A program made the translations under genes and the position numbers. Shown piece after piece: positions 1 through 64,000 of a stretch of DNA of 64,000 bases. The notes under the pieces are model-generated. The model saw nothing but the letters and a program-made list of their open reading frames with translations, did not search any database and had not been told where the DNA came from. The stretch comes from Haloplanus natans DSM 17983 (lineage in GTDB: Archaea; Halobacteriota; Halobacteria; Halobacteriales; Haloferacaceae), in NCBI RefSeq assembly GCF_000427685.1, contig NZ_KE386573.1, positions 186,001-250,000 on the forward strand, written 5' to 3'. Numbering within the stretch: position 1 is the first letter of the stretch; the number at the start of each line of letters is the position of its first letter.

Positions 1-59
1 TTCTCGTGGCCGGCCTCCTGACGCTCGCGACGGCCTACCGGCTCACCCGAGAGCTGTGA
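1..59 (+). CDS. 3' end of a truncated gene, probable membrane protein tail
   Basis: An open frame entering from the left edge ends at TGA 57-59. Its last residues read LLTLATAYRLTREL: a hydrophobic stretch followed by a basic/acidic tail, as at the end of a terminal membrane helix. The rest of the gene lies outside the window, so no family can be assigned. It lies 44 nt before the MATE gene on the same strand. Confidence 0.45.
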   Translation, partial: LVAGLLTLATAYRLTREL

Positions 60-102
60 GGAACCCACAACCTCCAAGACGTCCCCACCGTTACGACGCC
101 CG

Positions 103-1518
103 ATGGGTGTCCGACCGTTCGACCGACTCGCCGGCACACTGGACCGCGCCGGCGTCATCGACACCCGCCGCTTCCGCGAGACGTTCGATCTGTCGTGGCC
201 CCGGATCGTCACCGGCCTCGCCATCATGTCCAAATCCACGGTCGACCTCGCGATGGTCGGGTGGGACGTGGGGACGGCGGCCGTCGCCGGACTCGCCTTC
301 GCCAACGCCTACTGGCAGGTGGGGAAGTTCCTCGGCATCGGCCTCGCCGGTGGCACCGTCTCGCTCGTCTCGCAGGCCTACGGCGCCCGGAACTCGACGC
401 GGGCGAGCGCCGCCGTCGCCGTCTCCCTGGTCGTCACGCTCCTGATCGCGTCACCGATCGCCCTGCTCTATGCCACCGCCGCGCCCGAACTCGTCGCCGT
501 CCTCGGCTCCGAACCCGACCCCCTCCGTCACGCCGCCACCTACCTCGCCCTGGTTGCCCCCGCGCTCCTGTTCGAGTTTCCGAACCTGATCGCCAGTCGC
601 ACCTACGCCGGCGTCGGCGACACCGTGACGCCCATGCTGGTTCGTGCCGGCGGCGCGCTACTGAACGTCGTGTTCTCCGCGGCCCTGATCTTCGGCTACG
701 GCCTCGGCGTCGCCGGCGCCGCCATCGGCACCTCGCTCGCGACGGGGCTCGTCGCCCTCGTCTTCGCGTGGGGCCTGTCCGGTCGGTCGTATCTCGGCCA
801 CGGGGCGTGTCCCGTCGCGGTCACCTGTGACACACTCGGATTCGACGGCTTCGTCCCGCTCACTCGGCGGCTTCTGGTCGTCTCCGCGCCGCTGATGGCC
901 CGTCGGACCGCCGAGATGCTCGTCGCCTTCCCCCTCGTCGCCATCGCGGCCACCTTCGGTCCGGCCGTCGTCGCCGCCTACGAGGTGGCTCGTCGCGTTC
1001 GCACCCTGACCGACAGCTTCTCATGGGGCTTCTCCATCGCCGCGAGCACGCTCGTCGGCCAGCGACTCGGCGCGGGCGACGACGCCGACGCCGAGGCGTA
1101 CGCCCTGGCAATCCTCCGCCTCTCCGCGACGGTGTACGTCGTCGCCGCGACGATACTCGTGGCGCTGTCGCCGTGGGTCGCGGGCGCGTTCGTCTCAGAC
1201 CCCGCCGTCGTCGCCGTCGCCGCACCCTTCGTCGCCGCCGCCGCGGTCAGCGTCGTCTTCCTCGGCATCGACGGCTCCGCGACGGGAACGCTCCGCGGCG
1301 CCGGCGACACGCAGTACCCCTTCGTCACGTCGCTCGTCGGCCGCTACGGCTGTGCGCTCCCCCTCGCCGCTCTCGGTCTCGTCACGCCGCTCGGCGCCAC
1401 CGCGTTGCTGGTGGCGATGGTCACCGAAACCGTCGTTCCCGCCGTGTTGAACGTCCGCCGCGTGCGCTCGAACCGCTGGAAGGCGATCGGTCGGGCACAC
1501 GTCGCGGCCGGGGAGTAA
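103..1518 (+). CDS. MATE family multidrug/metabolite efflux transporter
   Basis: Predicted 471-residue integral membrane protein with about 12 hydrophobic segments and the two-fold MatE layout; the second half begins near residue 255. MATE proteins use Na+ or H+ gradients to export organic cations or metabolites. The segment near residues 34-75 (SWPRIVTGLAIMSKSTVDLA, then GWDVGTAAVAGLAFANAYWQ) and the later RGAGDTQYPF are typical of the family. The length matches the usual 450-480 residues. The ATG at 103 gives a short charged N-terminus before the first helix. Substrate cannot be inferred. The gene appears monocistronic; a 72-nt gap separates it from the next regulator gene. Confidence 0.88.
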   Translation: MGVRPFDRLAGTLDRAGVIDTRRFRETFDLSWPRIVTGLAIMSKSTVDLAMVGWDVGTAAVAGLAFANAYWQVGKFLGIGLAGGTVSLVSQAYGARNSTRASAAVAVSLVVTLLIASPIALLYATAAPELVAVLGSEPDPLRHAATYLALVAPALLFEFPNLIASRTYAGVGDTVTPMLVRAGGALLNVVFSAALIFGYGLGVAGAAIGTSLATGLVALVFAWGLSGRSYLGHGACPVAVTCDTLGFDGFVPLTRRLLVVSAPLMARRTAEMLVAFPLVAIAATFGPAVVAAYEVARRVRTLTDSFSWGFSIAASTLVGQRLGAGDDADAEAYALAILRLSATVYVVAATILVALSPWVAGAFVSDPAVVAVAAPFVAAAAVSVVFLGIDGSATGTLRGAGDTQYPFVTSLVGRYGCALPLAALGLVTPLGATALLVAMVTETVVPAVLNVRRVRSNRWKAIGRAHVAAGE

Positions 1519-1590
1519 CGCGGCGTTACGTCCTGTGGCCCCCGACAAGCGTATCATCTCACGTACCGTCTGGTCCGTAGGTTTCGTCCG

Positions 1591-2751
1591 ATGAACGTCA
1601 CAGCCGACCCCATTCACCTCCTGCACGTCGACGACGACCCCCACATCGTCGAGTTGACGGCAACCTTTCTGGAACGCGAGGACGATCGGATCACGGTCAC
1701 GACGGCGATGGACGCCGACGAAGGACTCGACGTTCTGGCGACCGGCGGTGTCGACTGTGTCGTCTCGGATTACAACATGCCGGGCCTGAACGGCATCGAG
1801 TTCCTCGAGACCGTCCGTGCGGACCACCCGAACCTCCCGTTCGTCCTCTTTACCGGCAAGGGGAGCGAGGACGTGGCGAGCGAAGCCATCTCCGCCGGCG
1901 TCAGCGACTACCTCCAGAAGGGCGGCGGTGCCGACGCGTACGCCCTGTTGGCGAACCGGGTCGGAAACCTCGTCGAGAAACATCGGGCAGAACGGGCCCG
2001 CGAGCGCGATCGGATAATCATCACGGAGGCCACGGACGCCATCCTCGTCGTCGGCCCGGACGCGACCGTCACGTACGCCACGCCGTCGACGGAGGCGGTC
2101 TTGGGACGGCGCCCCGACGACCTCCGGGGCACCGACGGCGCGGAACTCATCGTCCCGGAGGATCGCCCGCGGGTGATGGCGGCCTTTGCCGAACTGGTCG
2201 CCGATCCCGGCGGCCGTCGGACGGTCGAGTTCCGCCACGAACGGCCCGATGGCTCCCGGATCTGGATCGAAACGCGCGGACACAACCTCCTCGGCCGGGA
2301 GTTGATCGACGGCGTCGTCATCTACGGTCGCGACGTGACCGACCGGAAAGAACGGGAGGCTGAACTCGAGCGCCGGTCGCGGATCATGGACGAGGCACCG
2401 ATCGGCATCACCCTCAGCGACCCGTCCCGCGAGGACAACCCGCTCGTCTACGCGAACGCGGCGTTCGAAGCGATGACCGGCTACGCGTTCGCGGAGGTCG
2501 ACGGCCGCAACTGTCGGTTCCTGCAGGGCGAGCGGAGCGACCCCGAGGCGGTCGCGTCGATGCGAGAGGCCATCGCCACGCGGACCCCGGCCACGGTCGA
2601 GATTTACAACTACCGGAAGGACGGCACCGAGTTCCGAAACCGGGTGACGATCACGCCCGTCGAGAACGACGTGGGCGAAGTCACGAACTTCGTCGGGTTC
2701 CAGCAACCGGTCTCCGACGGCCGGGACGACGACCGGAAGTCGGCACCCTGA
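1591..2751 (+). CDS. REC-PAS-LOV signalling protein (putative blue-light response regulator without kinase)
   Basis: 386 residues. An N-terminal receiver domain spans about 8-125: acidic pocket DDD at 14-16, phospho-acceptor Asp60 in VVSDYNMPG, and the conserved Lys in FTGKGSED. A PAS domain covers about 140-250. A second PAS domain at about 258-380 carries the LOV signature GRNCRFLQG with Cys308, followed by NYRKDGTEF and a C-terminal NFVGFQQ. In LOV photoreceptors this Cys forms a blue-light flavin adduct and the Asn/Gln/Arg residues hold FMN. No HisKA, HATPase or GGDEF domain follows, so output must pass through partner proteins. Its receiver closely resembles that of the gene at 33891. 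Light sensing is inferred from the motif. Confidence 0.85.
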   Translation: MNVTADPIHLLHVDDDPHIVELTATFLEREDDRITVTTAMDADEGLDVLATGGVDCVVSDYNMPGLNGIEFLETVRADHPNLPFVLFTGKGSEDVASEAISAGVSDYLQKGGGADAYALLANRVGNLVEKHRAERARERDRIIITEATDAILVVGPDATVTYATPSTEAVLGRRPDDLRGTDGAELIVPEDRPRVMAAFAELVADPGGRRTVEFRHERPDGSRIWIETRGHNLLGRELIDGVVIYGRDVTDRKEREAELERRSRIMDEAPIGITLSDPSREDNPLVYANAAFEAMTGYAFAEVDGRNCRFLQGERSDPEAVASMREAIATRTPATVEIYNYRKDGTEFRNRVTITPVENDVGEVTNFVGFQQPVSDGRDDDRKSAP

Positions 2752-2787
2752 GACGGACCGCCGTCGTTCCGGCTGGGACCGCTTCGA

Positions 2788-3483
2788 TCACCCGCTCCCG
2801 TCCCCGTACGGCGCCTCGAAGAACGCCCGCTCCAGTTCGACCGTCCGCCGGAACAGGGCGTCGAGGCGCCGCCGCCGGCGCGCCGAGACGGCCGTTCCCT
2901 CCCGATCCAGTTCCGCTCGGAGCCACGCCACGAAATCGACGAAGGCCGGGTTCGCGTGCAACTCGACCCACTCGTCGAGATAGAACGCGTCGGGACGGGA
3001 GTCGATCCCCGTCGCCCACGTCTCGTACACCCACTCGGCGGGCACGAGGACGGCGAGCGTCTCGGCGTAGCCACCCTGTCGACCGGCGCGTTCGAGTAGG
3101 TCGATAAAAGCACGCGTCGTGGCGTCCGGTTTTGCTTCCGGGTCGCCGGCCAGCGCCGCGAACGACCGCTCGAAGTAGTCGTTCTCCTCGTTCGTGATCG
3201 TACCCAGAAACTCGGCGAGCCGCGCCTTCGCCGCCATCGACGGCGCCTCGCCGAGTGCGTGGCCGAACGTGCCCGTCAACGTCTCGACGAAGGCGTAATC
3301 CTGCTCCAGATACCGGCGGAAGACGGCGTCGTCGACGGTTCCGTCGCCGAGTTCGCGGACGAATCGCCCGTCGACCGCCGCCGTCCAGTCCGGTTCGGAT
3401 CGCTCGCGGAGCCAGTCGGTGAACCGGGCGTCCTCGCGGTCGGCCACGTACGCGTCGAACGTGTCGGGAACGGCGTCGCTCAT
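2788..3483 (-). CDS. TenA/thiaminase-II-like protein lacking the catalytic cysteine
   Basis: 231 residues, all-helical TenA/PQQC-like fold by sequence: RYLEQDYAFVETL, NEENDYFERSF, VPAEWVYETWA and a C-terminal ELERAFFEAPY. TenA proteins hydrolyse the aminopyrimidine of degraded thiamine for salvage. The classical family has a Cys before the conserved Trp/Tyr segment. This protein contains no cysteine at all, so it resembles the TenA_E subgroup, which depends on glutamates. The start at 3483 is the Met that begins the recognisable domain; the frame stays open far upstream but overlaps the divergent oxidoreductase gene. It is divergent from the FAD gene with a 93-nt spacer. Exact substrate is uncertain. 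Confidence 0.78.
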   Translation of the reverse strand: MSDAVPDTFDAYVADREDARFTDWLRERSEPDWTAAVDGRFVRELGDGTVDDAVFRRYLEQDYAFVETLTGTFGHALGEAPSMAAKARLAEFLGTITNEENDYFERSFAALAGDPEAKPDATTRAFIDLLERAGRQGGYAETLAVLVPAEWVYETWATGIDSRPDAFYLDEWVELHANPAFVDFVAWLRAELDREGTAVSARRRRRLDALFRRTVELERAFFEAPYGDGSG

Positions 3484-3576
3484 GTCACCCTCTCGTCGGG
3501 CGATGGGCATATGTTCTCGGCCGACGGCCGGCGGAGCGTCCCCGTGTTGTTTTACCCGTCCAGCCGTAGGGTGGGT

Positions 3577-4608
3577 ATGACATCGATCGGAGTCGTCGGC
3601 GCCGGCGCCGCGGCCGCCGCGGCCTGTTACGTCGTCGACGGCGCGGTTCCGGACGCCTCGATCACGGTACTCGAGAAGTCGGGTGGTCTCTGTGGCCGGG
3701 CGGCGACGCGCCGCCGCGACGGCGTGATCTACGACTACGGCGCCAACTACATCAAAGACGACGACGAGCGGGTACTCGACCTCCTCGACCGCTTCGACGA
3801 CGGCCTCGTCGAAATCGAGGGCGGCATCGACATCTTCGACCGGACCGGCACGGTGAGCGACGGCCGGGACGATCAGGAACGGAAGTTCACCTACGAGACG
3901 GGGCTGACCCGCTTTGCCAAACACCTCTTCGGCGCGACGGACGCGGCGGTCCACCGGCGGACGCGGGTCGAACGGATCGCCCGGACCGACGGCGCGTGGA
4001 CGCTGACCGACGCCGACGGGACCGAGTGGGGGCCGTTCGACGTCGTCCTCCTGAACCCCCCGGCACCACAGACGGCGACGTTGCTGGAGACGGCCGACTG
4101 GGAGGGGTCGCCCCGCGAGAACCTGCTCGACGCCGTCCGCGACGTGGACTACCGGACGGTCTGGACCGCCGTCCTGGGCTATCCCTTCGAACTCGACGTG
4201 CCCTACTACGCGCTGGTGAACACGGACAAAGAGCACGCGGTGGGCTGGATATCCCGCGAGGGGTGTAAGCCGGGCCACGTCCCTGACGGCGAGTCGGTCC
4301 TGATCGTGCAGGCGAACCACGAGTGGTCGGTTGAGCGCTACGACGCGGCGGCCGAGCGGAACGTGGCCGACCTCGCGGCTCACGCCGCCGACATCGTGGG
4401 TGACGACCGCCTGACCGAGCCCGCGTGGACGGACCACCAGGGCTGGCGGTACGCGCTCGCGGAGTCGGGGCTCCGTCGGGGCGTCCGCGACGCTCCGGAG
4501 GACGCGGGGCTCTACTGTCTCGGTGACTGGGTCGCCGGCGAGGCACGGGTCCACGCCGCCATCCGGAACGGGCTGGAGACGGGCGAGCGACTGGTGTACA
4601 GCCTGTAG
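3577..4608 (+). CDS. NAD(P)/FAD-dependent amine-oxidase-like (renalase-like) oxidoreductase
   Basis: 343 residues beginning with a Rossmann dinucleotide-binding motif (SIGVVGAGAAAAAACYV). The flavin-containing amine oxidase second motif follows (EKSGGLCGRAATRR, then YDYGANYIKDD). The C-terminal FAD-contact segment reads GLYCLGDWVAGEARVHAAIR. This layout fits renalase-like or deaminating oxidases that bind FAD. The natural substrate is unknown. The start at 3577 places the glycine motif at the N-terminus; the longer upstream frame overlaps the divergent TenA-like gene. The gene ends immediately against the convergent MFS gene with no spacer. Confidence 0.82.
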   Translation: MTSIGVVGAGAAAAAACYVVDGAVPDASITVLEKSGGLCGRAATRRRDGVIYDYGANYIKDDDERVLDLLDRFDDGLVEIEGGIDIFDRTGTVSDGRDDQERKFTYETGLTRFAKHLFGATDAAVHRRTRVERIARTDGAWTLTDADGTEWGPFDVVLLNPPAPQTATLLETADWEGSPRENLLDAVRDVDYRTVWTAVLGYPFELDVPYYALVNTDKEHAVGWISREGCKPGHVPDGESVLIVQANHEWSVERYDAAAERNVADLAAHAADIVGDDRLTEPAWTDHQGWRYALAESGLRRGVRDAPEDAGLYCLGDWVAGEARVHAAIRNGLETGERLVYSL

Positions 4609-5832
4609 CTACGCCCCGTCGATCCGCTCGTGGCCGACGCGGAGCCGCAGGAAGGCGGGGAGGGTCGCCGCCGCGAGGGCGAGTTCGAGGCCGCCGACGA
4701 GCAGGAACGCCGTCCCGTAGCCGTAGGCGTCGGCCGCGAACCCACCGACGAGGATGCCGGCGAGAAAGCCGAGGCTGCCGGCGATGTTGAACCCGGCCAT
4801 CGCGACGCCGCGCTCCGTCCGCGCGGCGAGGTCGGTCACGAGTGCGAGCGTCGCCGGCGCCATGAGCGCGCCGAGGACGCCCACGAGCACCATCGCCGCC
4901 TGCGCGGTCCGGAGGTCGGCCACCGACCCGACGAGGATCACCGCGCCGCCGTACAGCGCCGACCCGACGACGATGGGGAGTGTCCGCCCGATACGGTCGG
5001 AGACGACGCCGAAGGGGTACTGGAGGAGGGCGAACGGGGCGAAAAACAGCGCGAGCGTCAGTCCGGTCGCACCCGGGCTCAGACCGAAGACGGTGCGGAA
5101 ATACAGCGTTCCGACCAGGGAGAAAAAGCCGGCAGTCAGCCGGTCGACGAAGCCGAAGGCGTACGGGAGCGCGAGCGCCGGCGTCCGCCGGAGGCCGTCG
5201 AACGGTGACGGTCGCTCCCCGCCCGCCGGCGCCCGGTCGACGACGAACGGGACGGCGACGGCGATGCAGAGGAGCACCGCGCTCGCGGCGTACAGCGGGA
5301 CGAACGGACCGAATTCGTACAGCAGGCCGCCGAGGGGGGCGCCCGTCGCCGTCCCGAGGCCGATGGCGATGCCCGTCGCGCCCATGTTGCGACCGTGCGA
5401 CCCGTCGAGGTCCATGAGCATCGTCATCGAGAGGGAAAAGGCGCCGACGGTGGCCGCCCCCTGGAACGCCCGGACGGCGAGCGCGACGGCGAAGGAGTCG
5501 GTCACGCCCGACACGACGGCGAGGAGGGCGTAGCCGACGGCCCCGAGGAGGGCGCCCGCGGCGACGAAGGGGACCCGACGACCGGCGGCGTCGCTCGCCA
5601 GCCCCCACGGGATAGCGAAGACGACGAAGGCGGCGAACTCCGCGGTCAGAAACCACATACTCGCGTCGAGTGCCGTGTCGGCGCCGAGCGCCGCGACGAG
5701 CGTATCGACTCCGGGATAGAGCAACACCTGCGCCAACAGCACCGCGTAGACGACGGCGGCGAGTGCGATACGGCTCCGAGTCCGGGACACCGTGTGCTCG
5801 TACAGACGGGGCGCTCTACTGTCTTTCGCCAT
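4609..5832 (-). CDS. Major facilitator superfamily transporter
   Basis: 407 residues with about 12 hydrophobic segments in two six-helix bundles. The loop 2-3 signature is recognisable (GLASDAAGRRVPFVAAG), as is its repeat in the second half (GVVSDRIGRTLPIVVGS). A short basic N-terminus precedes helix 1. Such proteins are secondary transporters, often drug or sugar exporters; the substrate is not deducible. The stop codon abuts the stop of the convergent FAD oxidoreductase gene, leaving no room for a separate terminator. Confidence 0.87.
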   Translation of the reverse strand: MAKDSRAPRLYEHTVSRTRSRIALAAVVYAVLLAQVLLYPGVDTLVAALGADTALDASMWFLTAEFAAFVVFAIPWGLASDAAGRRVPFVAAGALLGAVGYALLAVVSGVTDSFAVALAVRAFQGAATVGAFSLSMTMLMDLDGSHGRNMGATGIAIGLGTATGAPLGGLLYEFGPFVPLYAASAVLLCIAVAVPFVVDRAPAGGERPSPFDGLRRTPALALPYAFGFVDRLTAGFFSLVGTLYFRTVFGLSPGATGLTLALFFAPFALLQYPFGVVSDRIGRTLPIVVGSALYGGAVILVGSVADLRTAQAAMVLVGVLGALMAPATLALVTDLAARTERGVAMAGFNIAGSLGFLAGILVGGFAADAYGYGTAFLLVGGLELALAAATLPAFLRLRVGHERIDGA

Positions 5833-5901
5833 CCGAATTCTAGACGGAGTTTGGTCGAATTTTGAGAAATCCCTTACCTACTGGAGCGCCTCCGATACGG
5901 T

Positions 5902-7371
5902 ATGAACCGACAGGCCCTTACCGACTGTCTCGCTCGGGCGACGGTCCCTCTTGCCGGCGGTGCCGCGGCCATCACCGGCTCCTACGCCGTCGTGGGTGGC
6001 TCGCCGGCCTTCGTCGCCGCCCCCATCGCCAACGCGACGGTCACGCTCGCACCCGCAGTCCTGGTCACGTTCGCCATCACCGTCCTCGGCGACCTGGGGA
6101 GCAAGCTGGCGTACGGGGGCGGACTGGCGGCCGCCGCCGTCGGCCTCGGCGTCGTCGTCGCGGCCGTCCGGGTCGCCGTCAATCGACTGGGGCGACCGCT
6201 CGCCGCGCCGGTCGCCGTCGCCGGCGGCGTCGGTATCGCCGCCGCCGCGCTCTCGGGGTCGGCGGCCTCCGCGGTCGGTGCAGCGGTCGGCGCGGCCCTG
6301 GTCTCGACCGTCGTCGACCTCGGAGGGACCGGCGACGGGACGGCCGACGACTCGCGGCGGGCGGCACTCTCCGGCGCCGTCGCCGTCCTCTTCGGCTTCC
6401 TCGCCCTCGGCGGCCGGCGGGTGCTCGCGACCGACGACAGCGACGACGCCCCCGAGGAACCGGTCCCCGACGACGTGGCGGCGCTGCTCGCCGAGGCCGA
6501 AGAGAAGTCCTTCGACGTGGAGTTCCTCGAACCGCTGGTGAGCGATCACTTCTACACGGTCGACATCGCCAACGTCGATCCTCGACCGTCCCGCGAGGAC
6601 TGGTCGCTACGGATTCACGGCGCCGTCGGCGAGGAGACGACCTACACCCTCGAGGACATCGAGTCGATGGAACACGAGCACCGATTCAACACGCTCCGGT
6701 GTGTGGGCGAGTCGCTCAACGGGCGGAAGATGGACACTGCACTCTGGACGGGCGTCCCGCTGATGGACCTGCTCGAACCCGCCGATCTTCAAGGCGAGTA
6801 CGTCATGCTCCGCGCCGCTGACGGCTTCTACGAGGAGTTCCCGGTGGACGCGCTCGAAACCGGGTTCCTGGCCGTCGGCATGAACGGGCGGGCGCTCCCC
6901 CGCGAACACGGCTCCCCGGCGCGGGCGCTCATCCCCGGCCACTGGGGTGAGATCAACGTCAAGTGGCTGACCGAAATCGAGATCCTGGACGAACCGGCGA
7001 CGGGCTACTGGGAGGAACGCGGCTGGCACGGCACCGGCCCGGTCAACACGGTGGCGAAACTCTGGGCGGAGAACCACCTCGAGGACGGGCGGATCGAAGT
7101 CGCCGGCCCGGCCTACGCGGGCACCCGCGGGATCGAGCGCGTCGAGGTGTCGACCGACGGTGGGGCGACGTGGGCCGACGCGGAGCTCTCCGAGCCCCTG
7201 CCCGGCGACGACGTGTGGCGCCAGTGGGTGTATCGCTACGACCCCCCGGACCGCGAGCACGAGGTGGTCGTCCGGGCGACGGACGGCCTCGGCACGCTCC
7301 AGCCCGAAGACGAACGGCGGGCGTATCCGAACGGCCCGAGCGGCTGGGTATCGAAGACGATCAGTCCGTGA
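5902..7371 (+). CDS. Membrane-anchored molybdopterin oxidoreductase (sulfite oxidase/YedY superfamily)
   Basis: 489 residues. The N-terminal ~170 residues form several hydrophobic segments rich in Ala/Gly/Val (for example AAAITGSYAVVGG and LAPAVLVTFAITVLG). A molybdopterin-binding domain follows. Its Mo-ligand Cys is probably Cys267 in TLRCVGESLNG, with downstream GFYEEFPVDAL and IPGHWGEINVKWLTEIE typical of the SUOX fold. The last ~110 residues resemble the Mo-Co dimerisation/Ig domain (GIERVEVSTDGGATW). It probably oxidises a sulfur compound or reduces an oxide, with the catalytic part on one face of the membrane. Natural substrate and electron partner are unknown; no heme domain is seen. 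Confidence 0.87.
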   Translation: MNRQALTDCLARATVPLAGGAAAITGSYAVVGGSPAFVAAPIANATVTLAPAVLVTFAITVLGDLGSKLAYGGGLAAAAVGLGVVVAAVRVAVNRLGRPLAAPVAVAGGVGIAAAALSGSAASAVGAAVGAALVSTVVDLGGTGDGTADDSRRAALSGAVAVLFGFLALGGRRVLATDDSDDAPEEPVPDDVAALLAEAEEKSFDVEFLEPLVSDHFYTVDIANVDPRPSREDWSLRIHGAVGEETTYTLEDIESMEHEHRFNTLRCVGESLNGRKMDTALWTGVPLMDLLEPADLQGEYVMLRAADGFYEEFPVDALETGFLAVGMNGRALPREHGSPARALIPGHWGEINVKWLTEIEILDEPATGYWEERGWHGTGPVNTVAKLWAENHLEDGRIEVAGPAYAGTRGIERVEVSTDGGATWADAELSEPLPGDDVWRQWVYRYDPPDREHEVVVRATDGLGTLQPEDERRAYPNGPSGWVSKTISP

Positions 7372-7375
7372 GCGT

Positions 7376-7533
7376 GACGACTGCGTTCACAACTCGGTTC
7401 ACCACCATCTCGACATGCTGGAGGAGCACGACGTGATTGAGAACGGCGACCAAGCGTACGGTCGGCTCTACTCCTCACCGACCGTTTCGACCGCCATCGC
7501 GAGGAGTTCGAGGGGATCACGGGGCACGTCTAA
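7376..7533 (+). pseudogene. Remnant of a winged-helix regulator (frameshifted, no start)
   Basis: One frame reads SVHHHLDMLEEHDVIE then GDQAYGRLY, matching the recognition helix and wing of a winged-helix regulator. At about 7472 the sense frame shifts by one base, and the protein continues as LLTDRFDRHREEFEGITGHV to a TAA at 7531-7533. There is no start codon or upstream HTH half: the remnant abuts the stop of the oxidoreductase gene. In haloarchaea a small winged-helix gene often precedes a DUF7521-type membrane gene, exactly the arrangement seen here in decayed form. Confidence 0.6.
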
Positions 7534-7534
7534 C

Positions 7535-7822
7535 ATGGCGCCAATGACCCCATAGCGAGCGCCCTCGCGGGCCTGAACATCGCGTGCTGGCCGCCCTGCT
7601 GGCCGTCTGGTGGCGAACTACTGCGCGTTCGGAACACCGCTCACGCTCGGCCTCGTCGCCTTCGCGTTCGTCCTCGCCGTCGAGAACGTCGTCGCTATCG
7701 GCTTTTTCCTCAGTTCGGGGATGCTGTACGCCGCCGATCCGGGCGCTCAGATCGCCGTGCTCGCGATGCGTGCCCTCCAGTTCGTCGCGCTCGCCTCCCT
7801 GGCGTACGTGACGATGCGGTGA
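7535..7822 (+). pseudogene. Frameshifted DUF7521-like small membrane protein remnant
   Basis: Three frames together give one plausible small membrane protein: IASALAGLNI, then LAALLAVWWRTTAR, then FGTPLTLGLVAFAFVLAVEN and onward to LASLAYVTMR. At least two single-base shifts are needed, near 7580 and 7630, and the ATG at 7535 or 7544 runs into a TAG. The last ~65 residues (two or three helices) remain open from 7610. The architecture and the preceding winged-helix remnant fit the haloarchaeal HTH plus DUF7521 pair. The family name is inferred from context and hydrophobic pattern. Confidence 0.55.
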
Positions 7823-7852
7823 AACTATGGGGCCGGCACCGTTCCGGCCCGT

Positions 7853-8041
7853 ATGGTCCGTGCGTCCCTCCTCACACCCGACACGAAGATAACGATCGCC
7901 TTCGTGTTTCTCGGCCTCACCGGCTGGTATCTGATCCAAGACGTGACCGACAGTGCCGCCGTCGAGTTCGGCGTCCTGATCGGCGTCGGCGTCGTCGTCC
8001 CGACGCTCATAACCGAGTGGCGGCGTCGCTCGAGGCCCTAG
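7853..8041 (+). CDS. Small two-helix membrane protein, unknown function
   Basis: 62 residues starting MVRASLLTPDTKITIAFVFL, with two hydrophobic segments (about 14-29 and 37-53) and a basic C-terminus WRRRSRP. No catalytic motif is visible. Its size and pattern match small membrane proteins common in haloarchaea. It lies 30 nt after the decayed DUF7521-like gene and is convergent with the tiny gene that ends at 8049. I do not recognise a named family. Confidence 0.6.
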   Translation: MVRASLLTPDTKITIAFVFLGLTGWYLIQDVTDSAAVEFGVLIGVGVVVPTLITEWRRRSRP

Positions 8042-8048
8042 CGCCGGC

Positions 8049-8216
8049 CTACTGCGTCGGTTCGACCGTCAGGTCGCTCGCGATCCAGCCGTCGGTGTTG
8101 CCGGCCTCGAGAAAGACCGTCCGTCCGGGACACGTCTCACAAACCGACACCGCGGGCGTCTCGGGCGGGGACGGCTCGCCGTCGTCGTCCGTTCCCGACT
8201 GCGTACCAGTTGCCAT
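8049..8216 (-). CDS. Tiny CxxC protein, unknown function
   Basis: A 55-residue reading frame from ATG 8216 to TAG 8049. It has an acidic/Pro-rich N-terminus (SGTDDDGEPSPPETPA), a single CETC knuckle and a C-terminal segment NTDGWIASDLTVEPTQ. A lone CxxC could bind a metal only as a dimer or serve as a redox pair. The coherent haloarchaeal-style composition suggests a real small protein, but no family is recognised. The upstream AT-rich stretch (CCTAAAATAAAAAG, 8235-8248) is a plausible promoter for it. Confidence 0.55.
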   Translation of the reverse strand: MATGTQSGTDDDGEPSPPETPAVSVCETCPGRTVFLEAGNTDGWIASDLTVEPTQ

Positions 8217-8267
8217 CGGAGCCGTTTAGGGGGACCTAAAATAAAAAGCGTCCGGTTCTCACAGCAT

Positions 8268-8305
8268 CGAGGAGGAAGCCCACGGCTTTAGCCGTGGGAG
8301 GAATC
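8268..8305 (+). mobile_element. Solo IS200/IS605 (IS1341-type) terminal hairpin, tnpB absent
   Basis: The sequence GAGGAAGC is followed by a perfect 8-bp stem CCCACGGC-TTTA-GCCGTGGG (8279-8298) and AGGAAT. Haloarchaeal IS200/IS605-family elements end in this way downstream of tnpB, where the 3' hairpin region also forms the guide (omega) RNA scaffold. No tnpB or tnpA reading frame is present on either side, so this is a solo end or decayed relic. The orientation is assumed from the GAGGAA...GGGAGGA order. Transcription or activity cannot be judged. Confidence 0.55.
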
Positions 8306-8594
8306 CGACACCGATCCTGTTGTACCTCTTTACCGGCGCCGTCGTCGGCTTTCCGGTCGCGTGTGGCGGGCCGGACGGGACGTTCGTCGTCGGCTCGTCG
8401 GGGAATGACGCCCTGACACTGTCGTGTGCGGCCGTCCGGACGCTGGTGAAGACGGTCGTCACCGTGGGCGGGAGTGCCGCGACGACGGTCGGCGTCGCCC
8501 TCGTCGCCGTCGCGGACCTCACCCATGGCTCGGTCGGACTCGGTCGGTCGGTCGGCAGTCACCGTCGTGTTCGACGACCGGGGCCGGGCCGCCG
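8306..8594. other. Non-coding or decayed stretch beside the IS relic
   Basis: No convincing gene is seen. The plus-strand frame from 8320 is hydrophobic at first (MYLFTGAVVGFPVACGG) but becomes Arg/Gly-rich and has no family features. The opposite frames are Ala/Arg/Thr-rich shadows. Together with the IS hairpin and the frameshifted genes to the left, this looks like eroded accessory DNA. Confidence 0.4.
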
Positions 8595-8729
8595 CTACGT
8601 GCGCGGCGGCGCCGACACCGGATGTACTTCCCAGCAGTCCGGACATTCGGCGTGTGACCGTACGCCGTCGTCGCGGGCGACGATTCGCCACCGGGGAATC
8701 GCCGTTCCGCAGTTCGGGCAGCGTGACAT
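8595..8729 (-). CDS. 44-residue double-CxxC zinc-ribbon microprotein
   Basis: ATG 8729 to TAG 8595 encodes MSRCPNCGTA, a basic middle (IPRWRIVARDDGVRSHAE) and CPDCWEVHP. Two CPxC knuckles about 25 residues apart form a classic minimal zinc ribbon. Haloarchaea encode many such proteins under 60 residues, probably nucleic-acid or protein adaptors. The reading frame is too short for ordinary ORF cut-offs. The target is unknown. Confidence 0.65.
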   Translation of the reverse strand: MSRCPNCGTAIPRWRIVARDDGVRSHAECPDCWEVHPVSAPPRT

Positions 8730-8870
8730 GAGGGGGTGGGGAGCGTGTGACACGGTCCCCGGTGGAGGACAGTGGCGCCGAAGGCTTAGTTAATCCGCGG
8801 TTAAGCGAACCGTCGGCCCGGTCAGCGAGTTCGCCGGAACCCTCCCGTCGACTGCCGATGGCCTCGACGC

Positions 8871-9314
8871 CTACAGCAGGACGCCACCGATGACGAGGAG
8901 GCCAATACCGGCCACCGCGGCCCCGGTGAGAAACGGCGTCGCCGACTGGGCGGGTTCCCGGACCTTCCGTTCGTCGAGGCCGTCGACGAGGCGGCCCGAT
9001 CCCACCTCGATCAGCCCGGTCATGACGAGCCACAGCACCACCATCGCGACGACGAGGTAGCCACGCGTCGATCCGAGGAGGCTCTCGGCGGTGTAGCGCG
9101 TGCCCGCGAGATGGCCGCCGGTGAGAAAGAGCGCGAGGGAGGCGACGCGCGACCCCGTTCGGAACCGACCGATCAGCCCCTGTAGCGGTTCGGCGTCGAG
9201 GGTCCCCGCTCGCGCGGCGGGCAACAGTCCCCGCGAGACGAAGAGCACGCTTCCGGCCCACAGCCCGCCAACCAGCAGGTGTACCGCGTTGATCGCCGTA
9301 TCGACAGTCGCCAT
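8871..9314 (-). CDS. CopD-like four-helix membrane protein
   Basis: 147 residues with four hydrophobic segments: NAVHLLVGGLWAGSVLFV, a central ASLALFLTGGHLAG, GYLVVAMVVLWLVMTGLI and a C-terminal GAAVAGIGLLVIGGVLL. The HLLVGGLWAG motif in the first helix resembles the conserved His/Trp of the CopD/YcnJ copper-resistance membrane domain. The start at 9314 gives the helix-proximal Met. A role in copper or heme handling is an inference from that motif. It is transcribed away from the tRNA-Ser gene. Confidence 0.68.
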   Translation of the reverse strand: MATVDTAINAVHLLVGGLWAGSVLFVSRGLLPAARAGTLDAEPLQGLIGRFRTGSRVASLALFLTGGHLAGTRYTAESLLGSTRGYLVVAMVVLWLVMTGLIEVGSGRLVDGLDERKVREPAQSATPFLTGAAVAGIGLLVIGGVLL

Positions 9315-9480
9315 GCCCGTGGCTTGGACGCCGCCGACTTGAATCCGCGGGATTCCGGCGGACGGCGAGCGGGACGCTAGCCCGGCTGCTCGTCGGAATT
9401 CTAGCGCACGGATCCGCCGGTATCGACGGCCGGCGTCGAATCGAAACCGATTAAACGCCCGCTCCCACACTATTGGGTGA

Positions 9481-9565
9481 GCCGAGGTAGCCTAGCCCGG
9501 CCAAGGCGGTTGCTTCGAGAGCAACTGTCCGTCAGGACTCGTGAGTTCAAATCTCACCCTCGGCG
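9481..9565 (+). tRNA. tRNA-Ser (CGA anticodon)
   Basis: The acceptor stem GCCGAGG pairs with CCTCGGC (9558-9564), discriminator G. The anticodon stem GTTGC/GCAAC encloses the loop TTCGAGA with anticodon CGA, reading UCG. A long variable arm (TGTCCGTCAGGACT) marks a class II tRNA, as expected for serine. The T arm is GTGAG-TTCAAAT-CTCAC. No intron is seen and CCA is not encoded. Its last 19 nt overlap, antisense, the end of the osmC-like gene. Confidence 0.95.
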
Positions 9566-10071
9566 TTCTCCTCGAAGGTCCACTCGGTAGCGACCGCTGG
9601 CGACTCCACCAGCGTCCGATACACCACGCAGAACCGCTCGGTCGCGTCCCGGATCGACGCCGCGGTTTCGGGATCGAGGTCACCGGCGAGTGTCACGTCG
9701 AGTCGAATCTCCTGAAAGCCGACGGGTACGTCCGCGACGCCCATCGTCCCACGGAGGTCGAGATCACCCTCAACGGTCACCGACACGTCGGCGTCGACGC
9801 CGAAGTTCTCGATCACGGCCTGGGCGGTCAGTTGTGAGCAGGCCGCGAGCGCCCCGAGCAGGAGGTCACCCGAACAGGCGGCGGTCCCCGACCCACCCGC
9901 CCCCTCGTGGAGCTCCGCCTCGTACATCGCCTCGCCGACTTCGACGCTACAGGTCGTCGCGTCCGCCGCCCCGTCGCCCGTAGCGGTGAGCGTCAGTTGC
10001 GCCGCCTCTGGATCGGCTTCGTAGGTCTCTTTCAGCGGTTTCTGCGCCTCGCGGAGATCGTTGGCTGTCAT
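9547..10071 (-). CDS. OsmC family peroxiredoxin-like protein
   Basis: 174 residues. The OsmC/Ohr fold is indicated by the GGSGTAACSGDLLLGALAACSQLT helix region, with the conserved Cys of LAACS, and by a second redox Cys in ATERFCVVYRTL. OsmC proteins reduce organic hydroperoxides through a Cys pair. The stop codon TGA (9549-9547) and the last five codons (AEGEI) lie inside the tRNA-Ser T arm and acceptor stem on the other strand. So gene and tRNA are convergent and overlap by 19 nt. The start at 10071 fits the usual family length. Confidence 0.9.
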   Translation of the reverse strand: MTANDLREAQKPLKETYEADPEAAQLTLTATGDGAADATTCSVEVGEAMYEAELHEGAGGSGTAACSGDLLLGALAACSQLTAQAVIENFGVDADVSVTVEGDLDLRGTMGVADVPVGFQEIRLDVTLAGDLDPETAASIRDATERFCVVYRTLVESPAVATEWTFEENAEGEI

Positions 10072-10208
10072 ACGTTCACATGGGCCGGTAGGCGGAAAAA
10101 GCGTTCCGGGTGTGACGCCGTATCGTCTCCTCTGATCCGCGTTAACCGCCGATTCAGTTCTCGAATGGTGTGATTAACGAAGTACGATCCCCTCGATCGG
10201 GCGGCACG

Positions 10209-10970
10209 ATGGCCGGCGGCAACGGGATCACGCTGACGAGACGGCAGGCGCTGAGCGCCCTCGCCGCGACGGGCGCCGTCGCCGGTGGCGTCGGTGCCGG
10301 GACCGACGCTCTCTTCAGCGATGCCGAGTCGTTCGACGGGAACCGGATCGCCGCCGGCGAACTCGACCTGAACGTCGCGTGGCACAAGCGCGTCGAGGCG
10401 GCGACGACGCGCGTGGCGACGAGCGACGGCTGGCCGACACCGCGAAGCGACGCGACGGCGCCGCTCTGTGATCTTACGGATCTGAAACCCGGCGACTCGG
10501 GCCAACTCACGCTCGCGCTCCGCGTCGACGGCCTGTCCGGCTACCTCTCGCTCGTGGGGCGCGAGCGAACCGACGCCGAACGCGGGCAGTCGGCAGCCGA
10601 GGCCGACTCGCCCGGAGCGACCGACGAAGGAGAACTCGACGAACTGACCACGACGGCGGTGTCGTATCTCGACCCCGACGATCCGGGGCGGCCGGCGGCG
10701 ACGGGGACGACGGCCGACGCCTACACCGGGTCGCTCTCGTCGCTCGTCGGTCTCGGCGGCCTCGGCTCCGGTATCCCCCTCGACGGCGACGAGGCGGCGA
10801 GCGTCTACGACTGCCTGGTCGACGGCGCGCCTCTCGGGACGTACCGCGGCGGGCGCACCCACTATCTCCGGATCGAGTGGGTGGTGCCGACGTGGATCGG
10901 CACCGCCGTCGCGAGCGACGCTTACGCCTTCGACCTCGGCCTCTACGGCGTGCAGGGAGGCGGTGGCTGA
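10209..10970 (+). CDS. Exported protein with Tat/SipW-type signal (TasA/camelysin-like N-terminus)
   Basis: 253 residues from ATG 10209; an upstream in-frame ATG at 10170 would add 13 residues. The N-terminus LTRRQALSALAATGAVAGGV has twin arginines and a hydrophobic core. It is followed by ALFSDAESFDGNRIAAGELD, the pattern of SipW-type (camelysin/TasA) exported proteins. The body contains CDLTDLKPGDSGQLTLAL, as in that family, then a low-complexity middle. The stop overlaps the haloperoxidase start in ATGA, so the two are probably translationally coupled. A surface role is likely; function is otherwise unknown. Confidence 0.72.
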   Translation: MAGGNGITLTRRQALSALAATGAVAGGVGAGTDALFSDAESFDGNRIAAGELDLNVAWHKRVEAATTRVATSDGWPTPRSDATAPLCDLTDLKPGDSGQLTLALRVDGLSGYLSLVGRERTDAERGQSAAEADSPGATDEGELDELTTTAVSYLDPDDPGRPAATGTTADAYTGSLSSLVGLGGLGSGIPLDGDEAASVYDCLVDGAPLGTYRGGRTHYLRIEWVVPTWIGTAVASDAYAFDLGLYGVQGGGG

Positions 10971-12820
10971 TGACCGACGACCCCCACCGCCGCCTGCAGG
11001 CGGCCTTTCTCCGCCGGCAGCGGGCGGCGCGTCACCAACTCCTCGACTCGGCGTACCGGGTCGACGAGTCGGACGGCGACGACGGCCCGGTGACCAACTA
11101 CGGGAAGGCGCTGACCCACCGCGACGACGGCGTCCCGACCGCCTCGGCGTACGCGAGCCTCGTCGACGCCCTCGACGCGGGGACGGTAGACGCGTACAAC
11201 GCCGTCGAACTCGACACTGATCCGGAAGGTCGACGGCTCGCCGAACCCCCCGGCTCCCACGCCTTCGAGGGGATGGGCGCCGATCCGTGGGCGGTCGACA
11301 TGGCGCCCCCACCCGCCTTCGCCTCGTCGGAGATGGGGGCGGAACTGATCGAACTCTACTGTCGCGCGCTCTGTCGCGACGTGCCCTTCGGCGCGTACGG
11401 CGAGGACGGCGCCGTCGTCGACGCGGTCACCGACCTGAACGGTCTGGCGGGCTACGCCGGTCCCGCGGGGACGGCCGATCCCCGCGGCGGGTCGCTCGAC
11501 ACCACGCGTGTCTTCCGGGGTATCGTTCCCGGGGCTGCGACCGGCCCGCACGTCTCGCAGTTGCTCTGGAAGGACGTTCCACGGGGGGCGATTCCACAGA
11601 GCCAGCGGGTTCGCGTCCTCGCGAGCGAGGCGGCCGCCGGCACCGGCGACGCAGACGTGGTCGGCACCGGCCCCGACTACCTCACCGACTGGAACGCGTG
11701 GCTCCGCGTCCAGCGCGGCATCCCGGTCGGGCGGACGAACCCGCCGCCGACGCTGGTCGACGCGGGCGGCGACCCCGACGAGGCGGTCACGCGACACATC
11801 GTCACCGGCCGCGACCTGGCGAACAAGGTTCGCCGACAGGTGCCCTACCTCGCCAGCCGGGACGCCGCCGAAATCCTGCTGGGGATGGGCGTCCCCTTCG
11901 ACCGGCGGATTCCCTACCAGCAGGGCGGGGAGGCGAGTGCGACGGCCGGCACGTCGGGCATCCGAACCGCCGTCCCGGTCGTCAACTTCGGCGCCCACGA
12001 CGTGCTCGAATCGGTTGTGAGCGTCTTCGATCCCGCCCAGACCGCTGCCTGGTATCGGAAGTGGCTCGTCCACCGCCGCCTCCGGCCCGAGGAGTACGCG
12101 GGGCGACTCGAAGCCGAGCGCCGGGGCGCCGGCGGGCCGTTCGACTTGCCCGACAATCTGCACGAGTCGGCTACACCCTCGCGGGTCGCCGACGCCCACG
12201 GCACCGTCCTCCTCCCGCAGGCGTACACCGAGGGGAGTCCCACCCATCCCTCCTACCCCGCCGGCCACAGCGTCGTCGCGGGCGCGACGGTGACGGTGCT
12301 GAAAGCGATGTTCGACGGTCGATATCCGTTCCCGGTCGAGGAGATGGTCGTGCCCGTCGCCGACGGGACGGCCACCGGCGAACTGGCCGGCGGCGGAACG
12401 ACGACGGTCCAGTCGACCCGCCTCGCGCCCGTGACCGAGGTGTCGACGGCGCTCGGCGCGACGGCCGACTCGATCACCGAAGCGCGTTCGGAGACGATAA
12501 CCGTCACCGACGAACTCAACAAACTCGCGACGAACGTCGCCCTCGGGCGCAACTGGGCCGGCATCCACTACCGCTCCGACGGGATCGAGGGGTTACTGCT
12601 GGGCGAACAGGTGGCCGTCCGCTACCTGCAGGACCACCTCCGGTCGACGGATCTACCGTTCGACGGCTACCGTCTCGAACCCTTCTTCGACGCCTATCCG
12701 GGGACCGCCGAGGGCGCCGGCCCCAACCGCGGCCGGGACGGCATCCTGCTCACACCCGACCGGATCACGACGCCCGAGGGCGAGTCGAGTGCTATCGACG
12801 TGGACGATCCGTCACGGTAG
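10970..12820 (+). CDS. Vanadium-dependent haloperoxidase / PAP2-type acid phosphatase superfamily protein
   Basis: 616 residues. The C-terminal half carries the vanadium-chloroperoxidase/PAP2 signature. HPSYPAGHS, with His433, matches the acid-base histidine segment, and GRNWAGIHYRSDG, with Arg527 and His533, matches the oxyanion-binding Arg and the axial vanadate-ligand His, six residues apart as in fungal VCPO. The family oxidises halides with H2O2 or hydrolyses phosphate esters. No signal peptide is evident (start MTDDPHRRLQ). The ATGA overlap with the exported SipW-type gene suggests the two products act together. Confidence 0.85.
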   Translation: MTDDPHRRLQAAFLRRQRAARHQLLDSAYRVDESDGDDGPVTNYGKALTHRDDGVPTASAYASLVDALDAGTVDAYNAVELDTDPEGRRLAEPPGSHAFEGMGADPWAVDMAPPPAFASSEMGAELIELYCRALCRDVPFGAYGEDGAVVDAVTDLNGLAGYAGPAGTADPRGGSLDTTRVFRGIVPGAATGPHVSQLLWKDVPRGAIPQSQRVRVLASEAAAGTGDADVVGTGPDYLTDWNAWLRVQRGIPVGRTNPPPTLVDAGGDPDEAVTRHIVTGRDLANKVRRQVPYLASRDAAEILLGMGVPFDRRIPYQQGGEASATAGTSGIRTAVPVVNFGAHDVLESVVSVFDPAQTAAWYRKWLVHRRLRPEEYAGRLEAERRGAGGPFDLPDNLHESATPSRVADAHGTVLLPQAYTEGSPTHPSYPAGHSVVAGATVTVLKAMFDGRYPFPVEEMVVPVADGTATGELAGGGTTTVQSTRLAPVTEVSTALGATADSITEARSETITVTDELNKLATNVALGRNWAGIHYRSDGIEGLLLGEQVAVRYLQDHLRSTDLPFDGYRLEPFFDAYPGTAEGAGPNRGRDGILLTPDRITTPEGESSAIDVDDPSR

Positions 12821-12824
12821 TTCG

Positions 12825-12936
12825 GACTGCCGTGGTGCCGCTTCGCGTCACCACGTTGTCCCAACAGGAGTATGGGACCGCCGTGGTGCCGCTTCGCGTC
12901 ACCACGTTGTCCCAACAGGAGTATGGGACCGCCGCG
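12825..12936. repeat. 51-bp tandem repeat (two full copies) in a convergent intergenic gap
   Basis: Two 51-bp units (12825-12875 and 12876-12926) differ only at one early base (GACTGCC versus GACCGCC), and a third copy begins at 12927. Each unit contains GTGGTG...CACCAC, able to form a hairpin, and CCGCTTCGCG. The partial third copy continues into GGACCGCCGCGGTCC, a second small palindrome. The tract fills the space between the convergent haloperoxidase and Rieske genes, so it may act as a duplicated terminator. Confidence 0.8.
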
Positions 12937-12943
12937 GTCCGAA

Positions 12944-14668
12944 TCACGCCTCGTGGATCGCCTCCCCTCGATTCAGTCGCTCGGCGATCCGGAACGTCTG
13001 TTCGCCCTCGCGGCGGGTCGGGGTGTGTGCCGCGAGGTAGCGTGCCGTGGCGATCAGGTGGACGCGGCCGTCCTCGGCCGCGTCGTACCGGCTGAACGCC
13101 GCCTCGACGTTCTGCCGGGGATGAAACCCCGCGTCCTCGCGGAGTAAGACCTCGCCGAGTGCACGCTTCAGACGGGTGGGGTCACCGCCGCTCGCCAGAT
13201 ACTCGGCGGCGTGGCGCCCCGCCTTCCCGACCGTCTCGTCGGCCTCGACTTCGAACGTCTCCAGGAGGGCCGTCAGCATCTCGTTGGGGTCACGACCCCC
13301 GTCCGGGTCGGGGAGCGGGATCGGCGGCGTGTTGAGGAAGCGATCGAGGTAGACGCTCACGGCGCCGTCGAGTACCGCGCGGTAGAGTTCGACGGCGTCG
13401 GTGCGACCCGCCAGCCCGCAGACCGCGTTGGCGTAGGTGTAGGTGTGATGGACGGTGTTCCAGTCACGGAACTCGTTGGCGGTGCCGAACTGTGCGACCC
13501 GCCGGGCAGCGGCGTCGGCGACGGCGCCTGCGAGTTGCGCAGTCGTCGCCCCGGCCGCGACGGCGTCGGTCAGGGCGTCGACGATATCGTGTGGATCGTC
13601 GCCGAGGAGCCGATCGACGAAGCCGTCCGGTTCGGTCCACGTCTCCCCTTCACCGCGGGCGACGAGGGCCGACAGATCGTCGCTCGCGCCCTCGACCAGC
13701 GCGACCACGTCGACCGGCTGGCGCCACGACGAGCGCTCCTCCGCTCGCTCGGCGTCGGCGAGGCCGGGGACGAGGCTCGGCAGGACCGCGTCGGCGTGTT
13801 CCCAGCCGATCCGGTCCAGGAGTTCGAACGCCTTGTTCACGAAGTCGAGGCGGTGACCCGAGTCGAGATAGCGGTGATCGGTGGCGGCGGCGACGAACGT
13901 GGCCGCGAGGGCGGACTCGTCGAGGCCGGCGTGGATGGCCGCGCGGATCACCCGCTCGGCCCCGTCGGCGTCCCGAACCTCGACGGTATCGCGGAACCAC
14001 TCGGTGAGACGGTCGGCCGAGACGTGTTCGGTCGAGAGCGGCTCCTGTACGAAGAAGGGCGGTTCGCCCGCGCAGTCGTCGGCGACGGCGCCCAGGCCGA
14101 CGGCCAGCGCCCGGCGGCGGTCCGCGGGCCGGAGGTCGGGCAACAGGGTCGCCATCGCGGCGAGGGTCGTCAGCCCGGAGCCCCATCCCCCTTCCCTGTA
14201 CTCCGTGCCGAACGCCGCGCCGATCCGGAGCGACACCGCGGGGTCGACGCCCGCGTCGTCCAGGCCGATCACCGCCTTGTCGATGACGAGCGACAGCGAC
14301 TCCCGGAGGCCGTGTTCGAGGCGCTCCTGCCAGTGGGCTGCCGGATCGGCGTCGCGTTCGGGGTCGGTATCGACGTACACGTCGCCGTCCCGCATCTCGA
14401 CGGGGAAGGTGGACACGTCGTCGGCGAAGGGGTCGAACGTGTCGCCGCCGGAGAGTTCGAACCGGGCGTGGTGCCACGGGCAGGTCAGGATACCGTCCTC
14501 GACGGAGCCGTCTGAGAGGGGAAACCCCATATGCGGGCATCGGTCGTCGACGGCGTGAAACGACCCCTCGTGGTAGAACAGGACGACCGTCCGGCCGCCG
14601 ACGCGGACGACCTGCGGGCTCGCCTCACGCACCTCCGCGGCCGACGCCACTCGCTCGAAACTGGTCAT
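12944..14668 (-). CDS. Rieske [2Fe-2S] domain fused to a large helical domain
   Basis: 574 residues. Residues about 5-110 form a Rieske ferredoxin domain with both ligand motifs, CPHMG and CPWHH. The remaining ~450 residues are mostly helical, with repeated His-containing motifs (ATDHRYLDSGHRLDFVNKAF; NTVHHTYTYANAVCG). This large part could be a metal-dependent oxygenase-like domain, perhaps like questin oxidase, but that is a weak guess. It lacks the usual Rieske-oxygenase alpha-subunit mononuclear iron domain. The start at 14668 is the Met directly before the Rieske fold. A hairpin lies 62-97 nt upstream. Confidence 0.75.
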   Translation of the reverse strand: MTSFERVASAAEVREASPQVVRVGGRTVVLFYHEGSFHAVDDRCPHMGFPLSDGSVEDGILTCPWHHARFELSGGDTFDPFADDVSTFPVEMRDGDVYVDTDPERDADPAAHWQERLEHGLRESLSLVIDKAVIGLDDAGVDPAVSLRIGAAFGTEYREGGWGSGLTTLAAMATLLPDLRPADRRRALAVGLGAVADDCAGEPPFFVQEPLSTEHVSADRLTEWFRDTVEVRDADGAERVIRAAIHAGLDESALAATFVAAATDHRYLDSGHRLDFVNKAFELLDRIGWEHADAVLPSLVPGLADAERAEERSSWRQPVDVVALVEGASDDLSALVARGEGETWTEPDGFVDRLLGDDPHDIVDALTDAVAAGATTAQLAGAVADAAARRVAQFGTANEFRDWNTVHHTYTYANAVCGLAGRTDAVELYRAVLDGAVSVYLDRFLNTPPIPLPDPDGGRDPNEMLTALLETFEVEADETVGKAGRHAAEYLASGGDPTRLKRALGEVLLREDAGFHPRQNVEAAFSRYDAAEDGRVHLIATARYLAAHTPTRREGEQTFRIAERLNRGEAIHEA

Positions 14669-14729
14669 GTGTCGTGATAACACGCCGGGCGCGATAAGCT
14701 GTCGCTCATACTATCGGCTGTAACTGTTT

Positions 14730-14765
14730 CAAGAAATCCGTCACCTCGGGGTGGCGAATTTCTTG
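14730..14765. promoter_or_regulatory. Long inverted repeat upstream of the Rieske fusion gene
   Basis: CAAGAAAT and ATTTCTTG form perfect 8-bp outer arms separated by 20 nt, with inner near-complementary CCGTCACC/GGTGGCGA around a TCGG loop. It lies 62-97 nt upstream of the minus-strand start at 14668. It could be an operator, or an RNA hairpin in read-through transcript from the dehydrogenase gene. It directly adjoins the dispersed palindromic element at 14773. Confidence 0.45.
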
Positions 14766-14772
14766 ACTGACT

Positions 14773-14857
14773 TATACGGATTAGTGTAACTGTTCACCGG
14801 TAGGTCGCCGACCCGTCCTGGCGACCCACTGGTAATGACTTACACTAAACCGTATCA
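14773..14857. repeat. Dispersed palindromic element, copy A
   Basis: An imperfect palindrome with arms of about 37 nt. The left arm runs from ATACGGATTAGTGTAAC to CACCGGTAGGTCGCC, and the right arm complement from TGATACGGTTTAGTGTAAG to CAGTGGGTCGCC. The apical loop is about 10 nt (GACCCGTCCT). Related copies are at 25011 and 32251. Read on the minus strand, its TGATACGG end lies 18 nt after the stop of the dehydrogenase gene. So all three copies sit just 3' of a gene. Confidence 0.75.
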
Positions 14858-14874
14858 CAGCCGGCAGTATCAGC

Positions 14875-15909
14875 TCAGGGTTTCACCAGCACTTTGATCG
14901 CCTCGCGCTCGTCCATCAGGCGGTAGCCCTCGGGGACGCCGTCCAGGTCGACGGTGTGGGTGAATATCGGCGACGGATCGAGCGTCCCGCCGAGCACGTC
15001 GGCCATCAGGTCTTCGGCGTACGCGCGGACGGGTGCGACGCCGCCCCGGAGCGTCACGTTGTCGCCGAACATCCCGTAGAGGTCGAGTTCGTCGACGCCG
15101 TGGGGGACGCCGACGTAGCCCACGGTGCCGCCGGGACGAGCCATCGCGACGGCGCCGTTCATCGACGACGCGGCGCCCACGCACTCGACGACGTGGTTCG
15201 CGCCGCCGTAGGTGAGTTCCCGTACCCGATCGATCGCTTCGTCGCCGCGAGCGGCGACCGTCTCGGTCGCGCCGAACGCCTCGGCGACGGCGAGGCGGTC
15301 CGTGTGGTGGCCAACGGCGACGATTCGCTCCGCGCCCAGCCGTCGCGCGGCGAGGACGGCACACAGGCCGACGGCGCCGTCGCCGACGACGACGCAGGTC
15401 GATCCGGCCTCGACGCCCGCGCTGACGGCGGCGTGGTGGCCCGTTCCCATCACGTCAGTCAGCGCCAGGAGCGCGCGCAGGGTGTCCTCGTCGTCGGCGT
15501 GACGCTCCGGCACCCGGACGAGGGTGCCGTCGGCGTGGGTCGCGCGGACGTACTCGCCCTGTCCGCCGCCGTTGTCCCCGCCCCAGCCGTCGCCGTTCAC
15601 ACAGGAGGTGTGCAGGCCCTTCCGGCAGAACTCGCAGGACCCACAGCTGATGCGGAAGGGGGCGAGGACGCGGTCACCTGGTTCGACCGACCGAACGTCG
15701 TCGCCGACCGCCTCGACGATTCCCATCGGTTCGTGGCCGACGGGGCTCCCCACCTCGCGGTCGCTCTCGCCGCGGTAGAACCAGAGGTCCGAGCCACAGA
15801 CCGCGGTGTGGGTGACGCGGACGACGGCGTCGGTCGGGGAGTCGATTTCGGGTCGTGGTCGTTCCTCGATACGGATGTCGCCGGGGCCGTGGTAGGTGGC
15901 GGCGCGCAT
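14875..15909 (-). CDS. Zinc-dependent medium-chain alcohol dehydrogenase
   Basis: 344 residues. The N-terminal GroES-like catalytic domain contains the zinc ligands of TAVCGSDLW and GHEPMG and the structural-zinc loop CGSCEFCRKGLHTSC. The central NAD(P)-binding Rossmann domain has VVVGDGAVGLCAVLAARRLG. This arrangement is standard for Zn-ADH/threonine-dehydrogenase-like enzymes of 340-350 residues. The sequence GWGGDNGGGQGEYVRA is typical of the branch often annotated as zinc-dependent alcohol dehydrogenases of unknown specificity. It is divergent from the LLM oxidoreductase gene with a 72-nt spacer. Confidence 0.9.
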   Translation of the reverse strand: MRAATYHGPGDIRIEERPRPEIDSPTDAVVRVTHTAVCGSDLWFYRGESDREVGSPVGHEPMGIVEAVGDDVRSVEPGDRVLAPFRISCGSCEFCRKGLHTSCVNGDGWGGDNGGGQGEYVRATHADGTLVRVPERHADDEDTLRALLALTDVMGTGHHAAVSAGVEAGSTCVVVGDGAVGLCAVLAARRLGAERIVAVGHHTDRLAVAEAFGATETVAARGDEAIDRVRELTYGGANHVVECVGAASSMNGAVAMARPGGTVGYVGVPHGVDELDLYGMFGDNVTLRGGVAPVRAYAEDLMADVLGGTLDPSPIFTHTVDLDGVPEGYRLMDEREAIKVLVKP

Positions 15910-15981
15910 ACGGAGTCACGGGGCCGGGGGATCAAAAGCCGCCGGGGAAGGGTTATGCCTCCGCCGGATCGAACGGACAGC

Positions 15982-16962
15982 ATGACACGCGGTATCGTGT
16001 TACCACGGCGCGGCGTCGACGGCGCCCGGTCCGTCGCCGTCAGGTGCGAAGACCTCGGCTACGACGCCTGCTGGATCGGCGAACTCTGGGGGCGGGACGC
16101 GTTCGTGACACTGACCGCCGTCGCGGACGCGGTTTCGCGGGTCGACCTCGGGACGGCCATCGTCAACGTCTTCTCCCGTTCGCCGGCGACGCTCGCGTCC
16201 GCGGCGGCGACGCTGACCGAAGTCGCCCCCGCGGGCGTTCGCCTCGGCATCGGCCCGAGTACGCCCAAAGCCATCGAGGACCTGCACGGACGCGCCTACG
16301 ACCGCCCGGTGCGCCGCCTCCACGAGACGGCGGAACTGATCGCCGCCTTCACCGCGGGCGAAGGGCGGGTCGAGTACGACGGCGAGACCGTCTCAGTCGC
16401 CGACTTCCCCGCCCTCGACGCCGATGTGCCCGTCTACACGGCGGCGCTCGGCCCCGCGGCGCGGCGCGCGACCGGCCGGGTCGCAGACGGGTGGCTTCCC
16501 CACAACGTCCCCTTTCCCGAACTATCGGACGCCTTCGAGACGGTGGCGCGGACGGCCCGCGAGTCCGGACGTGACCCGGATGCCATCACGGTCGCGCCGT
16601 ACGTCCCCGCGGCCGTCGCCGACGACCCCGACGAGGCACGGGCGGCGATCCGCGGGCACCTCGCCTACTACGTCGGCAGCGGCGAGGGGTATCGCCGCGC
16701 CGTCGCGACGGCGTTTCCCGACGCGGCGGAGCGGATCGCTGCGGCGTGGCAGGACGGGGAGCGGAACGCTGCCCGGGCGGCCGTCACCGAGGGGATGGTC
16801 GACGCCCTCGGGGTCGCGGGGACGCCCGAGACGGCGCGTGAACAGTTCGAGGCCGTAGCGTCACTCGACGCCGTGGATCACCCGATCGTCGTCGTGCCCG
16901 ACGGCGCGGACGCCGACCTCACCGACCGGACGATAGCGGCGTTGGCGCCGACGGAGGCGTGA
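15982..16962 (+). CDS. LLM-class (luciferase-like, probably F420-dependent) oxidoreductase
   Basis: 326 residues with a TIM-barrel luciferase-like monooxygenase pattern: strand-helix repeats, RCEDLGYDACWIGELWGRDAF, VRLGIGPSTPKAIEDLHGR, ALGPAARRATGRVADGWLPH and a C-terminal GTPETAREQFEAV. Archaeal members such as Mer use coenzyme F420, and FMN is the alternative. The start at 15982 fits the first strand (GIVLPRRGVDGARSV). Its stop TGA is the start of the 29-bp tandem repeat. The substrate is unknown. Confidence 0.85.
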   Translation: MTRGIVLPRRGVDGARSVAVRCEDLGYDACWIGELWGRDAFVTLTAVADAVSRVDLGTAIVNVFSRSPATLASAAATLTEVAPAGVRLGIGPSTPKAIEDLHGRAYDRPVRRLHETAELIAAFTAGEGRVEYDGETVSVADFPALDADVPVYTAALGPAARRATGRVADGWLPHNVPFPELSDAFETVARTARESGRDPDAITVAPYVPAAVADDPDEARAAIRGHLAYYVGSGEGYRRAVATAFPDAAERIAAAWQDGERNAARAAVTEGMVDALGVAGTPETAREQFEAVASLDAVDHPIVVVPDGADADLTDRTIAALAPTEA

Positions 16963-17036
16963 GGGCGCCGGACGGGCGAACAGTGGCGTGAGGGCGCCGG
17001 ACGGGCGAACAGTGGCGTGAGGGCGCCGGACGGGCG
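16956..17036. repeat. 29-bp tandem repeat (2.8 copies) between convergent genes
   Basis: Units start at 16956, 16985 and 17014 and are identical where complete (GGCGTGAGGGCGCC...AACAGT). The first unit contains the TGA stop of the LLM-oxidoreductase gene (16960-16962), so copying regenerated GTGAGG motifs downstream. The last, partial unit runs into the terminator-like hairpin at 17015-17044. This is too few copies, and no spacers, for a CRISPR array. Confidence 0.85.
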
Positions 17037-17044
17037 CCTCACGC
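17015..17044. terminator. Bidirectional terminator-like hairpin between LLM oxidoreductase and nob1
   Basis: GCGTGAGG pairs with CCTCACGC, extended by CGCC/GGCG around a GGAC-containing loop, with a one-base bulge. The right arm contains the nob1 stop codon (TCA at 17039-17041 on the plus strand). Because the genes converge here, the stem lies at the 3' end of both transcripts. No U-rich tail follows, so a termination role is inferred from position only. Confidence 0.45.
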
Positions 17045-17497
17045 GGGATTCTTCCGCGAGAGGTCACTCCCACAGATGGGACAACGGTCGCGGTGCTCGT
17101 CGAACTCGCGGCCACAGCCCTGACACTGGAAGCGCCAGTCGCGCTGTTCGGTGATGCCGTCGCGGGCGATGGCCTCGACGACGACGCCCAGGTGTTCCGC
17201 GACGTTTTGCATCGCGTAGTCGTCGGTGACGAGCGTGCCGTCGAGTTCGAACGCGGCGGCGATCAGGCGCACGTCGGTGTCGGAGAGTTCCTCGCCGTCG
17301 CCGGTCTCGACAGCCGCACGCTCGATCGTCTCGACCGTGTTGGCGGCGGGGATGTGAATATGCATTCCGGCCCCTTCCATCGCGTCGAAGCGGTAGGCGC
17401 TCTCGTCTTCGAGTTCCTCCTCGACCGCCGGCACGGAGGCCATCTCCTCGGAGGTGTGGTACTCGTGGATGAACGCAGAAGCGTCGAGAACGTGCAT
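17039..17497 (-). CDS. nob1: Ribosome biogenesis endoribonuclease Nob1 (PIN + zinc ribbon)
   Basis: 152 residues. The N-terminal PIN domain begins MHVLDASAFI, with acidic catalytic Asp5. Further conserved acids are in LSDTDVRLIAAA and LVTDDYAMQNVA. The C-terminal zinc ribbon has CQGC and CPIC. This domain order and length are those of archaeal Nob1, which cleaves the 3' end of pre-16S rRNA (site D). It starts one base upstream of the PRC-barrel gene's stop, so the two minus-strand genes are directly adjacent and probably co-transcribed. Confidence 0.93.
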   Translation of the reverse strand: MHVLDASAFIHEYHTSEEMASVPAVEEELEDESAYRFDAMEGAGMHIHIPAANTVETIERAAVETGDGEELSDTDVRLIAAAFELDGTLVTDDYAMQNVAEHLGVVVEAIARDGITEQRDWRFQCQGCGREFDEHRDRCPICGSDLSRKNPA

Positions 17498-17743
17498 CTA
17501 CCGATCGATAACGATGTAATCTTTCACGGCCTGCACGTGGGAGACGGGGACGTGGAGGCGGCCCTGATCGTCCTGTTCGAACCTGGAGTCGCCCGCCGGG
17601 AACTCCTCGTTCGGGGAGACGAGGAGGTCGTTCAGCGCCCCCGTCTTCAGGTTCATCGTGATGTTGTACAGCATACCGAGTTCCGTCCCGTCAGAGCCCA
17701 TGACGGACTTTCCGGAGAGGTTCTCGGCGAGCACGTCGGTCAT
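17498..17743 (-). CDS. PRC-barrel domain protein
   Basis: 81 residues: MTDVLAENLSGKSVMGSDG, ELGMLYNITMNLKTGALNDL and a C-terminal VPVSHVQAVKDYIVID. This is the compact PRC-barrel beta fold, related to RimM/photosynthetic reaction-centre H subunit. Archaeal small PRC proteins are often next to RNA-processing genes, and here nob1 follows with no gap, so a ribosome-assembly link is plausible but unproven. The start at 17743 leaves a 127-nt bidirectional promoter region to infB. Longer upstream frames would overlap infB and are rejected. Confidence 0.85.
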   Translation of the reverse strand: MTDVLAENLSGKSVMGSDGTELGMLYNITMNLKTGALNDLLVSPNEEFPAGDSRFEQDDQGRLHVPVSHVQAVKDYIVIDR

Positions 17744-17870
17744 GCGAGTCACATTCGCGGGGACGACCTTAAACGCCACGGGGTCGCTCGCGTTCGGTCG
17801 CCGCATGTTGAAAGACTTAACTTCGGTCCACGGCTCTCTGTCCACACGAAAGCTTCTACCGGGGGACCCT

Positions 17871-19673
17871 ATGTCAGATTCGGACACACGCGACCGACCG
17901 GATACGCTTCGCACCCCCATCGTCGCCGTGCTCGGGCACGTCGACCACGGGAAGACCAGCTTGCTCGATAAGATTCGCGGCTCGGCGGTCAGCGAGGGCG
18001 AGGCCGGCGCCATCACCCAGCACATCGGGGCCACCGCGGTTCCCCTCGACACCATCTCGGGTATCGCGGGCAGCCTCGTCGATCCCGACGACTTCGACCT
18101 GCCCGGTCTCCTCTTCATCGATACGCCCGGCCACCACTCCTTCTCCACCCTCCGCTCCCGCGGCGGCGCCCTCGCCGATATCGCCGTCCTCGTCGTCGAC
18201 GTCAACGACGGCTTCCAGCCCCAGACCGAGGAGGCCATCGACATCCTCAAACGCACCGGAACGCCGTTCATCGTCGCCGCCAACAAGATCGACACGACGC
18301 CCGGCTGGAACCCCCAGGAAGGCGAACCGATCCAGGTCACCTACGACGCCCAGAGCGACCGTGCCCGATCCCGACTCGACGAGAACCTCTACGAGATCAT
18401 CGGCCAACTCTCCGACTCCGGCTTCTCAGCCGATCTCTACTGGCGCGTACAGGACTTTCAGGCCAACGTCGGCGTCGTCCCCGTCTCCGCGGTCACCGGC
18501 GAGGGCGTCCCCGACCTTCTGACCGTCCTGATGGGGCTCTCCCAGCGGTATATGAAAGATCGGATGGCCATCGACGTGGAAGGGCCGGGCGCCGGAACCG
18601 TACTGGAGGTAAAAGAGGAGAAGGGCTTCGGCACCACCCTCGACGTGGTGGTGTACGACGGCACGATCCGCGAGGGCGACGAAATCGTCGTCGGCGGGAT
18701 GCACGAACCCATCGTGACGGAGGTGCGGGCGCTCCTCCAGCCGAAGCCGCTCGCCGAGATCAGAACGGAAAAGCGGTTCGACCGCGTGGACGCCGTCGCC
18801 GCCGCGGCCGGGGTGAAGATCGCGGCACCCGACCTGGAGGACGCGATGGCCGGCGCGCCCGTCCGGGTCGTCCGCGGCCGCGAGCGCGAGGCCGTCGTCG
18901 CCGACGTGGAGTCCGAACTCGCCGAAATCGAGGTCGAAACCGAGGAGGAAGGCGTCGTCGTCAAGGCCGACACTCTCGGGAGCCTGGAGGCGATGGCCAA
19001 CGCACTGGTCGAGGCCGAGGTGCCAATCCTCCGTGCCGAAGTCGGCGACGTGGCTCCCCGGGACGTGGCCGTCGCCAGCACCGCCGCCGAAGCCGAACAC
19101 AAAGTCATCCTCGGGTTCAACGTCGACGTGCTCACAAACGCCCGGCGAGAGCTGGAGGAAACCGACGTGCGCCTGTTCGACGACGACGTGATCTACCAGC
19201 TCGTCGAGGATTACGAGGCGTTCGTCGCGGAGCGACAGCGCGCCCAGCAGGAGACGGTCCTCGACAAGATCGTCCGCCCGGCCCGCTTCCGGATCCTCCC
19301 CGATCACGTCTTCCGCCAGAACAACCCCGCCGTCGTCGGCGTCGAGGTACTGTCGGGCACGCTGAAGAACAACACCTACGTCGGCCGGTTCGACGGCAAC
19401 GAGTTCGAACGCGTCGGCCAACTCAGCGGCATCCAGAAACAGGGTGACGACGTCTCCGAGGCCCGCGCGGGCGAACGCGTCAGCGTCGCCATCGACGGCC
19501 CCACCGTCGGCCGTCAGATCGACGAAGGTGGCGAACTCTGGGTCGACCTCCCCGAGAAACACGCCAAGATCCTGGAACAGGAACTCACCGACGAGATTCC
19601 CGCCGACGAACTGGAGGCGCTACAGGGATTTCTCGACAACCACCGGCGGCGGGACCCGTTCTGGGGGAAGTGA
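17871..19673 (+). CDS. infB: Translation initiation factor aIF5B (archaeal IF-2)
   Basis: 600 residues. It is a translational GTPase with G1 GHVDHGKT at 22-29, G3 DTPGHHSF and G4 NKID. Switch/insert features include GAITQHIGATAVP. Domain II, domain III and the C-terminal IF-2-like region follow (EKGFGTTLDVVVYDGTIREG; KVILGFNVDVLTNARREL; the final LQGFLDNHRRRDPFWGK). The length matches archaeal aIF5B, without the long bacterial N-terminus. It promotes subunit joining and Met-tRNAi positioning. The ATG 17871 start gives the canonical short lead before G1. A hairpin overlaps its stop codon. Confidence 0.96.
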   Translation: MSDSDTRDRPDTLRTPIVAVLGHVDHGKTSLLDKIRGSAVSEGEAGAITQHIGATAVPLDTISGIAGSLVDPDDFDLPGLLFIDTPGHHSFSTLRSRGGALADIAVLVVDVNDGFQPQTEEAIDILKRTGTPFIVAANKIDTTPGWNPQEGEPIQVTYDAQSDRARSRLDENLYEIIGQLSDSGFSADLYWRVQDFQANVGVVPVSAVTGEGVPDLLTVLMGLSQRYMKDRMAIDVEGPGAGTVLEVKEEKGFGTTLDVVVYDGTIREGDEIVVGGMHEPIVTEVRALLQPKPLAEIRTEKRFDRVDAVAAAAGVKIAAPDLEDAMAGAPVRVVRGREREAVVADVESELAEIEVETEEEGVVVKADTLGSLEAMANALVEAEVPILRAEVGDVAPRDVAVASTAAEAEHKVILGFNVDVLTNARRELEETDVRLFDDDVIYQLVEDYEAFVAERQRAQQETVLDKIVRPARFRILPDHVFRQNNPAVVGVEVLSGTLKNNTYVGRFDGNEFERVGQLSGIQKQGDDVSEARAGERVSVAIDGPTVGRQIDEGGELWVDLPEKHAKILEQELTDEIPADELEALQGFLDNHRRRDPFWGK

Positions 19674-19690
19674 CCCCGCGGCCGGGGTCA
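19671..19690 (+). terminator. Hairpin overlapping the infB stop codon
   Basis: TGACCCC and GGGGTCA are perfect 7-bp arms around GCGGCC. The first three bases are the infB stop codon. The next ~120 nt contain no gene before the small membrane protein gene. Terminator function is inferred from position. Confidence 0.45.
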
Positions 19691-19813
19691 CGCGCTCGTA
19701 ACCGGTTCATATTATTCACGCCGCCCGTGTCGACGTTCCAACGAGGTGTGTCGTACACCTGAAGAAACTTTTTAGTCCGAAGATTCCACAAGTATCAAAC
19801 GAGGTGTGTGCCG

Positions 19814-20041
19814 ATGAGCGTTCGAACGACCCGTAGCGACGGTATCGGTCTGCCGACGATGTCCCGTTACGATCTGCTGTTGATACTCTTGCCCCTTCCC
19901 TTGCTCCTCGGCGCATGCGCGTCGCTGGTTACGTCGCTTCCGGAGCCGGTCGGTATCGGCGTCGGCAGTCTCCCTTCCGCGCTGTTGTTCGTCTACGCGA
20001 TAACGGCCGCGGCGCCGACGACTATCGAGCGGTCGGCTTGA
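19814..20041 (+). CDS. Small two-helix membrane protein, unknown function
   Basis: 75 residues from ATG 19814; an ATG two codons upstream (19808) is also possible. A short polar N-terminus precedes two hydrophobic segments (YDLLLILLPLPLLLGACASL and GVGSLPSALLFVYAITAAAP). There are no motifs. An AT-rich element (AACTTTTTAGTCC, about 19765-19777) and repeated AACGAGGTGTGT motifs (19740 and 19799) lie upstream. Its last 20 nt overlap the end of the convergent DUF5811-like gene. This is a conserved haloarchaeal type of protein, with no known role. Confidence 0.65.
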   Translation: MSVRTTRSDGIGLPTMSRYDLLLILLPLPLLLGACASLVTSLPEPVGIGVGSLPSALLFVYAITAAAPTTIERSA

Positions 20042-20405
20042 CGCCGTCGCCGACGGCGTCCATCACCTGTAACGCGGCGCTGGCGGCGAGTCCACGCGCC
20101 ACCTCGTCGCGCTCGGCGTCTGCCAAGCCGGTTTCGAGGTCGTCGAGGTCGGGGGTGAACCCCGCGCTGACCGGGTGGCCGGCGGGCGGACGGACCGCGA
20201 CGGTCGCCGTCGGCCCGTTCGATCCGTAGGACAGCTCCGAGCCGACGGTGTAGCTGTCGGGCAGGTAGGACCGGGTCTGCGAGACGATTCCCGCCACGGC
20301 CCGCTGAAGGGACTGTCGCTGGTCCCGCGTGAGTTCGATATCCGTCGATGGCTGTCCGGCTTCGGCTACTCCGGGTGCGCCTCCGTACGGCGTGTTTCCA
20401 TTCAT
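20022..20405 (-). CDS. DUF5811-like haloarchaeal protein
   Basis: 127 residues, cytosolic, with no signal peptide: LTRDQRQSLQRAVAGIVSQT, SYLPDSYTVGSELSYG, TATVAVRPPAGHPVSAGF and a helical tail EVARGLAASAALQVMDAVGD. I recognise this pattern as the haloarchaea-restricted DUF5811 family of unknown function. It is next to the PAN gene on the same strand, with a 49-nt gap. The 3' end overlaps the opposite small membrane-protein gene by 20 nt. Confidence 0.72.
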   Translation of the reverse strand: MNGNTPYGGAPGVAEAGQPSTDIELTRDQRQSLQRAVAGIVSQTRSYLPDSYTVGSELSYGSNGPTATVAVRPPAGHPVSAGFTPDLDDLETGLADAERDEVARGLAASAALQVMDAVGDGVKPTAR

Positions 20406-20454
20406 CCGAGTCGCTACCGATAGGCAGAGCGCGGATAAAAAGCCGTCGGAGGCC

Positions 20455-21684
20455 CTAATATTGGTAGTCGGTAAAAGCCATCACCGGGCCGCCGTCCTCG
20501 GCGTCCTCGATTTTGGCCTTGGCGTCCTCGAAGTCCCGCATCCGCACTTCGGTGCGGTCGTCGCGGATGGCGAACATCCCCGCTTCCGTCGCCAGCGAGG
20601 CGAGGTCGGCGCCGCTGTAACCGTCGAGGTCGTCGGCCAGTTCGGCGTAGTCCACATCGTCGGCGACGTTCATGTCGCGGGTGTGGATTTCGAGGATGCG
20701 GGCCCGTCCCTCTCCGTCCGGCTTGGGCACCTCGATGAGGCGGTCGAACCGGCCGGGCCGCAGGATCGCCTCGTCGAGCATATCGAAGCGGTTGGTCGCG
20801 GCCATGATGCGGATATCGCCCCGGTCGTCGAAGCCATCCATCTCCGAGAGTAGCTGCATCATCGTCCGCTGGACCTCGGCGTCGCCGGAGGTCTTCGAAT
20901 CCGTCCGCTTGGCGGCGACGGCATCGATTTCGTCGATGAAGATGACCGCCGGCTGGCGCTCGGCGGCGAGTTCGAACAGGTCGCGTACGAGCCGCGAGCC
21001 TTCGCCGATGAACTTCCGAACCAGCTCCGAGCCGGCCATCTTGATGAAGGTGGCGTCGGTTTCGTTGGCGACTGCTTTGGCGAGCATCGTCTTCCCCGTC
21101 CCCGGCGGGCCGTGGAGGAGGACGCCAGCCGGCGGGTCGACGCCAACTTCCTCGAACAGCTCCGGTGTCAGAAGCGGGTCCTCGACGGCCTCACGCACCT
21201 CACGCACCTGGTCGTCGATGCCGCCGATGTCGTCGTAGGTGACCGACGGCGACTCCTCGACTTCCATCGCCTGCGCCCGGGAGTCGGTCTCGTCGTCGAG
21301 CACCGTCTGGACGCCGAAGGAGTCGTTGACTGCGACGCGGTCGCCCGCCGCGAGTTCCTTGCGGATCCGCGGCGAAGGCTCGGTCAACACTTCCTGGTTG
21401 TTGCCGTGCTGTTTGATGATCGTGCCCTCGTCGGCGACTTCCTCGACGGTGGCGACGTAGAGCGACGAGGTCTTCAGCACCTCGTTGCGACGCTTGAGGT
21501 GGTCGACCTCCTCCATGAGCTCTTCCCGCCGGTCGTCGGTCTCGTCGAGTCGTTCCGCGAGTTCTTCGTTGACGCGGACCATGCGCTCGTAATGCTGGCG
21601 GATGGCGTCGAGACGCTCCGCCTCCGACATCTCGGGATCGAGATCGAGGCGCGGACGGTCCGGTAGCGACGGACTCCGTGACAT
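20455..21684 (-). CDS. pan: Proteasome-activating nucleotidase (PAN)
   Basis: 409 residues. An N-terminal coiled coil (about 18-75: ERMVRVNEELAERLDETDDR) is followed by an OB domain and an AAA+ ATPase. Walker A is GPPGTGKT at 192-199 and Walker B is IFIDEID. Sensor and Arg-finger segments include MAATNRFDMLDEAILRPGRF. The C-terminal DYQY fits the HbYX-type tail that opens the 20S gate. PAN unfolds substrates for the archaeal proteasome. Haloarchaea usually have two paralogues (PAN1 and PAN2), and which one this is cannot be decided here. Confidence 0.95.
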   Translation of the reverse strand: MSRSPSLPDRPRLDLDPEMSEAERLDAIRQHYERMVRVNEELAERLDETDDRREELMEEVDHLKRRNEVLKTSSLYVATVEEVADEGTIIKQHGNNQEVLTEPSPRIRKELAAGDRVAVNDSFGVQTVLDDETDSRAQAMEVEESPSVTYDDIGGIDDQVREVREAVEDPLLTPELFEEVGVDPPAGVLLHGPPGTGKTMLAKAVANETDATFIKMAGSELVRKFIGEGSRLVRDLFELAAERQPAVIFIDEIDAVAAKRTDSKTSGDAEVQRTMMQLLSEMDGFDDRGDIRIMAATNRFDMLDEAILRPGRFDRLIEVPKPDGEGRARILEIHTRDMNVADDVDYAELADDLDGYSGADLASLATEAGMFAIRDDRTEVRMRDFEDAKAKIEDAEDGGPVMAFTDYQY

Positions 21685-21757
21685 TCTGTCCGTGCTAAGA
21701 TGCGGGCGTAAATGTGCCTTTGGGTCGCGGCTCTACTGCCGCCGGCGGTTCGCTCCG

Positions 21758-23551
21758 CTACCCAACCAGCGTGTCCATCTCGTCCAGATACGTTCCGTAC
21801 ACGTCGAGGGCGTCCTCGATGGGCGCGGCCGTCGTCATGTCGACGCCCGCCGTCTCCAGTACGTCGATGGGGTACTCGCTCCCGCCGAGTCGGAGCGCCT
21901 CGCGGTAGTCCGCTGCCGCCGTCTCCCCTTCCTCGCGGATGCGCTCGACGATGGCCGTCGCCGCGCTGATCCCCGTGCTGTACTGGTAGACGTAGTAGCC
22001 GTAGTAGAAGTGAGGGATGCGCATCCACTCGCGGGCGATGCGGTCGTCGACGGCCGCGGGCCGGTAATACCGCCGTTTGAGGTCACCGTACAGTTCGTCG
22101 AAGCGGTCGGGGGTGAGCGCGCCGCCGTCCTCGACCACTTCGTGAATCCGCTGCTCGAAGTCCGCGAACATCGTCTGCCGGAACAGCGTCGACCGAAAGC
22201 GTTCCAGATACTCGTCGAGGACGTGCCGGCGGACCGCCTCGTCCTCGACCGTCTCCAGCAGGTGGTGAGTCAGCAGCGTCTCGTTGACCGTGCTCGCCAC
22301 CTCCGCGACGAAGATGTCGTAGCTGCTGTACTGCCACGGCTGGGTGTCGTTGGTCAACTCCGAATGCATCGAGTGGCCGAGTTCGTGGGCCAGCGTGAAC
22401 ATCGACGCCACGTCGTCCTGGTAGTTCATCAGGATGAACGGCTGGGTGTCGTAGGTGCCCGCCGAGAACGCACCCGACCGCTTGCCCCGGTTCTCGTAGA
22501 CGTCGACCCACCGCGAATCCAGTCCCTCGGCCATCCGTTCCTGGTACGCCTCGCCGAGGGGGGCAACCGCCTCGACGACGTGCTCGACCGCCTGCTCGTA
22601 GGTGATCTCGGGTGGCTCCCCCCCGGCCATCGAGGCGTAGAGATCCCACATCTGCAGGTCGTCGACGCCAAGCGCCGTCGCTTTCAACTCGGCGTGGCGA
22701 TGGAGGTAGTCGAGGTTGTCTCCGACCGTCTCAAGCAGGGTGTCGTACACCTCGACGGGGACGTTCGGGCCGTCCAGCGCCGCCTCGCGGGCCGTCTCGT
22801 AGTTGCGGGCGCGGGCGAGTTTCACGTCCGCCGTCACGCTCTTTTTCAGCGACGTGCCCACGCTGTTTCGCACGTCCGCCCAGCGGTCGTAGAAGGCCTC
22901 GTGGACCGACTGCCGGAACTCGCGGTTCGGCCGCTTCTGGAGTTTGGTGAAGTTGCCGAGCGAGATTTCGACCGGTTCGCCCGCCGGATCGTCGACCGTC
23001 GGAAACTCCATGTCCGCGTTCGAGAGCATGCTGTACACCTCGCTCGCGGCGTCGGTCACGTCCGAGAGGTCCGCCAGCAGCTCCTCCACTTCCTTCGAGC
23101 GGGTGTGGGGCTTCCCCCTGAGCACGTCGTCGAAGTAATGCTCGTACTCGGCGAGGGCGGGTTCCTCGTCGACGAAGGCGTCGAGGTCCGCCTCGTCGAG
23201 CTCCTGCAGTTCGGGCTCGACGTAGCTCGCGGCGCTCCGGGCGTCGGCGGACAGCGACTCCGCCCGCGCCGACATGGCCTGATACTCCTGATTACGCGTG
23301 TCCTCGCTGCTCCGCAGGTTGGCGTACGTCGAGACGACTGCCACGTCGCGCAGGAGGTCCTCGCGCAGTTCGAGGAGTTCGAGCAGGGTCGACGGGCTCT
23401 CGGTCACCCGGCCCTCGTAGGCCTCGAGCTCCGAGATCCGGTCGCGAACGTCCTCGAAGGCTGCCTCCCAGTCCTCGTCGTTCGCGAAGATGCTCTCCAG
23501 AGCCCACTTGTCCTCGGCGTCGATGTCGTTCCGTTCGGGAACCGAACTCAT
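21758..23551 (-). CDS. pepF: Oligoendopeptidase F (M3 family metallopeptidase)
   Basis: 597 residues. The zinc-binding HELGH motif is at 389-393 (TLAHELGHSMHSE), with the third-ligand region EVASTVNETLL downstream. The PepF N-terminal helical domain and the C-terminal HFYYGYYVYQYSTGISAA segment are characteristic. PepF hydrolyses peptides of roughly 7-17 residues in the cytosol. The start at 23551 gives MSSVPERNDIDAEDKWALES, the usual N-terminus; longer frames add Arg-rich shadow sequence. A role in degrading proteasome products fits its position beside PAN, but that is inference. Confidence 0.95.
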   Translation of the reverse strand: MSSVPERNDIDAEDKWALESIFANDEDWEAAFEDVRDRISELEAYEGRVTESPSTLLELLELREDLLRDVAVVSTYANLRSSEDTRNQEYQAMSARAESLSADARSAASYVEPELQELDEADLDAFVDEEPALAEYEHYFDDVLRGKPHTRSKEVEELLADLSDVTDAASEVYSMLSNADMEFPTVDDPAGEPVEISLGNFTKLQKRPNREFRQSVHEAFYDRWADVRNSVGTSLKKSVTADVKLARARNYETAREAALDGPNVPVEVYDTLLETVGDNLDYLHRHAELKATALGVDDLQMWDLYASMAGGEPPEITYEQAVEHVVEAVAPLGEAYQERMAEGLDSRWVDVYENRGKRSGAFSAGTYDTQPFILMNYQDDVASMFTLAHELGHSMHSELTNDTQPWQYSSYDIFVAEVASTVNETLLTHHLLETVEDEAVRRHVLDEYLERFRSTLFRQTMFADFEQRIHEVVEDGGALTPDRFDELYGDLKRRYYRPAAVDDRIAREWMRIPHFYYGYYVYQYSTGISAATAIVERIREEGETAAADYREALRLGGSEYPIDVLETAGVDMTTAAPIEDALDVYGTYLDEMDTLVG

Positions 23552-23652
23552 CGGCGGTCGTTGGAAGGGCGTGGCCGTAAGGGTTCGTACTCGATTCCCG
23601 TCCCCGGAGGACAAAGCTACGTACTTGCTCTCCGGGAGGCCGTACGTCGTGG

Positions 23653-24142
23653 ATGGCCGGCCAGAACTCCGATTCCACGCCCCCCGAGTCCGCCGCCGAC
23701 GAGGGACACGACGACGTGCTCGCCGATCAGTTCTCCACCGACGAGGTGAACCAGCGAGTCGTCGCCGAGGCATCCGACGAACACGCCGGCGAGGCGTTCC
23801 TCCGGGACTGGGCCGACACGCACGGGCTGGACGACGTGGCGATCACCGTCGACCCCGGCGCCGTCGAACCGGCCATCGACAGGGCGGTGACCGACGGCAC
23901 GATGCTCATGATGGGTGCCACCGAAGGGGGGTCTGCTCTCCCGTCTGGTTCGGAACTCGTTGCATCTGGACGTGATCCACGACGTGGACTGCTCGGTGCT
24001 TTTGGCCGAACGTCCCTCGGAGCGGTCGATCCGCGACCGACTGTTCGGCGCTCCGTCCCGTGATCGCCACCCGGCACGGGCGTTCCGGGACCGCGCCGAA
24101 GCGACCGTCGGCGCCGAACCGGCCGGGACTGCCGACGAGTGA
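23653..24142 (+). pseudogene. UspA-domain protein with a +1 frameshift in a G6 run
   Basis: The frame from ATG 23653 reads an acidic USP-like protein up to TDGTMLMMGATEGG. There a run of six G (23925-23931 region) shifts the frame. With one G removed the protein continues GLLSRLVRNSLHLDVIHDVD, CSVLLAERPSERSIRDRLFG and ends at TGA 24142, giving about 163 residues. The restored piece has the typical UspA end (GATERGLLSRLVRG...CSVLLAERP). It resembles the UspA tail of haloarchaeal amino-acid permeases, but no permease precedes it. It may be a true mutation or a homopolymer sequencing error. Confidence 0.7.
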
Positions 24143-24185
24143 TCGCCGGAGGGAAGCTTTTCACCGTCCCGTCCAACGGCTGTGT

Positions 24186-25013
24186 ATGGTCTCGTCCTCG
24201 CTCCCGTTCGACGATTCGACGACAGATCGCCTCCGGGCGCTCGTCGTCGTCCTGATCGTCTCCAGTCTCGGCCTCGGTGCCGGCGTCGCCCTCGTCGTCG
24301 GGCTCTCGCTTCTCCTGGTCGGTGTCGGGCTGAACCCGTCGCCGTTCACCCTCCTCGTGATCTCGCTCGTCTCGATCCAGGGACTCGCGTTCGGCGGCGT
24401 TGCCCTCATCTATCTCCGCCTCCGGGATCGCCCCGTCACGAGCGTCGGCCTCCGACTCCCGTCGGTTCGGGAACTCCTGATCGTCGTGGCGGGCTACGCG
24501 ACGGCATTCGTCGCCGCCATCACCGGCGCCTTTCTCATCAGTATCACCGGCGCCCCGGCGGGTGAGAATCAGGTGGCCGAGTTCGCCAGCGCCGATCCGA
24601 CCGTCCTCCTCTGGCTGATCCCCGCCTCCTTTCTCCTCATCGGTCCCGGCGAGGAACTGCTCTTTCGCGGCATCGTCCAAGGGCGTCTCCGGGAGACGTT
24701 CGACCGCGTCCCCGGTGTCGTCATCGCGAGCGCGCTCTTTGCTGCCGTCCACTTCGTCGCCCTGACCGGCGGCGCCGGCGGCCGCATCGTCACCATCGCC
24801 GTCCTCTTTTTCCCCGCACTCGTCTTCGGGAGCGTCTACGAACTCACGGACAACCTCGTCGTCCCCGCCTTGGTTCACGGTGCGTACAACGCGACGCTCT
24901 TTGCCCTCGCCTACCTCGCCATTCGGCTCTCGGAGTCGGGGGCGTTCCCGCAGGGCGACGGGGCCGGCCCAGCCACACTCGTCGTCGACGCCGCTGTGCT
25001 TCTCCCCCACTGA
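24186..25013 (+). CDS. CPBP-family intramembrane glutamic protease (Abi/CAAX-like)
   Basis: 275 residues with about eight hydrophobic segments. The CPBP motifs are clear: GPGEELLFRGIVQGRL (motif 1, EExxxR), FAAVHFVALTG (motif 2, FxxxH) and VPALVHGAYNATLF (motif 3, HxxxN). The family includes Rce1 and many uncharacterised prokaryotic membrane proteases. The start at 24186 leaves a short polar N-terminus before helix 1. Its stop codon TGA is also the first three bases of palindromic element copy B. Confidence 0.88.
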   Translation: MVSSSLPFDDSTTDRLRALVVVLIVSSLGLGAGVALVVGLSLLLVGVGLNPSPFTLLVISLVSIQGLAFGGVALIYLRLRDRPVTSVGLRLPSVRELLIVVAGYATAFVAAITGAFLISITGAPAGENQVAEFASADPTVLLWLIPASFLLIGPGEELLFRGIVQGRLRETFDRVPGVVIASALFAAVHFVALTGGAGGRIVTIAVLFFPALVFGSVYELTDNLVVPALVHGAYNATLFALAYLAIRLSESGAFPQGDGAGPATLVVDAAVLLPH

Positions 25014-25088
25014 TACTGTTTACTGTAACTGTGTACCGACGGTTCGCCGACCCACCTTGGCGAACCATCGGTACTGACGTACCGCAAC
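25011..25088. repeat. Dispersed palindromic element, copy B
   Basis: It starts TGATACTGTTTACTGTAACT and continues GTACCGACGGTTCGCC; the complementary arm GGCGAACCATCGGTACTGACG follows after a 10-nt loop (GACCCACCTT). The central 16-18 bp arms pair almost perfectly and the outer parts are more diverged. The TGA at 25011-25013 is the stop codon of the CPBP gene. It lies between the CPBP and tgtA genes, both on the plus strand. Confidence 0.78.
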
Positions 25089-25139
25089 CCGCTCGAGCGG
25101 AACGGAACCCTTACCGCCGCGCCCGTGAAAGCCGGGGCC

Positions 25140-26636
25140 ATGCGCGAGCATTTCGAACTGCGGCGCGGCGACGCCCTCGGCCGCATCGGGGCGCTGACCG
25201 TGCCGCGGGCCGGTCGGACGGTCGAGACGCCGGCGCTTCTCCCCGTCATCAATCCCAACATCCGGACGGTGTCGCCCGCCCGTCTCGAAGCCGAGTTCGG
25301 CGCCGACGCCCTGATCACCAACGCCTACATCATCCGCAAGACGGCCGACCTCCGGGACCGTGCGCTCGAAGAGGGCCTGCACGACATGCTCGACTTCTCG
25401 GGGGCGATTTTCACCGACTCCGGCTCCTTCCAGCTCGCCGAATACGGCGAAATAAACGTGACGACCGGCGAGATTCTGGAGTTCCAGCGAGCGATCGGCT
25501 CCGACGTCGGGACGCCAGTGGACGTGCCGACGCCGCCCGACGCCCCCCGCGAGAGCGCCGAGGCGGACCTGGAGACCACCCGGCGGGCGCTCGCGGACGC
25601 CGAAGCCGTCGACACCGGCGAGATGCTGGTCAACGCGCCGATCCAGGGGTCGACCCACCTCGACCTCCGGGAGGCGGCCGCCCGCCACGCCGACGGGACC
25701 GACCTCGACGTGTTCCCGGTCGGGGCCGTCGTCCCGTTGATGAACGACTACCGCTACGACGACGTGGTCGACGTGGTGGCGGCGGCAAAGCGGGGGTTGG
25801 GCGCCGACTGCCCCGTCCACCTCTTCGGCGCCGGCCACCCAATGATGTTCGCGCTCGCCGTCGCGATGGGCTGTGATCTCTTCGACTCCGCGGCGTACGC
25901 CATCTACGCCCGCGACGGTCGCTATCTCACCGTCCGGGGGACCAAACATCTGGCGGACATCGACTACTTCCCCTGTGAGTGTCCGGTCTGCAGCGAGTGG
26001 ACGCCCGCCGACCTCCGCGCCGCGGCCGACGACGAGCGCGACCGCCTGCTGGCCGAACACAACCTGCACGTCTCCTACGGCGAGTTGCGGCGGATCAAGG
26101 CCGCGATCCGCGAGGGCACCCTGCTCGAACTCGTCGAGACGCGCGCCCGCGGTCATCCCGCGATGCTCGACGGCTACCGCACCCTGCTGGATCACGCACG
26201 TCAGATCGAACGCCACGACCCCGCCTCCAAGGGCGCGTTCTTCTACTGCTCGGCCGAGGGCGCGCGCCGGCCGGAGGTGGTCCGCCACCACGACCGGATC
26301 GGCCGCCTCGACGCGCCCGACCGCCTGCTGGTGACCGAGGGATCGGCCCCCTCCGGCGACCGCTTCGATGCCGCGTGGCGCCTCCTCCCCCCCTTCGGCC
26401 CCGTCCCACGCGCGCTCTCGGAGACGTACCCGTTCACCGCCGAACTACCGGAGCGCCTCGACCGGGACGCCCACGAGGCGGCCGCCCACGGCGTCGCCGC
26501 CCTCGTCGACGCCAACCCCGCGACCGACGTGACGGTCGCCCACGACGACTGGCCGGCGTCGGCGCTCGCACTCCTCCCCGAGTCGGTCACCGTCGAGCCA
26601 CTGGGGGCGCGACCGGAGCCGAACGGGACCGAGTGA
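25140..26636 (+). CDS. tgtA: Archaeosine tRNA-guanine transglycosylase
   Basis: 498 residues. The TGT barrel has the nucleophile region [13 protein letters not shown] and a second active-site stretch, [19 protein letters not shown]. The zinc site is CECPVC (Cys279, 281, 284) with downstream His. Archaeal TgtA replaces G15 of tRNA with preQ0 as the first tRNA step of archaeosine synthesis. The length near 500 without a PUA domain is as in haloarchaea. The start at 25140 ([17 protein letters not shown]) is preferred over the in-frame ATG five codons upstream (25125). The later-step genes are at 28447 and 58495. Confidence 0.95.
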
Positions 26637-26708
26637 ACGGTCCCCGTCCTTCGTGGTACCGCGACTCTCGCAACGGTTATGAGTGAGCCGGGTGTACGAT
26701 CGGTTGTA

Positions 26709-26903
26709 ATGGCAAACGGTACGGTTGATTTCTTCAACGACACAGGCGGCTACGGTTTCATCGAGACTGACGACGCGGACGACGACGTGTTCTTCCACAT
26801 GGAGGACGTTGGCGGTCCGGACCTCGAAGAGGGACAGGACGTAGAGTTCGAAATCGAGGACTCCCCCAAGGGTCCGCGCGCGACCAACGTCGTTCGTAAC
26901 TAA
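26709..26903 (+). CDS. cspA: Cold-shock domain protein
   Basis: 64 residues forming a single cold-shock OB fold: NGTVDFFNDTGGYGFIETD (RNP1-like GYGFIE), DVFFHMEDV (RNP2-like VFFH) and GPRATNVVRN at the end. CspA proteins bind single-stranded RNA/DNA as chaperones. The acidic bias (DDADDDVF, DLEEGQDVEFEIED) is typical of haloarchaeal versions. Start ATG 26709 is preceded by GGTTGTA. Confidence 0.95.
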   Translation: MANGTVDFFNDTGGYGFIETDDADDDVFFHMEDVGGPDLEEGQDVEFEIEDSPKGPRATNVVRN

Positions 26904-27094
26904 ACTGAACACGCGTCCGATCGGGATTCCCCGATCCGGACGCTCTCGGGCGTTCGTTTCGCGGTGACGCCCACCGACCACGATTTTTGACGTGCCGATC
27001 CCTCGCCCGCAGCGACGGCGACAGTGTGTCGTTCGCAACCGTCACACACCCACGTATCATTTAATTACCAACATCCCCTCGGTACGACCGACCG

Positions 27095-27466
27095 ATGTCC
27101 AACCGATCCCGCGACGCCGACACGACGGACTGCGACGCGACCGAGCCGACGGACGGCGACCTGCTCGCCGCGAGCGCAGCGGCGGCCCTCCGCAATCTCG
27201 CCGATCGGATCGACGAGCGCGCCGAATCGCTCCCTATCGGCCCCGCGCGTCACCACGCTCGGCGCGCCGCCGCGGCCGCGCGGACGACGGCGGACGGCGA
27301 CGCCCATCTCGGCGCCCGTCGCGTCGCACTCGGCGAACTCGTCACGGAACTCCGGACCGCCGCCGACGAGGCCGAGGCGACGCGGACCCAGTACGAACTG
27401 CTCCAACTCCTCTACGAGGAGGCGTTGCCGGTGACCCGCGAGGCGAGCGCCGACGTCTACGGCTGA
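27095..27466 (+). CDS. Helical haloarchaeal protein of unknown function
   Basis: 123 residues. A low-complexity, Asp/Thr-rich N-terminus (RDADTTDCDATEPTDGD) is followed by three Ala/Arg/Glu-rich helices (AAALRNLADRIDERAESL; ARRVALGELVTELRTAADEA; TQYELLQLLYEEALPVTREA). No catalytic motif or membrane segment is seen. A TATA-like CATTTAATTA (27057-27066) sits about 30 nt before the ATG, as for a leaderless or short-leader transcript. No family recognised. Confidence 0.65.
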   Translation: MSNRSRDADTTDCDATEPTDGDLLAASAAAALRNLADRIDERAESLPIGPARHHARRAAAAARTTADGDAHLGARRVALGELVTELRTAADEAEATRTQYELLQLLYEEALPVTREASADVYG

Positions 27467-27525
27467 GCGGACCGTCCTGGTGTGTCGCCGGGCGAGTGTC
27501 CAGCACACTCGCTTCCGCCGATTCG

Positions 27526-27993
27526 TCAGTCCCGGCCGCCGTCCACGTCCCGCATCCGGTCGGAGAAGTCCCACGAGTAACACCGCTCGGGGTCGACGCT
27601 GATCGTCACCTCGTCGCGCGCCGGGTCGAGGAGGCGACGGGCGAGCGAGGAGTCGGTGTCGCCGAGATACCGCTCCAACAGAGTTCGGAGGGTTTCCTTG
27701 TCGTCGTCCGGGGAAATCGTCGCCGAGCCACAGCCACGAACCCCCCGATACGGTGGGTCGTTCGTCGACACCTCGAACGCGACGCCGTCGTCCGCGCGGA
27801 GATAGCGCACCACGTCCGCGTCGGCCGAGGTGGCACATCGGAACACGCCGGCGTCGGCGTCGAAGTCGTACCACAGCGAGAGCATCCAGAGGCCGCCGGC
27901 GGGCGTCCGACAGGCCACCCGGATCGGGACGTACGCGTCGGCCAGAAACGCCGCAACCTCGGCCCGGTCCCACTCGCCGGTGTACTCGGTCAT
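27526..27993 (-). CDS. Pyridoxamine 5'-phosphate oxidase-like flavin/F420-binding protein
   Basis: 155 residues with the split-barrel PNPOx pattern: AYVPIRVACRTPAGGLWMLSLWYDF, FRCATSADADVVRYLRADDGVAFEVSTN, YRGVRGCGSATI and EVTISVDPERCYSWDFSDRM near the end. Such small proteins bind FMN, F420 or heme. The substrate is not deducible. The start at 27993 fits the domain boundary. It is convergent with the 27095 gene and followed by a divergent small membrane-protein gene. Confidence 0.82.
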   Translation of the reverse strand: MTEYTGEWDRAEVAAFLADAYVPIRVACRTPAGGLWMLSLWYDFDADAGVFRCATSADADVVRYLRADDGVAFEVSTNDPPYRGVRGCGSATISPDDDKETLRTLLERYLGDTDSSLARRLLDPARDEVTISVDPERCYSWDFSDRMRDVDGGRD

Positions 27994-28159
27994 GCGCCGC
28001 GTTGGGACGCGGGTGGCTAAAATCCGAGGACGACTATCGTAGCGTTTGGAACTGCCTGCACACCCGATCGCACCCCGCCCTGCGATGGGGTGGGCAGTGA
28101 TCTACCGCGGCTACTACAGCCGCCGAACGCTTTTCTCAGCCGGCCGAGAAGGGCGTGCC

Positions 28160-28399
28160 GTGCCCCTCCCAGTCCTCCAGGCCGCCGTCCCCGGCGGGAT
28201 CGAACTCCTGATCGTACTCGTCATCGCGCTGTTTTCCCTCCTTCTCCCCCTCGGCGTCGCCGTTCTGGTCTACCGGGACGCGACGCGCCGGGGCAGTCGT
28301 CACGCCCTCGCGTGGGCGGTCGGCGCCTTCCTCGGCAGTATCGTCGTCTGGATCCTCTACTACGTCGTCCGCGACGAGGTGGGGACACGTTCCGTGTAG
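28160..28399 (+). CDS. Small two-helix membrane protein, unknown function
   Basis: 79 residues if started at GTG 28160; an in-frame ATG at 28085 would add 25 residues of Arg-rich sequence with no homology signal, so GTG is preferred. Two helices: GIELLIVLVIALFSLLLPLGVAVLVY and ALAWAVGAFLGSIVVWILYYV, joined by RDATRRGSRH, and a short charged tail. The motif VYRDAxRRG between two helices recurs in small archaeal membrane proteins of unknown role. It lies 47 nt before arcS on the same strand. Confidence 0.6.
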   Translation: MPLPVLQAAVPGGIELLIVLVIALFSLLLPLGVAVLVYRDATRRGSRHALAWAVGAFLGSIVVWILYYVVRDEVGTRSV

Positions 28400-28446
28400 C
28401 CGGCTGGGAACGAAACGTAGTTTGGCGCCGGTCCCGACGACCACCT

Positions 28447-30195
28447 ATGACCGAGTATTTCGAGGTACACGCGCGTGACGGCGCCGCGCGGATCGGCGAA
28501 CTCCGCCTGCGTGACCCCGTCACGACGCCCACCCTCGCCGACGACGTGGTCGTCGACGCCGGGAGCCTTTGGGCCGCCGACCGCGACGTGCCCGAGGGCG
28601 ACGAGGGGGCGCTGACGGTCCTTCCCCATCGTGCCTTCCCCGCGGGCACCGATCCGACCGTCCAGGAGTCGTTCGCCGTCGACTACCCCGACGTGGACTA
28701 CCCGAGTGCCGGCGTCGTCACCGGCGAGACGGCCGGCGACTACGGCTGTGACGCGTACGTCCTCGCCACCGCCGCCGGCGTCGTCGGCCACGGCGAATCC
28801 TTCCGCGACGAACTGATCGCCGTCCGCGAGGCGACCCCGCCGGACACCGCGCTCTATCTCGCCGGCGTCGCCACCCCCGCGAACGTCGCCACTCTCGTCG
28901 CCGCCGGCGTCGATCTGGTCGACGCCAAACTCGCCCGCGTGAAGGGTCGCCAGGGCGTCTACCTCACGACCGACGGCGAGTACCACCTCGGCGAACTCGA
29001 CGAACTCCCCGGTGCCTTCCCCTCGGACCCGCCGCTTTCCGAATTCACCCGCGAGGACTGTGTCGCCCACAACGTCGCAGCACTCGAATCGGCGCTGTCG
29101 ACGGTCCGAATCCGGATTCGACGGGGGCGGCTGCGCGACTACTTGGAGGGACAGGCCCGCCACGAGAACTGGCTGACCGCCACCGTCCGCGAGTTCGACC
29201 ACGAGTACCGCTATCTCGAGGCGCGGACGCCCGTCCTCCGCGACACCGAACTCAGCGCGGCGAGCGAGGAGACGATGGACCGCGTGGAGATCCAGCGCTT
29301 CGCCGACCGCGTGACGACCCGCTACCGCAACCGCTTCGACGGCCCTCTCGTCCTCGTCCCCTGTTCGGCACGGAAACCGTACAGCGACTCCCAGAGCCAC
29401 GCGCAATTTCACCGCGCCATCAACTACCGCGGCCACCTCGTCTCGATGACCTCCCCCATCGGCGTCGTCCCGCAGGAGTTGGAGTGTACTTACCCCGCCC
29501 AGCACTACGACGCCGTCGTCACCGGCGACTGGACCGAAGGGGAGAAGACGTTCGTCGCGGAAGCCCTCCGGCGCTACCTCGACCGGAACGACTACCCCCG
29601 CGTCATCGCCCACGTCCCCGGCGAGGGGTACCGCGACATCTGTGAGCGCGTCGCCGAGAACGTGGATGTTCCCTTCGAGTTCACCGTCGCGGACCACCCC
29701 ACCACCTCGGAGTCGCTGTCGAACCTCTCGGACACCCTCTCGGGCGAACTCAAGTACTCGAAGCGGACGCGCCAGCACAACACGGTGCGGGCCATCGCGG
29801 ACTACCAGTTCGGTGTGGGCGCGGGCGACGACCTGTTCCCCGACCTGCAAACGACGAGTCGCCACCCGAAACTCCAGATCCGGGACGGCGATGGCACCCA
29901 GCTCGCGGCGCAGGTCCCCCAGTACGGCGTCCTCTCCTTTACGCTCGCGGGCGCCCGCCACTGGGCCGAGAGCGCGGCGCCGACCAAGCGGGTCGACATC
30001 GACTCCTTCGTCCCACACGGGAGCGTCCTCGCGCCGGGCGTCGTCGACGCGAGCGCCGACGTCCGCGTCGGCGACGAGGTAGTCGTCGAGGGGCCGGCAG
30101 CCTTCGGCGTCGGCCGCGCCGCGATGAGCGGGCCGGAGATGCGCGACAGTTCGCGTGGCGTCGCCGTCGAGGTGCGACACGTCGAAGAGCGGTAG
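28447..30195 (+). CDS. arcS: Archaeosine synthase subunit alpha ArcS
   Basis: 582 residues. It is related to TGT but has lost the glycosylase centre. The N-terminal part is a divergent TGT barrel, followed by the diagnostic ArcS segment VPCSARKPYSDSQSH with Cys306. The C-terminal PUA domain covers about 505-582 (VDIDSFVPHGSVLAPGVVDA...VEGPAAFGVGRAAMSG). ArcS attaches an amino-acid moiety to preQ0-15, and a radical SAM partner then forms archaeosine. That partner is encoded at 58495. ATG 28447 gives the usual MTEYFEVHARDGAARIG start. Confidence 0.94.
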   Translation: MTEYFEVHARDGAARIGELRLRDPVTTPTLADDVVVDAGSLWAADRDVPEGDEGALTVLPHRAFPAGTDPTVQESFAVDYPDVDYPSAGVVTGETAGDYGCDAYVLATAAGVVGHGESFRDELIAVREATPPDTALYLAGVATPANVATLVAAGVDLVDAKLARVKGRQGVYLTTDGEYHLGELDELPGAFPSDPPLSEFTREDCVAHNVAALESALSTVRIRIRRGRLRDYLEGQARHENWLTATVREFDHEYRYLEARTPVLRDTELSAASEETMDRVEIQRFADRVTTRYRNRFDGPLVLVPCSARKPYSDSQSHAQFHRAINYRGHLVSMTSPIGVVPQELECTYPAQHYDAVVTGDWTEGEKTFVAEALRRYLDRNDYPRVIAHVPGEGYRDICERVAENVDVPFEFTVADHPTTSESLSNLSDTLSGELKYSKRTRQHNTVRAIADYQFGVGAGDDLFPDLQTTSRHPKLQIRDGDGTQLAAQVPQYGVLSFTLAGARHWAESAAPTKRVDIDSFVPHGSVLAPGVVDASADVRVGDEVVVEGPAAFGVGRAAMSGPEMRDSSRGVAVEVRHVEER

Positions 30196-30253
30196 CCGAC
30201 GAGGCGTCGGGACGATGATAACGCTTAACACCGTTTCCCGATTACGTGGGTCG

Positions 30254-32077
30254 ATGTCATCGCCCGGACGGCGCGACGTGATTCGGGTCGACCTTTCGGC
30301 GGGCACCGTCGTCCGCGAACGCGTCCCCGACGACTGGCGACGTGACTTTCTGGGGGGCAAGGGCCTCGGCGCCCGCTACCTCTACGACGAGCTCGACGCG
30401 GGGATCGACCCGCTCGGCCCCGACAACCGCCTCGCCTTCTTCGTCGGGCCGCTCTCGGGCTATCTCCCCGCCGAGTCGCGCTACGCCGCCGTCACCAAAT
30501 CGCCGCTGACCGGCGCCTTCCTCGATTCCTACAGCGGCGGCTCCTTCGCGGACGCCCTCGCCGTCGCGCTCCCCGACGCGTTCGGCCTGCTCGTCCAGGG
30601 GGCGGCCGACGAACCGGTGCGACTCACCGTCGCGGACGGCGAGGCGGCGCTCCGGCCGGCGGACGATCTGTGGGGGGCCGACGCGGCCGCCGTCGACGAC
30701 GCCCTCGACGGGGCCGTCGCCTGTATCGGCCCCGCCGGCGAGAACGAGGTGGCGTACGCGACGATCGCTTCCGACGGCGGCGACCACCACGCCGGCCGGG
30801 GCGGCGCCGGGGCCGTGATGGGCGCCAAGCGGCTGAAAGCCGTCGTCGTCCACGGCGACTCGCCCGAACCGACGCCGGAACTCGCCGAACTCCGGCAGCG
30901 GTACGACGACGCCTACCGCGACGACGACACCGGCCGCTGGCAGGCCGCCGGCGAGACGGTCGAGAGCGTCGACTTCGCCAACGAGGTTGGCGTCCTTTCC
31001 ACCCGCGGCTGGCAGGCCGGCACGTTCGACGACGCCGCCGATATCGGCGTCGAGGCGGTTCGCGAGGCGTCGACGGGCCGGGAGAACGAGAGCGACGCGG
31101 TGCCCGGCGGCTTCCGTGTCGAGGCCGCGGACGGCGAGTCGGAGTCGGTGCCACGGGGCGGCGCCCTCATGTCGCTCGGCGCCGGCCTCGGGGTCGACGA
31201 CTTCGACGACGTGGCCCGTCTCGGAGCCACCTGTGATCTGCTGGGGATGGACGCCATCAGCGCCGGCAACGCCGTCGCGTGGGCGATGCGGGCGGCGGAC
31301 GCCGACGCTGTCGACTTCGAGGTCGCTGACCTCGCGTTCGGCGACGCCGACGCCGCCGAGGCGTTGCTGACGGCCATCGCCGCCCGCTCGACGACCCTCG
31401 GCGATACGCTCGCCGACGGCGTCGACGCCGCCCGCGAGCGCTACGGCGCCGGGACGGTGCCGACGGTGAAGTCGATGGAGCTTCCGGCCTACGATCCCCG
31501 CGGCGCCGCGGGGATGGCGCTCGCGTACGCCACCAGCGACCGTGGCGGCTGTCACCGCCGCGCCCGGCCGGTCGAGCGCGAGGCGTTCGCCCGCGACGAG
31601 TGGACGACCGCCGACCGCGTCGCTACCGTCGTGGGCGCACAGAACGTCCGCTCGACGCTCTGGAGCCTCGTCGTCGACGACTTCGCCGGCGAGACCATGT
31701 GGGAGGACCTCGGCGCCGAGTGGCTGTCGGCCGTCGGCCTCGACTACGACCGCGACTCGCTGGCGACGCTCGGCGAACGCGTCTGGACGCTCGTCCGCCT
31801 GTTCAACGTCCGCGAGGGCTTTGCCCGCGCGGACGACTCCCTGCCCGAACTGTTCGAAGACCCGCTCCCCGACGGCCCGGCCGCCGGCCGCACCGTCGAC
31901 CGCGAGGCGTTCGATGCCATGCTCGACGCCTACTACGCCGCCCGTGGCTGGTCGCCCGACGGCCGCCCCACGGCCGAGACGGTCGATCGGCTTGGGCTCA
32001 CCGCGGTCGTCGACGACCAAACGCCACTCGGCGCGGCGGCCGCCCGGACCGATTCCGACTCCGACCACACTCCGTGA
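30254..32077 (+). CDS. AOR-family protein lacking three Fe-S ligand cysteines
   Basis: 607 residues with the aldehyde ferredoxin oxidoreductase layout: LGGKGLGARYLYDEL, GPLSGYLPAESRYAAVTKSP, IGPAGENEVAYA, GRGGAGAVMGAKRLKAVVV and a C-terminal catalytic domain (SMELPAYDPRGAAGMALAYA). The AOR [4Fe-4S] cluster normally uses a CxxCxxxC motif plus a distant Cys. Here the motif region has no Cys (STGRENESDAVPGGFRV), and only the distal one remains (Cys433 in GGCHRR). The pterin-binding motifs persist. It could be a cluster-free or non-redox paralogue. The intact family member is at 56359. A GTGA overlap joins it to a zinc-ribbon gene. Confidence 0.85.
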   Translation: MSSPGRRDVIRVDLSAGTVVRERVPDDWRRDFLGGKGLGARYLYDELDAGIDPLGPDNRLAFFVGPLSGYLPAESRYAAVTKSPLTGAFLDSYSGGSFADALAVALPDAFGLLVQGAADEPVRLTVADGEAALRPADDLWGADAAAVDDALDGAVACIGPAGENEVAYATIASDGGDHHAGRGGAGAVMGAKRLKAVVVHGDSPEPTPELAELRQRYDDAYRDDDTGRWQAAGETVESVDFANEVGVLSTRGWQAGTFDDAADIGVEAVREASTGRENESDAVPGGFRVEAADGESESVPRGGALMSLGAGLGVDDFDDVARLGATCDLLGMDAISAGNAVAWAMRAADADAVDFEVADLAFGDADAAEALLTAIAARSTTLGDTLADGVDAARERYGAGTVPTVKSMELPAYDPRGAAGMALAYATSDRGGCHRRARPVEREAFARDEWTTADRVATVVGAQNVRSTLWSLVVDDFAGETMWEDLGAEWLSAVGLDYDRDSLATLGERVWTLVRLFNVREGFARADDSLPELFEDPLPDGPAAGRTVDREAFDAMLDAYYAARGWSPDGRPTAETVDRLGLTAVVDDQTPLGAAAARTDSDSDHTP

Positions 32078-32253
32078 CCGACCGCGACACGCCCGCTTCG
32101 AACCCTTCGCGCCCCCACGACTGTTACCGGTGTGGCGCGACCATCGATCCCGGTCACGTCTACGGCGCCCTCGATCTGCTCGACGCCGACGGCGACCTGC
32201 GGGTGCTGCTCTGTCGCTCCTGTTCGGCCGAGTTGCGCGCGTTTCTGGACTGA
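32074..32253 (+). CDS. 59-residue zinc-ribbon protein coupled to the AOR-like gene
   Basis: It starts at GTG 32074 inside the AOR-like stop (GTGA overlap), a strong sign of translational coupling. It carries two CxxC knuckles, CYRCG and CRSC, about 30 residues apart with a GHVYGALDLLDADGDLRVLL hairpin between them. This is a typical four-cysteine zinc ribbon. The stop TGA (32251-32253) is the first three bases of palindromic element copy C. Its role is unknown; it may be a chaperone or partner of the AOR-like protein. Confidence 0.72.
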   Translation: MTDRDTPASNPSRPHDCYRCGATIDPGHVYGALDLLDADGDLRVLLCRSCSAELRAFLD

Positions 32254-32332
32254 TACGGTTTATCGCCCGTCAGTACCGGTGGTTCGCCGGACTGTCTCGA
32301 CGAACCAGTGTACACGGTTACGATACTCCGTA
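32251..32332. repeat. Dispersed palindromic element, copy C
   Basis: It begins TGATACGGTTTATCGCCCGT, continues CAGTACCGGTGGTTCGCC, and after a short loop (GGACTGTCTC) the complementary GACGAACCAGTGTACACGG and ACGATACTCCGTAC follow. The arms are imperfect but clearly related to copies A and B in both sequence and size. As in copy B, its first three bases are the stop codon of the upstream plus-strand gene. Confidence 0.75.
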
Positions 32333-32410
32333 CGAGACGGATCGCCGTGTCCGGGACGGCGATCCGTCACAGTGCGGGACCCTTTTACCCCTCGCGGGCT
32401 ACCGGATCGT

Positions 32411-32797
32411 ATGGACGAGTTCGACCTCGGCGTTCCCACGCAGATTCTGGAATCGCTCCCCGACGAGGACGAGGCGGCCCGGCAGGATATGCAGCGAGCT
32501 GTCGCCGGCCTCGAAGCGCGGCTGAACGAGGGCGTCGCCGCCGCGGACGACGAACGCGAGGCGGCCCAGACCGTCGTCGGCGCGCTCGAACGCCTCGAAG
32601 ACCAGCTCGAACAGTACGACGAGTTCGTCCCCGAACTCCGGGCGTGGGGACAGTCGCCCATCTACGCCATCGCGTGGCGCAACCTGCAGGCGGACCTCAT
32701 CATGCAGATCCAGGAGGTCGGCTGGGTCGCCGAGCGCATCGATCAGGAGCGCAACTACCGGACCGTCGAGGACGGCATCCGACTCCGCGATCGGTAG
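32411..32797 (+). CDS. Helical/coiled-coil haloarchaeal protein, unknown function
   Basis: 128 residues, acidic. The N-terminal MDEFDLGVPTQILESLPDED is followed by long helices with heptad character (AARQDMQRAVAGLEARLNEG; AAQTVVGALERLEDQLEQYD). A conserved-looking stretch is WGQSPIYAIAWRNLQADLIM, and the end is ERNYRTVEDGIRLRDR. No enzyme motif. It leads a run of four same-strand genes that includes the SAMP/MoaD-like modifier at 32845 (47-nt gap). I do not recognise a named family. Confidence 0.65.
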   Translation: MDEFDLGVPTQILESLPDEDEAARQDMQRAVAGLEARLNEGVAAADDEREAAQTVVGALERLEDQLEQYDEFVPELRAWGQSPIYAIAWRNLQADLIMQIQEVGWVAERIDQERNYRTVEDGIRLRDR

Positions 32798-32844
32798 GGT
32801 GCGCTGTCGCGTTCCTTTTTACGCTCGCGCTCCGAACGGGTGGC

Positions 32845-33129
32845 ATGGATCTGCAACTACGATTTTTCGCGACGTTCCGCGAAGCAGTCGGCCAGAAGAC
32901 CCTCGATCACGAGTTCGAGGACGGTGCGACCGTCGGGGAAATCCTCCGCACCCTCGAATCGAAGTACGACGGGCTCGAAGGACAACTGCTCGACGACCAG
33001 GGCGATCTGCAGCCGAATCTAAATATCCTGAAAAACGGTCGGGAAGTACTGCATATGGACGGAACCGAGACGGTGATGGCGGACGGGGACACGCTGTCCA
33101 TCTTCCCGCCGGTGGCTGGAGGGGCATGA
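32845..33129 (+). CDS. Ubiquitin-like small archaeal modifier / MoaD-family protein (SAMP3-like)
   Basis: 94 residues with the beta-grasp MoaD/SAMP pattern: QLRFFATFREAVGQKTLDHEF, GATVGEILRTLESKYDGLEG, NLNILKNGREVLHMDG and DGDTLSIFPPVAGG. The sequence resembles Haloferax SAMP3, which is activated at its C-terminal diglycine and attached to lysines. Here one extra residue follows the diglycine (GGA-stop), because the stop overlaps the next start (GCATGA). The mature form may therefore need trimming, or the protein may work differently. It lies in a four-gene run. Confidence 0.87.
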   Translation: MDLQLRFFATFREAVGQKTLDHEFEDGATVGEILRTLESKYDGLEGQLLDDQGDLQPNLNILKNGREVLHMDGTETVMADGDTLSIFPPVAGGA

Positions 33130-33398
33130 CGGCCGACGAGTGGGTCCACCGGGAACGCTCCTTTCGCGGTATCTCCACGCGGCTGGCGGTCAAGTATCTC
33201 GAAACCCTCGGTGCCGAGCGAGTCGACGACGACCGGGTCGAAGCCGAGGACTGGGCGGCCGACCTCGCCGAGCAGACGGTGACCGTCGGTCCGTCGGTGT
33301 CGCTGACGCAGGTCGATCTGGTCTTCGAGGGCGACCCCGAGACCCTCGACCCGCTCATCGAACGGTTCGCCCGGAAGGCGATGCGCGCCGGGGGCTGA
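33126..33398 (+). CDS. Protein of unknown function coupled to the SAMP-like gene
   Basis: 90 residues, ATG 33126 overlapping the SAMP-like stop (ATGA). It reads WVHRERSFRGISTRLAVKYL, ETLGAERVDDDRVEAEDWAA, and ends in an amphipathic tail (LDPLIERFARKAMRAGG). A small alpha/beta protein without obvious catalytic residues. It too ends in Gly-Gly, the form seen in ubiquitin-like modifiers, but the rest does not show the beta-grasp signature. Tight coupling suggests joint action with the modifier. Confidence 0.68.
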   Translation: MTADEWVHRERSFRGISTRLAVKYLETLGAERVDDDRVEAEDWAADLAEQTVTVGPSVSLTQVDLVFEGDPETLDPLIERFARKAMRAGG

Positions 33399-33400
33399 TC

Positions 33401-33766
33401 GTGTCCGGCGTGCCGAACTCACCGATCGACGGTCAGGTGTTCATGCTCGCCGCCGCGAAGGCGAGTGTCGACCCACAGACGCTCACGGAGCTTCTGGGAC
33501 GCACCCAGGATCATCTCGACGGCCGACGCGACACCTACCGCCGCGAGTTCGAGCGCGTCGCCGAGAGCGACGGCCGCGAGGTGTTTCTCGTCCCGACGGG
33601 GCACTGGGAAACCATCGGCGACCGACTCGGGTTCAGCGAGCGCGAACGGAAGGCGGTCGCGCGAACCCACGCGGAACAGCTCCGGCGACTCGGCTCCGAG
33701 GCCGGCCGCGACGAGGAGTTCGAGACGGCCCTGGAGATTCGCGAAGCCGTCGTCATCGGCGGCTGA
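33401..33766 (+). CDS. Protein of unknown function downstream of the SAMP-like cluster
   Basis: 121 residues from GTG 33401, two bases after the preceding stop. It reads SPIDGQVFMLAAAKASVDPQ, TLTELLGRTQDHLDGRRDTY, VFLVPTGHWETIGDRLGFSE and ends EIREAVVIGG. A mostly helical, charged protein. Notably it also ends with Gly-Gly. The stop is followed by TGATACGG-like sequence reminiscent of the palindromic element end, but no second arm is convincing. No known family. Confidence 0.65.
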   Translation: MSGVPNSPIDGQVFMLAAAKASVDPQTLTELLGRTQDHLDGRRDTYRREFERVAESDGREVFLVPTGHWETIGDRLGFSERERKAVARTHAEQLRRLGSEAGRDEEFETALEIREAVVIGG

Positions 33767-33890
33767 TACGGCCGACGGTCCGTCCGATCGTGGGCGACGA
33801 ACCGGTCCTCGCCGGCCGCCACGCCCCGCCATTTTCAGGCGTGAGAACTGTCCCCAAACGATATTACCCCGCCCTCGAAAGCGCCCGGTG

Positions 33891-35381
33891 ATGGACGGCT
33901 CCGAGTCGGGCAGTATTCGCGTGCTTCACGTCGACGACGACCCCCAGTTCTCGGAGTTGACCGCCGCGTTTCTCGGGCGGACGGACGACCGACTGCGCGT
34001 CGAGGTGGCGTCGCGCGCCGACGAGGCGCTGGATCGGATCGACGACCGCTCGCCGGACTGCATCGTCTCCGACTACAACATGCCCGGGATGGACGGCATC
34101 GAGTTTCTGCGTGCCGTCCGCGACCGATGGCCACAGCGGCCGTTCGTCCTCTTTACCGGCAAAGGAAGCGAGGACGTAGCGAGCGAGGCCATCTCCGCCG
34201 GCGTCACCGACTACCTCCAGAAAGGGTCGGGAACGGAGCAGTACGAACTGCTGGCAAACCGGATTACCAACGCCGTCGACGCTCGGCGCGACGCCCGCCG
34301 GGCCGCCAGACAGGACGAACTGATGCGGCTCACCGAGTTCGCGGGCGACACCGGCGGCTGGCAACTAGATCCGGCGAGCGACGCCCTCCTGCTCACGGAC
34401 GGGACACGACGGCTTCTCGACCATCCCGAAGCGGACGAGTTCTCGCTGGACGACGCGCTCGATTTCTACCACCCCGACGACCGGGACGACGTTCGGGCGG
34501 CGCTCGACCGGGCCCTCGACTCGGGGACGGAGACCCGAGGGACGTGGCGGGTCCGAACCGCCGAGGGACACGAACGCCTCGTCGACGTAACCATCATCCC
34601 CGTCTCGGACGACGGCGACGAGGTGTCACTGCTCCGTGGCTCGGTGCATGACATCACGGAGCGCCGCGAACGCGAGCAACGGTTCCGGGCGTTCGTCGAG
34701 CGATCCACCGACGTCATCTCCGTCGTCGATGCGGACGGTCGATTCACGTACCAGAGCCCGTCGCTCGAACGCGTTCTGGGGTACGATCCCGAGGAGACGC
34801 TCGGCGACCTGGCGTTCGAGTACATGCATCCGGACGACCGTACGGCCATCGCCGAGCAGTTCGAGCGGTTGGTCGCCGAGACGGACGCTACGCCGGTGCT
34901 GGAGTACCGCGCCCGCCACGCCGACGGGTCGTGGCGCTGGATCGAAGCCCGCGGCAACAACCAACTGTCGAACCCCGCCGTCCAGGGCTACGTCGTCAAC
35001 AGCCGCGACATCACCGACCGAAAGGAGCGCGAGGAAGAACTCGGGCGGATCGGGGCCAGATACCGGGCCCTCGTCGAGAACGTGCCCGCCGTCTTCCTCC
35101 TGTTCGACGAGACGCTTCGATACCGGGTCGCCGGCGGCACCGACCTCGCCGACCTCCATCACACACCGTCGGAGATTGAGGGTTCGACGTCCCACGACCT
35201 GTTTCCGGCGGCGGTCGCGGACGAGGTCACGGCCGCCTACCGCGCGGCGCTCGACGGTATCCCGCAAACGTTCGAACGAACACACGGCGGCCGGCAGTAT
35301 CGCGTTCGGACGGTTCCGGTCCGCGACGACGACGGCGCCGTCGTCTCGGGGCTCGACATCTCACGGCGCGTCTCCAAGTGA
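33891..35381 (+). CDS. REC-PAS-PAS-PAS signalling protein without kinase domain
   Basis: 496 residues. A receiver domain covers about 10-125 (HVDDDPQFSEL; phospho-acceptor Asp61 in IVSDYNMPGMDG; FTGKGSEDVASEA). Three PAS domains follow: one with WQLDPASDALLLTDGTRRLL, a canonical PAS/PAC (DVISVVDADGRFTYQSPSLERVLGYD ... GYVVNSRDITDRKERE), and a C-terminal PAS (YRALVENVPAVFLLFDETLR). No histidine kinase or output domain is visible. The receiver is closely related to that at 1591, suggesting a duplicated regulator family. Partner kinases are not in this window. Confidence 0.87.
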   Translation: MDGSESGSIRVLHVDDDPQFSELTAAFLGRTDDRLRVEVASRADEALDRIDDRSPDCIVSDYNMPGMDGIEFLRAVRDRWPQRPFVLFTGKGSEDVASEAISAGVTDYLQKGSGTEQYELLANRITNAVDARRDARRAARQDELMRLTEFAGDTGGWQLDPASDALLLTDGTRRLLDHPEADEFSLDDALDFYHPDDRDDVRAALDRALDSGTETRGTWRVRTAEGHERLVDVTIIPVSDDGDEVSLLRGSVHDITERREREQRFRAFVERSTDVISVVDADGRFTYQSPSLERVLGYDPEETLGDLAFEYMHPDDRTAIAEQFERLVAETDATPVLEYRARHADGSWRWIEARGNNQLSNPAVQGYVVNSRDITDRKEREEELGRIGARYRALVENVPAVFLLFDETLRYRVAGGTDLADLHHTPSEIEGSTSHDLFPAAVADEVTAAYRAALDGIPQTFERTHGGRQYRVRTVPVRDDDGAVVSGLDISRRVSK

Positions 35382-35420
35382 GAGGATGTCGGTCCGCGGT
35401 CATCTGCCGACCGACGCGCG

Positions 35421-36167
35421 ATGGTGACGATCCGCGGACATCGAACCGAAACGCCGTTGGGCGATCGCTGCGGACGGCTACCCGTGCTTCCCGACGACCT
35501 CCTCGCCGGTGTCCGGGCGACGCTGCCGCTCCTCCTCGGCCTGGTTCCGTTCGGCCTCGTCGCCGGCATCGCCGCGGTAAACGCCGGGCTCTCGCCCGCA
35601 CAGGCCGTTGGCCTGTCGACCATCGTCTTCGCCGGCGCCGCACAGCTCGCCGCCATCGATCTGCTCGGTCGCGACGCCTCGCTCGCCGTCGTCGTCCTCA
35701 CCGCCGTCGTCATCAATCTCCGGATGATGATGTACTCCGCATCCATCGCCCCCTACTTCGAGTCGTTCCGTCGTCGGTGGGCCGTGGTGTCTTCTTACCT
35801 GCTGACGGACATGTCCTACGCCCTCGCGATAACCGAGTTCCGGAACGACTCGGAGACCGACAGACGGTGGTACTACCTCGGTGCCGCGGTGGCCATGTAC
35901 GTCGTCTGGCAGGTGGCGACTGCCGTCGGCGCCCTCCTCGGGACGGGTGTGCCGTCGGAGTGGGAGGTCGGTTTCGCCGTCCCGCTGGTCTTTCTCTCCC
36001 TTCTCGTCTCGGACGTGTCGGATCGGCCGCGATTGGTCGCCGCCGTCGTCGGCGGGGGAGTCGCCGTCCTTGGGGGTGCGTGGCCGCTGAACCTCGGCCT
36101 CGTCGGTGGGGCGCTCGCGGGCGTCGCTGCCGGTGCCGCCGTCGACAACTGGGGGCGTGACGCGTGA
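35421..36167 (+). CDS. azlC: AzlC-family branched-chain amino acid exporter, large subunit
   Basis: 248 residues. Five to six hydrophobic segments carry AzlC features: LLAGVRATLPLLLGLVPFGL near the N-terminus, LSTIVFAGAAQLAAIDLL and VINLRMMMYSASIAPYF. The family exports branched-chain amino acids with its small partner AzlD. The gene overlaps azlD by 4 nt (GTGA). Start at ATG 35421; the first ~25 residues are polar. Confidence 0.9.
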   Translation: MVTIRGHRTETPLGDRCGRLPVLPDDLLAGVRATLPLLLGLVPFGLVAGIAAVNAGLSPAQAVGLSTIVFAGAAQLAAIDLLGRDASLAVVVLTAVVINLRMMMYSASIAPYFESFRRRWAVVSSYLLTDMSYALAITEFRNDSETDRRWYYLGAAVAMYVVWQVATAVGALLGTGVPSEWEVGFAVPLVFLSLLVSDVSDRPRLVAAVVGGGVAVLGGAWPLNLGLVGGALAGVAAGAAVDNWGRDA

Positions 36168-36502
36168 CGACGACGTACGGCCCGCTCGCCATCTGGGCGG
36201 TCGTTCTCGTCGTCGGCGCCGCCACCTTCGCCATCCGGTACTCCTTCGTCTACCTGTTCGGCCGGATCGACGGGGTGCCACCGCGGGTCGAAGCGGCGCT
36301 TCGGTTCGTCCCCGCGGCGGTGCTGGCGGCGCTCGTCGCGCCCGCGATGATCGATCCGGGGCCGACGCTCGTGGCGACGGTACTCGACGACCGCTTCGTC
36401 GCCGGTGCGCTCGCGGCCGTCGTGGCGTGGTACACCGACAACATGTTCGCTACGATCGTCGTCGGGTTGGGTGCGCTGTGGGCGGCGGGCACGGTGGTAT
36501 AA
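36164..36502 (+). CDS. azlD: AzlD-family exporter small subunit
   Basis: 112 residues from GTG 36164, which overlaps the azlC stop. Four hydrophobic segments (IWAVVLVVGAATFAIRYSFVYL; VEAALRFVPAAVLAALVAPAM; FVAGALAAVVAWYTDNMFAT) with the typical AzlD RYxFVYL and RFVPAAVLAAL motifs. It completes the two-subunit exporter with the preceding gene. The stop is followed by a 27-nt spacer to the convergent isocitrate lyase gene. Confidence 0.9.
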   Translation: MTTTYGPLAIWAVVLVVGAATFAIRYSFVYLFGRIDGVPPRVEAALRFVPAAVLAALVAPAMIDPGPTLVATVLDDRFVAGALAAVVAWYTDNMFATIVVGLGALWAAGTVV

Positions 36503-36529
36503 AAACGGGGACGACGGTCAGCGATCCGA

Positions 36530-37594
36530 TCAGTCGTCGTCGTTCGTCGGCGCCGTCTCGGTCTCCTCCGAGGAGGAGATGGGGTCGCTCTCGTCTTCGC
36601 TGAAGCCCGCGGAGGACTCCATCCGTCGCTTCGCCTCGGGGTCGAACTGCGCCTCGATGTCCTGGTACTTGCCCACGAAGGAGAGTTCGTGGTGGCTCTC
36701 CGTCGGGTGTCCCAGGTAGCGATCCTCGAGGTCGAACTGTGCTTTCTCGTCGTCTTCGGCCAGGCGCTTGAAGTCCTCGTAGACGGCGTGGGCGCCCGAG
36801 TGGAGGCCGAAGAGGGTGATGAAGATGTACTTGTAGCCGAGGTCGCCGAGTTCGGCGAACGTCAGCGGGTCCTCCTCCTCGGACCACGCAAAGGAGGAGG
36901 AGTAGTTGAAGGCGAGGTCGAGATCCGGGTGGGTCTCGTGGATTGTCTCGGCGTAGTTGATCGCGTCCTCGCGGGAGGGGTCGGGCATCTCGGGCCAGAC
37001 GAGGTCGACGCCGGCGTCGGCGTAGATGCGCCCGCGTTCGAGGTGTTCCTCCCAGTCGCCGTTGGCGGAGCCGTAAGCGTCGGTGCGGGCGATGATCACG
37101 GTGTCGTCGCACTGCTTGGCGTCGACGGCGGCGCTGAACCGCGCCTTCGCGTCCTCGCGGGAGACGATCTGTTTGCCCGCGATGTGGCCACAGCGTTTGG
37201 GCGTCGTCTGGTCCTCGATGTGGACCGCGGCGACGCCGGCCTTCTCGTACTCGCGGACCGCCCGGCGGACGTTGTGGATGCCACCGTAGCCGGTGTCGCA
37301 GTCGGCGATCACCGGGAGCGTGGTGGCCTCCGCGATGCGCTTTGCGTTCTCGACCATCTCGGTCATCGTCACCATCTCCAGGTCGGGGAAGCCGAACTGG
37401 CCGAGGACGGTCGAGTAGCCGCTCATGTAGACGGCGTCGTGACCCGTCATCTCCGCCAGCCGGGCGTCGAGGGCGTGGTAGAGGCCGGGCGCGAACACGA
37501 ACTGCTGGTCGGCCAGTTGCTCGCGGAACTGTTCGGCTGCGGGGTTGTCGATGTCTCTGGTGACCGTGTCGGTGTCGAGGTCTTCGGGCGTCAT
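36530..37594 (-). CDS. aceA: Isocitrate lyase
   Basis: 354 residues. The catalytic loop is [10 protein letters not shown] (Cys135), with [17 protein letters not shown] and [20 protein letters not shown], all characteristic of isocitrate lyases. The C-terminal [14 protein letters not shown] tail is haloarchaeal-style acidic sequence. The enzyme splits isocitrate to glyoxylate and succinate in the glyoxylate bypass. Malate synthase is not in the window. The start codon directly abuts the stop of the small repeat gene on the same strand, so the two are almost certainly co-transcribed and perhaps translationally coupled. Confidence 0.94.
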
Positions 37595-37849
37595 TTAGGT
37601 GTCCGTGGTGTCGTCGGTTCGGGAGCGATCCGGGCGGCCGAGATAGGGGACGACCGGCGCCTCCTGCGCCAGTTCGTCGTCGTACGCCTGTCGATCCGTA
37701 GAATCAGTCGGGGGCGTCCGCATCGTCGGACGTGGTCGACCCGTCCGTTCCCGGCCACCGTCCGTGCGGGGACCGTCCGCGCGGCCGATGTCGGGAACGA
37801 GGGGGGCTTGCTGTGCTAGTTCGTCGTCGCGTCGGGCCGTGGGTTCCAT
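37595..37849 (-). CDS. Small two-repeat protein abutting isocitrate lyase, unknown function
   Basis: 84 residues containing two copies of one motif: DDELAQQAPLVPDIGRADGP (8-27) and DDELAQEAPVVPYLGRPDRS (57-76), each followed by RTD. An internal Met at 43 begins exactly the second half, so the gene looks like a fused tandem duplication of a ~42-residue peptide. The rest is Arg/Thr/Asp/Pro-rich and disordered. Its stop codon touches the aceA ATG with no gap. No family is known to me. A regulatory, assembly or leader role for isocitrate lyase is possible. Confidence 0.6.
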   Translation of the reverse strand: MEPTARRDDELAQQAPLVPDIGRADGPRTDGGRERTGRPRPTMRTPPTDSTDRQAYDDELAQEAPVVPYLGRPDRSRTDDTTDT

Positions 37850-37949
37850 GATGTGGGTTGGGTGTCGGTGGTCGGTCGTCTGCCGGTTCGACTCGCCTCG
37901 AAGCGGTGATCGCGTACGTGCATTGCGTCCGACCGAATGCCCGGGGAGC

Positions 37950-38043
37950 TAATAAACTTAATGATCTATAATGATAATATTCGTTAATCATCCTTAATTG
38001 TGGCGTGGTACCGATCCACGAACGCACTTCACGGGGCTTAATT
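37950..38043. promoter_or_regulatory. AT-rich divergent promoter region (aceA operon / ABC exporter)
   Basis: About 50 bases around 37951-38000 are strikingly AT-rich in this GC-rich genome (AGCTAATAAACTTAATGATC, then ATAATGATAATATTCGTTAA). They can supply a TATA box toward the minus-strand gene at 37849. For the plus strand, CTTAATT (38037-38043) lies about 27 nt before ATG 38068, the expected spacing for a leaderless transcript. The rest of the 37850-38067 gap holds no gene. Confidence 0.55.
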
Positions 38044-38067
38044 CCGTCCGGCGCCGATATCGGTCAG

Positions 38068-39018
38068 ATGGTAGCCGCGATAGAGACCGACGACCTCAGG
38101 AAGGAGTACGGCGACGTGACGGCGCTGGACGGCGTCTCGCTGACCGTGCCCGAAGGGAGCTTCTTCGGGCTGCTCGGCCCGAACGGCGCCGGCAAGACGA
38201 CGTTCATCAACGTCCTCGTCGGCCTCGTCCGCAAGAGCGGGGGGACGGCCCGGGTGTTCGGCCACGACGTGGAAGCGGACTACTGCGCCGCGCGGGACTG
38301 CATCGGTCTCGCGCCCCAGGAGTTCAACGTCGACCGATTCTTTCCGATTCGCGAGGTGCTCGAACACAAGGCGGGCTATCACGGTATCCCCGCGAGCGAG
38401 GCACGGGAGCGGGCCGACGAGGTGCTCAAACAGGTCGGTATCTACGAGAAACGCGACACGCGCTTCGACTGGCTCTCCGGCGGTATGAAGCGCCGCTTCC
38501 TCATCGCGCGGGCGCTGGTCACCGATCCGGACCTGCTCATCCTCGACGAGCCGACCGCCGGCGTCGATGTCCAGCTCCGGCACGACCTCTGGGACCTCAT
38601 CACCGACCTCAACGCGAACGGGACGACGATCCTCCTCACGACCCACTATATCGAGGAGGCCGAACGGCTCTGCGACGAGGTGGCGATTCTCGATTCGGGC
38701 CGCGTCGCCACGGTGAGCACACCCGACGACCTCATGGATCGTGGAACCGACCACATCACCGTCACCTTTCGCGAGCCGATCCGGTCGACACCGGATATCG
38801 CGGCCGGCAACGGACAGGTCGAGGCAGTCGAGGTGCAGGACGGCCGCCTCGTCGTCTCCGCGTCGCGGGGTGGCCTCGTCGCCCCCGAACTGGTGCGCGA
38901 ACTCGACGACGCGGGCTACGAAATCGTCGACCTCGACGTGTCGCGCACGTCGCTCGAAGAGGTGTTCGTCGAGATGACCCGCACCGGCTCCGCGGTGGCC
39001 GACGGGGGGCAGTCGTGA
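38068..39018 (+). CDS. ABC transporter ATP-binding protein (ABC-2 type export)
   Basis: 316 residues. Walker A GPNGAGKT, signature LSGGMKRRFLIARAL, Walker B LLILDEPTAGVD and H-loop LLTTHYIEEAERL. The C-terminal DUF4162-like extension (TVTFREPIRSTPDIAAGNGQ ... RTSLEEVFVEMT) is typical of ABC-2 exporters of the DrrA/NodI kind. The upstream frame reaches 38005, but ATG 38068 follows the TATA-like element by 27 nt. The stop overlaps the permease start in GTGA, so the two genes form one unit. Substrate unknown. Confidence 0.92.
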   Translation: MVAAIETDDLRKEYGDVTALDGVSLTVPEGSFFGLLGPNGAGKTTFINVLVGLVRKSGGTARVFGHDVEADYCAARDCIGLAPQEFNVDRFFPIREVLEHKAGYHGIPASEARERADEVLKQVGIYEKRDTRFDWLSGGMKRRFLIARALVTDPDLLILDEPTAGVDVQLRHDLWDLITDLNANGTTILLTTHYIEEAERLCDEVAILDSGRVATVSTPDDLMDRGTDHITVTFREPIRSTPDIAAGNGQVEAVEVQDGRLVVSASRGGLVAPELVRELDDAGYEIVDLDVSRTSLEEVFVEMTRTGSAVADGGQS

Positions 39019-39782
39019 GCCGGAGCACGGTCCAACTGAAGACGCTGGTGCGGCGGGAGATCCTCCGATTCGTCCGGCGTCCGTACAACACGTTCCTGCC
39101 GCCGATCATCACGAACACGCTCTACTTTGCCGTCTTCGGCGTCATCCTGGGGAGTCGGATCGGCTCCATCGCCGGCGTGAGCTACATCCAGTTCGTCCTG
39201 CCCGGCCTCGTCGTCCTCGGCGCTATCTCCGACGCCTTCGAGAACGCCTCCTTTTCGATCTTCCACGGTCGGTGGAACAACTACATCGACGCCGTCGTCG
39301 TCACGCCCATGTCGAATTTCAACATGGTCGCGTCGTACGTCCTCGCGAGCGCGACACGCGGCGTGCTCACGGCCCTGCTCATCGTGGGCGTCGGCCTGGT
39401 GTTCACCGCCGTCCCGCTCTCGCATCCCCTCTATCTCGTCGCTTTCATCCTCGTCATCACGACCCTCTTCGGGAGCCTCGGCATCGTCGGCGGCCTGTGG
39501 GCCGACGACTTCGATTACCTCACCGTGATGAACCAGTTCATCCTCCGTCCGCTGGTGTTTTTCGGCGCGGTGTTTTACTCGCTCGACATCCTGCCGCCGC
39601 TGTGGCGGAGCGTCTCCCTCCTGAACCCGATGGTGTACATGGTCAACGGCGTCCGCTACGGGATGATCGGCGTCTCCGAAATCGACCCGAACACGTCGCT
39701 TGCCGTGCTGTCCGCGGCGACTGCTGTCGTGCTTTTGGTCGACTATCTGCTGTTCAAGCGTGGCTACGGCCTCACCGAGTGA
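39015..39782 (+). CDS. ABC-2 type transporter permease
   Basis: 255 residues from GTG 39015, overlapping the ATPase stop. Six hydrophobic segments follow a cytosolic LKTLVRREILRFVRRPYNTF region. The ABC-2 membrane signature lies near FDYLTVMNQFILRPLVFFGA VF and the ILPPLWRSVSLLNPMVYMVNG region, as in NodJ/DrrB-type permeases. With the preceding ATPase it should export a small molecule, drug or glycan-related substrate. A 76-nt gap separates it from the SppA-like gene. Confidence 0.92.
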   Translation: MSRSTVQLKTLVRREILRFVRRPYNTFLPPIITNTLYFAVFGVILGSRIGSIAGVSYIQFVLPGLVVLGAISDAFENASFSIFHGRWNNYIDAVVVTPMSNFNMVASYVLASATRGVLTALLIVGVGLVFTAVPLSHPLYLVAFILVITTLFGSLGIVGGLWADDFDYLTVMNQFILRPLVFFGAVFYSLDILPPLWRSVSLLNPMVYMVNGVRYGMIGVSEIDPNTSLAVLSAATAVVLLVDYLLFKRGYGLTE

Positions 39783-39858
39783 AGAGTTCCCAAGGTACAA
39801 TCGGCGTTTTCGCCAAGCCAGCTTATTACGGGACGGCCCACCGACGCCAGGATGCACT

Positions 39859-40758
39859 ATGTCGAACAGCCCCGACGGCTCGGGACTGACGCGGGTACAG
39901 TCGTACGCCCTCGTCGTCGCCGCGGCCGTCCTGTTGAGTGCGGTCCTCGCCCCGGTCGCCTACGACCGGGCGACGGCTCCGGACGGCACCGTCGCCGTCA
40001 TCTCCGTCGAGGGATTCATCTCCTCCAACTCCGTCACGTCGGTGCAGGAGGACCTCCGTGAGGCCCGCGAGAACGAATCGATCGACGCGGTCGTCCTGAA
40101 CGTCGACAGCCCCGGCGGGTCGGCGGCCGCGAGCGAACAGCTCTACCTCTCCGTCCAGCGCACCGCGCAGGTGATGCCCGTGGTCGCGAGCGTCAAATCC
40201 ACGGGCGCGTCCGGCGCGTACTACGCGATGCTCCCCGCGCGTGACATCTACGTCACCCCGGCATCCATCGTCGGGAGCGTCGGCGTCCGCGGTGCTGCGC
40301 CCGGCCCCTCGCTCCCCGGCGAGATCAAGAGCGGCCCGGATAAGGCCAGCGCGACGGCCGACCAGCGCCGCGCACAGATCGAGACGCTCAAAAACGCGTT
40401 CGTCGGCACCGTCATGAAACACCGGGGCGACGAACTCTCGCTCTCGCGCACCGAAGTCGCGCACGCGAAAGTGTACACCGGCGCCCGTGCCGTCGAAAAC
40501 GGCATGGCCGACCGGATCGGTTCGACGCCCGAAGCCATCGAACGCGCCGCCTCCGCGGCCGGCCTCGAGGACTACGACGTCGTCCGCAAGGAACCGCCCC
40601 GGCTCGGCGGACTCTTCCTCCTCAGCACCGAGGACGGCGGCGCAGTCGTCGTTGAGGAGAGCCCCGCCGGCTACGACGCCGTCGACACCCCGACGTTCCT
40701 GATGGTGTACGGCGACGTGCAGACCCAAGACGAGGTGATCGGCAATGTCAGCGCCTAA
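39859..40758 (+). CDS. sppA: SppA-like S49 family membrane serine protease
   Basis: 299 residues. An N-terminal signal anchor (SYALVVAAAVLLSAVLAPVA) precedes a ClpP-crotonase-fold S49 domain: VLNVDSPGGSAAASEQLYLS, VVASVKSTGASGAYYAMLPA (Ser nucleophile in GASGAYYA) and ASIVGSVGVRG. A possible general-base Lys lies in GEIKSGPDKAS. SppA removes or degrades signal peptides in the membrane. It overlaps the following DUF4350-like gene by 14 nt, so the two are an operon; the partner may assist on the outer face. Confidence 0.88.
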   Translation: MSNSPDGSGLTRVQSYALVVAAAVLLSAVLAPVAYDRATAPDGTVAVISVEGFISSNSVTSVQEDLREARENESIDAVVLNVDSPGGSAAASEQLYLSVQRTAQVMPVVASVKSTGASGAYYAMLPARDIYVTPASIVGSVGVRGAAPGPSLPGEIKSGPDKASATADQRRAQIETLKNAFVGTVMKHRGDELSLSRTEVAHAKVYTGARAVENGMADRIGSTPEAIERAASAAGLEDYDVVRKEPPRLGGLFLLSTEDGGAVVVEESPAGYDAVDTPTFLMVYGDVQTQDEVIGNVSA

Positions 40759-41764
40759 CTCCAGACTCGCAGTCGTCTTCGTCGTCATCGTCGCAGCCAT
40801 CGTCGGCGGCGCGGCCGTCGCCCCGTACGCCCTCGGTTCGAGCGACGACAGCGCCGACCCCCCCGCGGTCGAGAACCAGCAGTTCCAGCCCGGGACGATC
40901 CTCCCCGACGAGACGCCCGAAAAGGGCAAGATTACGATGGAGAGCGACGCGTCCGGCAAGACGGTCCTCGTCGACGTGGGCCACCAGAACGGCGTCACGG
41001 AGAGGGAGCTCGAACCCCTGGTGTCGACGCTCGTCGAGAACGGCCACCAGGTCCGGTTCTATCGCGGCCAGCGGGCGAGTCTCAACGAGTCGCTCCGCTC
41101 GGCCGACGCCTTCATCGTCGCCAGCCCCCGACAGCGCTTCACGAACGACGAACTCGCCGGCGTCGAGGCCTTCACCGACGCCGGCGGGCGGGTGCTCGTG
41201 ATGGGTGACCCGGCGTCGATCCGGATCTCCGGTGGCATCCTGTTCGGCCTCGGCGGCCTCCAGCCCACCGGCCCACGGACGACGGCGCTCGGCTCGACCT
41301 ACGGCGTCACCTACGGCTCGGGCTATCTCTACAACATGGAGACGAACGACAACAACTACAAGAGCATCTTCGCCGAATCGGCGTCGAGCGGCGGTCTCGC
41401 GGCCGGCGTCGACCGCGTCGTGATGCGTGAAGCCGCGCCCATCCGGACGGCCGACGCGACGCGCGTCCTCGTCGGTACGGACGGCACGCACCTATCGAAG
41501 ACCCGTGACTCCGGCCAGTACGCCGTCCTCGCCCGCAGCGGCAACGTCTCCGCCGTCGGTGATACGGACTTCGTCAGCCGCGAAAACGCCTACGACGCCG
41601 ACAACGAGGTACTGATCGGTAACCTCGCCGACTTCCTCGTCGACGGCGAGAAGGAACCGGGCGCGCCGACGCCGCCCGGCGCGGACCGGCCCCAGCGACC
41701 CCCGACCGGCGGGAGTGGCGGGGTGCCCACCCAGCCACCGAGGCCGACGCCGGTGCCCGCCTGA
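40745..41764 (+). CDS. Secreted/membrane-anchored DUF4350-like protein
   Basis: 339 residues. One N-terminal hydrophobic helix (LAVVFVVIVAAIVGGAAVAP) acts as signal or anchor. The domain has the flavodoxin/GATase-like strand-helix alternation of DUF4350/IFT52-type proteins (TVLVDVGHQNGVTERELEPL, EAFTDAGGRVLVMGDPASIR). The last ~40 residues are Pro/Gly/Thr-rich (TPPGADRPQRPPTGGSGG...). It is translationally coupled to the SppA-like protease and probably shares its location outside the membrane. Precise function unknown. Confidence 0.75.
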   Translation: MSAPNSRLAVVFVVIVAAIVGGAAVAPYALGSSDDSADPPAVENQQFQPGTILPDETPEKGKITMESDASGKTVLVDVGHQNGVTERELEPLVSTLVENGHQVRFYRGQRASLNESLRSADAFIVASPRQRFTNDELAGVEAFTDAGGRVLVMGDPASIRISGGILFGLGGLQPTGPRTTALGSTYGVTYGSGYLYNMETNDNNYKSIFAESASSGGLAAGVDRVVMREAAPIRTADATRVLVGTDGTHLSKTRDSGQYAVLARSGNVSAVGDTDFVSRENAYDADNEVLIGNLADFLVDGEKEPGAPTPPGADRPQRPPTGGSGGVPTQPPRPTPVPA

Positions 41765-41896
41765 CCGGTCCGTAGTCACCCCCGTTCGGCGATACACGGG
41801 GACGACACCCCCCACGTCCGCCGTCGGTCTCGGTCCCCGAAGTGTTCCTCCAACCGTAGCATATTTCGGCGTCGCCCGTCGGACTGGTAGTATACT

Positions 41897-43555
41897 ATGC
41901 CATCGCTCCCCACATCTCGCCGCCGACTGCTGCGATGGGTGGGGGCGGCGAGCGCCGCCGGGGTCGCCGGCTGTGCCGGCGGCTCGGACGCCGTCTCGGA
42001 ACTCGTCGCGACGCTCGGCGCCGACGTGAGCACGTACGATCCGACGCTGGCGAACGACACCACGTCACAGAAAGCGTTCGGCCTCGTCTACGAACCTCTC
42101 GTCTCCGTCGACTTCGAGGGGTCCGTCCGTCCGACCCTCGCGACCGCCCTCGACCGGCGGGACGACCTCACTTGGCGTCTCTCCCTCCGCGAGGGTGTTA
42201 CCTTCCACGACGGCAGCGACTTCACCGCCGCCGACGTGCAGGCGACGTTCGAGCGCTACGAGGGCACGCCCCGCGAGTCCGACGTGTACCTCTGGTACGA
42301 CGACTCGACGATCCGCGACGACTACACGCTCGACGTGACGCTCTCGGAGCCGTACGCCCCGTTTCGACTCACCCTCGGCGGCATCCCCATCGTCCCCGAG
42401 GCGGCGGCGAACGGTGGGCTCGACCTCTCTACCGGCCCCGTCGGGACCGGCCCTTACGCCTTCGACACCCACGAACCCGACCGGCTCTACCGGCTCGTCC
42501 GCGCGGACGACCACTGGTACGAGGGCGGGGAGCTTGGCGACCTCTCGGGGAACGGCACCGTCGACGCCGGCGAGGTGCCCGCCGACCCACCCATCGAGAC
42601 GGTCACGTTCCGCATCATCGTCGAACAGTCCTCGCAGCTGGCGGCTCTGCAGGGTGGCGACATCGACCTCGCCAACAACCCACCGGCCGACGCCGTGTCC
42701 GACCTCCGCGACGACGACACCATCACGGTCACCGACCACCTCGCCGGCGGCTTCGATATGCTCGTCTTCCCGCTCGCCACGCCCCCCTTCTCGAACCGCG
42801 ACGTTCGCGAGGGCATCGCACGGTCGATCCCCCGGGAGGAGATCATCGAATCGGTGTACGGCGGCATCGGCCAGCCCGCCTACGCCCCCGTCTCCCCGCT
42901 GCTCGACGACTACACCTCGGAATCGTTTCTGGCCGAGATGGCCGAGGAGTACATGGGCCACGACCCCGAACGCGCCCGCGAACTGTTCGAGACTGGCTTC
43001 GCGACCCTCGACATCGAACCGCCGTACGAGACAGCTATCGTCACCAACCAGACGGCCGACCGGGTGCGCTGGGCACAGCTCGTCCGCGACGAGTTGAACG
43101 CCACCGACTTCTTCGACGTATCGATCGAGCAGTTCGAGTGGAACACCTACATCGAACGCGTGCTCTCGGGTGACTCCCACCAATCCGAGGAGATGATGGC
43201 GCTCGGCTGGTCCGGCGGCTGGGACCCCGACACCTACCTCCGCAACCTCTTTTACAGCGGGCAGGCGACTCCATCCTGCTGTAACGCCGCCCACTACGCG
43301 AACGACGAGGTGGATCGGCTGCTCGACGAGGCGCTCACCACCTACGACACCGCCGAGCGCCGCGACCACTACGAGCAGGCTCAGCGCCGCATCGTCGCCG
43401 ACGCCCCCGTCGCGTTCGTCCGCTTCGGGACGCGCATCGAGGCGTTCCGATCCGACGCCGTCGAGGGCTTTCGAACCTACCCGCTCGACTCCGGCGAGTT
43501 CACCTCGATCTACGCCCCGTGGGCGGGTGCGTACACCGCGTCCGGAGGCGGGTAA
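41897..43555 (+). CDS. dppA: Dipeptide/oligopeptide ABC transporter substrate-binding lipoprotein
   Basis: 552 residues. A twin-arginine signal (SRRRLLRWVGAASAAG) ends in a lipobox (GVAGC), so the mature protein is a Tat-exported lipoprotein. The SBP family 5 body is typical: [58 protein letters not shown] and NRDVREGIARSIPREEI. It captures peptides (or possibly nickel/other ligands) for the permease genes that follow 3 nt downstream. Substrate assignment rests on family only. The promoter may be in the AT-rich stretch before the ATG (GTAGTATACTATG). Confidence 0.92.
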   Translation: MPSLPTSRRRLLRWVGAASAAGVAGCAGGSDAVSELVATLGADVSTYDPTLANDTTSQKAFGLVYEPLVSVDFEGSVRPTLATALDRRDDLTWRLSLREGVTFHDGSDFTAADVQATFERYEGTPRESDVYLWYDDSTIRDDYTLDVTLSEPYAPFRLTLGGIPIVPEAAANGGLDLSTGPVGTGPYAFDTHEPDRLYRLVRADDHWYEGGELGDLSGNGTVDAGEVPADPPIETVTFRIIVEQSSQLAALQGGDIDLANNPPADAVSDLRDDDTITVTDHLAGGFDMLVFPLATPPFSNRDVREGIARSIPREEIIESVYGGIGQPAYAPVSPLLDDYTSESFLAEMAEEYMGHDPERARELFETGFATLDIEPPYETAIVTNQTADRVRWAQLVRDELNATDFFDVSIEQFEWNTYIERVLSGDSHQSEEMMALGWSGGWDPDTYLRNLFYSGQATPSCCNAAHYANDEVDRLLDEALTTYDTAERRDHYEQAQRRIVADAPVAFVRFGTRIEAFRSDAVEGFRTYPLDSGEFTSIYAPWAGAYTASGGG

Positions 43556-43558
43556 CCG

Positions 43559-44506
43559 GTGTCACTCCGTCGCTACGTCCTCCGGCGGACGCTACTCACC
43601 CTCCCGATCCTCCTCGGCGTCTCGGCGCTCACCTTCGGCCTCGTGAAGCTCCTGCCGGGGACACCGGTCGACTACGTCCTCCAGTTCCAGGAGGCGACGC
43701 CCGAGCTCCGGGCGTCGCTTCGCGCCCAGTACCACCTCGACGAACCGATCTGGAGACAGTACCTCCTGTGGCTGTCGGACGTGCTTCGCCTCGATTTCGG
43801 GGAGCGGGTGATCTCCGACCGGAGCGTGAGCGCCGCCATCGCCGAACGCCTGCCCGAGACGCTCGCCCTCGGGAGTATCGCCTTCCTCATCGCCCTGCTC
43901 GTCGGGATTCCGACAGGCGTCGTCGCCGCCGTCCGCCGTGGGACGTTCCTCGACGAGGGGAGCCGCGTCGTCGCCCTCGCTGGCATCGCCACGCCGAACT
44001 TCTGGCTCGGCCTCCTGCTCATCCTCGTTTTCGGCGTCCACCTCAACGTCGTTCCCGTCATCCCGCCGGTCGCCCCGCTGTTTGCCCCCGAATCGCTCGC
44101 CTTCCTCGTGCTCCCCGCGATCACCCTTGGCACCGCCTCGGCCGCCCTCTTCACCCGGCTCACCCGCTCGGCGGTCACCGAACAGCTTCGCAAGGAGTAC
44201 GTCCGCGCCGCCCGCGCGAAGGGGTTGCCCGAACGGACCGTGATCGTCAAACACGTCCTCCGGAACTCGCTCATCTCCGTCGTCACCGTCGCCGCCGTCC
44301 AGGTCGCCTTTCTCGTCGACGGCGCCGTCGTCGTCGAGCGGGTGTTCTCCTGGCCTGGCCTCGGCCGCCTCCTCGTCCGTGCGATCCTCCAGCGCGACTT
44401 CCCCGTCGTGCAGGCGGTGGTGTTGCTCGTCGCTACGGCAGTCGTCGTCGCCAACCTGCTCGCGGACATCGTGTACGCGTGGCTCGACCCCCGCATCACC
44501 TACTAA
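43559..44506 (+). CDS. dppB: Dipeptide/oligopeptide ABC transporter permease DppB
   Basis: 315 residues from GTG 43559. Six membrane helices: RRTLLTLPILLGVSALTFGL with LLPGTPVDYVL in helix 1/loop, LALGSIAFLIALLVGIPTGV, and the EAA loop ARAKGLPERTVIVKHVLRNS near the C-terminal part. This is the standard DppB/OppB architecture. It starts 3 nt after the binding-protein stop and is followed by the second permease with a 2-nt gap, so it is part of one operon (41897-48063). Confidence 0.93.
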   Translation: MSLRRYVLRRTLLTLPILLGVSALTFGLVKLLPGTPVDYVLQFQEATPELRASLRAQYHLDEPIWRQYLLWLSDVLRLDFGERVISDRSVSAAIAERLPETLALGSIAFLIALLVGIPTGVVAAVRRGTFLDEGSRVVALAGIATPNFWLGLLLILVFGVHLNVVPVIPPVAPLFAPESLAFLVLPAITLGTASAALFTRLTRSAVTEQLRKEYVRAARAKGLPERTVIVKHVLRNSLISVVTVAAVQVAFLVDGAVVVERVFSWPGLGRLLVRAILQRDFPVVQAVVLLVATAVVVANLLADIVYAWLDPRITY

Positions 44507-44508
44507 CC

Positions 44509-45516
44509 ATGCCCCGAAACCCGCTCGACGGCCGTGGCCGCCTGCGAGTCCGGGGGTTCGCCGGCGACGCCGATAGCGCGACCGACGACGCGGGGCCGAC
44601 CACCACCGCCACCGCCCGTCGGTCGCGCGCCTGGGACCGCTTCCGCCGTGACCGGGCCGCCCGTGCCGGTCTCGCCATCATCGCCGTCATGGCCCTGCTG
44701 GCGGTCTTCGCCCGACCCATCGAGATCGGTGGCGTCGTCGTCCAACCGATCGCGCTCGCGCCCTACGATCCCATGGCCTCCGGTGTCGCCCCCGCCTACC
44801 GTCCGCCTTCCCTTGCTCACCCCTTCGGCACCGACTGGGCCGGCCGAGACGTGTTCTCCCGCGTGCTCTACGGCGGCCGCTACAGCCTCTCCATCGGCGT
44901 CGTCGCTGTCTCCCTCGCGCTCGTCGTCGGCGTCCCCCTCGGCGCCGTCGCGGGCTACGTCGGCGGCTGGGTCGACGAAACGATCATGCGGCTGGTGGAC
45001 GTGCTCTATGCCTTCCCCTTTCTCGTCCTCGCTATCGCCCTCGTCGCCGTCTTCGGTCAGGGCTTCTGGAAACTCGTCGGCGCCCTCGTCGCCGTCGGCT
45101 GGATCGGCTACGCCCGCCTCATCCGCGGCGAGGTGTTGAGCGTCGTCGAGCGCGACTACGTGCTCGCGGCGCGGGCAGTCGGCGCGGGTGACCGGCGCAT
45201 CCTCGCTCGACACGTCGTCCCCAACGCTATCGCGCCCGTCGTCGTGCAGGCGACGCTCAACGTCGGCACCGTCGTCCTCTCGGCGGCGGCGCTTGGCTTC
45301 CTCGGCCTCGGCCTCCAGCCCGGGACCGCCGAGTGGGGCTCCATGCTCTCCGCCGGCCGTGACACCCTCGTCGGCGGCGAGTGGTGGGTCACCGTTTTCC
45401 CCGGCCTCGCCATCTTCCTCTTTGTCCTCTCGATCAACCTCGTCGGCGACGGCGTTCGCGACGCGCTCGACCCCGACGCCGGGGCCGGAACCTACCGCTC
45501 CCGGGAGGCGCGCTAG
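44509..45516 (+). CDS. dppC: Dipeptide/oligopeptide ABC transporter permease DppC
   Basis: 335 residues. A disordered N-terminal ~45 residues (TDDAGPTTTATARRSRAWDR) precede the DppC/OppC N-terminal domain (FRRDRAARAGLAIIAVMALL) and the LAHPFGTDWAGRDVFSRVLYG motif diagnostic of DppC. The EAA loop AVGAGDRRILARHVVPNAIA follows. The stop overlaps the first ATPase gene by one base (TAGTG). Confidence 0.93.
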   Translation: MPRNPLDGRGRLRVRGFAGDADSATDDAGPTTTATARRSRAWDRFRRDRAARAGLAIIAVMALLAVFARPIEIGGVVVQPIALAPYDPMASGVAPAYRPPSLAHPFGTDWAGRDVFSRVLYGGRYSLSIGVVAVSLALVVGVPLGAVAGYVGGWVDETIMRLVDVLYAFPFLVLAIALVAVFGQGFWKLVGALVAVGWIGYARLIRGEVLSVVERDYVLAARAVGAGDRRILARHVVPNAIAPVVVQATLNVGTVVLSAAALGFLGLGLQPGTAEWGSMLSAGRDTLVGGEWWVTVFPGLAIFLFVLSINLVGDGVRDALDPDAGAGTYRSREAR

Positions 45517-46529
45517 TGGCGCTGCTCGAAGTCGAGGACCTCGACGTGCGTTTCTACACCGAGGGCGGCGTCGTGCAGGCGGTCGACGGCCTCTCCTACA
45601 CCCTCGACCGTGGCGAACGCCTCGGCGTCGTCGGCGAGAGCGGCGCCGGCAAGACCGTCACCGCGCTCGCGCTTCTCGACTTGCTCGACGACCCCGGCCG
45701 CATCGAGAGCGGGTCGATCCGGTTCGACGGCGAGGAGGTCGTCGGCGCCCCGCCCGACCGCCTCCGTCGCCTCCGTGGCGGCCGGATCGGGCTGGTGTTT
45801 CAGGACCCCGAGACGGCGCTCGACCCGGTGTACACCGTCGGCGAACAGGTCGCCGAGGCGGTTCGCGTCCACACCGACCGCGACGGCGACGCCGCGGACG
45901 ACCGCGCCGTTGCCCTGCTGGATCGGGTGGGGATTCCCGACCCCGCCGCTCGCGCGACCCAGTACCCCCACGAGTTCTCTGGCGGCATGGCCCAGCGGGC
46001 GGTCGTCGCCATCGCCCTCGCCGGCGACCCCGACCTCCTCGTCGCCGACGAACCCACCGCCGCGCTCGACGTGACGATCCAGGCCCAACTGCTCGATCTG
46101 TTCGACGACCTCGCGGCCGACGACCTCGCGGTCCAACTGATCACCCACGACCTCGGCGTCGTCGCCGAGTTCTGTGACCGCGCCCTCGTGATGTACGCCG
46201 GCCAGGCCGTCGAACGCGCGTCCGTCGACGACCTGTTTTACGACCCCAAACACCCCTACACCGCCGGCCTCCTGAGCGCGGTGCCGCGGATCGGCGACGA
46301 CCGTGACCGGCTGCCCACCGTCCCCGGCACCACACCCGACCTCGCCTCGCCGCCCCCGGGCTGTCGGTTCCACCCCCGCTGTCCCTACGCCGAGGATGCG
46401 TGTACGAAACGCGACCCGCCGCTCGCCGACGACGGCGATGCCCACCGCGCCGCCTGCCTCGCCTACGTCGACGACGCCGACTTCGAGGGCGAACTCGACT
46501 TCTACGTCGAAACGGAGGGCGAGTCGTGA
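45516..46529 (+). CDS. dppD: Dipeptide/oligopeptide ABC transporter ATP-binding protein DppD
   Basis: 337 residues from GTG 45516. Walker A GESGAGKT, signature FSGGMAQRAVVAIAL, Walker B LLVADEPTAALD, H-loop LITHDLGVVAEFCDRALVMY. The C-terminal oligopeptide-transporter extension has Cys-rich CRFHPRCPYAEDAC, typical of DppD/OppD. It pairs with DppF downstream; their overlap is GTGA. Confidence 0.93.
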   Translation: MALLEVEDLDVRFYTEGGVVQAVDGLSYTLDRGERLGVVGESGAGKTVTALALLDLLDDPGRIESGSIRFDGEEVVGAPPDRLRRLRGGRIGLVFQDPETALDPVYTVGEQVAEAVRVHTDRDGDAADDRAVALLDRVGIPDPAARATQYPHEFSGGMAQRAVVAIALAGDPDLLVADEPTAALDVTIQAQLLDLFDDLAADDLAVQLITHDLGVVAEFCDRALVMYAGQAVERASVDDLFYDPKHPYTAGLLSAVPRIGDDRDRLPTVPGTTPDLASPPPGCRFHPRCPYAEDACTKRDPPLADDGDAHRAACLAYVDDADFEGELDFYVETEGES

Positions 46530-47545
46530 CCGATCCGCTCGTCAGCGCCGAGGGCCTCGTCAAACGGTACCCGACCGAAGAATCCTTCCTCGCGCGCCTG
46601 CTCGGCCGGCGCCGGTGGGTGCACGCCGTCGACGGCGTGGACCTCCGGATTCGACCGGGCGAGACGCTGGCGCTCGTCGGCGAATCCGGCTGTGGCAAGA
46701 GCACGCTCGGCCGTGCCTTGGTCCACCTGGAGGAACCCACCGCCGGCACCGTCCGCCACCGCGGCGACGACCTCTCGGCCCTGTCGGCGGCCGACCTGCG
46801 GGACCGCCGGCGCGACCTCCAGTACGTCTTCCAGAATCCGACTGCCAGCCTCGATCCTCGATTCACCGTCGGCGATGCGGTTCGGGAGGCCCTCGATGTC
46901 CACGACATCGGCCCGGTCGGCGAGCGTGACCGCCGCGTCGTTTCCCTGCTGGAGACGGTCGGTCTCCGCCCCGCCCATGCCGCCCGCTACCCGCGCGAAC
47001 TCTCCGGCGGCCAGCGCCAGCGCGTCGGCATCGCCCGCGCCCTCGCCGTCGACCCCGAGTTCGTCGTCTGTGACGAACCCGTCAGCGCCCTCGACGTGAG
47101 CGTGCAGGCGGGCGTGCTCAACCTCCTGTCCGACCTCCAGGACGAGTTCGGTCTCACCTACCTGCTCGTCGCCCACGACCTCTCGGTCGTCGGGCATCTC
47201 GCCGACCGGGTGGCGGTGATGTATCTCGGCGAACTCGTCGAAGTCGGGACCGTCGAGGACGTGTTCTCGCCGCCGTACCACCCCTACACCTACTCGCTGC
47301 TCTCGGCGGTCCCCGAACCCGACCCGCGGTGGGAGGGCGACCGAGTCGTCCTCGACGGCGCCGTCCCCTCCGCCACCGACCCGCCCGATGGCTGCAAGTT
47401 CCACACCCGCTGTCCGATCGCACAGGCCGACTGCGGCGAGTGGGACGCCCACCCCGATCTGGAGGCGGTCGACGGCGACGCCGACCACGCCATCGCCTGT
47501 CCGTACCACGACCGACTGGACGCGGAACTGGCGGCCGACCGATGA
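46526..47545 (+). CDS. dppF: Dipeptide/oligopeptide ABC transporter ATP-binding protein DppF
   Basis: 339 residues from GTG 46526. Walker A GESGCGKS, signature [15 protein letters not shown], Walker [16 protein letters not shown]-loop [20 protein letters not shown]. It ends with the Dpp C-terminal Cys segment [14 protein letters not shown]. The family motif [10 protein letters not shown]...[11 protein letters not shown] at the N-terminus separates DppF from DppD. The stop overlaps the ATG of the following Ig-like gene (ATGA), placing that gene in the operon. Confidence 0.93.
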
Positions 47546-48063
47546 CCCGACCGCCGCGCCGCGCCGAACGGGGCGACGCCCTCGCACGCGACGACCACCC
47601 GGGCACGCCGGTCCCGCGCCCGACGGCCACCCGATCGTTCGACGCCGCGAAGGCGAGTCACGTGCTTCTCCCGCGATCGCTCCGCCGACGCGCCCTCGAC
47701 GTCGACTGCACGACCGACCGCGCACGCTACGCCCCGGACGAGCCCATCCGCCTCCGCGTCACCGTCCGCAACCGACTCCCCCTCCCGCTTCGCCTGCGCA
47801 CGACCGCCCCCGTCCCGTGGACGTGGTCGGTCAACGGCGTCGACCGTGCCTCCGAACGCGACGCGCTTCCCGACGACGACGGCACTCTCCGCCTCGCCGG
47901 ACGCGAGACGAAGACGTTCGCGGCCGTCTGGTACCAGCGAATCCGCGTCGCGCCCGACGAGTGGGTCGCCGCCGACACTGGCGAGCACCGACTCGAAGGC
48001 CGCCTCCTCGTCCCCGATCCGTCGCCCCGTCTCGCCGCGTCGACGACGGTCCACATCGAATAG
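47542..48063 (+). CDS. Ig-like (BsuPI/DUF-type) protein ending the dpp operon, unknown function
   Basis: 173 residues. After a charged N-terminus ([18 protein letters not shown]) comes a beta-rich domain: [60 protein letters not shown]. This resembles intracellular proteinase-inhibitor/Ig-like domains. There is no signal peptide and no cysteine pair. The ATGA overlap with dppF makes it part of the transport operon, but its role there is unclear. Annotated by fold pattern only. Confidence 0.65.
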
Positions 48064-48092
48064 GCCAAGGCCGCCCGGCTCCCAGTCCCGCC

Positions 48093-48683
48093 ATGCGCCA
48101 GTTCGTCGTCGTCGGTCACGACGCCCCCACGACCCCTGACTTCTCGCTCGACGACCTCGCCGGCGCCGCCGGCCGTCTCGACGTGCTCTGTCGGTGTGTC
48201 AACTCCGCCTTTTTCTTCTCACACGCCATTCGCGAGGACGTTCGCGTCCATCTCGTCCTCGCCGATACGTTCACGGTCACCTTCGAGGGGAGCGACCTCC
48301 GCCGGCTCAACCCCGACGAGCGGAGCACGGCCGCACTGATCCGCACGGCCCTCGACCGCCGCGACGACGCCATCGGTCACCAGCCGGTCGAATCCAGCCC
48401 CGGCGTCGCCATCCGCCGTCGGGGGTTCGAGGCGACGCCCGACGCCCTCGACGGGACGCTGATCCACCTCCACGAGGACGGCTCGCCGGTCGTCGACTAC
48501 GATCCGCCGACCGATCCGGTGTTCGTTCTGTCCGATCACCACGACTTCACGGCCGACGAGCGCGAGCTGCTGGCCGACCGCGCCGACGCCCGCATCCGCC
48601 TCGGGCCGACGGCGCTCCACGCCGACCACGCCATCACCGTCGCGCACAACTACCTCGACACCGACGGATTCCGGTCGTACTGA
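48093..48683 (+). CDS. trmY: tRNA (pseudouridine-54 N1)-methyltransferase TrmY
   Basis: 196 residues with the SPOUT-class TrmY pattern: [54 protein letters not shown] (SAM-binding knot region) and the end [17 protein letters not shown]. TrmY methylates N1 of pseudouridine 54 in archaeal tRNA. It follows the Ig-like gene with a 29-nt gap and lies 50 nt before tRNA-Pro. With the archaeosine enzymes it adds to the tRNA-modification genes in the window. Confidence 0.93.
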
Positions 48684-48733
48684 CCCGGCCGAATCACAAC
48701 TGTTAAAGTCGCCGCTGGCGTTCGTTCGGGCGC

Positions 48734-48806
48734 GGGCCGGTGGGGTAGCTTGGTATCCTTCGGCCTTCGGGTGGCCGTAACCACGATTCAAATTCGTGCC
48801 GGCCCA
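48734..48806 (+). tRNA. tRNA-Pro (CGG anticodon)
   Basis: Acceptor GGGCCGG pairs with CCGGCCC (48799-48805), discriminator A. The D region is TGGGGTAGCTTGGTATCCT. The anticodon arm CGGCC-TTCGGGT-GGCCG gives anticodon CGG for CCG codons. The T arm is CACGA-TTCAAAT-TCGTG. Class I length of 73 nt, no intron, CCA not encoded. The flanking DNA to the right contains a small ORF and a toxin-antitoxin pair. Confidence 0.95.
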
Positions 48807-48861
48807 CTGGGTACATACCCGTTTTCCCGCATTTCCTGACAGGTAGCGCCCGCTCTACGGG

Positions 48862-49122
48862 GTGGTCCGCGTGAGCGTCGAGGACCCGGTCGACGTCTCT
48901 GTCGGCCTGGACATCGACGACAACTCCCTCCGAGCGGTCGTCACGAAGCGCCACGAACTCGATGTCGACGAACAGGTCGCGCTCCTGTGGGGCGGGTGGG
49001 CCGACCTCGAAACGTTCCTCGATCACTACCACGGGGAGGCCTCGCCGAAGGCGCAGCGCCGGGAGCGCGAAGGGGTGGCTGTGACTCAGTACGTGACGAC
49101 GTCGAGTCCGTCGACGTCCTGA
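48862..49122 (+). CDS. Hypothetical protein beside tRNA-Pro, possibly a fragment
   Basis: 86 residues from GTG 48862; GTG 48871 is an alternative. It reads SVEDPVDVSVGLDIDDNSLR, AVVTKRHELDVDEQVALLWG, GWADLETFLDHYHGEASPKA and ends with SSPSTS, which looks like read-on from a broken end. The 3' end overlaps the vapC gene on the other strand by 37 nt. No family recognised. The unusual tail suggests the original stop was lost when neighbouring DNA was inserted. Confidence 0.5.
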   Translation: MVRVSVEDPVDVSVGLDIDDNSLRAVVTKRHELDVDEQVALLWGGWADLETFLDHYHGEASPKAQRREREGVAVTQYVTTSSPSTS

Positions 49123-49493
49123 AAGTCCTTGTCGTTCGATATAACTGGCTCGCCAAGTGCGAGTCCGTGGGCTGCAACGAACGAATCTGCGCCATCGAGG
49201 TTCCGTAACCGATCCGAGACGCTGTGTTTCCCTCGAAGCGTCCCCGCCCGGCGCGCGATATGTTCGTCGACGTCCTCGACGGTCCGTGTATTGATGAGGT
49301 GTTCGTACCGCCGCTGAAGTTCCACAGGGACGCCGTCCTGTGTCGTATCATTTGCGAGGCCGTAGAGTATCTCCCAGATAACACTCGTCGGGAGACGTAT
49401 CAGAACCGGCTCACCCTCGAACTCTCTTGCCAACGCGCGTGCATCAGGGTCCTGCGTCGCCAAGTCGCCGACGAAGTTCGTATCGAGTATCAC
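49086..49493 (-). CDS. vapC: VapC-type PIN-domain toxin
   Basis: 135 residues. PIN nuclease signature: MILDTNFVGDL (first Asp), a conserved Glu in SVIWEILYGL, LDGADSFVAAHGLAL and the final ISNDKDFQDVDGLDVVTY. VapC toxins are Mg-dependent RNases that cleave tRNA or rRNA when free of antitoxin. Its ATG overlaps the antitoxin stop by 4 nt. Next to tRNA-Pro, this fits a small accessory module. Its C-terminal codons overlap the opposite hypothetical gene. Confidence 0.88.
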   Translation of the reverse strand: MILDTNFVGDLATQDPDARALAREFEGEPVLIRLPTSVIWEILYGLANDTTQDGVPVELQRRYEHLINTRTVEDVDEHIARRAGTLRGKHSVSDRLRNLDGADSFVAAHGLALGEPVISNDKDFQDVDGLDVVTY

Positions 49494-49729
49494 GGAAGCT
49501 CCTCGTCCAGTTGCTCAAGATGCTCCTCGTCGTCGGCTTCCAGCTGCTCCTCGAATTCATCCGGGTCCCAGTGTTCGTCGGCTACCTCCGCCATCTCCTC
49601 AGCCCACTCGTACAGACTAAAATCTCGTCCCAGTCGCTCGGCCGTCTCACCGAGCGTTTCACCCGCTCGCTGTTTGCTCTTGAGATACGCGTGGTAGGAC
49701 TCACTCACGCGAATCTGCTTCGTACCCAT
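49490..49729 (-). CDS. vapB: VapB-like antitoxin
   Basis: 79 residues: MGTKQIRVSESYHAYLKSKQ is a ribbon-helix-helix/AbrB-like DNA-binding start, followed by AGETLGETAERLGRDFSLYE and an acidic tail (WDPDEFEEQLEADDEEHLEQ) suited to masking the toxin. It precedes vapC with a 4-nt overlap, the usual order. A TATA-like CTTAATTT lies on the minus strand about 25 nt upstream (near 49755). Confidence 0.82.
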   Translation of the reverse strand: MGTKQIRVSESYHAYLKSKQRAGETLGETAERLGRDFSLYEWAEEMAEVADEHWDPDEFEEQLEADDEEHLEQLDEELP

Positions 49730-50077
49730 ATCCGCTTGTTGACGCTGTCGACAAATTAAGCTGACGCCGACCGATCGGGTTGGCGATTGTCTACTTCTTC
49801 GTCTTGGCGCGAAGTAATCCGCCGGAAAATATAAAAACCCGCAAAAAGACGGGCGTATCCGGATGATTCCAAAAATTCTGGAACGACTGCACGGTTTGTA
49901 ATCCTTCGAGCGGAATGAGCCGATGGGGGAGTCAAAGAGCGTGTGATCATGTGTGTGTTCCCTCGAATCCCCCCCTTCCATCACGTTCGAGGACGCTGAC
50001 CGAGCCACTCGGACCGGCGAGCGACGGCGCTCGCGGGCGATCCGTTCTTTTATTCCCCTCACGCCCTACCTCTATTC
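49730..50077. other. AT-rich intergenic region left of the J-domain/ferredoxin gene
   Basis: No convincing gene. It contains the likely vapB promoter, an A-rich stretch (GAAAATATAAAAACCCGC near 49828) that could be a TATA box in either direction, and the inverted repeat TTCCA-aaaattc-TGGAA (about 49867-49883). The minus-strand frame here (AVVPEFLESSGYARLFAGFY) is short and unsupported. The base composition differs from the rest of the window, which fits recently acquired or decaying DNA beside tRNA-Pro and vapBC. Confidence 0.45.
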
Positions 50078-50722
50078 GTGGACGATCCGTTCGAGGTTTT
50101 GGGTGTCGATCCGGATGCCGGTGACGCCGACATCGACGAGGCCTACCGCCGTCGCGTTATGCAGACGCATCCGGATCAGGGCGGGTCGGCGCGTGCGTTC
50201 CAGCGGGTGAAAGACGCCTACGAACGGATTCTGGCGATGGAGAACGGCGGGGCGGGTGACCGCGACGACGCCGAGGCGGTCGACCACCACCACGACGCCG
50301 GGTCCCGCGTCGAGTATCTGAACTACGAGGTGATCGCGGACCGTGGGTGGTCGATCGATGACGACGACCTGTTCGCTATCGCGGCCGACGCCGACCTCGA
50401 TTCCGAAGATTACGGCGAGTTCCTAGTCGCTCCCGGGGAGACGCTGCTCGAAGCCGCGGAAAACAGGGGATTCGCGTGGCCGTACGCCTGCCGGGGTGGC
50501 GCGTGTGCGAACTGCGCCGTCGCCGTCGTCGAGGGCGAGATGACGGTGCCGATCGATCACGTGCTCTCGACCGAGATGACCGAGCGCGGCATCCAGCTAT
50601 CCTGCATCGGCGCGCCGGCGACGGCCGAGATGAAGGTCGTCTACAACGTCAAACATATGCCCGAACTCGACGAACTCCGCCTTCCCGCGTACCGCTTCGA
50701 GCGGACGCGCTCGGTCGACTAA
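50078..50722 (+). CDS. J-domain / [2Fe-2S] ferredoxin fusion protein
   Basis: 214 residues from GTG 50078. Residues 1-55 are a J domain (PFEVLGVDPDAGDADIDEAY, with the HPD tripeptide in QTHPDQGG). After a linker, residues about 105-200 form a plant-type ferredoxin: GETLLEAAENRGFAWPYACR, GGACANCAVAVVEG (CxxxxCxxC) and the fourth ligand in IQLSCIGAPA. J domains recruit Hsp70 and ferredoxin carries electrons, so the fusion suggests Fe-S assembly or repair. Similar fusions are known in haloarchaea, but their role is not established. Confidence 0.9.
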   Translation: MDDPFEVLGVDPDAGDADIDEAYRRRVMQTHPDQGGSARAFQRVKDAYERILAMENGGAGDRDDAEAVDHHHDAGSRVEYLNYEVIADRGWSIDDDDLFAIAADADLDSEDYGEFLVAPGETLLEAAENRGFAWPYACRGGACANCAVAVVEGEMTVPIDHVLSTEMTERGIQLSCIGAPATAEMKVVYNVKHMPELDELRLPAYRFERTRSVD

Positions 50723-51603
50723 CGCCGACCGAGGAGCGCGATAGCCAGGAGCGCGAGGAGGGCGGCGACGACGCCGAAACCGGGACCGTCACCGACGGTC
50801 GTCCCGGTGAACGGCGTCGGACTCGCCGTGACGGTGGGTGTCGCCGTCGGCGTCGCGGTGGGCGTGGGCGTGGCCGTCGCGGTGGGCGTGGGCGTGGGCG
50901 TGGCCGTCGCGGTGGGCGTGGGCGTGGGCGTGGCCGTCGCAGTCGGCGTGGCCGTCGCCACCTCGCCGCGGACCCGAACGGTCGCCGTCGCGTTGCCGGC
51001 GTCGATGTCGCTCCCGACGGCGGTGACGGTGTAGGTGCCCGGCGTCGGCGTTCCGAGGTCGACGGTGATGCGTTCGCCACTCGTCGTGATACGGCTGGTG
51101 GCGACTTCGTCGCCCGACGGCCCCACGACGGTGATGTCGAGTCTGTCCGCGTCGTCGAAGTTGTATCGAGCCAGGATCGTCAGCCGGTTCAGATCTTCGG
51201 GGTCACCCTGACCGTCGGTGACGGCGACCGACCGCTCGTCGCGGAGTTCGAGCGTGGAGACCTCCGGTCGACTGACTCGAACGTCCGCCTGCACGTCGCT
51301 GTCGTTTTCGGCGTAGTAGGCGCCCGAACTGACGCCGTCGAAGTCGGCGTTCGCCGGGTCGACGGTGAACGACTCCCCGCCCCCGACGGCGACGAACGTC
51401 GTGGAGGCGTTTCCGATCGTTCCACCGCCGGAGAGTCGGACCGACGAGATATCCAGCGTCTCGCTGGCGTACACCTGAACCGGCGGGTCCGTCGCCGCCG
51501 GTTCGTCGCGGGGTTCGCTCACGGCGACGACCGGCAGGGCAACCGCACCGACGAGGAGGGCGACGACGGCGGCGACCGTGGTGAGTTTCGTGTGGAGTAG
51601 CAC
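50719..51603 (-). CDS. Secreted PGF-CTERM surface protein with Thr-Pro repeat stalk
   Basis: 294 residues. An N-terminal signal peptide (LTTVAAVVALLVGAVALPVV) precedes a beta-rich domain with ASETLDISSVRLSGGGTIGN and an extracellular NATATVRV site. A long Thr/Pro/Ala repeat follows (TPTPTATATPTPTP units), probably glycosylated. The C-terminus is GDGPGFGVVAALLALLAIAL with terminal basic residues: PGF plus one membrane helix, the archaeosortase A sorting signal. So it is processed and lipid-anchored on the cell surface. Binding target unknown. The gene overlaps the opposite J-domain gene by 4 nt. Confidence 0.82.
   Translation of the reverse strand: MLLHTKLTTVAAVVALLVGAVALPVVAVSEPRDEPAATDPPVQVYASETLDISSVRLSGGGTIGNASTTFVAVGGGESFTVDPANADFDGVSSGAYYAENDSDVQADVRVSRPEVSTLELRDERSVAVTDGQGDPEDLNRLTILARYNFDDADRLDITVVGPSGDEVATSRITTSGERITVDLGTPTPGTYTVTAVGSDIDAGNATATVRVRGEVATATPTATATPTPTPTATATPTPTPTATATPTPTATPTATPTVTASPTPFTGTTVGDGPGFGVVAALLALLAIALLGRR
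50857..50940. repeat. 30-bp tandem repeat encoding the Thr-Pro stalk
   Basis: Two identical 30-bp units (50881-50910 and 50911-50940) plus a preceding 24-bp partial copy. On the minus strand each encodes ten residues of the Thr/Ala/Pro stalk. Such in-frame repeats change length easily by slippage without altering the fold of the surface protein. Confidence 0.8.
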
Positions 51604-51717
51604 TGCTCCGATATTCGTCCAACTGACATATAAATGTGGACCACGGGGGCCGTGTTCGCGGCGGTGATGTCGTCACGCGGGGGGAAGGCTAAATAGGTGG
51701 GGCGGAAATCCGGAGGT

Positions 51718-52095
51718 ATGGACTGCCCGCAGTGTGAGGGGACACTCGCCACGTACGCCCTGGGCGGCCGGGAGGCGTCCGTCTGCGAGGACTGCGGCTA
51801 CGTCGGTATCGCGGCCGAACACCGCGGCGACCCCCGGTCGGTCGAGTCGTGGGACGACGCACTCCGCCGATTCTACCGCGCCCACGGGGGCGACGGCGCG
51901 CCGAGTGTCGAACTCGAACCGCCGCTCTCGCGGCCCGCCCGCTCGGCAAACGAGTCGTGGGACGACGCGCTCAGACGGTTTTACGCCCGGCAGGGGGCGC
52001 CGTTGCCCGACGCCGTCGACGAATCGGACGACGAATCGGACGACGGTACCGTCGACGACGGCGACGGCGTCGAGGCAGACGCCGGCGGTCGATAA
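51718..52095 (+). CDS. Zinc-finger protein with duplicated SWDDALRRFY motif, unknown function
   Basis: 125 residues. The N-terminal four-Cys zinc ribbon has CPQC and CEDCGYVG. Two copies of ESWDDALRRFY follow (Glu43 and Glu79 starts, 36 residues apart), linked by a Pro-rich segment, then an acidic disordered tail (DESDDESDDGTVDDGDG). A zinc ribbon plus two short amphipathic helices suggests an adaptor with two docking peptides. The gene abuts the convergent actin-like gene (stop 52095, stop 52096). No family known to me. Confidence 0.68.
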   Translation: MDCPQCEGTLATYALGGREASVCEDCGYVGIAAEHRGDPRSVESWDDALRRFYRAHGGDGAPSVELEPPLSRPARSANESWDDALRRFYARQGAPLPDAVDESDDESDDGTVDDGDGVEADAGGR

Positions 52096-53163
52096 TCAGT
52101 CCTCCGCGGGCGACTCCTGGGCCTGCCGGCCGCCGCTACCGCCCTCGCCGTCTTCCTGTTCCTCGTCGGATCGGGCGGCCACGAGGGCGCCGCGGGCGAC
52201 GCTGTAGAGCGGTTCGTCGACGCTTTTCACTTCGCTGATCGAGAACGGAATCGAGGCGTCGCGCAGGTGGTCCTCGAACAGTTTCTCGAAGCCGCGGGGG
52301 CTGGAGGTGCCGCCGGTGACGACGACGGGCACGTCCAGGTCCTCCTCCACGTCCTCCTCGTCGACTTCGCGGGCGATGTTCTCGATGACGTAGTCGAGCA
52401 GGTTTTCGTAGTAGATGGCCAGCGCACCCTCGACGCCGCCCACGTCGGTTCGGAAGTCGAGTTCGAAGTCGTCCTCTTTGATCGAGGTGACCTTGTCGAC
52501 GGGCGTTCCGGTGGCCTGCGCGGCCTGTTCGTCGATCCAGTCGCCGCCGCGGGCGATAGAGAACTTCATAACCGGGACGGCGTAGTACGACAGGCAGACG
52601 TTGGTCATGCCCGCGCCGAAGGAGACGCCGAGACCCGTGAAGTTGTGGTTGGCGAGTTCGGAGTAGATGACCGCCATCCCCTCGTTGATCGGCTCCGTCT
52701 CGTAGCCCATGTCACCGAGCATGGATTCGAGGGTCTTCTCGTGATAGAGCGTGGAGAGGTTGGAGTCGATGGGGTCGGCGGGCGAGGAGAAGTAGAGGCG
52801 CTCGCCGGGGTGGTTGGGCTGGCCCACGACCTGTTCGGTGATGAGCTTGATCATCGGAATCGCCGAGGACTCCTCGGAGGAGAGGATGCCGTGTTGCATC
52901 GGGCGGCGCGTCTCCTCGTTGAAGATGTTCGCGAAGTTGAGGGCGTCGTCGCCGACGACGTACACCTTGTCGTCCTTCCGGATGTGGAGGACGTCGCTCC
53001 GCGAGAGCATCTGCTCCGCCATGTCGGAGTACTCGATTTCGACGAAGGAGTTGCGCTGTTGGACGAATACAGTCTCCGCACCCTCCTGCTGTGCCGAGAT
53101 GAGATTCATAGTGCCGACGTCTAGGCCTTTAGCCATACGCGTGTCATGCGCCGTAGCCATCAT
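52096..53163 (-). CDS. Actin-like ATPase, salactin/volactin-type
   Basis: 355 residues from ATG 53163; starts at 53160 or the [11 protein letters not shown] Met at 53136 are also plausible. The actin-fold phosphate-1 loop is [14 protein letters not shown], and the second nucleotide loop is [20 protein letters not shown]. The adenosine motif lies near [18 protein letters not shown] highly conserved middle ([20 protein letters not shown]) and acidic tail ([14 protein letters not shown]) fit the haloarchaeal actins studied as salactin and volactin, which form dynamic filaments linked to cell shape or DNA distribution. Its neighbour is a DUF7139-like membrane protein. Confidence 0.82.
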
Positions 53164-53257
53164 AAACGTTCGCCCAAGTGTTCGACCGCTTACCTAGGTC
53201 TGACGGGCGTCAGACGGTCGAATTCGGCGAGTTCCGGGATCGAGTGACGGGGAGCAG

Positions 53258-54190
53258 TCACGACGAAAATAGCCGTTTCGCCCGGTCGATGAGGCCCGCC
53301 TCGTCCTCGGTTGCGACCTCTTCGGCCTCCTGCTGTTTCCGGAGTTCGGTCAGCGCTGCCGTCTGGTCGTCGACGCCCGTCGACGAGTCCGTGTCCTGCT
53401 CGCGTCCCTGCAGTTTCCGCAGGTTCGACAGCGCGTCGTCGACGTTGCTCCCCGAGGAGCGGACGGTCGTCGCCTCCGCGTTCTCGAACGCCTCGCGGTC
53501 GACCTCCACGCCCGGCGTGTTGAGTTCGAGGCGCTTGGTGTTTTTCCGGTTGACGCCGCCCCACGACAGGTCGGCGTCGGCCATCGCTTCGTCGATGTCG
53601 CGGCGCACCTGCTCGTCCGATACCGTCTCGCCCGGCCCGTTCGCACCGCCCGCGCCGTCTGTCCCCCCGGCGTCACCGGCGCCGGCGCTCACCTCGGTCG
53701 CGCGCTCTCCCGGCGTCGCGCGTTCGACCTGATGACCGACCAGCGCTGCCCCCGTCGCGCCGACGACGGCCACCAGGCCGACCGCGTAGATGGCGACGCC
53801 CTGCGCGCTGTAGTCCGGCGTCCGCGCCACGTTCCAGTTCATCGGGTACGTGGCGACGAACAGTCCGACCGCGACGAGACAGACCGCCAGCCCGCCGACC
53901 GCGGCGTACGTCATCCGCTGGTCGGCGGGAAGGAGGACGACCATCCCGAGCAGGATGACGGGAAAGCCCACCGACGCGGCCACCATCGCCACCTCGCGGA
54001 TCGCCCACGCCGGCGTCCCGCCGCCGCTCATCGCCGCCGACAGCAGGAAGACGGCGATACCCACGGCGCCGAGGGCGATGCCGCCAAAAAAGAGCGCGAA
54101 CCCGAGATAGACGTCCGTCTCCGTCTCGGGATCGCCGATGTACCGCTCGTACCACTCGAAAAGGACGTTGTCGGGGGTACCGTCCGTCAT
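53258..54190 (-). CDS. DUF7139-like membrane protein next to the actin-like gene
   Basis: 310 residues. Four or five N-terminal hydrophobic segments (VYLGFALFFGGIALGAVGIA; VAMVAASVGFPVILLGMVVL; YAAVGGLAVCLVAVGLFVAT; VAIYAVGLVAVVGATGAAL) are followed by a cytosolic, acidic tail. That tail has RRDIDEAMADADLSWGGVNR, a DNVDDAL-like helix and a C-terminal TELRKQQEAEEVATEDEAGL. It lies upstream of the actin-like gene on the same strand (gap 94 nt). A membrane partner for the filament is plausible from position, but unproven. Confidence 0.72.
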   Translation of the reverse strand: MTDGTPDNVLFEWYERYIGDPETETDVYLGFALFFGGIALGAVGIAVFLLSAAMSGGGTPAWAIREVAMVAASVGFPVILLGMVVLLPADQRMTYAAVGGLAVCLVAVGLFVATYPMNWNVARTPDYSAQGVAIYAVGLVAVVGATGAALVGHQVERATPGERATEVSAGAGDAGGTDGAGGANGPGETVSDEQVRRDIDEAMADADLSWGGVNRKNTKRLELNTPGVEVDREAFENAEATTVRSSGSNVDDALSNLRKLQGREQDTDSSTGVDDQTAALTELRKQQEAEEVATEDEAGLIDRAKRLFSS

Positions 54191-54372
54191 TGGGTGGCTC
54201 TACAGGCTCGACCCACATGACTGTTGGCGCCCCGTCTGACGCGGGTCTGACGGCGGTCACTCGCTGACCGTCGGTGCCGGCGCCGCCACTCGTCCGGCGT
54301 CACGCCGGTCATCGGGGATGGGGGACCGCGTATCCGAAGGCTTATCATCGCCACTCGACACCCGGCCACTAG

Positions 54373-55638
54373 ATGCCCTCCCGGTTCGGAATCGGCGACC
54401 TCCTCGTCGCCATCGGCTGTTGCTGTCTCCTCGCGACGGTCGTCGTCGGGGCGGCGCTCTCGCCCACGACGACCGGCGCCTCGTCGCCAGACGCCGACAG
54501 CTCCCGCACCCTCCTCGGCGTCCAGGGTGTCGGCAGCTACCACGAGGGCGGCTCCGTCCGCTTGCTCGACGGGGACGAAGAGCAGTGGCGGGTGTCGACG
54601 GGTCTCGTCTACTTCGACGTGACCCGACTCGACAACGGCTCCGTCCTTGCGAGCTACATGGACGACGGTTACGAGGACTGCGGCCCCTATCCGTCGACCT
54701 GTCACCGGACCGGCTTCCGGATCATCGATCCCGACGCCAGTCCGTCGCCCGAAGTCGTCTACGAGTGGTCGTTCCCGGTGCGCAACCGGGTCGCGAGCGA
54801 AGTTCACGACGTGGAGCCCCTCCCCGATGGCGGGTTCGTCGTCGCCGACATGGAGTACGAACGCGTGTTCGTCGTCGAGGACGGCGAAGTGGCGTGGCAG
54901 TGGAACGCCAGCACTCGCTACGACGGCCCCGACGACCCGACGACACGGGACTGGCTCCACATCAACGACGTGGATCGGATCGGTCAGGGACGCTTTCTCG
55001 TCTCCGTGCGCAACGCGAACCAACTGGTCGTCCTCGAACGCGGCGAGGGGGTCGTCGAGGTGATCAACGCCGACCGCGACGACGACACCGACGACGACGG
55101 CCTGGTCGGCGATCCGTCCGTCCTCCACCGCCAGCACAACCCCCAGTGGCTCGGCGACGGTGCCGTCCTCGTCGCCGACAGCGAGAACCACCGCGTGGTC
55201 GAACTTCACCGGAACGACGAGGGGGTCTGGGAGCCCGTCTGGGTGCTCGACGGCGCCGCCGGCCAGAAGTTCGACTGGCCGCGCGACGCCGACCGCCTCC
55301 CCAACGGTAACACGCTGATCACCGACACGCGCAACGCCCGCCTCGTCGAGATCAACGCCACCGGGGGCGTCGTCTGGACCCACCAGCTCGACTACCGCGC
55401 CCTGCCGTACGAGGCCGACCGCCTGCCTCAGGGCGAACCCGTCGGCGCCCCCACTTACGGCGACACGCCGGCCGACGGCGTCGAGACGGGCGCCAGCGTG
55501 CCGATCCTCACCCCCCTGCTCCGCCTGATCAGCGCCGGCGTTCGGCTTCCGCTGTGGGTCGGCGAGATTCACCTCCTCGCGACGCTCGTCTCCCTCGGCC
55601 TCGTCGGGACCGGCCTGCTCGTTCGGCGGCGGAACTAG
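54373..55638 (+). CDS. Arylsulfotransferase (ASST)-like membrane-anchored protein
   Basis: 421 residues. An N-terminal hydrophobic helix (DLLVAIGCCCLLATVVVGAA) and a C-terminal helix (LLATLVSLGLVGTGLLVRRR) flank an extracellular beta-propeller domain: EVHDVEPLPDGGFVVADMEY, TRDWLHINDVDRIGQGRFLV, HRQHNPQWLGDGAVLVADSE, DRLPNGNTLITDTRNARLVE. These repeated blades with conserved Asn/His/Asp match arylsulfotransferase/ASST-like proteins. The true activity could be sulfo-group transfer or simply a propeller scaffold. A TATA-like CTTATCAT lies about 30 nt before the ATG. Confidence 0.8.
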   Translation: MPSRFGIGDLLVAIGCCCLLATVVVGAALSPTTTGASSPDADSSRTLLGVQGVGSYHEGGSVRLLDGDEEQWRVSTGLVYFDVTRLDNGSVLASYMDDGYEDCGPYPSTCHRTGFRIIDPDASPSPEVVYEWSFPVRNRVASEVHDVEPLPDGGFVVADMEYERVFVVEDGEVAWQWNASTRYDGPDDPTTRDWLHINDVDRIGQGRFLVSVRNANQLVVLERGEGVVEVINADRDDDTDDDGLVGDPSVLHRQHNPQWLGDGAVLVADSENHRVVELHRNDEGVWEPVWVLDGAAGQKFDWPRDADRLPNGNTLITDTRNARLVEINATGGVVWTHQLDYRALPYEADRLPQGEPVGAPTYGDTPADGVETGASVPILTPLLRLISAGVRLPLWVGEIHLLATLVSLGLVGTGLLVRRRN

Positions 55639-55668
55639 CTTTTTCCGCCGCCGTCTCTCACCCGAGGT

Positions 55669-56313
55669 ATGGACGAGGATATCCGGTGGGAGACGACCGA
55701 CTCGGCCGTCGACTACACCTGTCCCGGCTTCGACGTGCGCCGCGACGAGGTGACCCTCCCCGACGGCACCGAAACCGACTATCATTACGTCGACGAGCCC
55801 GAAGCGGTGGTGATCCTCCCTGTTACCCCCGACGGCGACGTGGTGCTCATCGAGGAGTGGCGACAGGCGGTCGGGCGGGTGAACCGCGGCCTCCCCGCGG
55901 GCTCCGTCGAGGACGAGGACGGCGATTTGGCGGCCGCCGCACGGCGCGAACTCCGCGAGGAGACGGGCTACGAGGCCGCGGAGGTGTCCCCGCTGTGCTC
56001 GGCGGAGCCGACGAACGGCATCGCCAATGCCGTCCACCACCACTTCGTCGCGCTCGGCTGTACCCCCACCGCCGAGCGCGACCTGGATTTCAACGAGAGC
56101 ATCCGCGTCGAGACGGCCGACTACGACGCGGTGCTCGCGGCGGCACTGGGCAATGCGGCGCCACGCGCCGCTGGTAGTCGGCCACAGACCGACGACGACG
56201 CGGAACGCATCCCCGGTCGATCACAGGCCGACGGCGTGTCCCTCCGCGACGGTCGGGCGATGCTCGCGCTGTTGCAGTACGAACTGCGGTACGGCGTCAG
56301 TTCGGGGCCGTAG
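55669..56313 (+). CDS. NUDIX hydrolase (ADP-ribose pyrophosphatase-like)
   Basis: 214 residues. The Nudix region is RGLPAGSVEDEDGDLAAAAR then RELREETGYEA; the REUxEExGU core is intact, while the first box Glu appears replaced by Gly. PGFDVRRDEVTLPDGTETDY upstream resembles ADP-ribose pyrophosphatases. It hydrolyses nucleoside-diphosphate derivatives. The C-terminal ~60 residues are extra relative to minimal Nudix domains. It is convergent with the AOR gene. Confidence 0.85.
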   Translation: MDEDIRWETTDSAVDYTCPGFDVRRDEVTLPDGTETDYHYVDEPEAVVILPVTPDGDVVLIEEWRQAVGRVNRGLPAGSVEDEDGDLAAAARRELREETGYEAAEVSPLCSAEPTNGIANAVHHHFVALGCTPTAERDLDFNESIRVETADYDAVLAAALGNAAPRAAGSRPQTDDDAERIPGRSQADGVSLRDGRAMLALLQYELRYGVSSGP

Positions 56314-56358
56314 CTACCGGATCGGAAAAAATGAAGGAATCGTGGGCTGATCGCCGGG

Positions 56359-58293
56359 TTAGTCGTCGGCCGGAGCCTGACCGCCGGAGCCGGAGACGCC
56401 CGTGCCCGGACCCGCGGTGATGTCGAGGTCCTCGAGCGTCTCGTCGGTGACGACGCCGTCGACCCAGCCACGGTGGCTGTAGTACTCCGCTTTCATCTCG
56501 GCGAGTTCGCAGAGTTCACCCTCGGAGCCGCGCTGGCCCGGGATGGCTTCCTCGTCGCCCTCGACGAAGCGACCCGGGAGCGAGTCGTCCGAGCCGTCGA
56601 AGCCGGCGAGGTTGTTGTAGTAGCGTTCGAGGTTGTACACGCGCTCACCGGCCGTCATGAGCTCCTCCTCGGAGAGGTCACGGCCGGTCATGCCGTTGTA
56701 CTGCTTGATGTACTCCTCGATGCCTTCCGCGAACGCGTTGAACTTGCAGATGTCAAAGGAGTCCGAGATGGCGTGGAGGTCCTGGAAGGTCGCACAGAGT
56801 TCGCCCTTGCCCTCCCACTCGTAGGGATCGACCTTCTCCGGGATGCCGAGAATCTCGGCGGCCGGCGTGTAGCCGCGCAGGTGGCAGGCGCCACGGTTCG
56901 AGGTGGCGTAGCCGATGCCCATACCCTTCATGCAGCGCGGGTCGTAGGCGGCGATGGTCTGGCCCTTGACGTCGAGACGGCAGTCGTGAGCGTCCATCTC
57001 CTCGGCGGCGCGTTCCGCGCCCATGGCGAGCAGGTCGCCCAGGTCGCTGGAGCGGCGGCCGGTCTCCTCGATGAGGTCGATCATGTGCTCCTCGTCGCCC
57101 CAGTCGATGTCGTCGTCGAGGTCGTCGAGGTAGCCCTTCTCGGTCATCTCCATCGCCATGGCGAACATATTCCCCATGTCGATGGTGTCGAGACCGACGT
57201 CGTTACAGCGGTCGATCATGACCGCGATGGAGTCGCGGTCGTCGTTGCTGGAGTTGGTGCCGAGGGCCCACGCGCTCTCGTACTCGTAGGACTCCATCCG
57301 GACGTTCATGTCCTCGCCCTTGTGCTGGTAGTTGACCTCGACTTCCTTCTTACAGGCGACGGGGCAGGAGTGACAGGTCGGCTCGTCGACAAGGATGTTC
57401 TCGCGAACGTTCTCGCCGCTGATCTTCTCGGCCTCGACGTCGGTGCCTTCGACCTCGTTCATCGCGAAGGAGGACGTGTACTGCCCGTTTTTCGTCGGGT
57501 GACCGTCCATCTCCTCCGTGATGTTCATGAGGACGTTCGTACCGTACATCGAAAGCGCACCCTCGTTGGGCGCGGTCACGTCTGACTCCTGGATGACCTG
57601 CATCGCCTGCCGGGCACCCTCGCCGAACGTGTCGGAGTCCGCGGGCTTGGGCATCTTGGTGCCGGATTTGACGACGACGGCCTTGAGGCCCTTGTTGCCC
57701 ATCACACAGCCGGTACCGCCACGGCCCGAGGACCGGTCGTCCTCGTTCATGATGCAGGCGTAGCGAGCCTCGTTCTCGCCGGCCGGACCGATGGCCATAC
57801 AGGAGAGGTTCTTCCCGTAGGACCCGTCGATCTCTTCTTCGAGGATCTCCTGGGTCTCGTGGACGCCCTTACCCCAGAGGTGAGAGGCGTCACGGAGTTC
57901 GACCTCGCCGTCCTCGACGACGGCGTAGACCGGCTCCTCGGACTGCCCGTCGAAGAGGAGGCCGTCGAAGCCCGACCACTTGAGGCGGGCCCCCGACCAG
58001 CCGCCGTGGTGGGAGTCGGTGACGGTCCCCGTGAGCGGGGATTTCGTACAGACCGCGATCCGGCCGCTCATGACGGCCTGCGACCCGGTCAGTGGCCCGG
58101 TCATGAACGCGAGTCGGTTGTCGGGACCCAGCGGGTCGACATCCGGTCCGGCGTCGAAGACGTATTTTACGCCGAGACCGCGTCCGCCGATGTATTTTTT
58201 CGCGTCCTCGTCGTCGATGCTCCGATAGGACACATCGCCGGACCCGAGGTCCACCTGTGCTACGTGATCTCTGAAACCGCCTAAGTCTGTCAT
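56359..58293 (-). CDS. aor: Aldehyde ferredoxin oxidoreductase family tungsto/molybdoenzyme
   Basis: 644 residues with complete AOR features: YIGGRGLGVKYVFDAG, TGPLTGSQAVMSGRIAVCTK, GPAGENEARYACIMNEDDRS, GRGGTGCVMGNKGLKAVVVK. The iron-sulfur ligands are Cys307, Cys310 and Cys314 in TCHSCPVACKKE plus Cys470 in NRGACHLRG. It should bind a tungsten or molybdenum bis-pterin and a [4Fe-4S] cluster and oxidise aldehydes with ferredoxin as acceptor. Upstream are two palindromes and an AT-rich TATA-like box, so regulation is likely. The acidic composition is haloarchaeal. Compare the Cys-poor paralogue at 30254. Confidence 0.93.
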   Translation of the reverse strand: MTDLGGFRDHVAQVDLGSGDVSYRSIDDEDAKKYIGGRGLGVKYVFDAGPDVDPLGPDNRLAFMTGPLTGSQAVMSGRIAVCTKSPLTGTVTDSHHGGWSGARLKWSGFDGLLFDGQSEEPVYAVVEDGEVELRDASHLWGKGVHETQEILEEEIDGSYGKNLSCMAIGPAGENEARYACIMNEDDRSSGRGGTGCVMGNKGLKAVVVKSGTKMPKPADSDTFGEGARQAMQVIQESDVTAPNEGALSMYGTNVLMNITEEMDGHPTKNGQYTSSFAMNEVEGTDVEAEKISGENVRENILVDEPTCHSCPVACKKEVEVNYQHKGEDMNVRMESYEYESAWALGTNSSNDDRDSIAVMIDRCNDVGLDTIDMGNMFAMAMEMTEKGYLDDLDDDIDWGDEEHMIDLIEETGRRSSDLGDLLAMGAERAAEEMDAHDCRLDVKGQTIAAYDPRCMKGMGIGYATSNRGACHLRGYTPAAEILGIPEKVDPYEWEGKGELCATFQDLHAISDSFDICKFNAFAEGIEEYIKQYNGMTGRDLSEEELMTAGERVYNLERYYNNLAGFDGSDDSLPGRFVEGDEEAIPGQRGSEGELCELAEMKAEYYSHRGWVDGVVTDETLEDLDITAGPGTGVSGSGGQAPADD

Positions 58294-58295
58294 GG

Positions 58296-58360
58296 TAACG
58301 TACGTTAGTTTATTACGTCTCCAAGAGGTTAGTCGTTGCTTCGGGGATGTAATTACATCC
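58296..58360. promoter_or_regulatory. AOR promoter with two palindromic candidate operators
   Basis: TAACGTACGTTA (58296-58307) is a perfect 12-bp palindrome just upstream of the minus-strand ATG. GTTTATTAC (58308-58316) gives the minus-strand TATA-like GTAATAAAC about 20 nt from the start. GGATGTAATTACATCC (58345-58360) is a perfect 16-bp palindrome 52-67 nt upstream. The positions, within the core promoter and further upstream, suit a repressor and an activator site. Factors are unknown. Confidence 0.5.
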
Positions 58361-58494
58361 AGTTACGTGACCCGTTCAGGGCGGCTCCGTGTGGCGAAAA
58401 GTAGCCACGACTCCCCTTATCGTTCCGGACAGTCCGGGCACCACGCCGTGCCGGCCCCGAAGCCGCTTTACGCGTCGGCGGGCTACCCCCGACA

Positions 58495-59565
58495 ATGAGC
58501 GAGCCGAGCCCCGACGTGTACGAACGGGGAAAGGGCATGGACGCCCACAATCAGGTGATGCGGGAGATTCGGTCCCGCAAGGAGAAACGCTACGACCCAC
58601 ACGAGCCGACGCGGGTGTGGATCGACGAGGATCGGACGCCCGACGGTGTTTACCAGTCGCTGACGATCATCCTCAACACCGGTGGCTGTCGCTGGGCGCG
58701 GGCCGGCGGCTGTACCATGTGTGGCTACGTCGCCGAATCCGTCGAGGGTGGGTCGGTCACCCACGACGCCCTGATGGATCAGATCGACGCCTGTCTCGCC
58801 CACGAGGCGGAGAACGCCGCCGACGAATCCGACTTGATCAAAATCTACACCTCGGGCTCCTTCCTCGACGAACGCGAAGTCGGCGCCGAGACGCGCCGGG
58901 CCATCGCCGACACCTTCGCCGACCGCGAGCGAATCGTCGTCGAATCACTCCCCGACTTCGTCGACCGCGGGAAACTCGTGGACTTCACGGATCGGGGCCT
59001 CGCGACCGACGTGGCGATCGGTCTCGAAACCGCCACCGATCGCGTCCGTCACGACTGTGTGAACAAGTACTTCGATTTCGAGGACTTCGTCGTGGCGACC
59101 GACGAGGCGGCGGCCGCCGGCGCGGGCGTGAAGGCCTACCTCCTCATGAAGCCGCCCTTCCTCTCGGAGGCGGAGGCCGTCGAGGACATGGTCGCTTCGA
59201 TCCGACGCTGTGCGGAGTACTGTCACACCGTCTCGATGAACCCCTGTAACGTCCAGCGGTACACGATGGTCGACGACCTCTACTTCCAGGGGGGCTATCG
59301 GCCGCCGTGGCTCTGGTCGGTCGCCAAGGTGCTCGAACGCACCGCGGACGCCGACGCCATCGTCGTCTCCGACCCCGTCGGCGGCGGGAGCGACCGCGGT
59401 CCCCACAACTGCGGCGAGTGTGACGAGCAGGTCGAACGCGCGATCAAGGACTTCAGCCTCCGCGGCGACCCCGCCGTGTTCGAGCAGGTGTCCTGTGACT
59501 GCGAGGCGACGTGGGAGACGGTCGTCGGCGAGGAGACGGGGTACGCGATGCCGCTGGCGCGGTAG
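58495..59565 (+). CDS. raSEA: Archaeosine biosynthesis radical SAM protein RaSEA
   Basis: 356 residues. The radical SAM cluster ligands are Cys65, Cys73 and Cys76 (GGCRWARAGGCTMCGY), then SDLIKIYTSGSFLDERE, VAIGLETATDRVRHDCVNKY and AYLLMKPPFLSEAEA. This matches RaSEA, which works with ArcS to convert the lysine-adducted preQ0 in tRNA into archaeosine. TgtA (25140) and ArcS (28447) are also in this window, over 28 kb away. The Cys-rich end (HNCGECDEQVERAIKD; CDCEATWETV) may bind metal or tRNA. ATG 58495 fits the family length. Confidence 0.94.
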   Translation: MSEPSPDVYERGKGMDAHNQVMREIRSRKEKRYDPHEPTRVWIDEDRTPDGVYQSLTIILNTGGCRWARAGGCTMCGYVAESVEGGSVTHDALMDQIDACLAHEAENAADESDLIKIYTSGSFLDEREVGAETRRAIADTFADRERIVVESLPDFVDRGKLVDFTDRGLATDVAIGLETATDRVRHDCVNKYFDFEDFVVATDEAAAAGAGVKAYLLMKPPFLSEAEAVEDMVASIRRCAEYCHTVSMNPCNVQRYTMVDDLYFQGGYRPPWLWSVAKVLERTADADAIVVSDPVGGGSDRGPHNCGECDEQVERAIKDFSLRGDPAVFEQVSCDCEATWETVVGEETGYAMPLAR

Positions 59566-59663
59566 CCCCAAAACATTTCGTTCGGCACCCGCAGTAGCCA
59601 GTATGTCACGAATCGCGCCGTCGACGGTCGTCCCGCGCCGCCCCACACCCCCCGACGCAACCG

Positions 59664-61883
59664 ATGGTCGATTCTGACGACGCCGGCCTCCGCCGCCGGT
59701 CGCTCCTCGGCGCCCTCGCCGGGACGAGCACCGCGGCCCTCGCCGGCTGTCCGAGTGGCGGTGGTCCGAGTACCGATACGCCGGACGGCCACGGCAACGC
59801 CGTCGACACCGACACCGACACGCCGACCCAAACACCCTCCGCCGAGCGTGCTCTCGAGTTGGCCGAACGGTTCGCCCCCGCGCTCACGTTCGACACTGCC
59901 GAGCGGTGGTTCCCGACCGATCCCCGTCCGTACACGAGCGGCCGCGATGGCGAGACGGTCGTCGACGGCTTCGACGCCTTCGACGGCTACACGGCGGCGT
60001 TCGCGGAGTCGGGCGAGCCGCCGGCGCCGACGGTGTTTTACCACGTCGTCGAGTACGCCGAGTCGCCGCTCGCCGCCGTCCAGTTCTGGTACTACTCGGC
60101 GTTCGACCAGTTCACGACCAACTTCCACTGGCACGACTGGGAGGTGTTACACGTCTTCGTCGACACCGACTCCGACGAGCCCCAGCTGTTCGTCGCGAGT
60201 TCACACTCCACTCGCGTCCCCAACAACGAGTTCCTCGACCCGGACCCCGACCGCGTCCCCCGCATCCTCTCCGAACTCGGTTCACACTCTAGCGCACTGT
60301 CGCTGAACAACCGGCCCAACAGCTTCCAGCGGCTCCCCCTCGACGACCTGCCCGCAGACATCACGAACCGTGCGGTGGGCGCCGTCGAGGCGCTGGCCGA
60401 ACTCCCGGCGGCCTACGGCCTCCCCCGCGACGAGGGGCTCCGCCTTCCCTACGTCGTCCCCGAACTCGACGGCGTGCCCATCTACGACCACGAGCGACTC
60501 CCCACCGTCACCCGCGAGTCGCTCGTTCCCGAGGCGCTGACGATTCGGTCGTTCGACGCCCTCTCCGAACCGCCCACGGACCTCCCGGCGCGGGAGACGG
60601 GTATCGTCTTCGGCTACGAGGGGCGACCGACCCCGGACGCCGACATCGACGTGACCTACGACCTCGTGCCGACGGCGGAACTGGAGGACATCTCGACGTT
60701 CACCGGCCCGCAGTTGAGCTTCGAGTTCGCCGTCCCCCAGTTCGCGGAGGACGCCATCGCGAGCCACATCACCACGGCCGGCACGCCGTGGGCCCAGGAG
60801 CGGTACGCCGATCCGGCGGTCGACATCACCGAACCGGCCCATCGAGCGGCGCTCTCCGACCGCTACGACGCCATCGACCCGCCCGGCCCGATCAACGACG
60901 TGATCGCGACGGTTAGCCAGGTGATCCAGTCGCCGGACGCCCCCGACAGCGCGGGCGTGACGACGACGGAGACGGCCGTCGAAGCCATCGCTCTCCTCCG
61001 GAGCGACCCGGTCGCCGCCCCGACGTTCCGTGGCGTGTCGGTGTTCCGCGGCGTCGAATCCGGTTCCCACCGCCTGACGGTCAACGCCCCCGGACTCGCG
61101 CCCCACGAGGAACCGGTCGAGGTGGGTGACGGGGGCGCGAACACCGACACCGACACCACCGCCACCGCGACGGCGCCCGAGTCCGACACCGTCCGAACGA
61201 CGGCTCTCGCCGGCGTCGACGGCGAGATTCCCCTCGTCGCGAGCGCGGACGCCGCCAGACTCGAACTGAACGCCGACGGGACGGAGGCGGAGTTGACCGC
61301 CGTCACCGTCGCCGACGACTTCGGTGGCCGGCTGTACGAGGCGACCCTCGACGGCAACGACGCCGTCTACGTCCACCGCGCCGGGGCGTACACGACGGAG
61401 GTCAGGGATACCGACGGTGCGATCGGTGCCTTCCGCGTCAACCCGGCCGAGGCCGCGCCGGTGCGGATCGAGCGCCCGCGGACGGGCAAGGCGTCGCTCG
61501 CGTCCTTTGTCGCCGACATCACGGGCGAGACGGCGGATCGTCTCGCGTCCATCGGCAGCGACGACGAGGAGGACGGCGACGCGTCGGCCCCCGGGGACGC
61601 CGCCCCCGGCGCCGCTAGCACGACCAACACCCTCGGTGGCCTGCTCCGCGCGCTGGAGGCGGTCAGCGGCGCGGCGGAGCGGGCGGCCGAACGGGCCGAG
61701 GGAGGTGACCGGCGCGGAACCGATCGGGCGCTGGAGACGCTCGCCTCGAACCTCCAGCGCGCCGTCGAACGGTTCGACGGCCTGCGCGATACGCTCCCCG
61801 ACCCCGAGGCCGCCTCGGCCGACCGCGGGTTCCGGCAGGCACAACGCCGTACCAACCAGGCCATCGCCTCGGAGAAACTGTAG
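59664..61883 (+). CDS. Tat-exported lipoprotein with Vps62-like domain
   Basis: 739 residues. A Tat signal (LRRRSLLGALAGTSTAALAG) ends at lipobox Cys (LAGC) and is followed by a Thr/Pro-rich linker. Residues about 60-235 contain YAESPLAAVQFWYYSAFDQF, TTNFHWHDWEVLHVFVDTD and SSHSTRVPNNEF, resembling the Vps62/DUF946 family. The later part has Thr-rich Ig-like stretches and an Ala-rich coiled C-terminus (RALEALERAAERAEGGDRRG-like). The gene is separate from its neighbours. Its substrate is unknown; a surface hydrolase or binding role is possible. Confidence 0.75.
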   Translation: MVDSDDAGLRRRSLLGALAGTSTAALAGCPSGGGPSTDTPDGHGNAVDTDTDTPTQTPSAERALELAERFAPALTFDTAERWFPTDPRPYTSGRDGETVVDGFDAFDGYTAAFAESGEPPAPTVFYHVVEYAESPLAAVQFWYYSAFDQFTTNFHWHDWEVLHVFVDTDSDEPQLFVASSHSTRVPNNEFLDPDPDRVPRILSELGSHSSALSLNNRPNSFQRLPLDDLPADITNRAVGAVEALAELPAAYGLPRDEGLRLPYVVPELDGVPIYDHERLPTVTRESLVPEALTIRSFDALSEPPTDLPARETGIVFGYEGRPTPDADIDVTYDLVPTAELEDISTFTGPQLSFEFAVPQFAEDAIASHITTAGTPWAQERYADPAVDITEPAHRAALSDRYDAIDPPGPINDVIATVSQVIQSPDAPDSAGVTTTETAVEAIALLRSDPVAAPTFRGVSVFRGVESGSHRLTVNAPGLAPHEEPVEVGDGGANTDTDTTATATAPESDTVRTTALAGVDGEIPLVASADAARLELNADGTEAELTAVTVADDFGGRLYEATLDGNDAVYVHRAGAYTTEVRDTDGAIGAFRVNPAEAAPVRIERPRTGKASLASFVADITGETADRLASIGSDDEEDGDASAPGDAAPGAASTTNTLGGLLRALEAVSGAAERAAERAEGGDRRGTDRALETLASNLQRAVERFDGLRDTLPDPEAASADRGFRQAQRRTNQAIASEKL

Positions 61884-61955
61884 GTAGGGTCACCCTGACG
61901 GCCGGATGCGCGCCGGTCGATCCGACCGAGACGGAGATGCGGGCTGCGGTTCGAA

Positions 61956-62648
61956 TCAGACCTCCGCCAGCGCCGCCTCGAACCCGCGAAGCAGGCCGGC
62001 GCCGTCCGTCCCGCCGAGATCCGGGAGCGTCGCGCGTTCCGGGTGAGGCATCATCACGGCCACCGTCTCCCGGTCGCCGAGGACGCCCGCCACCGATCCC
62101 CGTGAACCGTTGGGGTTGGCGTCGTCGGTGACGGCGCCCTCAGAATCGCAGTAGCGAAGCAGGATCCGATCCTCGTTCACGAGGCGGTCGTACGTCTCGT
62201 CGTTCGCCTCGAAGCGCCCTTCGCCGTGGGCGATGGGGAGTTCGAGTACGTCGCCCTCGTCGTACGCGCGGGTCCACGGCGTGTCGGCGTTCTCGATGCG
62301 GACGTGGACGCGCTCACACTGGAAGCGTGCGCTCTCGTTGATCGTGAACGCGCCGGGCGTGAGGCCGGCTTCACAGCCGATCTGGGCACCGTTACAGACA
62401 CCGAGGACGGGGACGCCACGGCTTGCGGCCTCGCGCACGTCTTCGAGGATCGGGGTCCGGGCCGCCATCACGCCCGCGCGGAGGTAGTCGCCGTAGGAGA
62501 AACCGCCGGGGAGCATCACGCCCGTCGCGTCGGCGGGCAGGCCGTCCTCGTACCAGACGCGTTCGGCGTCGATACCGAGATGCGTGAGCGCGCGCACTGA
62601 GTCACGGTCGCAGTTGCTCCCGCCGAACTGGATCACCGCGACCGTCAT
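61956..62648 (-). CDS. purQ: Phosphoribosylformylglycinamidine synthase subunit PurQ (glutaminase)
   Basis: 230 residues of the class I glutamine amidotransferase type. The catalytic Cys is in GVCNGAQIGCEAGL and the His/Glu in MMPHPERATLP. MTVAVIQFGGSNCDRDSVRA and PGGFSYGDYLRAGVMAA match PurQ. It supplies ammonia to FGAM synthase (with PurS and PurL). It overlaps purS by 4 nt (ATGA) and ends the purC-purS-purQ order. A small AGGGTCACCCT palindrome lies just after the convergent gene's stop. Confidence 0.96.
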   Translation of the reverse strand: MTVAVIQFGGSNCDRDSVRALTHLGIDAERVWYEDGLPADATGVMLPGGFSYGDYLRAGVMAARTPILEDVREAASRGVPVLGVCNGAQIGCEAGLTPGAFTINESARFQCERVHVRIENADTPWTRAYDEGDVLELPIAHGEGRFEANDETYDRLVNEDRILLRYCDSEGAVTDDANPNGSRGSVAGVLGDRETVAVMMPHPERATLPDLGGTDGAGLLRGFEAALAEV

Positions 62649-62896
62649 CGCTCCGTGACCCCAACCTCGTAGTCGTGGATGGTCGGGTTCGCGAGCAGTC
62701 GCTCCGCCATCTCGTCGGCGCGTTCCTCGGCCGCGGCGACTGATTCGGCGTCGAGGTCGATCTCGAACCGGTCGGCCGACCGGAGGTCCTCGAGTTCGAA
62801 CCCGAGTCGTTCGAGCGCGCGCTGGGTCGTCTCCGCCTCCGGATCGAGGACGCCCCGCTTGAGTCGCACCGTGACCGTCGCGGTGTATGCCGTCAT
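62645..62896 (-). CDS. purS: Phosphoribosylformylglycinamidine synthase subunit PurS
   Basis: 83 residues: MTAYTATVTVRLKRGVLDPE, TTQRALERLGFELEDLRSAD, EIDLDAESVAAAEERADEMA, NPTIHDYEVGVTE. PurS bridges PurL and PurQ in the FGAM synthase complex. The start at 62896 matches the family; the ORF can be extended by 9 codons with no support. It overlaps purQ and follows purC with a 49-nt gap. Confidence 0.95.
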   Translation of the reverse strand: MTAYTATVTVRLKRGVLDPEAETTQRALERLGFELEDLRSADRFEIDLDAESVAAAEERADEMAERLLANPTIHDYEVGVTER

Positions 62897-62945
62897 CGCC
62901 CGACCGTCGGTGGCCGGGCGCAAAAGCCGTTTTGGAGTCGTCGTC

Positions 62946-63959
62946 CTACAGGTTTCGCACCGCGTCCACCGCGTCCCCGATGTCCGGCGCGTCGAACCAC
63001 GCGCTGCCCGTGTAAGCGTTCGCCCCCGCCGCGTACATATCGGCGACGGCGGTGATCACGCTTTCGGGAAGCGGGTTGGGTGCCACGTCACACAGCGGTC
63101 GCCAGTCGGCCACGCCCTGTCGGTCGGCCGCCGCCTTCGCCTCGCCCACCGCCTCGACCCACTCGGGGTGGGCCCGCTTGTAGTACTGACGCACCACCTC
63201 TTTCGACACCTCCTGTCCCGCGTAGGCGAAGCGGTTCTCGTCGAACGTCCCCACCACGTCCGCCACCCGAACCTCGCCGTCGACGTAGCAACACTCGATC
63301 TTGCCATCCTCGTGGACGAAGCCCGTTTCGGCCGCTCGGTCGGTGACGACGCGGTTCACCTCGCGCGCCAGGTCGTCGAGGGCGTCGACGTCGGCGGCGC
63401 CCGCGATGCGTTCGGCCTCGCTTCGGTCGAGATACCGGTCCTGCTCCTCGTATTTCGTCGAGAACTCGACGACCGGCTCCGGCAGGTCGACCGGCCCGTC
63501 CGGCCACGAGTCGTGGTCGAGGCCGTAGTTGCTCGGCTCGCCACGGGTCCGGAGACTCGACCCCACGGGCACCGTGTTTCGGAAGACGATTTCCAGGGGG
63601 ATCAGGTAGTTCGTGCCCGCCGCGCCGTGGTAGGCGTCGTAGTCGTACGCGCCCGCGGAAAAGGGCAGGTCCGGCACCTGCACGAGTTCGATGGCGAGTT
63701 CGCGCGGCGCCGCCTCGGCGTCGTCGAGGGGCACGGCGTCGGGGCCGACGCCACGGTAGTGGGTGGGGACGCCCGCGGCCTCCAGCCGTTCGAAGTTGAA
63801 CGCGCCCATCGTACAGAGGCTGCGGCCCTTCTCCGGAATCCGGTCGGGCATCGCCCCCCAGTCGAAGACGGAGTAGTCGTCGGTGAAGGCGAAGCGCCCG
63901 CGCCCCGTCGCCGCCGCCGTGGGTTCGTGCTCGACGCGGAACTCCTTGACGCTGGTCAT
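62946..63959 (-). CDS. purC: Phosphoribosylaminoimidazole-succinocarboxamide synthase (SAICAR synthetase)
   Basis: 337 residues. SAICAR synthetase motifs: [80 protein letters not shown]. The enzyme condenses CAIR and aspartate using ATP. The start at 63959 ([13 protein letters not shown]) is the canonical N-terminus; the frame continues 9 codons upstream. It is the first gene of the purC-purS-purQ run; its promoter lies beyond 63960, near the right edge. Confidence 0.95.
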
Positions 63960-64000
63960 ACTGAGGGACGCGGCGCCCGCCGGCAAAAGCGATTCGACCC

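What the first reader, a model, noticed from the sequence alone, without database searches (positions are those of the whole stretch)
25011..25088. A dispersed ~80-bp palindromic element, three copies, each just 3' of a gene
Copies at 14773-14857, 25011-25088 and 32251-32332 share the layout TGATAC(G)GTTT...TAAC...ACCGG-GGTTCGCC, a ~10-nt loop, then the complementary arm. Sequence and size agree although the arms are diverged. All sit at the end of a gene (dehydrogenase, CPBP protease, zinc ribbon), none inside one. This looks like a haloarchaeal palindromic repeat family or MITE that also works as a transcription terminator.
Basis: seen in the sequence. Interest (0 to 1): 0.65.

Follow-up and report, generated by a model that had tools for sequence, protein, structure and literature searches.

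The report
Stop-codon-inserting palindromic mobile element in haloarchaea
The three hairpins are copies of an 80-base jumping DNA element, present at least 123 times in this salt-loving archaeon, that lands on gene stop codons and duplicates three bases, so it sits at gene ends without breaking the gene; the enzyme that moves it was not found.

Summary
A covariance model finds at least 123 distinct copies in this genome, copies in all 12 genomes of its genus and in 46 of 148 of its family. A second family (B) is in 105 of 293 genomes of the order. Each copy is an 80-bp imperfect palindrome, TACGGTTTAnTGTAAGTCATTACCGGTGGGTCGCC-loop-mirror arm, flanked by a 3-bp direct repeat TNA (87/123 identical triplets; 79 of them TGA or TCA). 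Relatives lacking a copy have one TNA at that point, so the repeat is a target-site duplication and the element is mobile. In 71/123 copies the duplicated triplet is exactly the host gene's stop codon (3% of TNA sites generally); none of the 123 lies inside an intact reading frame. That, not a terminator role, explains the gene-end position: orientation to the host gene is 36:35 and there is no T-tract. The target is a 9-bp palindrome GWC-TNA-GWC. Arms covary, three mispairs are conserved, and related families share only TGTAAGTCA/AACAGTTACA. Window copy 1 is nested in a family-B copy. I call it MITE-like, moved in trans by an unidentified transposase. A 1.5-kb candidate autonomous element proved to be an ISH8-type IS inserted into a copy.

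The parts
14772..14774 (.). left flanking triplet (TTA) of family-A copy 1; target inside family-B element
   Evidence: TTA / TCA flanks, one mismatch
14775..14854 (-). family-A element copy 1 (80 bp, full length), orientation by model R1
   Evidence: 99.7 bits, E 1.9e-24
14855..14857 (.). right flanking triplet (TCA) of copy 1
14706..14708 (.). left 3-bp target duplication (TCA) of the family-B element
14709..14774 (+). family-B palindromic element, left 66 bp (interrupted by family-A copy 1)
   Evidence: R2: 14706-14783, E 9.7e-13; joined flanks repeated dozens of times in relatives
14858..14869 (+). family-B element, right 12 bp, after the nested copy
14870..14872 (.). right 3-bp target duplication (TCA) of the family-B element, 2 bp beyond the stop codon (14875-14877) of the minus-strand dehydrogenase gene
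25011..25013 (+). stop codon TGA of the CPBP/Rce1 protease ORF 24060-25013, also the left target triplet of copy 2
   Evidence: empty site GTCTGAGCC in G062
25014..25093 (-). family-A element copy 2 (right arm end decayed)
   Evidence: 79.1 bits
25094..25096 (.). right flanking triplet CGA (TGA with one change)
32251..32253 (+). stop codon TGA of ORF 31600-32253, also the left target triplet of copy 3
32254..32332 (+). family-A element copy 3 (decayed, 79 bp)
   Evidence: 64.6 bits
32333..32335 (.). right flanking triplet CGA (TGA with one change)

Best explanation
The element is a non-autonomous, MITE-like mobile element: an 80-bp hairpin-forming inverted repeat with distinct left and right arms, inserted by a transposase acting in trans. 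SHOWN: it inserts at a 9-bp pseudo-palindromic target, consensus GWC-TNA-GWC, and duplicates the central TNA. Most often the TNA is the TGA stop codon of a gene. The left copy of the duplicated TGA still ends the gene, so the protein is unchanged and the element becomes the first 80 bp of the 3' untranslated region. SHOWN: dozens to over a hundred copies per genome, clean single-TNA empty sites in relatives, identical copies in some genomes (recent activity), and nesting of families in each other. INFERRED: stop codons are hit because the preferred target looks like the common haloarchaeal gene end GAC/GTC-TGA-G, and insertions inside reading frames are removed by selection. INFERRED: the enzyme is a DDE transposase with IS5/PIF-Harbinger-like target choice, and it needs the folded or palindromic arrangement, because arms covary and three mispairs (G.G, C.C, A.A) beside TGTAA/TTACA are conserved. 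NOT SHOWN: which gene encodes the enzyme. The confidence given is for 'mobile MITE-like element with TNA duplication, placed at stop codons'; for the IS5/PIF-like enzyme alone it is about 0.45.
For: Copy number and spread. Target duplication: 87/123 identical flanking triplets, 86 of form TNA (TGA/TGA 40, TCA/TCA 39, TTA 5, TAA 2), against about 2 expected. Empty sites in relatives with a single TNA: 158244 in G046 and G106 (GGACTGAGCG), 623237 in G106 (CTCAGTAGTCG), 2007906 in G046, 1175180 in G046, window copy 2 in G062; G096 is filled at the copy-2 stop codon with TGA..TGA. Stop codons: 71/123 exact against 42/1240 control TNA sites; 0/123 in a spanning reading frame against 671/1240. Independent RefSeq annotation: in Haloarcula hispanica pHH400 both copies examined end exactly on annotated stop codons (CPBP CDS ends at 263210, M48 protease CDS ends at 293447). 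Target logo. Arm covariation: 174 double changes in 104 copies against 86 expected from shuffles (maximum 108) and 18-44 for slid pairings; family B 29 against 9. Identical copies: 12 identical TCA-flanked copies in G323, which is Natribaculum breve by coordinates.
Against: No autonomous element with these ends was found. In G245, where exact matches to the end were all listed, all pairs but one are 57-63 bp apart, and the exception is an ISH8-type IS inserted in a copy. In G083 the ends examined belong to short elements, and PF01609 transposases of three genomes lack such ends. 36/123 copies lack identical flanking triplets (decay is assumed). The stop-codon statistic rests on a simple codon model with incomplete sensitivity, so the fold enrichment over non-coding TNA sites is inflated. 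Even at well-matched target sequences stops exceed expectation (28 of 35 copies against 6 of 40 background sites), so either my target model is incomplete or stop codons are preferred for another reason.
Confidence: 0.85

Rival explanations
1. A REPIN-like system: a domesticated, non-mobile transposase (as RAYT is for bacterial REPINs) recognises the folded hairpin and spreads the element; no autonomous parent exists.
For: No parent element found despite recent activity; extragenic, hairpin-forming, compensatory changes in the spacer as described for REPINs (PMC3116915); conserved mispairs inside the stem as in ssDNA-recognised hairpins; terminal stop-codon overlap also reported for GTAG REPs (PMC3733652).
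Against: IS200/HUH-type transposition, the mechanism proposed for REPINs, is not expected to make a target duplication (own knowledge), whereas TNA duplication is clear here. No candidate enzyme identified. A DDE enzyme domesticated in this way would fit both, so this overlaps with the main reading.
Confidence: 0.3
2. A transcription terminator or mRNA 3'-end stabiliser kept by selection at gene ends.
For: Strong predicted hairpins (-30 to -52 kcal/mol) at gene 3' ends; REPs elsewhere have been proposed to do this (PMC3733652).
Against: Random orientation 36:35, no T-tract enrichment, no bias to convergent gene ends, most tested sites empty in the nearest relatives, and position explained by target choice.
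Confidence: 0.12
3. A structured regulatory RNA or protein-binding palindrome multiplied by gene conversion rather than transposition.
For: Covariation and a conserved internal-loop motif.
Against: 3-bp target duplications, precise empty sites, identical copies at unrelated genes, random orientation.
Confidence: 0.03

Closest known systems
MITEs of prokaryotes (review PMC10969869), including haloarchaeal MITEs of Haloquadratum (PMC3119063)
   Same: Short, non-coding, terminal inverted repeats, target duplication, many copies, intergenic, presumed to move in trans.
   Different: Only 80 bp and palindromic along its whole length; arms covary; targets stop codons; no parent IS with the same ends found.
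REPINs with RAYTs (PMC3116915)
   Same: Extragenic, hairpin-forming doublets with compensatory changes, high copy number, no self-contained parent.
   Different: Makes a 3-bp target duplication; no GTAG tag; archaeal; no RAYT link shown.
PATE and SMR elements of Haloquadratum walsbyi (PMC3119063)
   Same: Short palindromic or inverted-repeat mobile repeats of haloarchaea; SMRs are 80-110 bp and insert into other palindromic elements, as seen here by nesting.
   Different: PATEs have no terminal inverted repeats, and PATEs and SMRs are reported to cause no target duplication.
IS5/PIF-Harbinger (PHIS) transposons, especially the NuwaII group (PMC4482050)
   Same: 3-bp TNA duplication with preferred target C|TNA|G, the core of the GWC-TNA-GWC target here.
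   Different: No PHIS transposase linked to the element; PF13359 is absent from eight element-bearing genomes.

Membership tests
MITE | Short non-coding element with terminal inverted repeats | tested here: met
   80 bp, imperfect inverted repeat end to end
MITE | Target-site duplication on insertion | tested here: met
   TNA duplication in 86/123, empty sites with one TNA
MITE | Multiple dispersed copies | tested here: met
   At least 123 in this genome
MITE | Ends shared with an autonomous transposon that supplies the transposase | tested here: inconclusive
   None found in G083, G245 or among PF01609 genes of G000, G083 and G106; search not exhaustive
REPIN (RAYT-dependent) | Two inverted REP units forming a hairpin, extragenic, conserved ends with covarying spacer | tested here: met
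REPIN (RAYT-dependent) | No target duplication (HUH single-strand mechanism) | tested here: not met
   TNA duplicated
REPIN (RAYT-dependent) | Associated RAYT gene | not tested
   Y1 transposases were not searched
SMR/PATE of Haloquadratum | No target duplication | tested here: not met
   against PMC3119063
IS5/PIF-Harbinger-mobilised MITE | 3-bp TNA duplication in a palindromic target | tested here: met
   NuwaII C|TNA|G in PMC4482050
IS5/PIF-Harbinger-mobilised MITE | Transposase of that superfamily acting on these ends | tested here: inconclusive
   PF13359 absent in 8 genomes; PF01609 genes without matching ends
Intrinsic transcription terminator | Orientation to the gene and T-tract after the hairpin | tested here: not met
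   36:35 orientation; no T enrichment
Intrinsic transcription terminator | RNA 3' ends at the site | not testable with these tools
   No RNA data

The most novel reading that the evidence does not exclude
An order-wide haloarchaeal superfamily of hairpin elements without any autonomous parent, spread by a host-resident (domesticated) DDE-type transposase that reads a folded or mismatched palindrome (TGTAAGTCA/AACAGTTACA) and targets stop codons with a 3-bp TNA duplication: an archaeal analogue of REPIN/RAYT with a different chemistry.
Probability: 0.3. Interest if true: 0.78.

Novelty: new variant of a known kind. Interest (0 to 1): 0.6.

Why it matters
It gives a concrete example of a prokaryotic mobile element that reaches high copy number harmlessly by landing on stop codons and rebuilding them through its own target duplication. 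It accounts for extragenic palindromic DNA at gene ends in many haloarchaea, which could otherwise be misread as terminators. It provides a ready system (copies in Haloarcula hispanica) for finding an unidentified archaeal transposase and for asking why the stem must covary and keep three mispairs.

Tried and rejected
(1) Terminator: rejected as the reason for position. (2) Autonomous parent in G245: a pair of ends 1491 bp apart with TCA/TCA flanks and a 437-aa IS4-family transposase looked like the parent. It is 1403 bp of ISH8-type IS (transposase up to 100% identical to annotated IS4-family/ISH8-like ones) inserted into a copy with a 10-bp duplication CTTTACGAAC, so rejected. (3) PF01609 transposases of G000, G083 and G106: those whose ends could be defined have GAGGGTGTCATAGAAC or GGCTGTGTTGAATC type ends, and none has matching ends nearby. 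(4) PF13359: absent. (5) Genes lying between close pairs of copies: ordinary genes, no transposase. (6) Rfam: only a tRNA in the window. (7) Plasmid and phage collections and genome contigs with family A: no match; family B and variants do match named haloarchaeal plasmids. (8) An apparent strand bias of duplicated triplets in G323 (all TCA) is probably an artefact of sorting by model score, which includes the triplet.

Full report
WHAT IS THERE. The three palindromes are real and homologous. A covariance model from 21 genomic copies recovers the window copies at 14772-14857, 25011-25096 and 32251-32335. In the whole genome it gives 150 scored matches (a cap; both strands of a palindrome can match) at 123 distinct places, and a few further places were seen by pattern or BLAST, so 123 is a lower bound. 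All 12 genomes of the genus carry copies, as do 46 of 148 sampled genomes of the family in 14 of 28 genera.

ANATOMY. The element is 80 bp. Left arm TACGGTTTAnTGTAAGTCATTACCGGTGGGTCGCC, a 10-nt loop, right arm GGCGACCCACCGGTgAACAGTTACAnTAATCCGTA. Over 104 ungapped copies about 82% of facing positions pair. Double (compensatory) changes number 174 against 86 expected from column shuffles and 18-44 for slid pairings. Three facing positions never pair and are almost invariant: G.G (97/104), C.C (102/104) and A.A/A.C. Relatedness of the copies inflates such counts, but family B, aligned independently, shows the same pattern: conserved outer stem, inner stem variable with compensation, 10 of 32 pairs with double changes against 4.9 expected. 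The loop occurs in both orientations about equally (GACCCGTTCT 12 / AGAACGGGTC 7; GGACCGTCTT 11 / AAGACGGTCC 12), as expected if the segment between the inner arms inverts now and then.

MOBILITY. 87 of 123 copies are flanked by identical triplets and 86 of these are TNA: TGA 40, TCA 39, TTA 5, TAA 2. Joining the flanks of 20 copies and searching five relatives gave clean empty sites with one TNA, for example GAGGACTGAGCG in G046 against GAGGACTGA-[80 bp]-TGAGCG here, and CTCAGTAGTCG in G106 against TCA-[80 bp]-TCAGTAGTCG. Window copy 2 is absent from G062, G106 and others; G096 carries an element at the same stop codon with TGA..TGA. These are target-site duplications, so the element transposes, and most tested sites differ between congeners.

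TARGET. The flanks give the logo GWC-TNA-GWC, a 9-bp pseudo-palindrome, in copies at stop codons and in the others. The core equals the C|TNA|G target of NuwaII transposons of the IS5-related PHIS superfamily (PMC4482050). In 71 of 123 copies the duplicated triplet is exactly the stop codon of a gene called by a codon model, against 42 of 1240 TNA sites in the window; no copy lies in a reading frame that spans the joined flanks, against 671 of 1240 control sites. The gene caller misses some genes, so both the 71 and the control are underestimates and the fold enrichment is only indicative. RefSeq annotation of Haloarcula hispanica plasmid pHH400 confirms it independently: the two copies examined end exactly at the annotated stop codons of a CPBP protease (CDS end 263210) and an M48 protease (CDS end 293447). 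In Halomicrobium LC1Hm one copy lies 51 bp past an annotated stop and one in sequence without a listed gene, so the preference is not absolute. Among sites matching the logo well, stops are still over-represented (28 of 35 copies, 6 of 40 background sites). Selection against in-frame insertions plus the logo may therefore not be the whole story.

SUPERFAMILY. Joining the flanks of window copy 1 revealed a second element (family B), TCA-[TACTATCGGCTGTAACTGTTTCAAGAAATCC...]-TCA at 14706-14872, into which family-A copy 1 has inserted at TTA. The reverse nesting (B in A) occurs in G106 (L267). The family-B model matches 105 of 293 genomes of the order in 36 of 87 genera. It also scores family-A copies, so that count is for related elements together. 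Named hosts include Halomicrobium katesii, Haloarcula hispanica, Halomicrobium mukohataei, Natribaculum breve and a Haloplanus plasmid. G323 matches Natribaculum breve by coordinates and holds roughly 120 copies (243 end matches), many identical. Families A, B and C share the architecture and TGTAAGTCA...(A)CAGTT(A/C)CA, while the rest of the stems differ yet still pair.

MECHANISM. Shown: insertion at TNA with duplication, preservation of the stop codon, orientation independence, recent activity in some genomes. Inferred: a DDE transposase in trans, IS5/PIF-like in target choice, acting on an element whose palindromic structure matters. Not shown: the enzyme. The one candidate autonomous copy (G245, 1491 bp between ends) is an ISH8-type IS inserted into an element with a 10-bp duplication. 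Either the parent is extinct or elsewhere, or the enzyme is host-resident as RAYTs are for REPINs (PMC3116915).

TERMINATOR CLAIM. Orientation to the host gene is 36:35, T-rich 8-mers after the element are as rare as after ordinary stops, and downstream neighbours are tandem/convergent/none 34/19/18 against 25/17/18 for ordinary stops. The gene-end position does not need a terminator function. An effect on RNA remains untested.

KNOWN OR NEW. It works like a MITE and meets the tested MITE criteria except a demonstrated parent. It resembles REPINs in hairpin covariation but differs by its target duplication. Haloquadratum PATEs and SMRs are described as making no target duplication (PMC3119063). 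The literature searches in the open-access library returned no description of this family; subscription literature and ISfinder could not be searched. GTAG REPs of bacteria have been reported to supply stop codons (TAG) to flanking genes (PMC3733652), a parallel for which no target duplication is described there.

Noticed in passing
window 14706-14872: Nested insertion: family-A copy 1 sits inside a family-B palindromic element behind the dehydrogenase gene; the 'second hairpin' CAAGAAATCCGTCACC-TCGG-GGTGGCGAATTTCTTG is the family-B inner stem.
   Followed up: yes
L261-L263 (G083): Third family (C), TAGTAGCCTTTGTAAGTCA..., about 80 bp, same architecture, with flanks that do not show the TNA duplication.
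   Followed up: partly
L316, L317, L320, L323 (Natribaculum breve, G323): Further palindromic elements with ends TACTGCCGGACRAMA... and inner CGATCGCACTCGAGACGC, about 77-108 bp, some with TNA flanks.
   Followed up: no
all family-A copies: The loop occurs in either orientation relative to the asymmetric arms at about 1:1, suggesting frequent inversion between the inner arms.
   Followed up: partly
L339 about 1620-3023 (G245:C1:2844120-2845522): ISH8-type IS (1403 bp, ends CATYCGTCTTTAGCTAAGA) inserted into a family-B-like element with 10-bp duplication CTTTACGAAC.
   Followed up: yes
G000:C1:174498-175164 (L006, L256): A family-A copy whose outer arm is interrupted by the end (GAGGGTGTCATAGAAC) of a truncated transposase element.
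   Followed up: partly
G000:C7:2252886 and 2258969 (L041, L042): Two identical copies with identical near flanks 6 kb apart, so probably a segmental duplication rather than two insertions; the same gene end is counted twice in the statistics.
   Followed up: no
window 9481-9565: tRNA gene (Rfam RF00005), 85 bases, the only Rfam match in the window.
   Followed up: no

Follow-up and report, generated by a model that had tools for sequence, protein, structure and literature searches.

Gene organization of the SAMP3 locus

The window, i.e. the whole stretch of 64,000 nucleotides analysed here, belongs to the 3.8-Mb genome of the haloarchaeon Haloplanus natans DSM 17983 (contig NZ_KE386573.1, positions 186,001 to 250,000). 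An aldehyde ferredoxin oxidoreductase of the tungsten-enzyme family (AOR, 30215..32077, start codon uncertain; Pfam AFOR_C 310 bits, AFOR_N 217 bits) is followed, all on the plus strand, by four open reading frames encoding proteins of 128, 94, 90 and 121 aa, each found where the first-pass annotation of this DNA had placed it. P1 (32411..32797, ORF reading) is a 128-aa conserved haloarchaeal protein of unassigned role. The 94-aa product (32845..33129), treated below as a SAMP3 orthologue, belongs to the beta-grasp ThiS/MoaD family and ends with FPPVAGG plus one Ala. P90 (33126..33398), a TBP-like protein of 90 aa that fits the description of arCOG06308, ends with KAMRAGG; next to it, P121 (33401..33766, 121 aa) has a GTG start and ends with VVIGG. 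Homologues of azlC and azlD are found downstream, in the window after P121 and a response-regulator/PAS gene. Positions 32074-32253 of the window also encode a small zinc-ribbon-like protein (~59 aa, containing two CxxC pairs), whose apparent GTG start overlaps the AOR stop.

The SAMP3 gene ends with GTG GCT GGA GGG GCA TGA, its last Gly codon (33121-33123) being followed by the extra Ala codon (33124-33126; 33121..33126 for the pair). The TGA (33127-33129) sits within the ATGA (33126..33129) that opens the P90 gene at 33126. The same overlap is found in relatives and suggests that SAMP3 and P90 are translationally coupled. T-rich TATA-like stretches precede both P1, where CCTTTTACC was read upstream of the ATG in the window, and SAMP3, where such a stretch is located ~25 nt before the gene and recurs in 11/11 congeneric relatives as CTTTT(T/C)A or TTTTTTA. 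Since both genes are preceded by such stretches, P1 may be transcribed separately from SAMP3-P90-P121.

Identification of the SAMP3 gene

The 94-aa product carries a beta-grasp ThiS/MoaD domain (Pfam ThiS 58.7 bits, cut-off 22.5) and scores above the cut-offs of NCBIfam NF041918 (109.5, cut-off 60) and moaD_arch (76.2, cut-off 49.5). NF041918 carries the name SAMP1, so that a match to it does not distinguish between SAMP1 and SAMP3. The nearest solved chain is 2m19 (123 bits versus 49 bits for SAMP1 chains), which we take to be HVO_2177 of Haloferax volcanii. The Haloferax gene that has the same neighbours and lies just downstream of a Sph3-like gene encodes a protein one residue off 2m19 (read by eye at locus L102). 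HVO_2177 is SAMP3 (PMC4500146). A separate SAMP1-like gene is present elsewhere in the genome of the window. Since 2m19 far outscores the SAMP1 chains, the neighbours are shared with Haloferax and a SAMP1-like gene exists separately, the 94-aa product is, by its sequence, an orthologue of SAMP3 and not SAMP1. The SAMP3-like identity initially assigned to it is thus borne out.

SAMP3 of Haloferax volcanii (HVO_2177) is likewise a beta-grasp protein with an FPPVAGG end, and P90, P121 and azlC/azlD genes are adjacent in both species. However, it ends exactly at GG (5/5 loci) whereas the SAMP3 of the window adds one Ala, and it has sph3 upstream whereas the window has AOR and the 128-aa gene. As encoded, the SAMP3 of the window ends with GGA and has no free C-terminal diglycine unless it is trimmed. 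Its genome carries one ThiF-family (UbaA-like) gene over cut-off, and UbaA-like and MoaE genes are both present in the one Haloplanus genome examined. In the literature searched, we found no mention of HVO_2178; the neighbour of HVO_2177 was reportedly once tested as a modifier candidate.

Conservation of the neighbourhood

The comparison of haloarchaeal loci covered the best 80 of 158; they were retrieved with two scan patterns, one of which contained KAMRAG. In this sample, P121 occurs together with P90 in 76/80 loci and a SAMP3-like gene is found on the same strand in 74/80. The examined stretches near the cluster also encode P1 (57/80), AOR (49/80), azlC (42/80), azlD (15/80) and a Sph3 homologue (5/80). 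In the 49 loci concerned, AOR is mostly on the opposite strand, kilobases off. The link with AOR suggests a relation to pterin-cofactor metabolism. In Natrinema zhouii (L043 4724-5925) and Natronococcus sp. A-GB1, azlC/azlD are inserted between SAMP3 and P90. In Haloarcula japonica, the stretch between SAMP3 and the P1 gene encodes a protein ending with FPFIFCC (L065 5047-5473, minus strand). Judged by description, it is akin to arCOG00539, a family of CC-ended beta-grasp proteins mentioned in PMC2948915.

The first-pass annotation had suggested that cell-shape genes lie near the SAMP3 locus of Haloferax. This is true (PMC10869688), and Haloferax contributes all five loci with a Sph3 homologue; the window has no such homologue, and a general link to cell shape was rejected given the 5/80 count. 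P1 was rejected as DdfA by position alone: its Haloferax homologue (66% identical) is located away from the SAMP3 locus. The same annotation had noted three products ending in or near GG. All three do so in the window, and the GG is conserved in SAMP3 and P90, but P121 ends with GG in 2/76 relatives from these loci, so that its GG was rejected as a signal.

Residues after the diglycine

Comparison of the C-termini in relatives confirms that the residue after the diglycine is real and not strain-specific. In the genus Haloplanus, 10/12 SAMP3s have one residue after GG (Ala in eight, Thr in two) and 2/12 end at GG. The first-pass annotation attributed the extra residue to the overlap between the stop and the next ATG, an explanation that had to be dropped: all 12 congeneric SAMP3 genes share the ATGA overlap, and two of them (L009 and L010) keep it while stopping exactly at GG, with GGA as last Gly codon.

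Of the loci compared (best 80 of 158), 50 have a SAMP3 that stops right at GG, 18 have one with a tail of 1-27 variable residues and six have one fused in frame to P90, so that a tail or a fusion is found in 24/80. The six other loci have no SAMP3 in the examined stretch, which may reflect truncation in two short ones (L049, L052). Letters and lengths of the tails vary even within one genus, as in the Halobellus loci. Tails are found in 17/33 unfused SAMP3s adjoining P90 versus 1/35 distant ones in this sample (Fisher p 3.6e-6, uncorrected for kinship); since the 16 others among the 33 are tail-free, the tail is not needed.

Tails are not restricted to SAMP3. SAMP1, which has no overlapping P90, is tailed in 11/12 genomes of the genus versus 4/18 outside it. 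In this count, one SAMP1 missed by the pattern (L178) ends at GG by eye, and L189 was counted as tailed. At the latter locus (G072:C1), the frame runs >100 residues past GG, as a real fusion or a chance open frame. In Haloferax, molybdopterin synthase depends on SAMP1 having a free Gly at its C-terminus. The SAMP1-like protein encoded by the genome of the window (G000:C7:2727009-2727287, minus strand; loci L002 and L163) ends with VSGGRA. Two further MoaD-like proteins of this genome also have residues after GG, namely 21 residues and a single Ser (L003 and L004; G000:C7:866406 and 384895). A common reading of SAMP3 and SAMP1 is that whatever follows GG is little constrained, as would be expected of residues that are removed.

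SAMP3-P90 fusions

SAMP3 and P90 form a single frame in about eight distinct genomes, belonging to Halostella and a few other lineages, three pairs of fused entries being probable duplicates (L046 and G372, L072 and G091, L058 and G041). In Halostella, the fusion is found in 4/5 genomes, with 76-79% identity and a linker without start codon (internal starts were checked in the Halostella copies). On the tree, the fused state needs four changes, of which well-supported branches force one. Hence, there may have been an ancestral fusion with later splits or several origins. Given the chemistry of activation of ubiquitin-like proteins (Ubl), a fused SAMP3 presents no free GG until it is cut.

Fold, family and C-terminus of P90

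The first-pass annotation had left the 128-, 90- and 121-residue products as unknowns. Of these, P90 was matched to a described family and to a solved fold. P1 reaches the cut-off of none of the Pfam and NCBIfam families, and the P121 model, although confident, has no clear match in the PDB (best Foldseek E 0.77; VIA Z 4.6), a result that is evidence neither for a new fold nor for a difference. P90, too, reaches none of the Pfam and NCBIfam cut-offs. However, its predicted model (pLDDT 92.6, confident) clearly matches the fold of the C-terminal domain of 1V8C, a MoaD-related protein of Thermus thermophilus (residues 82-165; Foldseek E 5.6e-5, TM 0.76; VIA Z 11.9 and rmsd 2.9 for 84 aligned residues, the next chain having a Z of 8.8). 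1V8C was missed when the PDB was searched with P90 by sequence and by profile; these searches hit a designed protein, with E-values of 0.0014 and 0.0037. The cut-off of DUF1952 (PF09189) is not reached, as 1/27 P90 members matches at E 0.009 and 0/294 genomes score over cut-off. DUF5376 weakly matches 16/27 P90 members, below cut-off (best E 0.0042).

The parallel with Thermus extends to the whole fusion. The Halostella SAMP3-P90 protein aligns to residues 4 to 167 of 1V8C (E 7.5e-14, much of it given by the MoaD part). In 1V8C, a MoaD domain ending with VAGG precedes a TBP-like domain of the P90 kind (DUF1952), so that the content and order of domains agree with SAMP3-P90, and the C-terminus (AASRGGG) is Gly-rich like that of P90. 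In contrast, 1V8C is bacterial, forms one chain in the crystal entry and shares ~24% identity, P90 remaining below the Pfam cut-off for DUF1952.

Homologues of P90 were found in 39/294 genomes of the phylum, all in the family or order of the window. Makarova and Koonin (2010, PMC2948915) described arCOG06308 as TBP-like proteins with a GG end that are confined to Halobacteria and have a MoaD-like protein and two small proteins as neighbours. The fold, C-terminal GG, haloarchaeal range and neighbours of P90 are alike, and we assigned it to this arCOG by description. In the part of that account available to us, we met no mention of SAMP tails, of SAMP3-P90 fusions or of the Thermus homologue. 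The P90 family, its neighbourhood and the idea of a Ubl-type activity are thus already known from this source.

P90 ends with RAGG in 80/80 of the best 80 of 158 loci, a count that is partly selected because the pattern contained KAMRAG. In an unselected, independent homology search, RAGG is immediately followed by the stop in 30/30 loci. In the survey of RAPG and RAGG ends (30 loci, of which two were unread), RAPG was read in 9/9 readable divergent P90 paralogues without SAMP3 beside them and RAGG in the 19 SAMP3-adjacent copies. The genome of the window encodes a second P90 copy that is 77% identical and ends with RAGG (L193, G000:C7:1763936-1764196), with no SAMP3, P1, P121 or AOR in 16 kb. 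A tie between extra P90 copies and these genes was rejected: none of the four was found in nine 16-kb regions from eight genomes. In a separate read-out by pattern, three of nine regions gave no output.

Candidate trimming enzymes

The genome of the window encodes two Prok-JAB (PF14464) proteins over cut-off, both with a JAMM motif recognized by eye (motif as quoted in PMC8832034). Hence, residues after GG and JAMM genes occur in the same genome, as for JAMM-processed Ubl precursors. JAMM genes were found in 26/26 genomes tested, each of which has a tail on SAMP3 or SAMP1 or a SAMP3 fusion (two handles, G372 and G374, gave identical matches); since such genes are widespread in the order and the survey covered these genomes only, their presence does not discriminate.

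Enzymes of this type are known to make such cuts. HvJAMM1 acts on SAMP1 fused to MoaE, cutting exactly after Gly (PMC4443979), and CsJAMM cleaves Caldiarchaeum SAMP precursors (PMC6043591). Furthermore, MoaX of Mycobacterium tuberculosis works only once cut after its GG (PMC4326299). As in these systems and in CsUb processed by CsRpn11, residues or a domain that would need removal follow the GG of SAMP3. Here, however, the fused partner is the TBP-like P90 instead of MoaE, and the processing is predicted. The diglycine of SAMP1 is dispensable for cleavage by HvJAMM1 in vitro (PMC8832034), so that the specificity of HvJAMM1 for this site is unsettled and claims about the choice of the site must be tempered.

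Discussion

The first-pass annotation predicted that a protease such as a JAMM enzyme trims this SAMP3. This prediction is supported by comparison of genomes, in that SAMP1 is tailed in 11/12 genomes of the genus, tails vary and JAMM genes are present, and by analogy, since JAMMs that make such a cut have been published (PMC4443979, PMC6043591). Trimming of SAMP3 before use is well supported by these comparisons and by enzymes of other species, and it probably takes place. We propose that SAMP3 would be made as a precursor with one residue after the diglycine, translationally coupled to P90. An HvJAMM1-like metalloprotease (JAMM/MPN+) would then cut after the second Gly, thereby freeing the carboxylate for adenylation by the E1-like UbaA, and mature SAMP3 would be conjugated to proteins, which in Haloferax include MoaE. 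With trimming at hand, whatever follows GG could vary freely and fusion to P90 would be allowed, a single cut of the fusion releasing both SAMP3 with a free GG and P90. P90 is taken in this scheme as a partner of SAMP3 in a regulation related to molybdo- or tungstopterin. We give a probability of roughly two in three to this explanation as a whole, from the tailed precursor to the P90 partner. Some tailed SAMP3s may be inactive, other SAMPs being encoded in the genome. To our knowledge, no pro-form of SAMP3 has been reported in Haloferax.

Among the competing explanations, the least improbable is that SAMP3 acts as a sulphur-carrying MoaD for the tungstopterin of the neighbouring AOR, whose maturation would be aided by P1, P90 and P121. 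AOR is indeed directly upstream in the window and present in the examined stretch of 49/80 loci (best 80 of 158), a linkage between MoaD and AOR has been noted in archaea (PMC2948915) and the Thermus homologue carries the name MoaD-related. However, the position of AOR relative to the cluster is not fixed, given its mostly opposite strand and its distance of kilobases, and in Haloferax, DMSO reductase does without SAMP3, which does not substitute for SAMP1 either (PMC4443979); we consider this role possible but doubtful. The trailing residue could also be tolerated decay, the SAMP3 of this genus being unconjugated, or acting only non-covalently, and left untrimmed. The lack of conservation of the tails and the other SAMPs of the genome agree with this, but the VAGG motif and the beta-grasp domain are conserved ahead of the tail, UbaA-like and MoaE genes are retained in the one genome examined, and SAMP1, the MoaD of Haloferax, is tailed as well in 11/12 genomes of the genus. 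Decay is thus quite improbable. As for the idea that three GG ends merely occur by chance in a Gly-rich, GC-rich genome, we accept it for P121 on its count of 2/76. It is refuted for SAMP3, in which GG is in the expected place in all 74 loci, and for P90, with RAGG in 80/80 (both in the best 80 of 158), so that chance as an explanation of all three ends is hardly credible.

The GG end of P90 leads to another explanation, in which P90 would itself be a modifier without beta-grasp fold whose C-terminal GG serves for activation, so that both the cluster and the fusion would encode two modifiers. RAGG with an immediate stop in 80/80 (best 80 of 158) and 30/30 loci is in line with this, and RAPG in the divergent paralogues suggests that GG is not needed for the fold. 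Moreover, the Thermus homologue ends with RGGG, and a Ubl-type activity was proposed for TBP-like GG proteins by Makarova and Koonin (PMC2948915). Against this stand the partly selected 80/80 count, the RAGG kept without SAMP3 in the examined stretch of 6/80 of these loci, and the RAGG kept in recent duplicates from three genomes with no cluster genes in 16 kb. In addition, the last helix of the predicted model (71-88) leaves two Gly residues beyond it, i.e. little tail for the active site of an E1. Ubiquitin-like proteins have a long flexible tail past the last secondary structure, which this model lacks. A modifier role of P90 is therefore unlikely, and slightly more so the view of SAMP3-P90 as a two-modifier unit from which one JAMM cut would yield two GG-ended proteins, a beta-grasp SAMP and a TBP-like modifier. 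If true, two unrelated folds would share one activation chemistry and the fusion would be a prokaryotic counterpart of the eukaryotic ubiquitin fusion precursors. The double-GG layout itself also exists in the bacterium Thermus.

The components and the chemistry of the trimming that we favour are known; as far as the literature searched shows, itself seen in part, the tailed and naturally fused SAMP3s and the parallel with Thermus are new. If trimming of SAMP3 is right, the maturation of archaeal Ubl modifiers would include routine trimming, beyond the removal of modifiers from substrates, and the natural SAMP3 fusions offer a direct test of it. Furthermore, the GG of P90, which is lost in divergent paralogues and paralleled in Thermus, makes a fifteen-year-old proposal of a non-beta-grasp modifier testable. 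Haloferax, where the P90 gene adjoins samp3, would be well suited to such a test.
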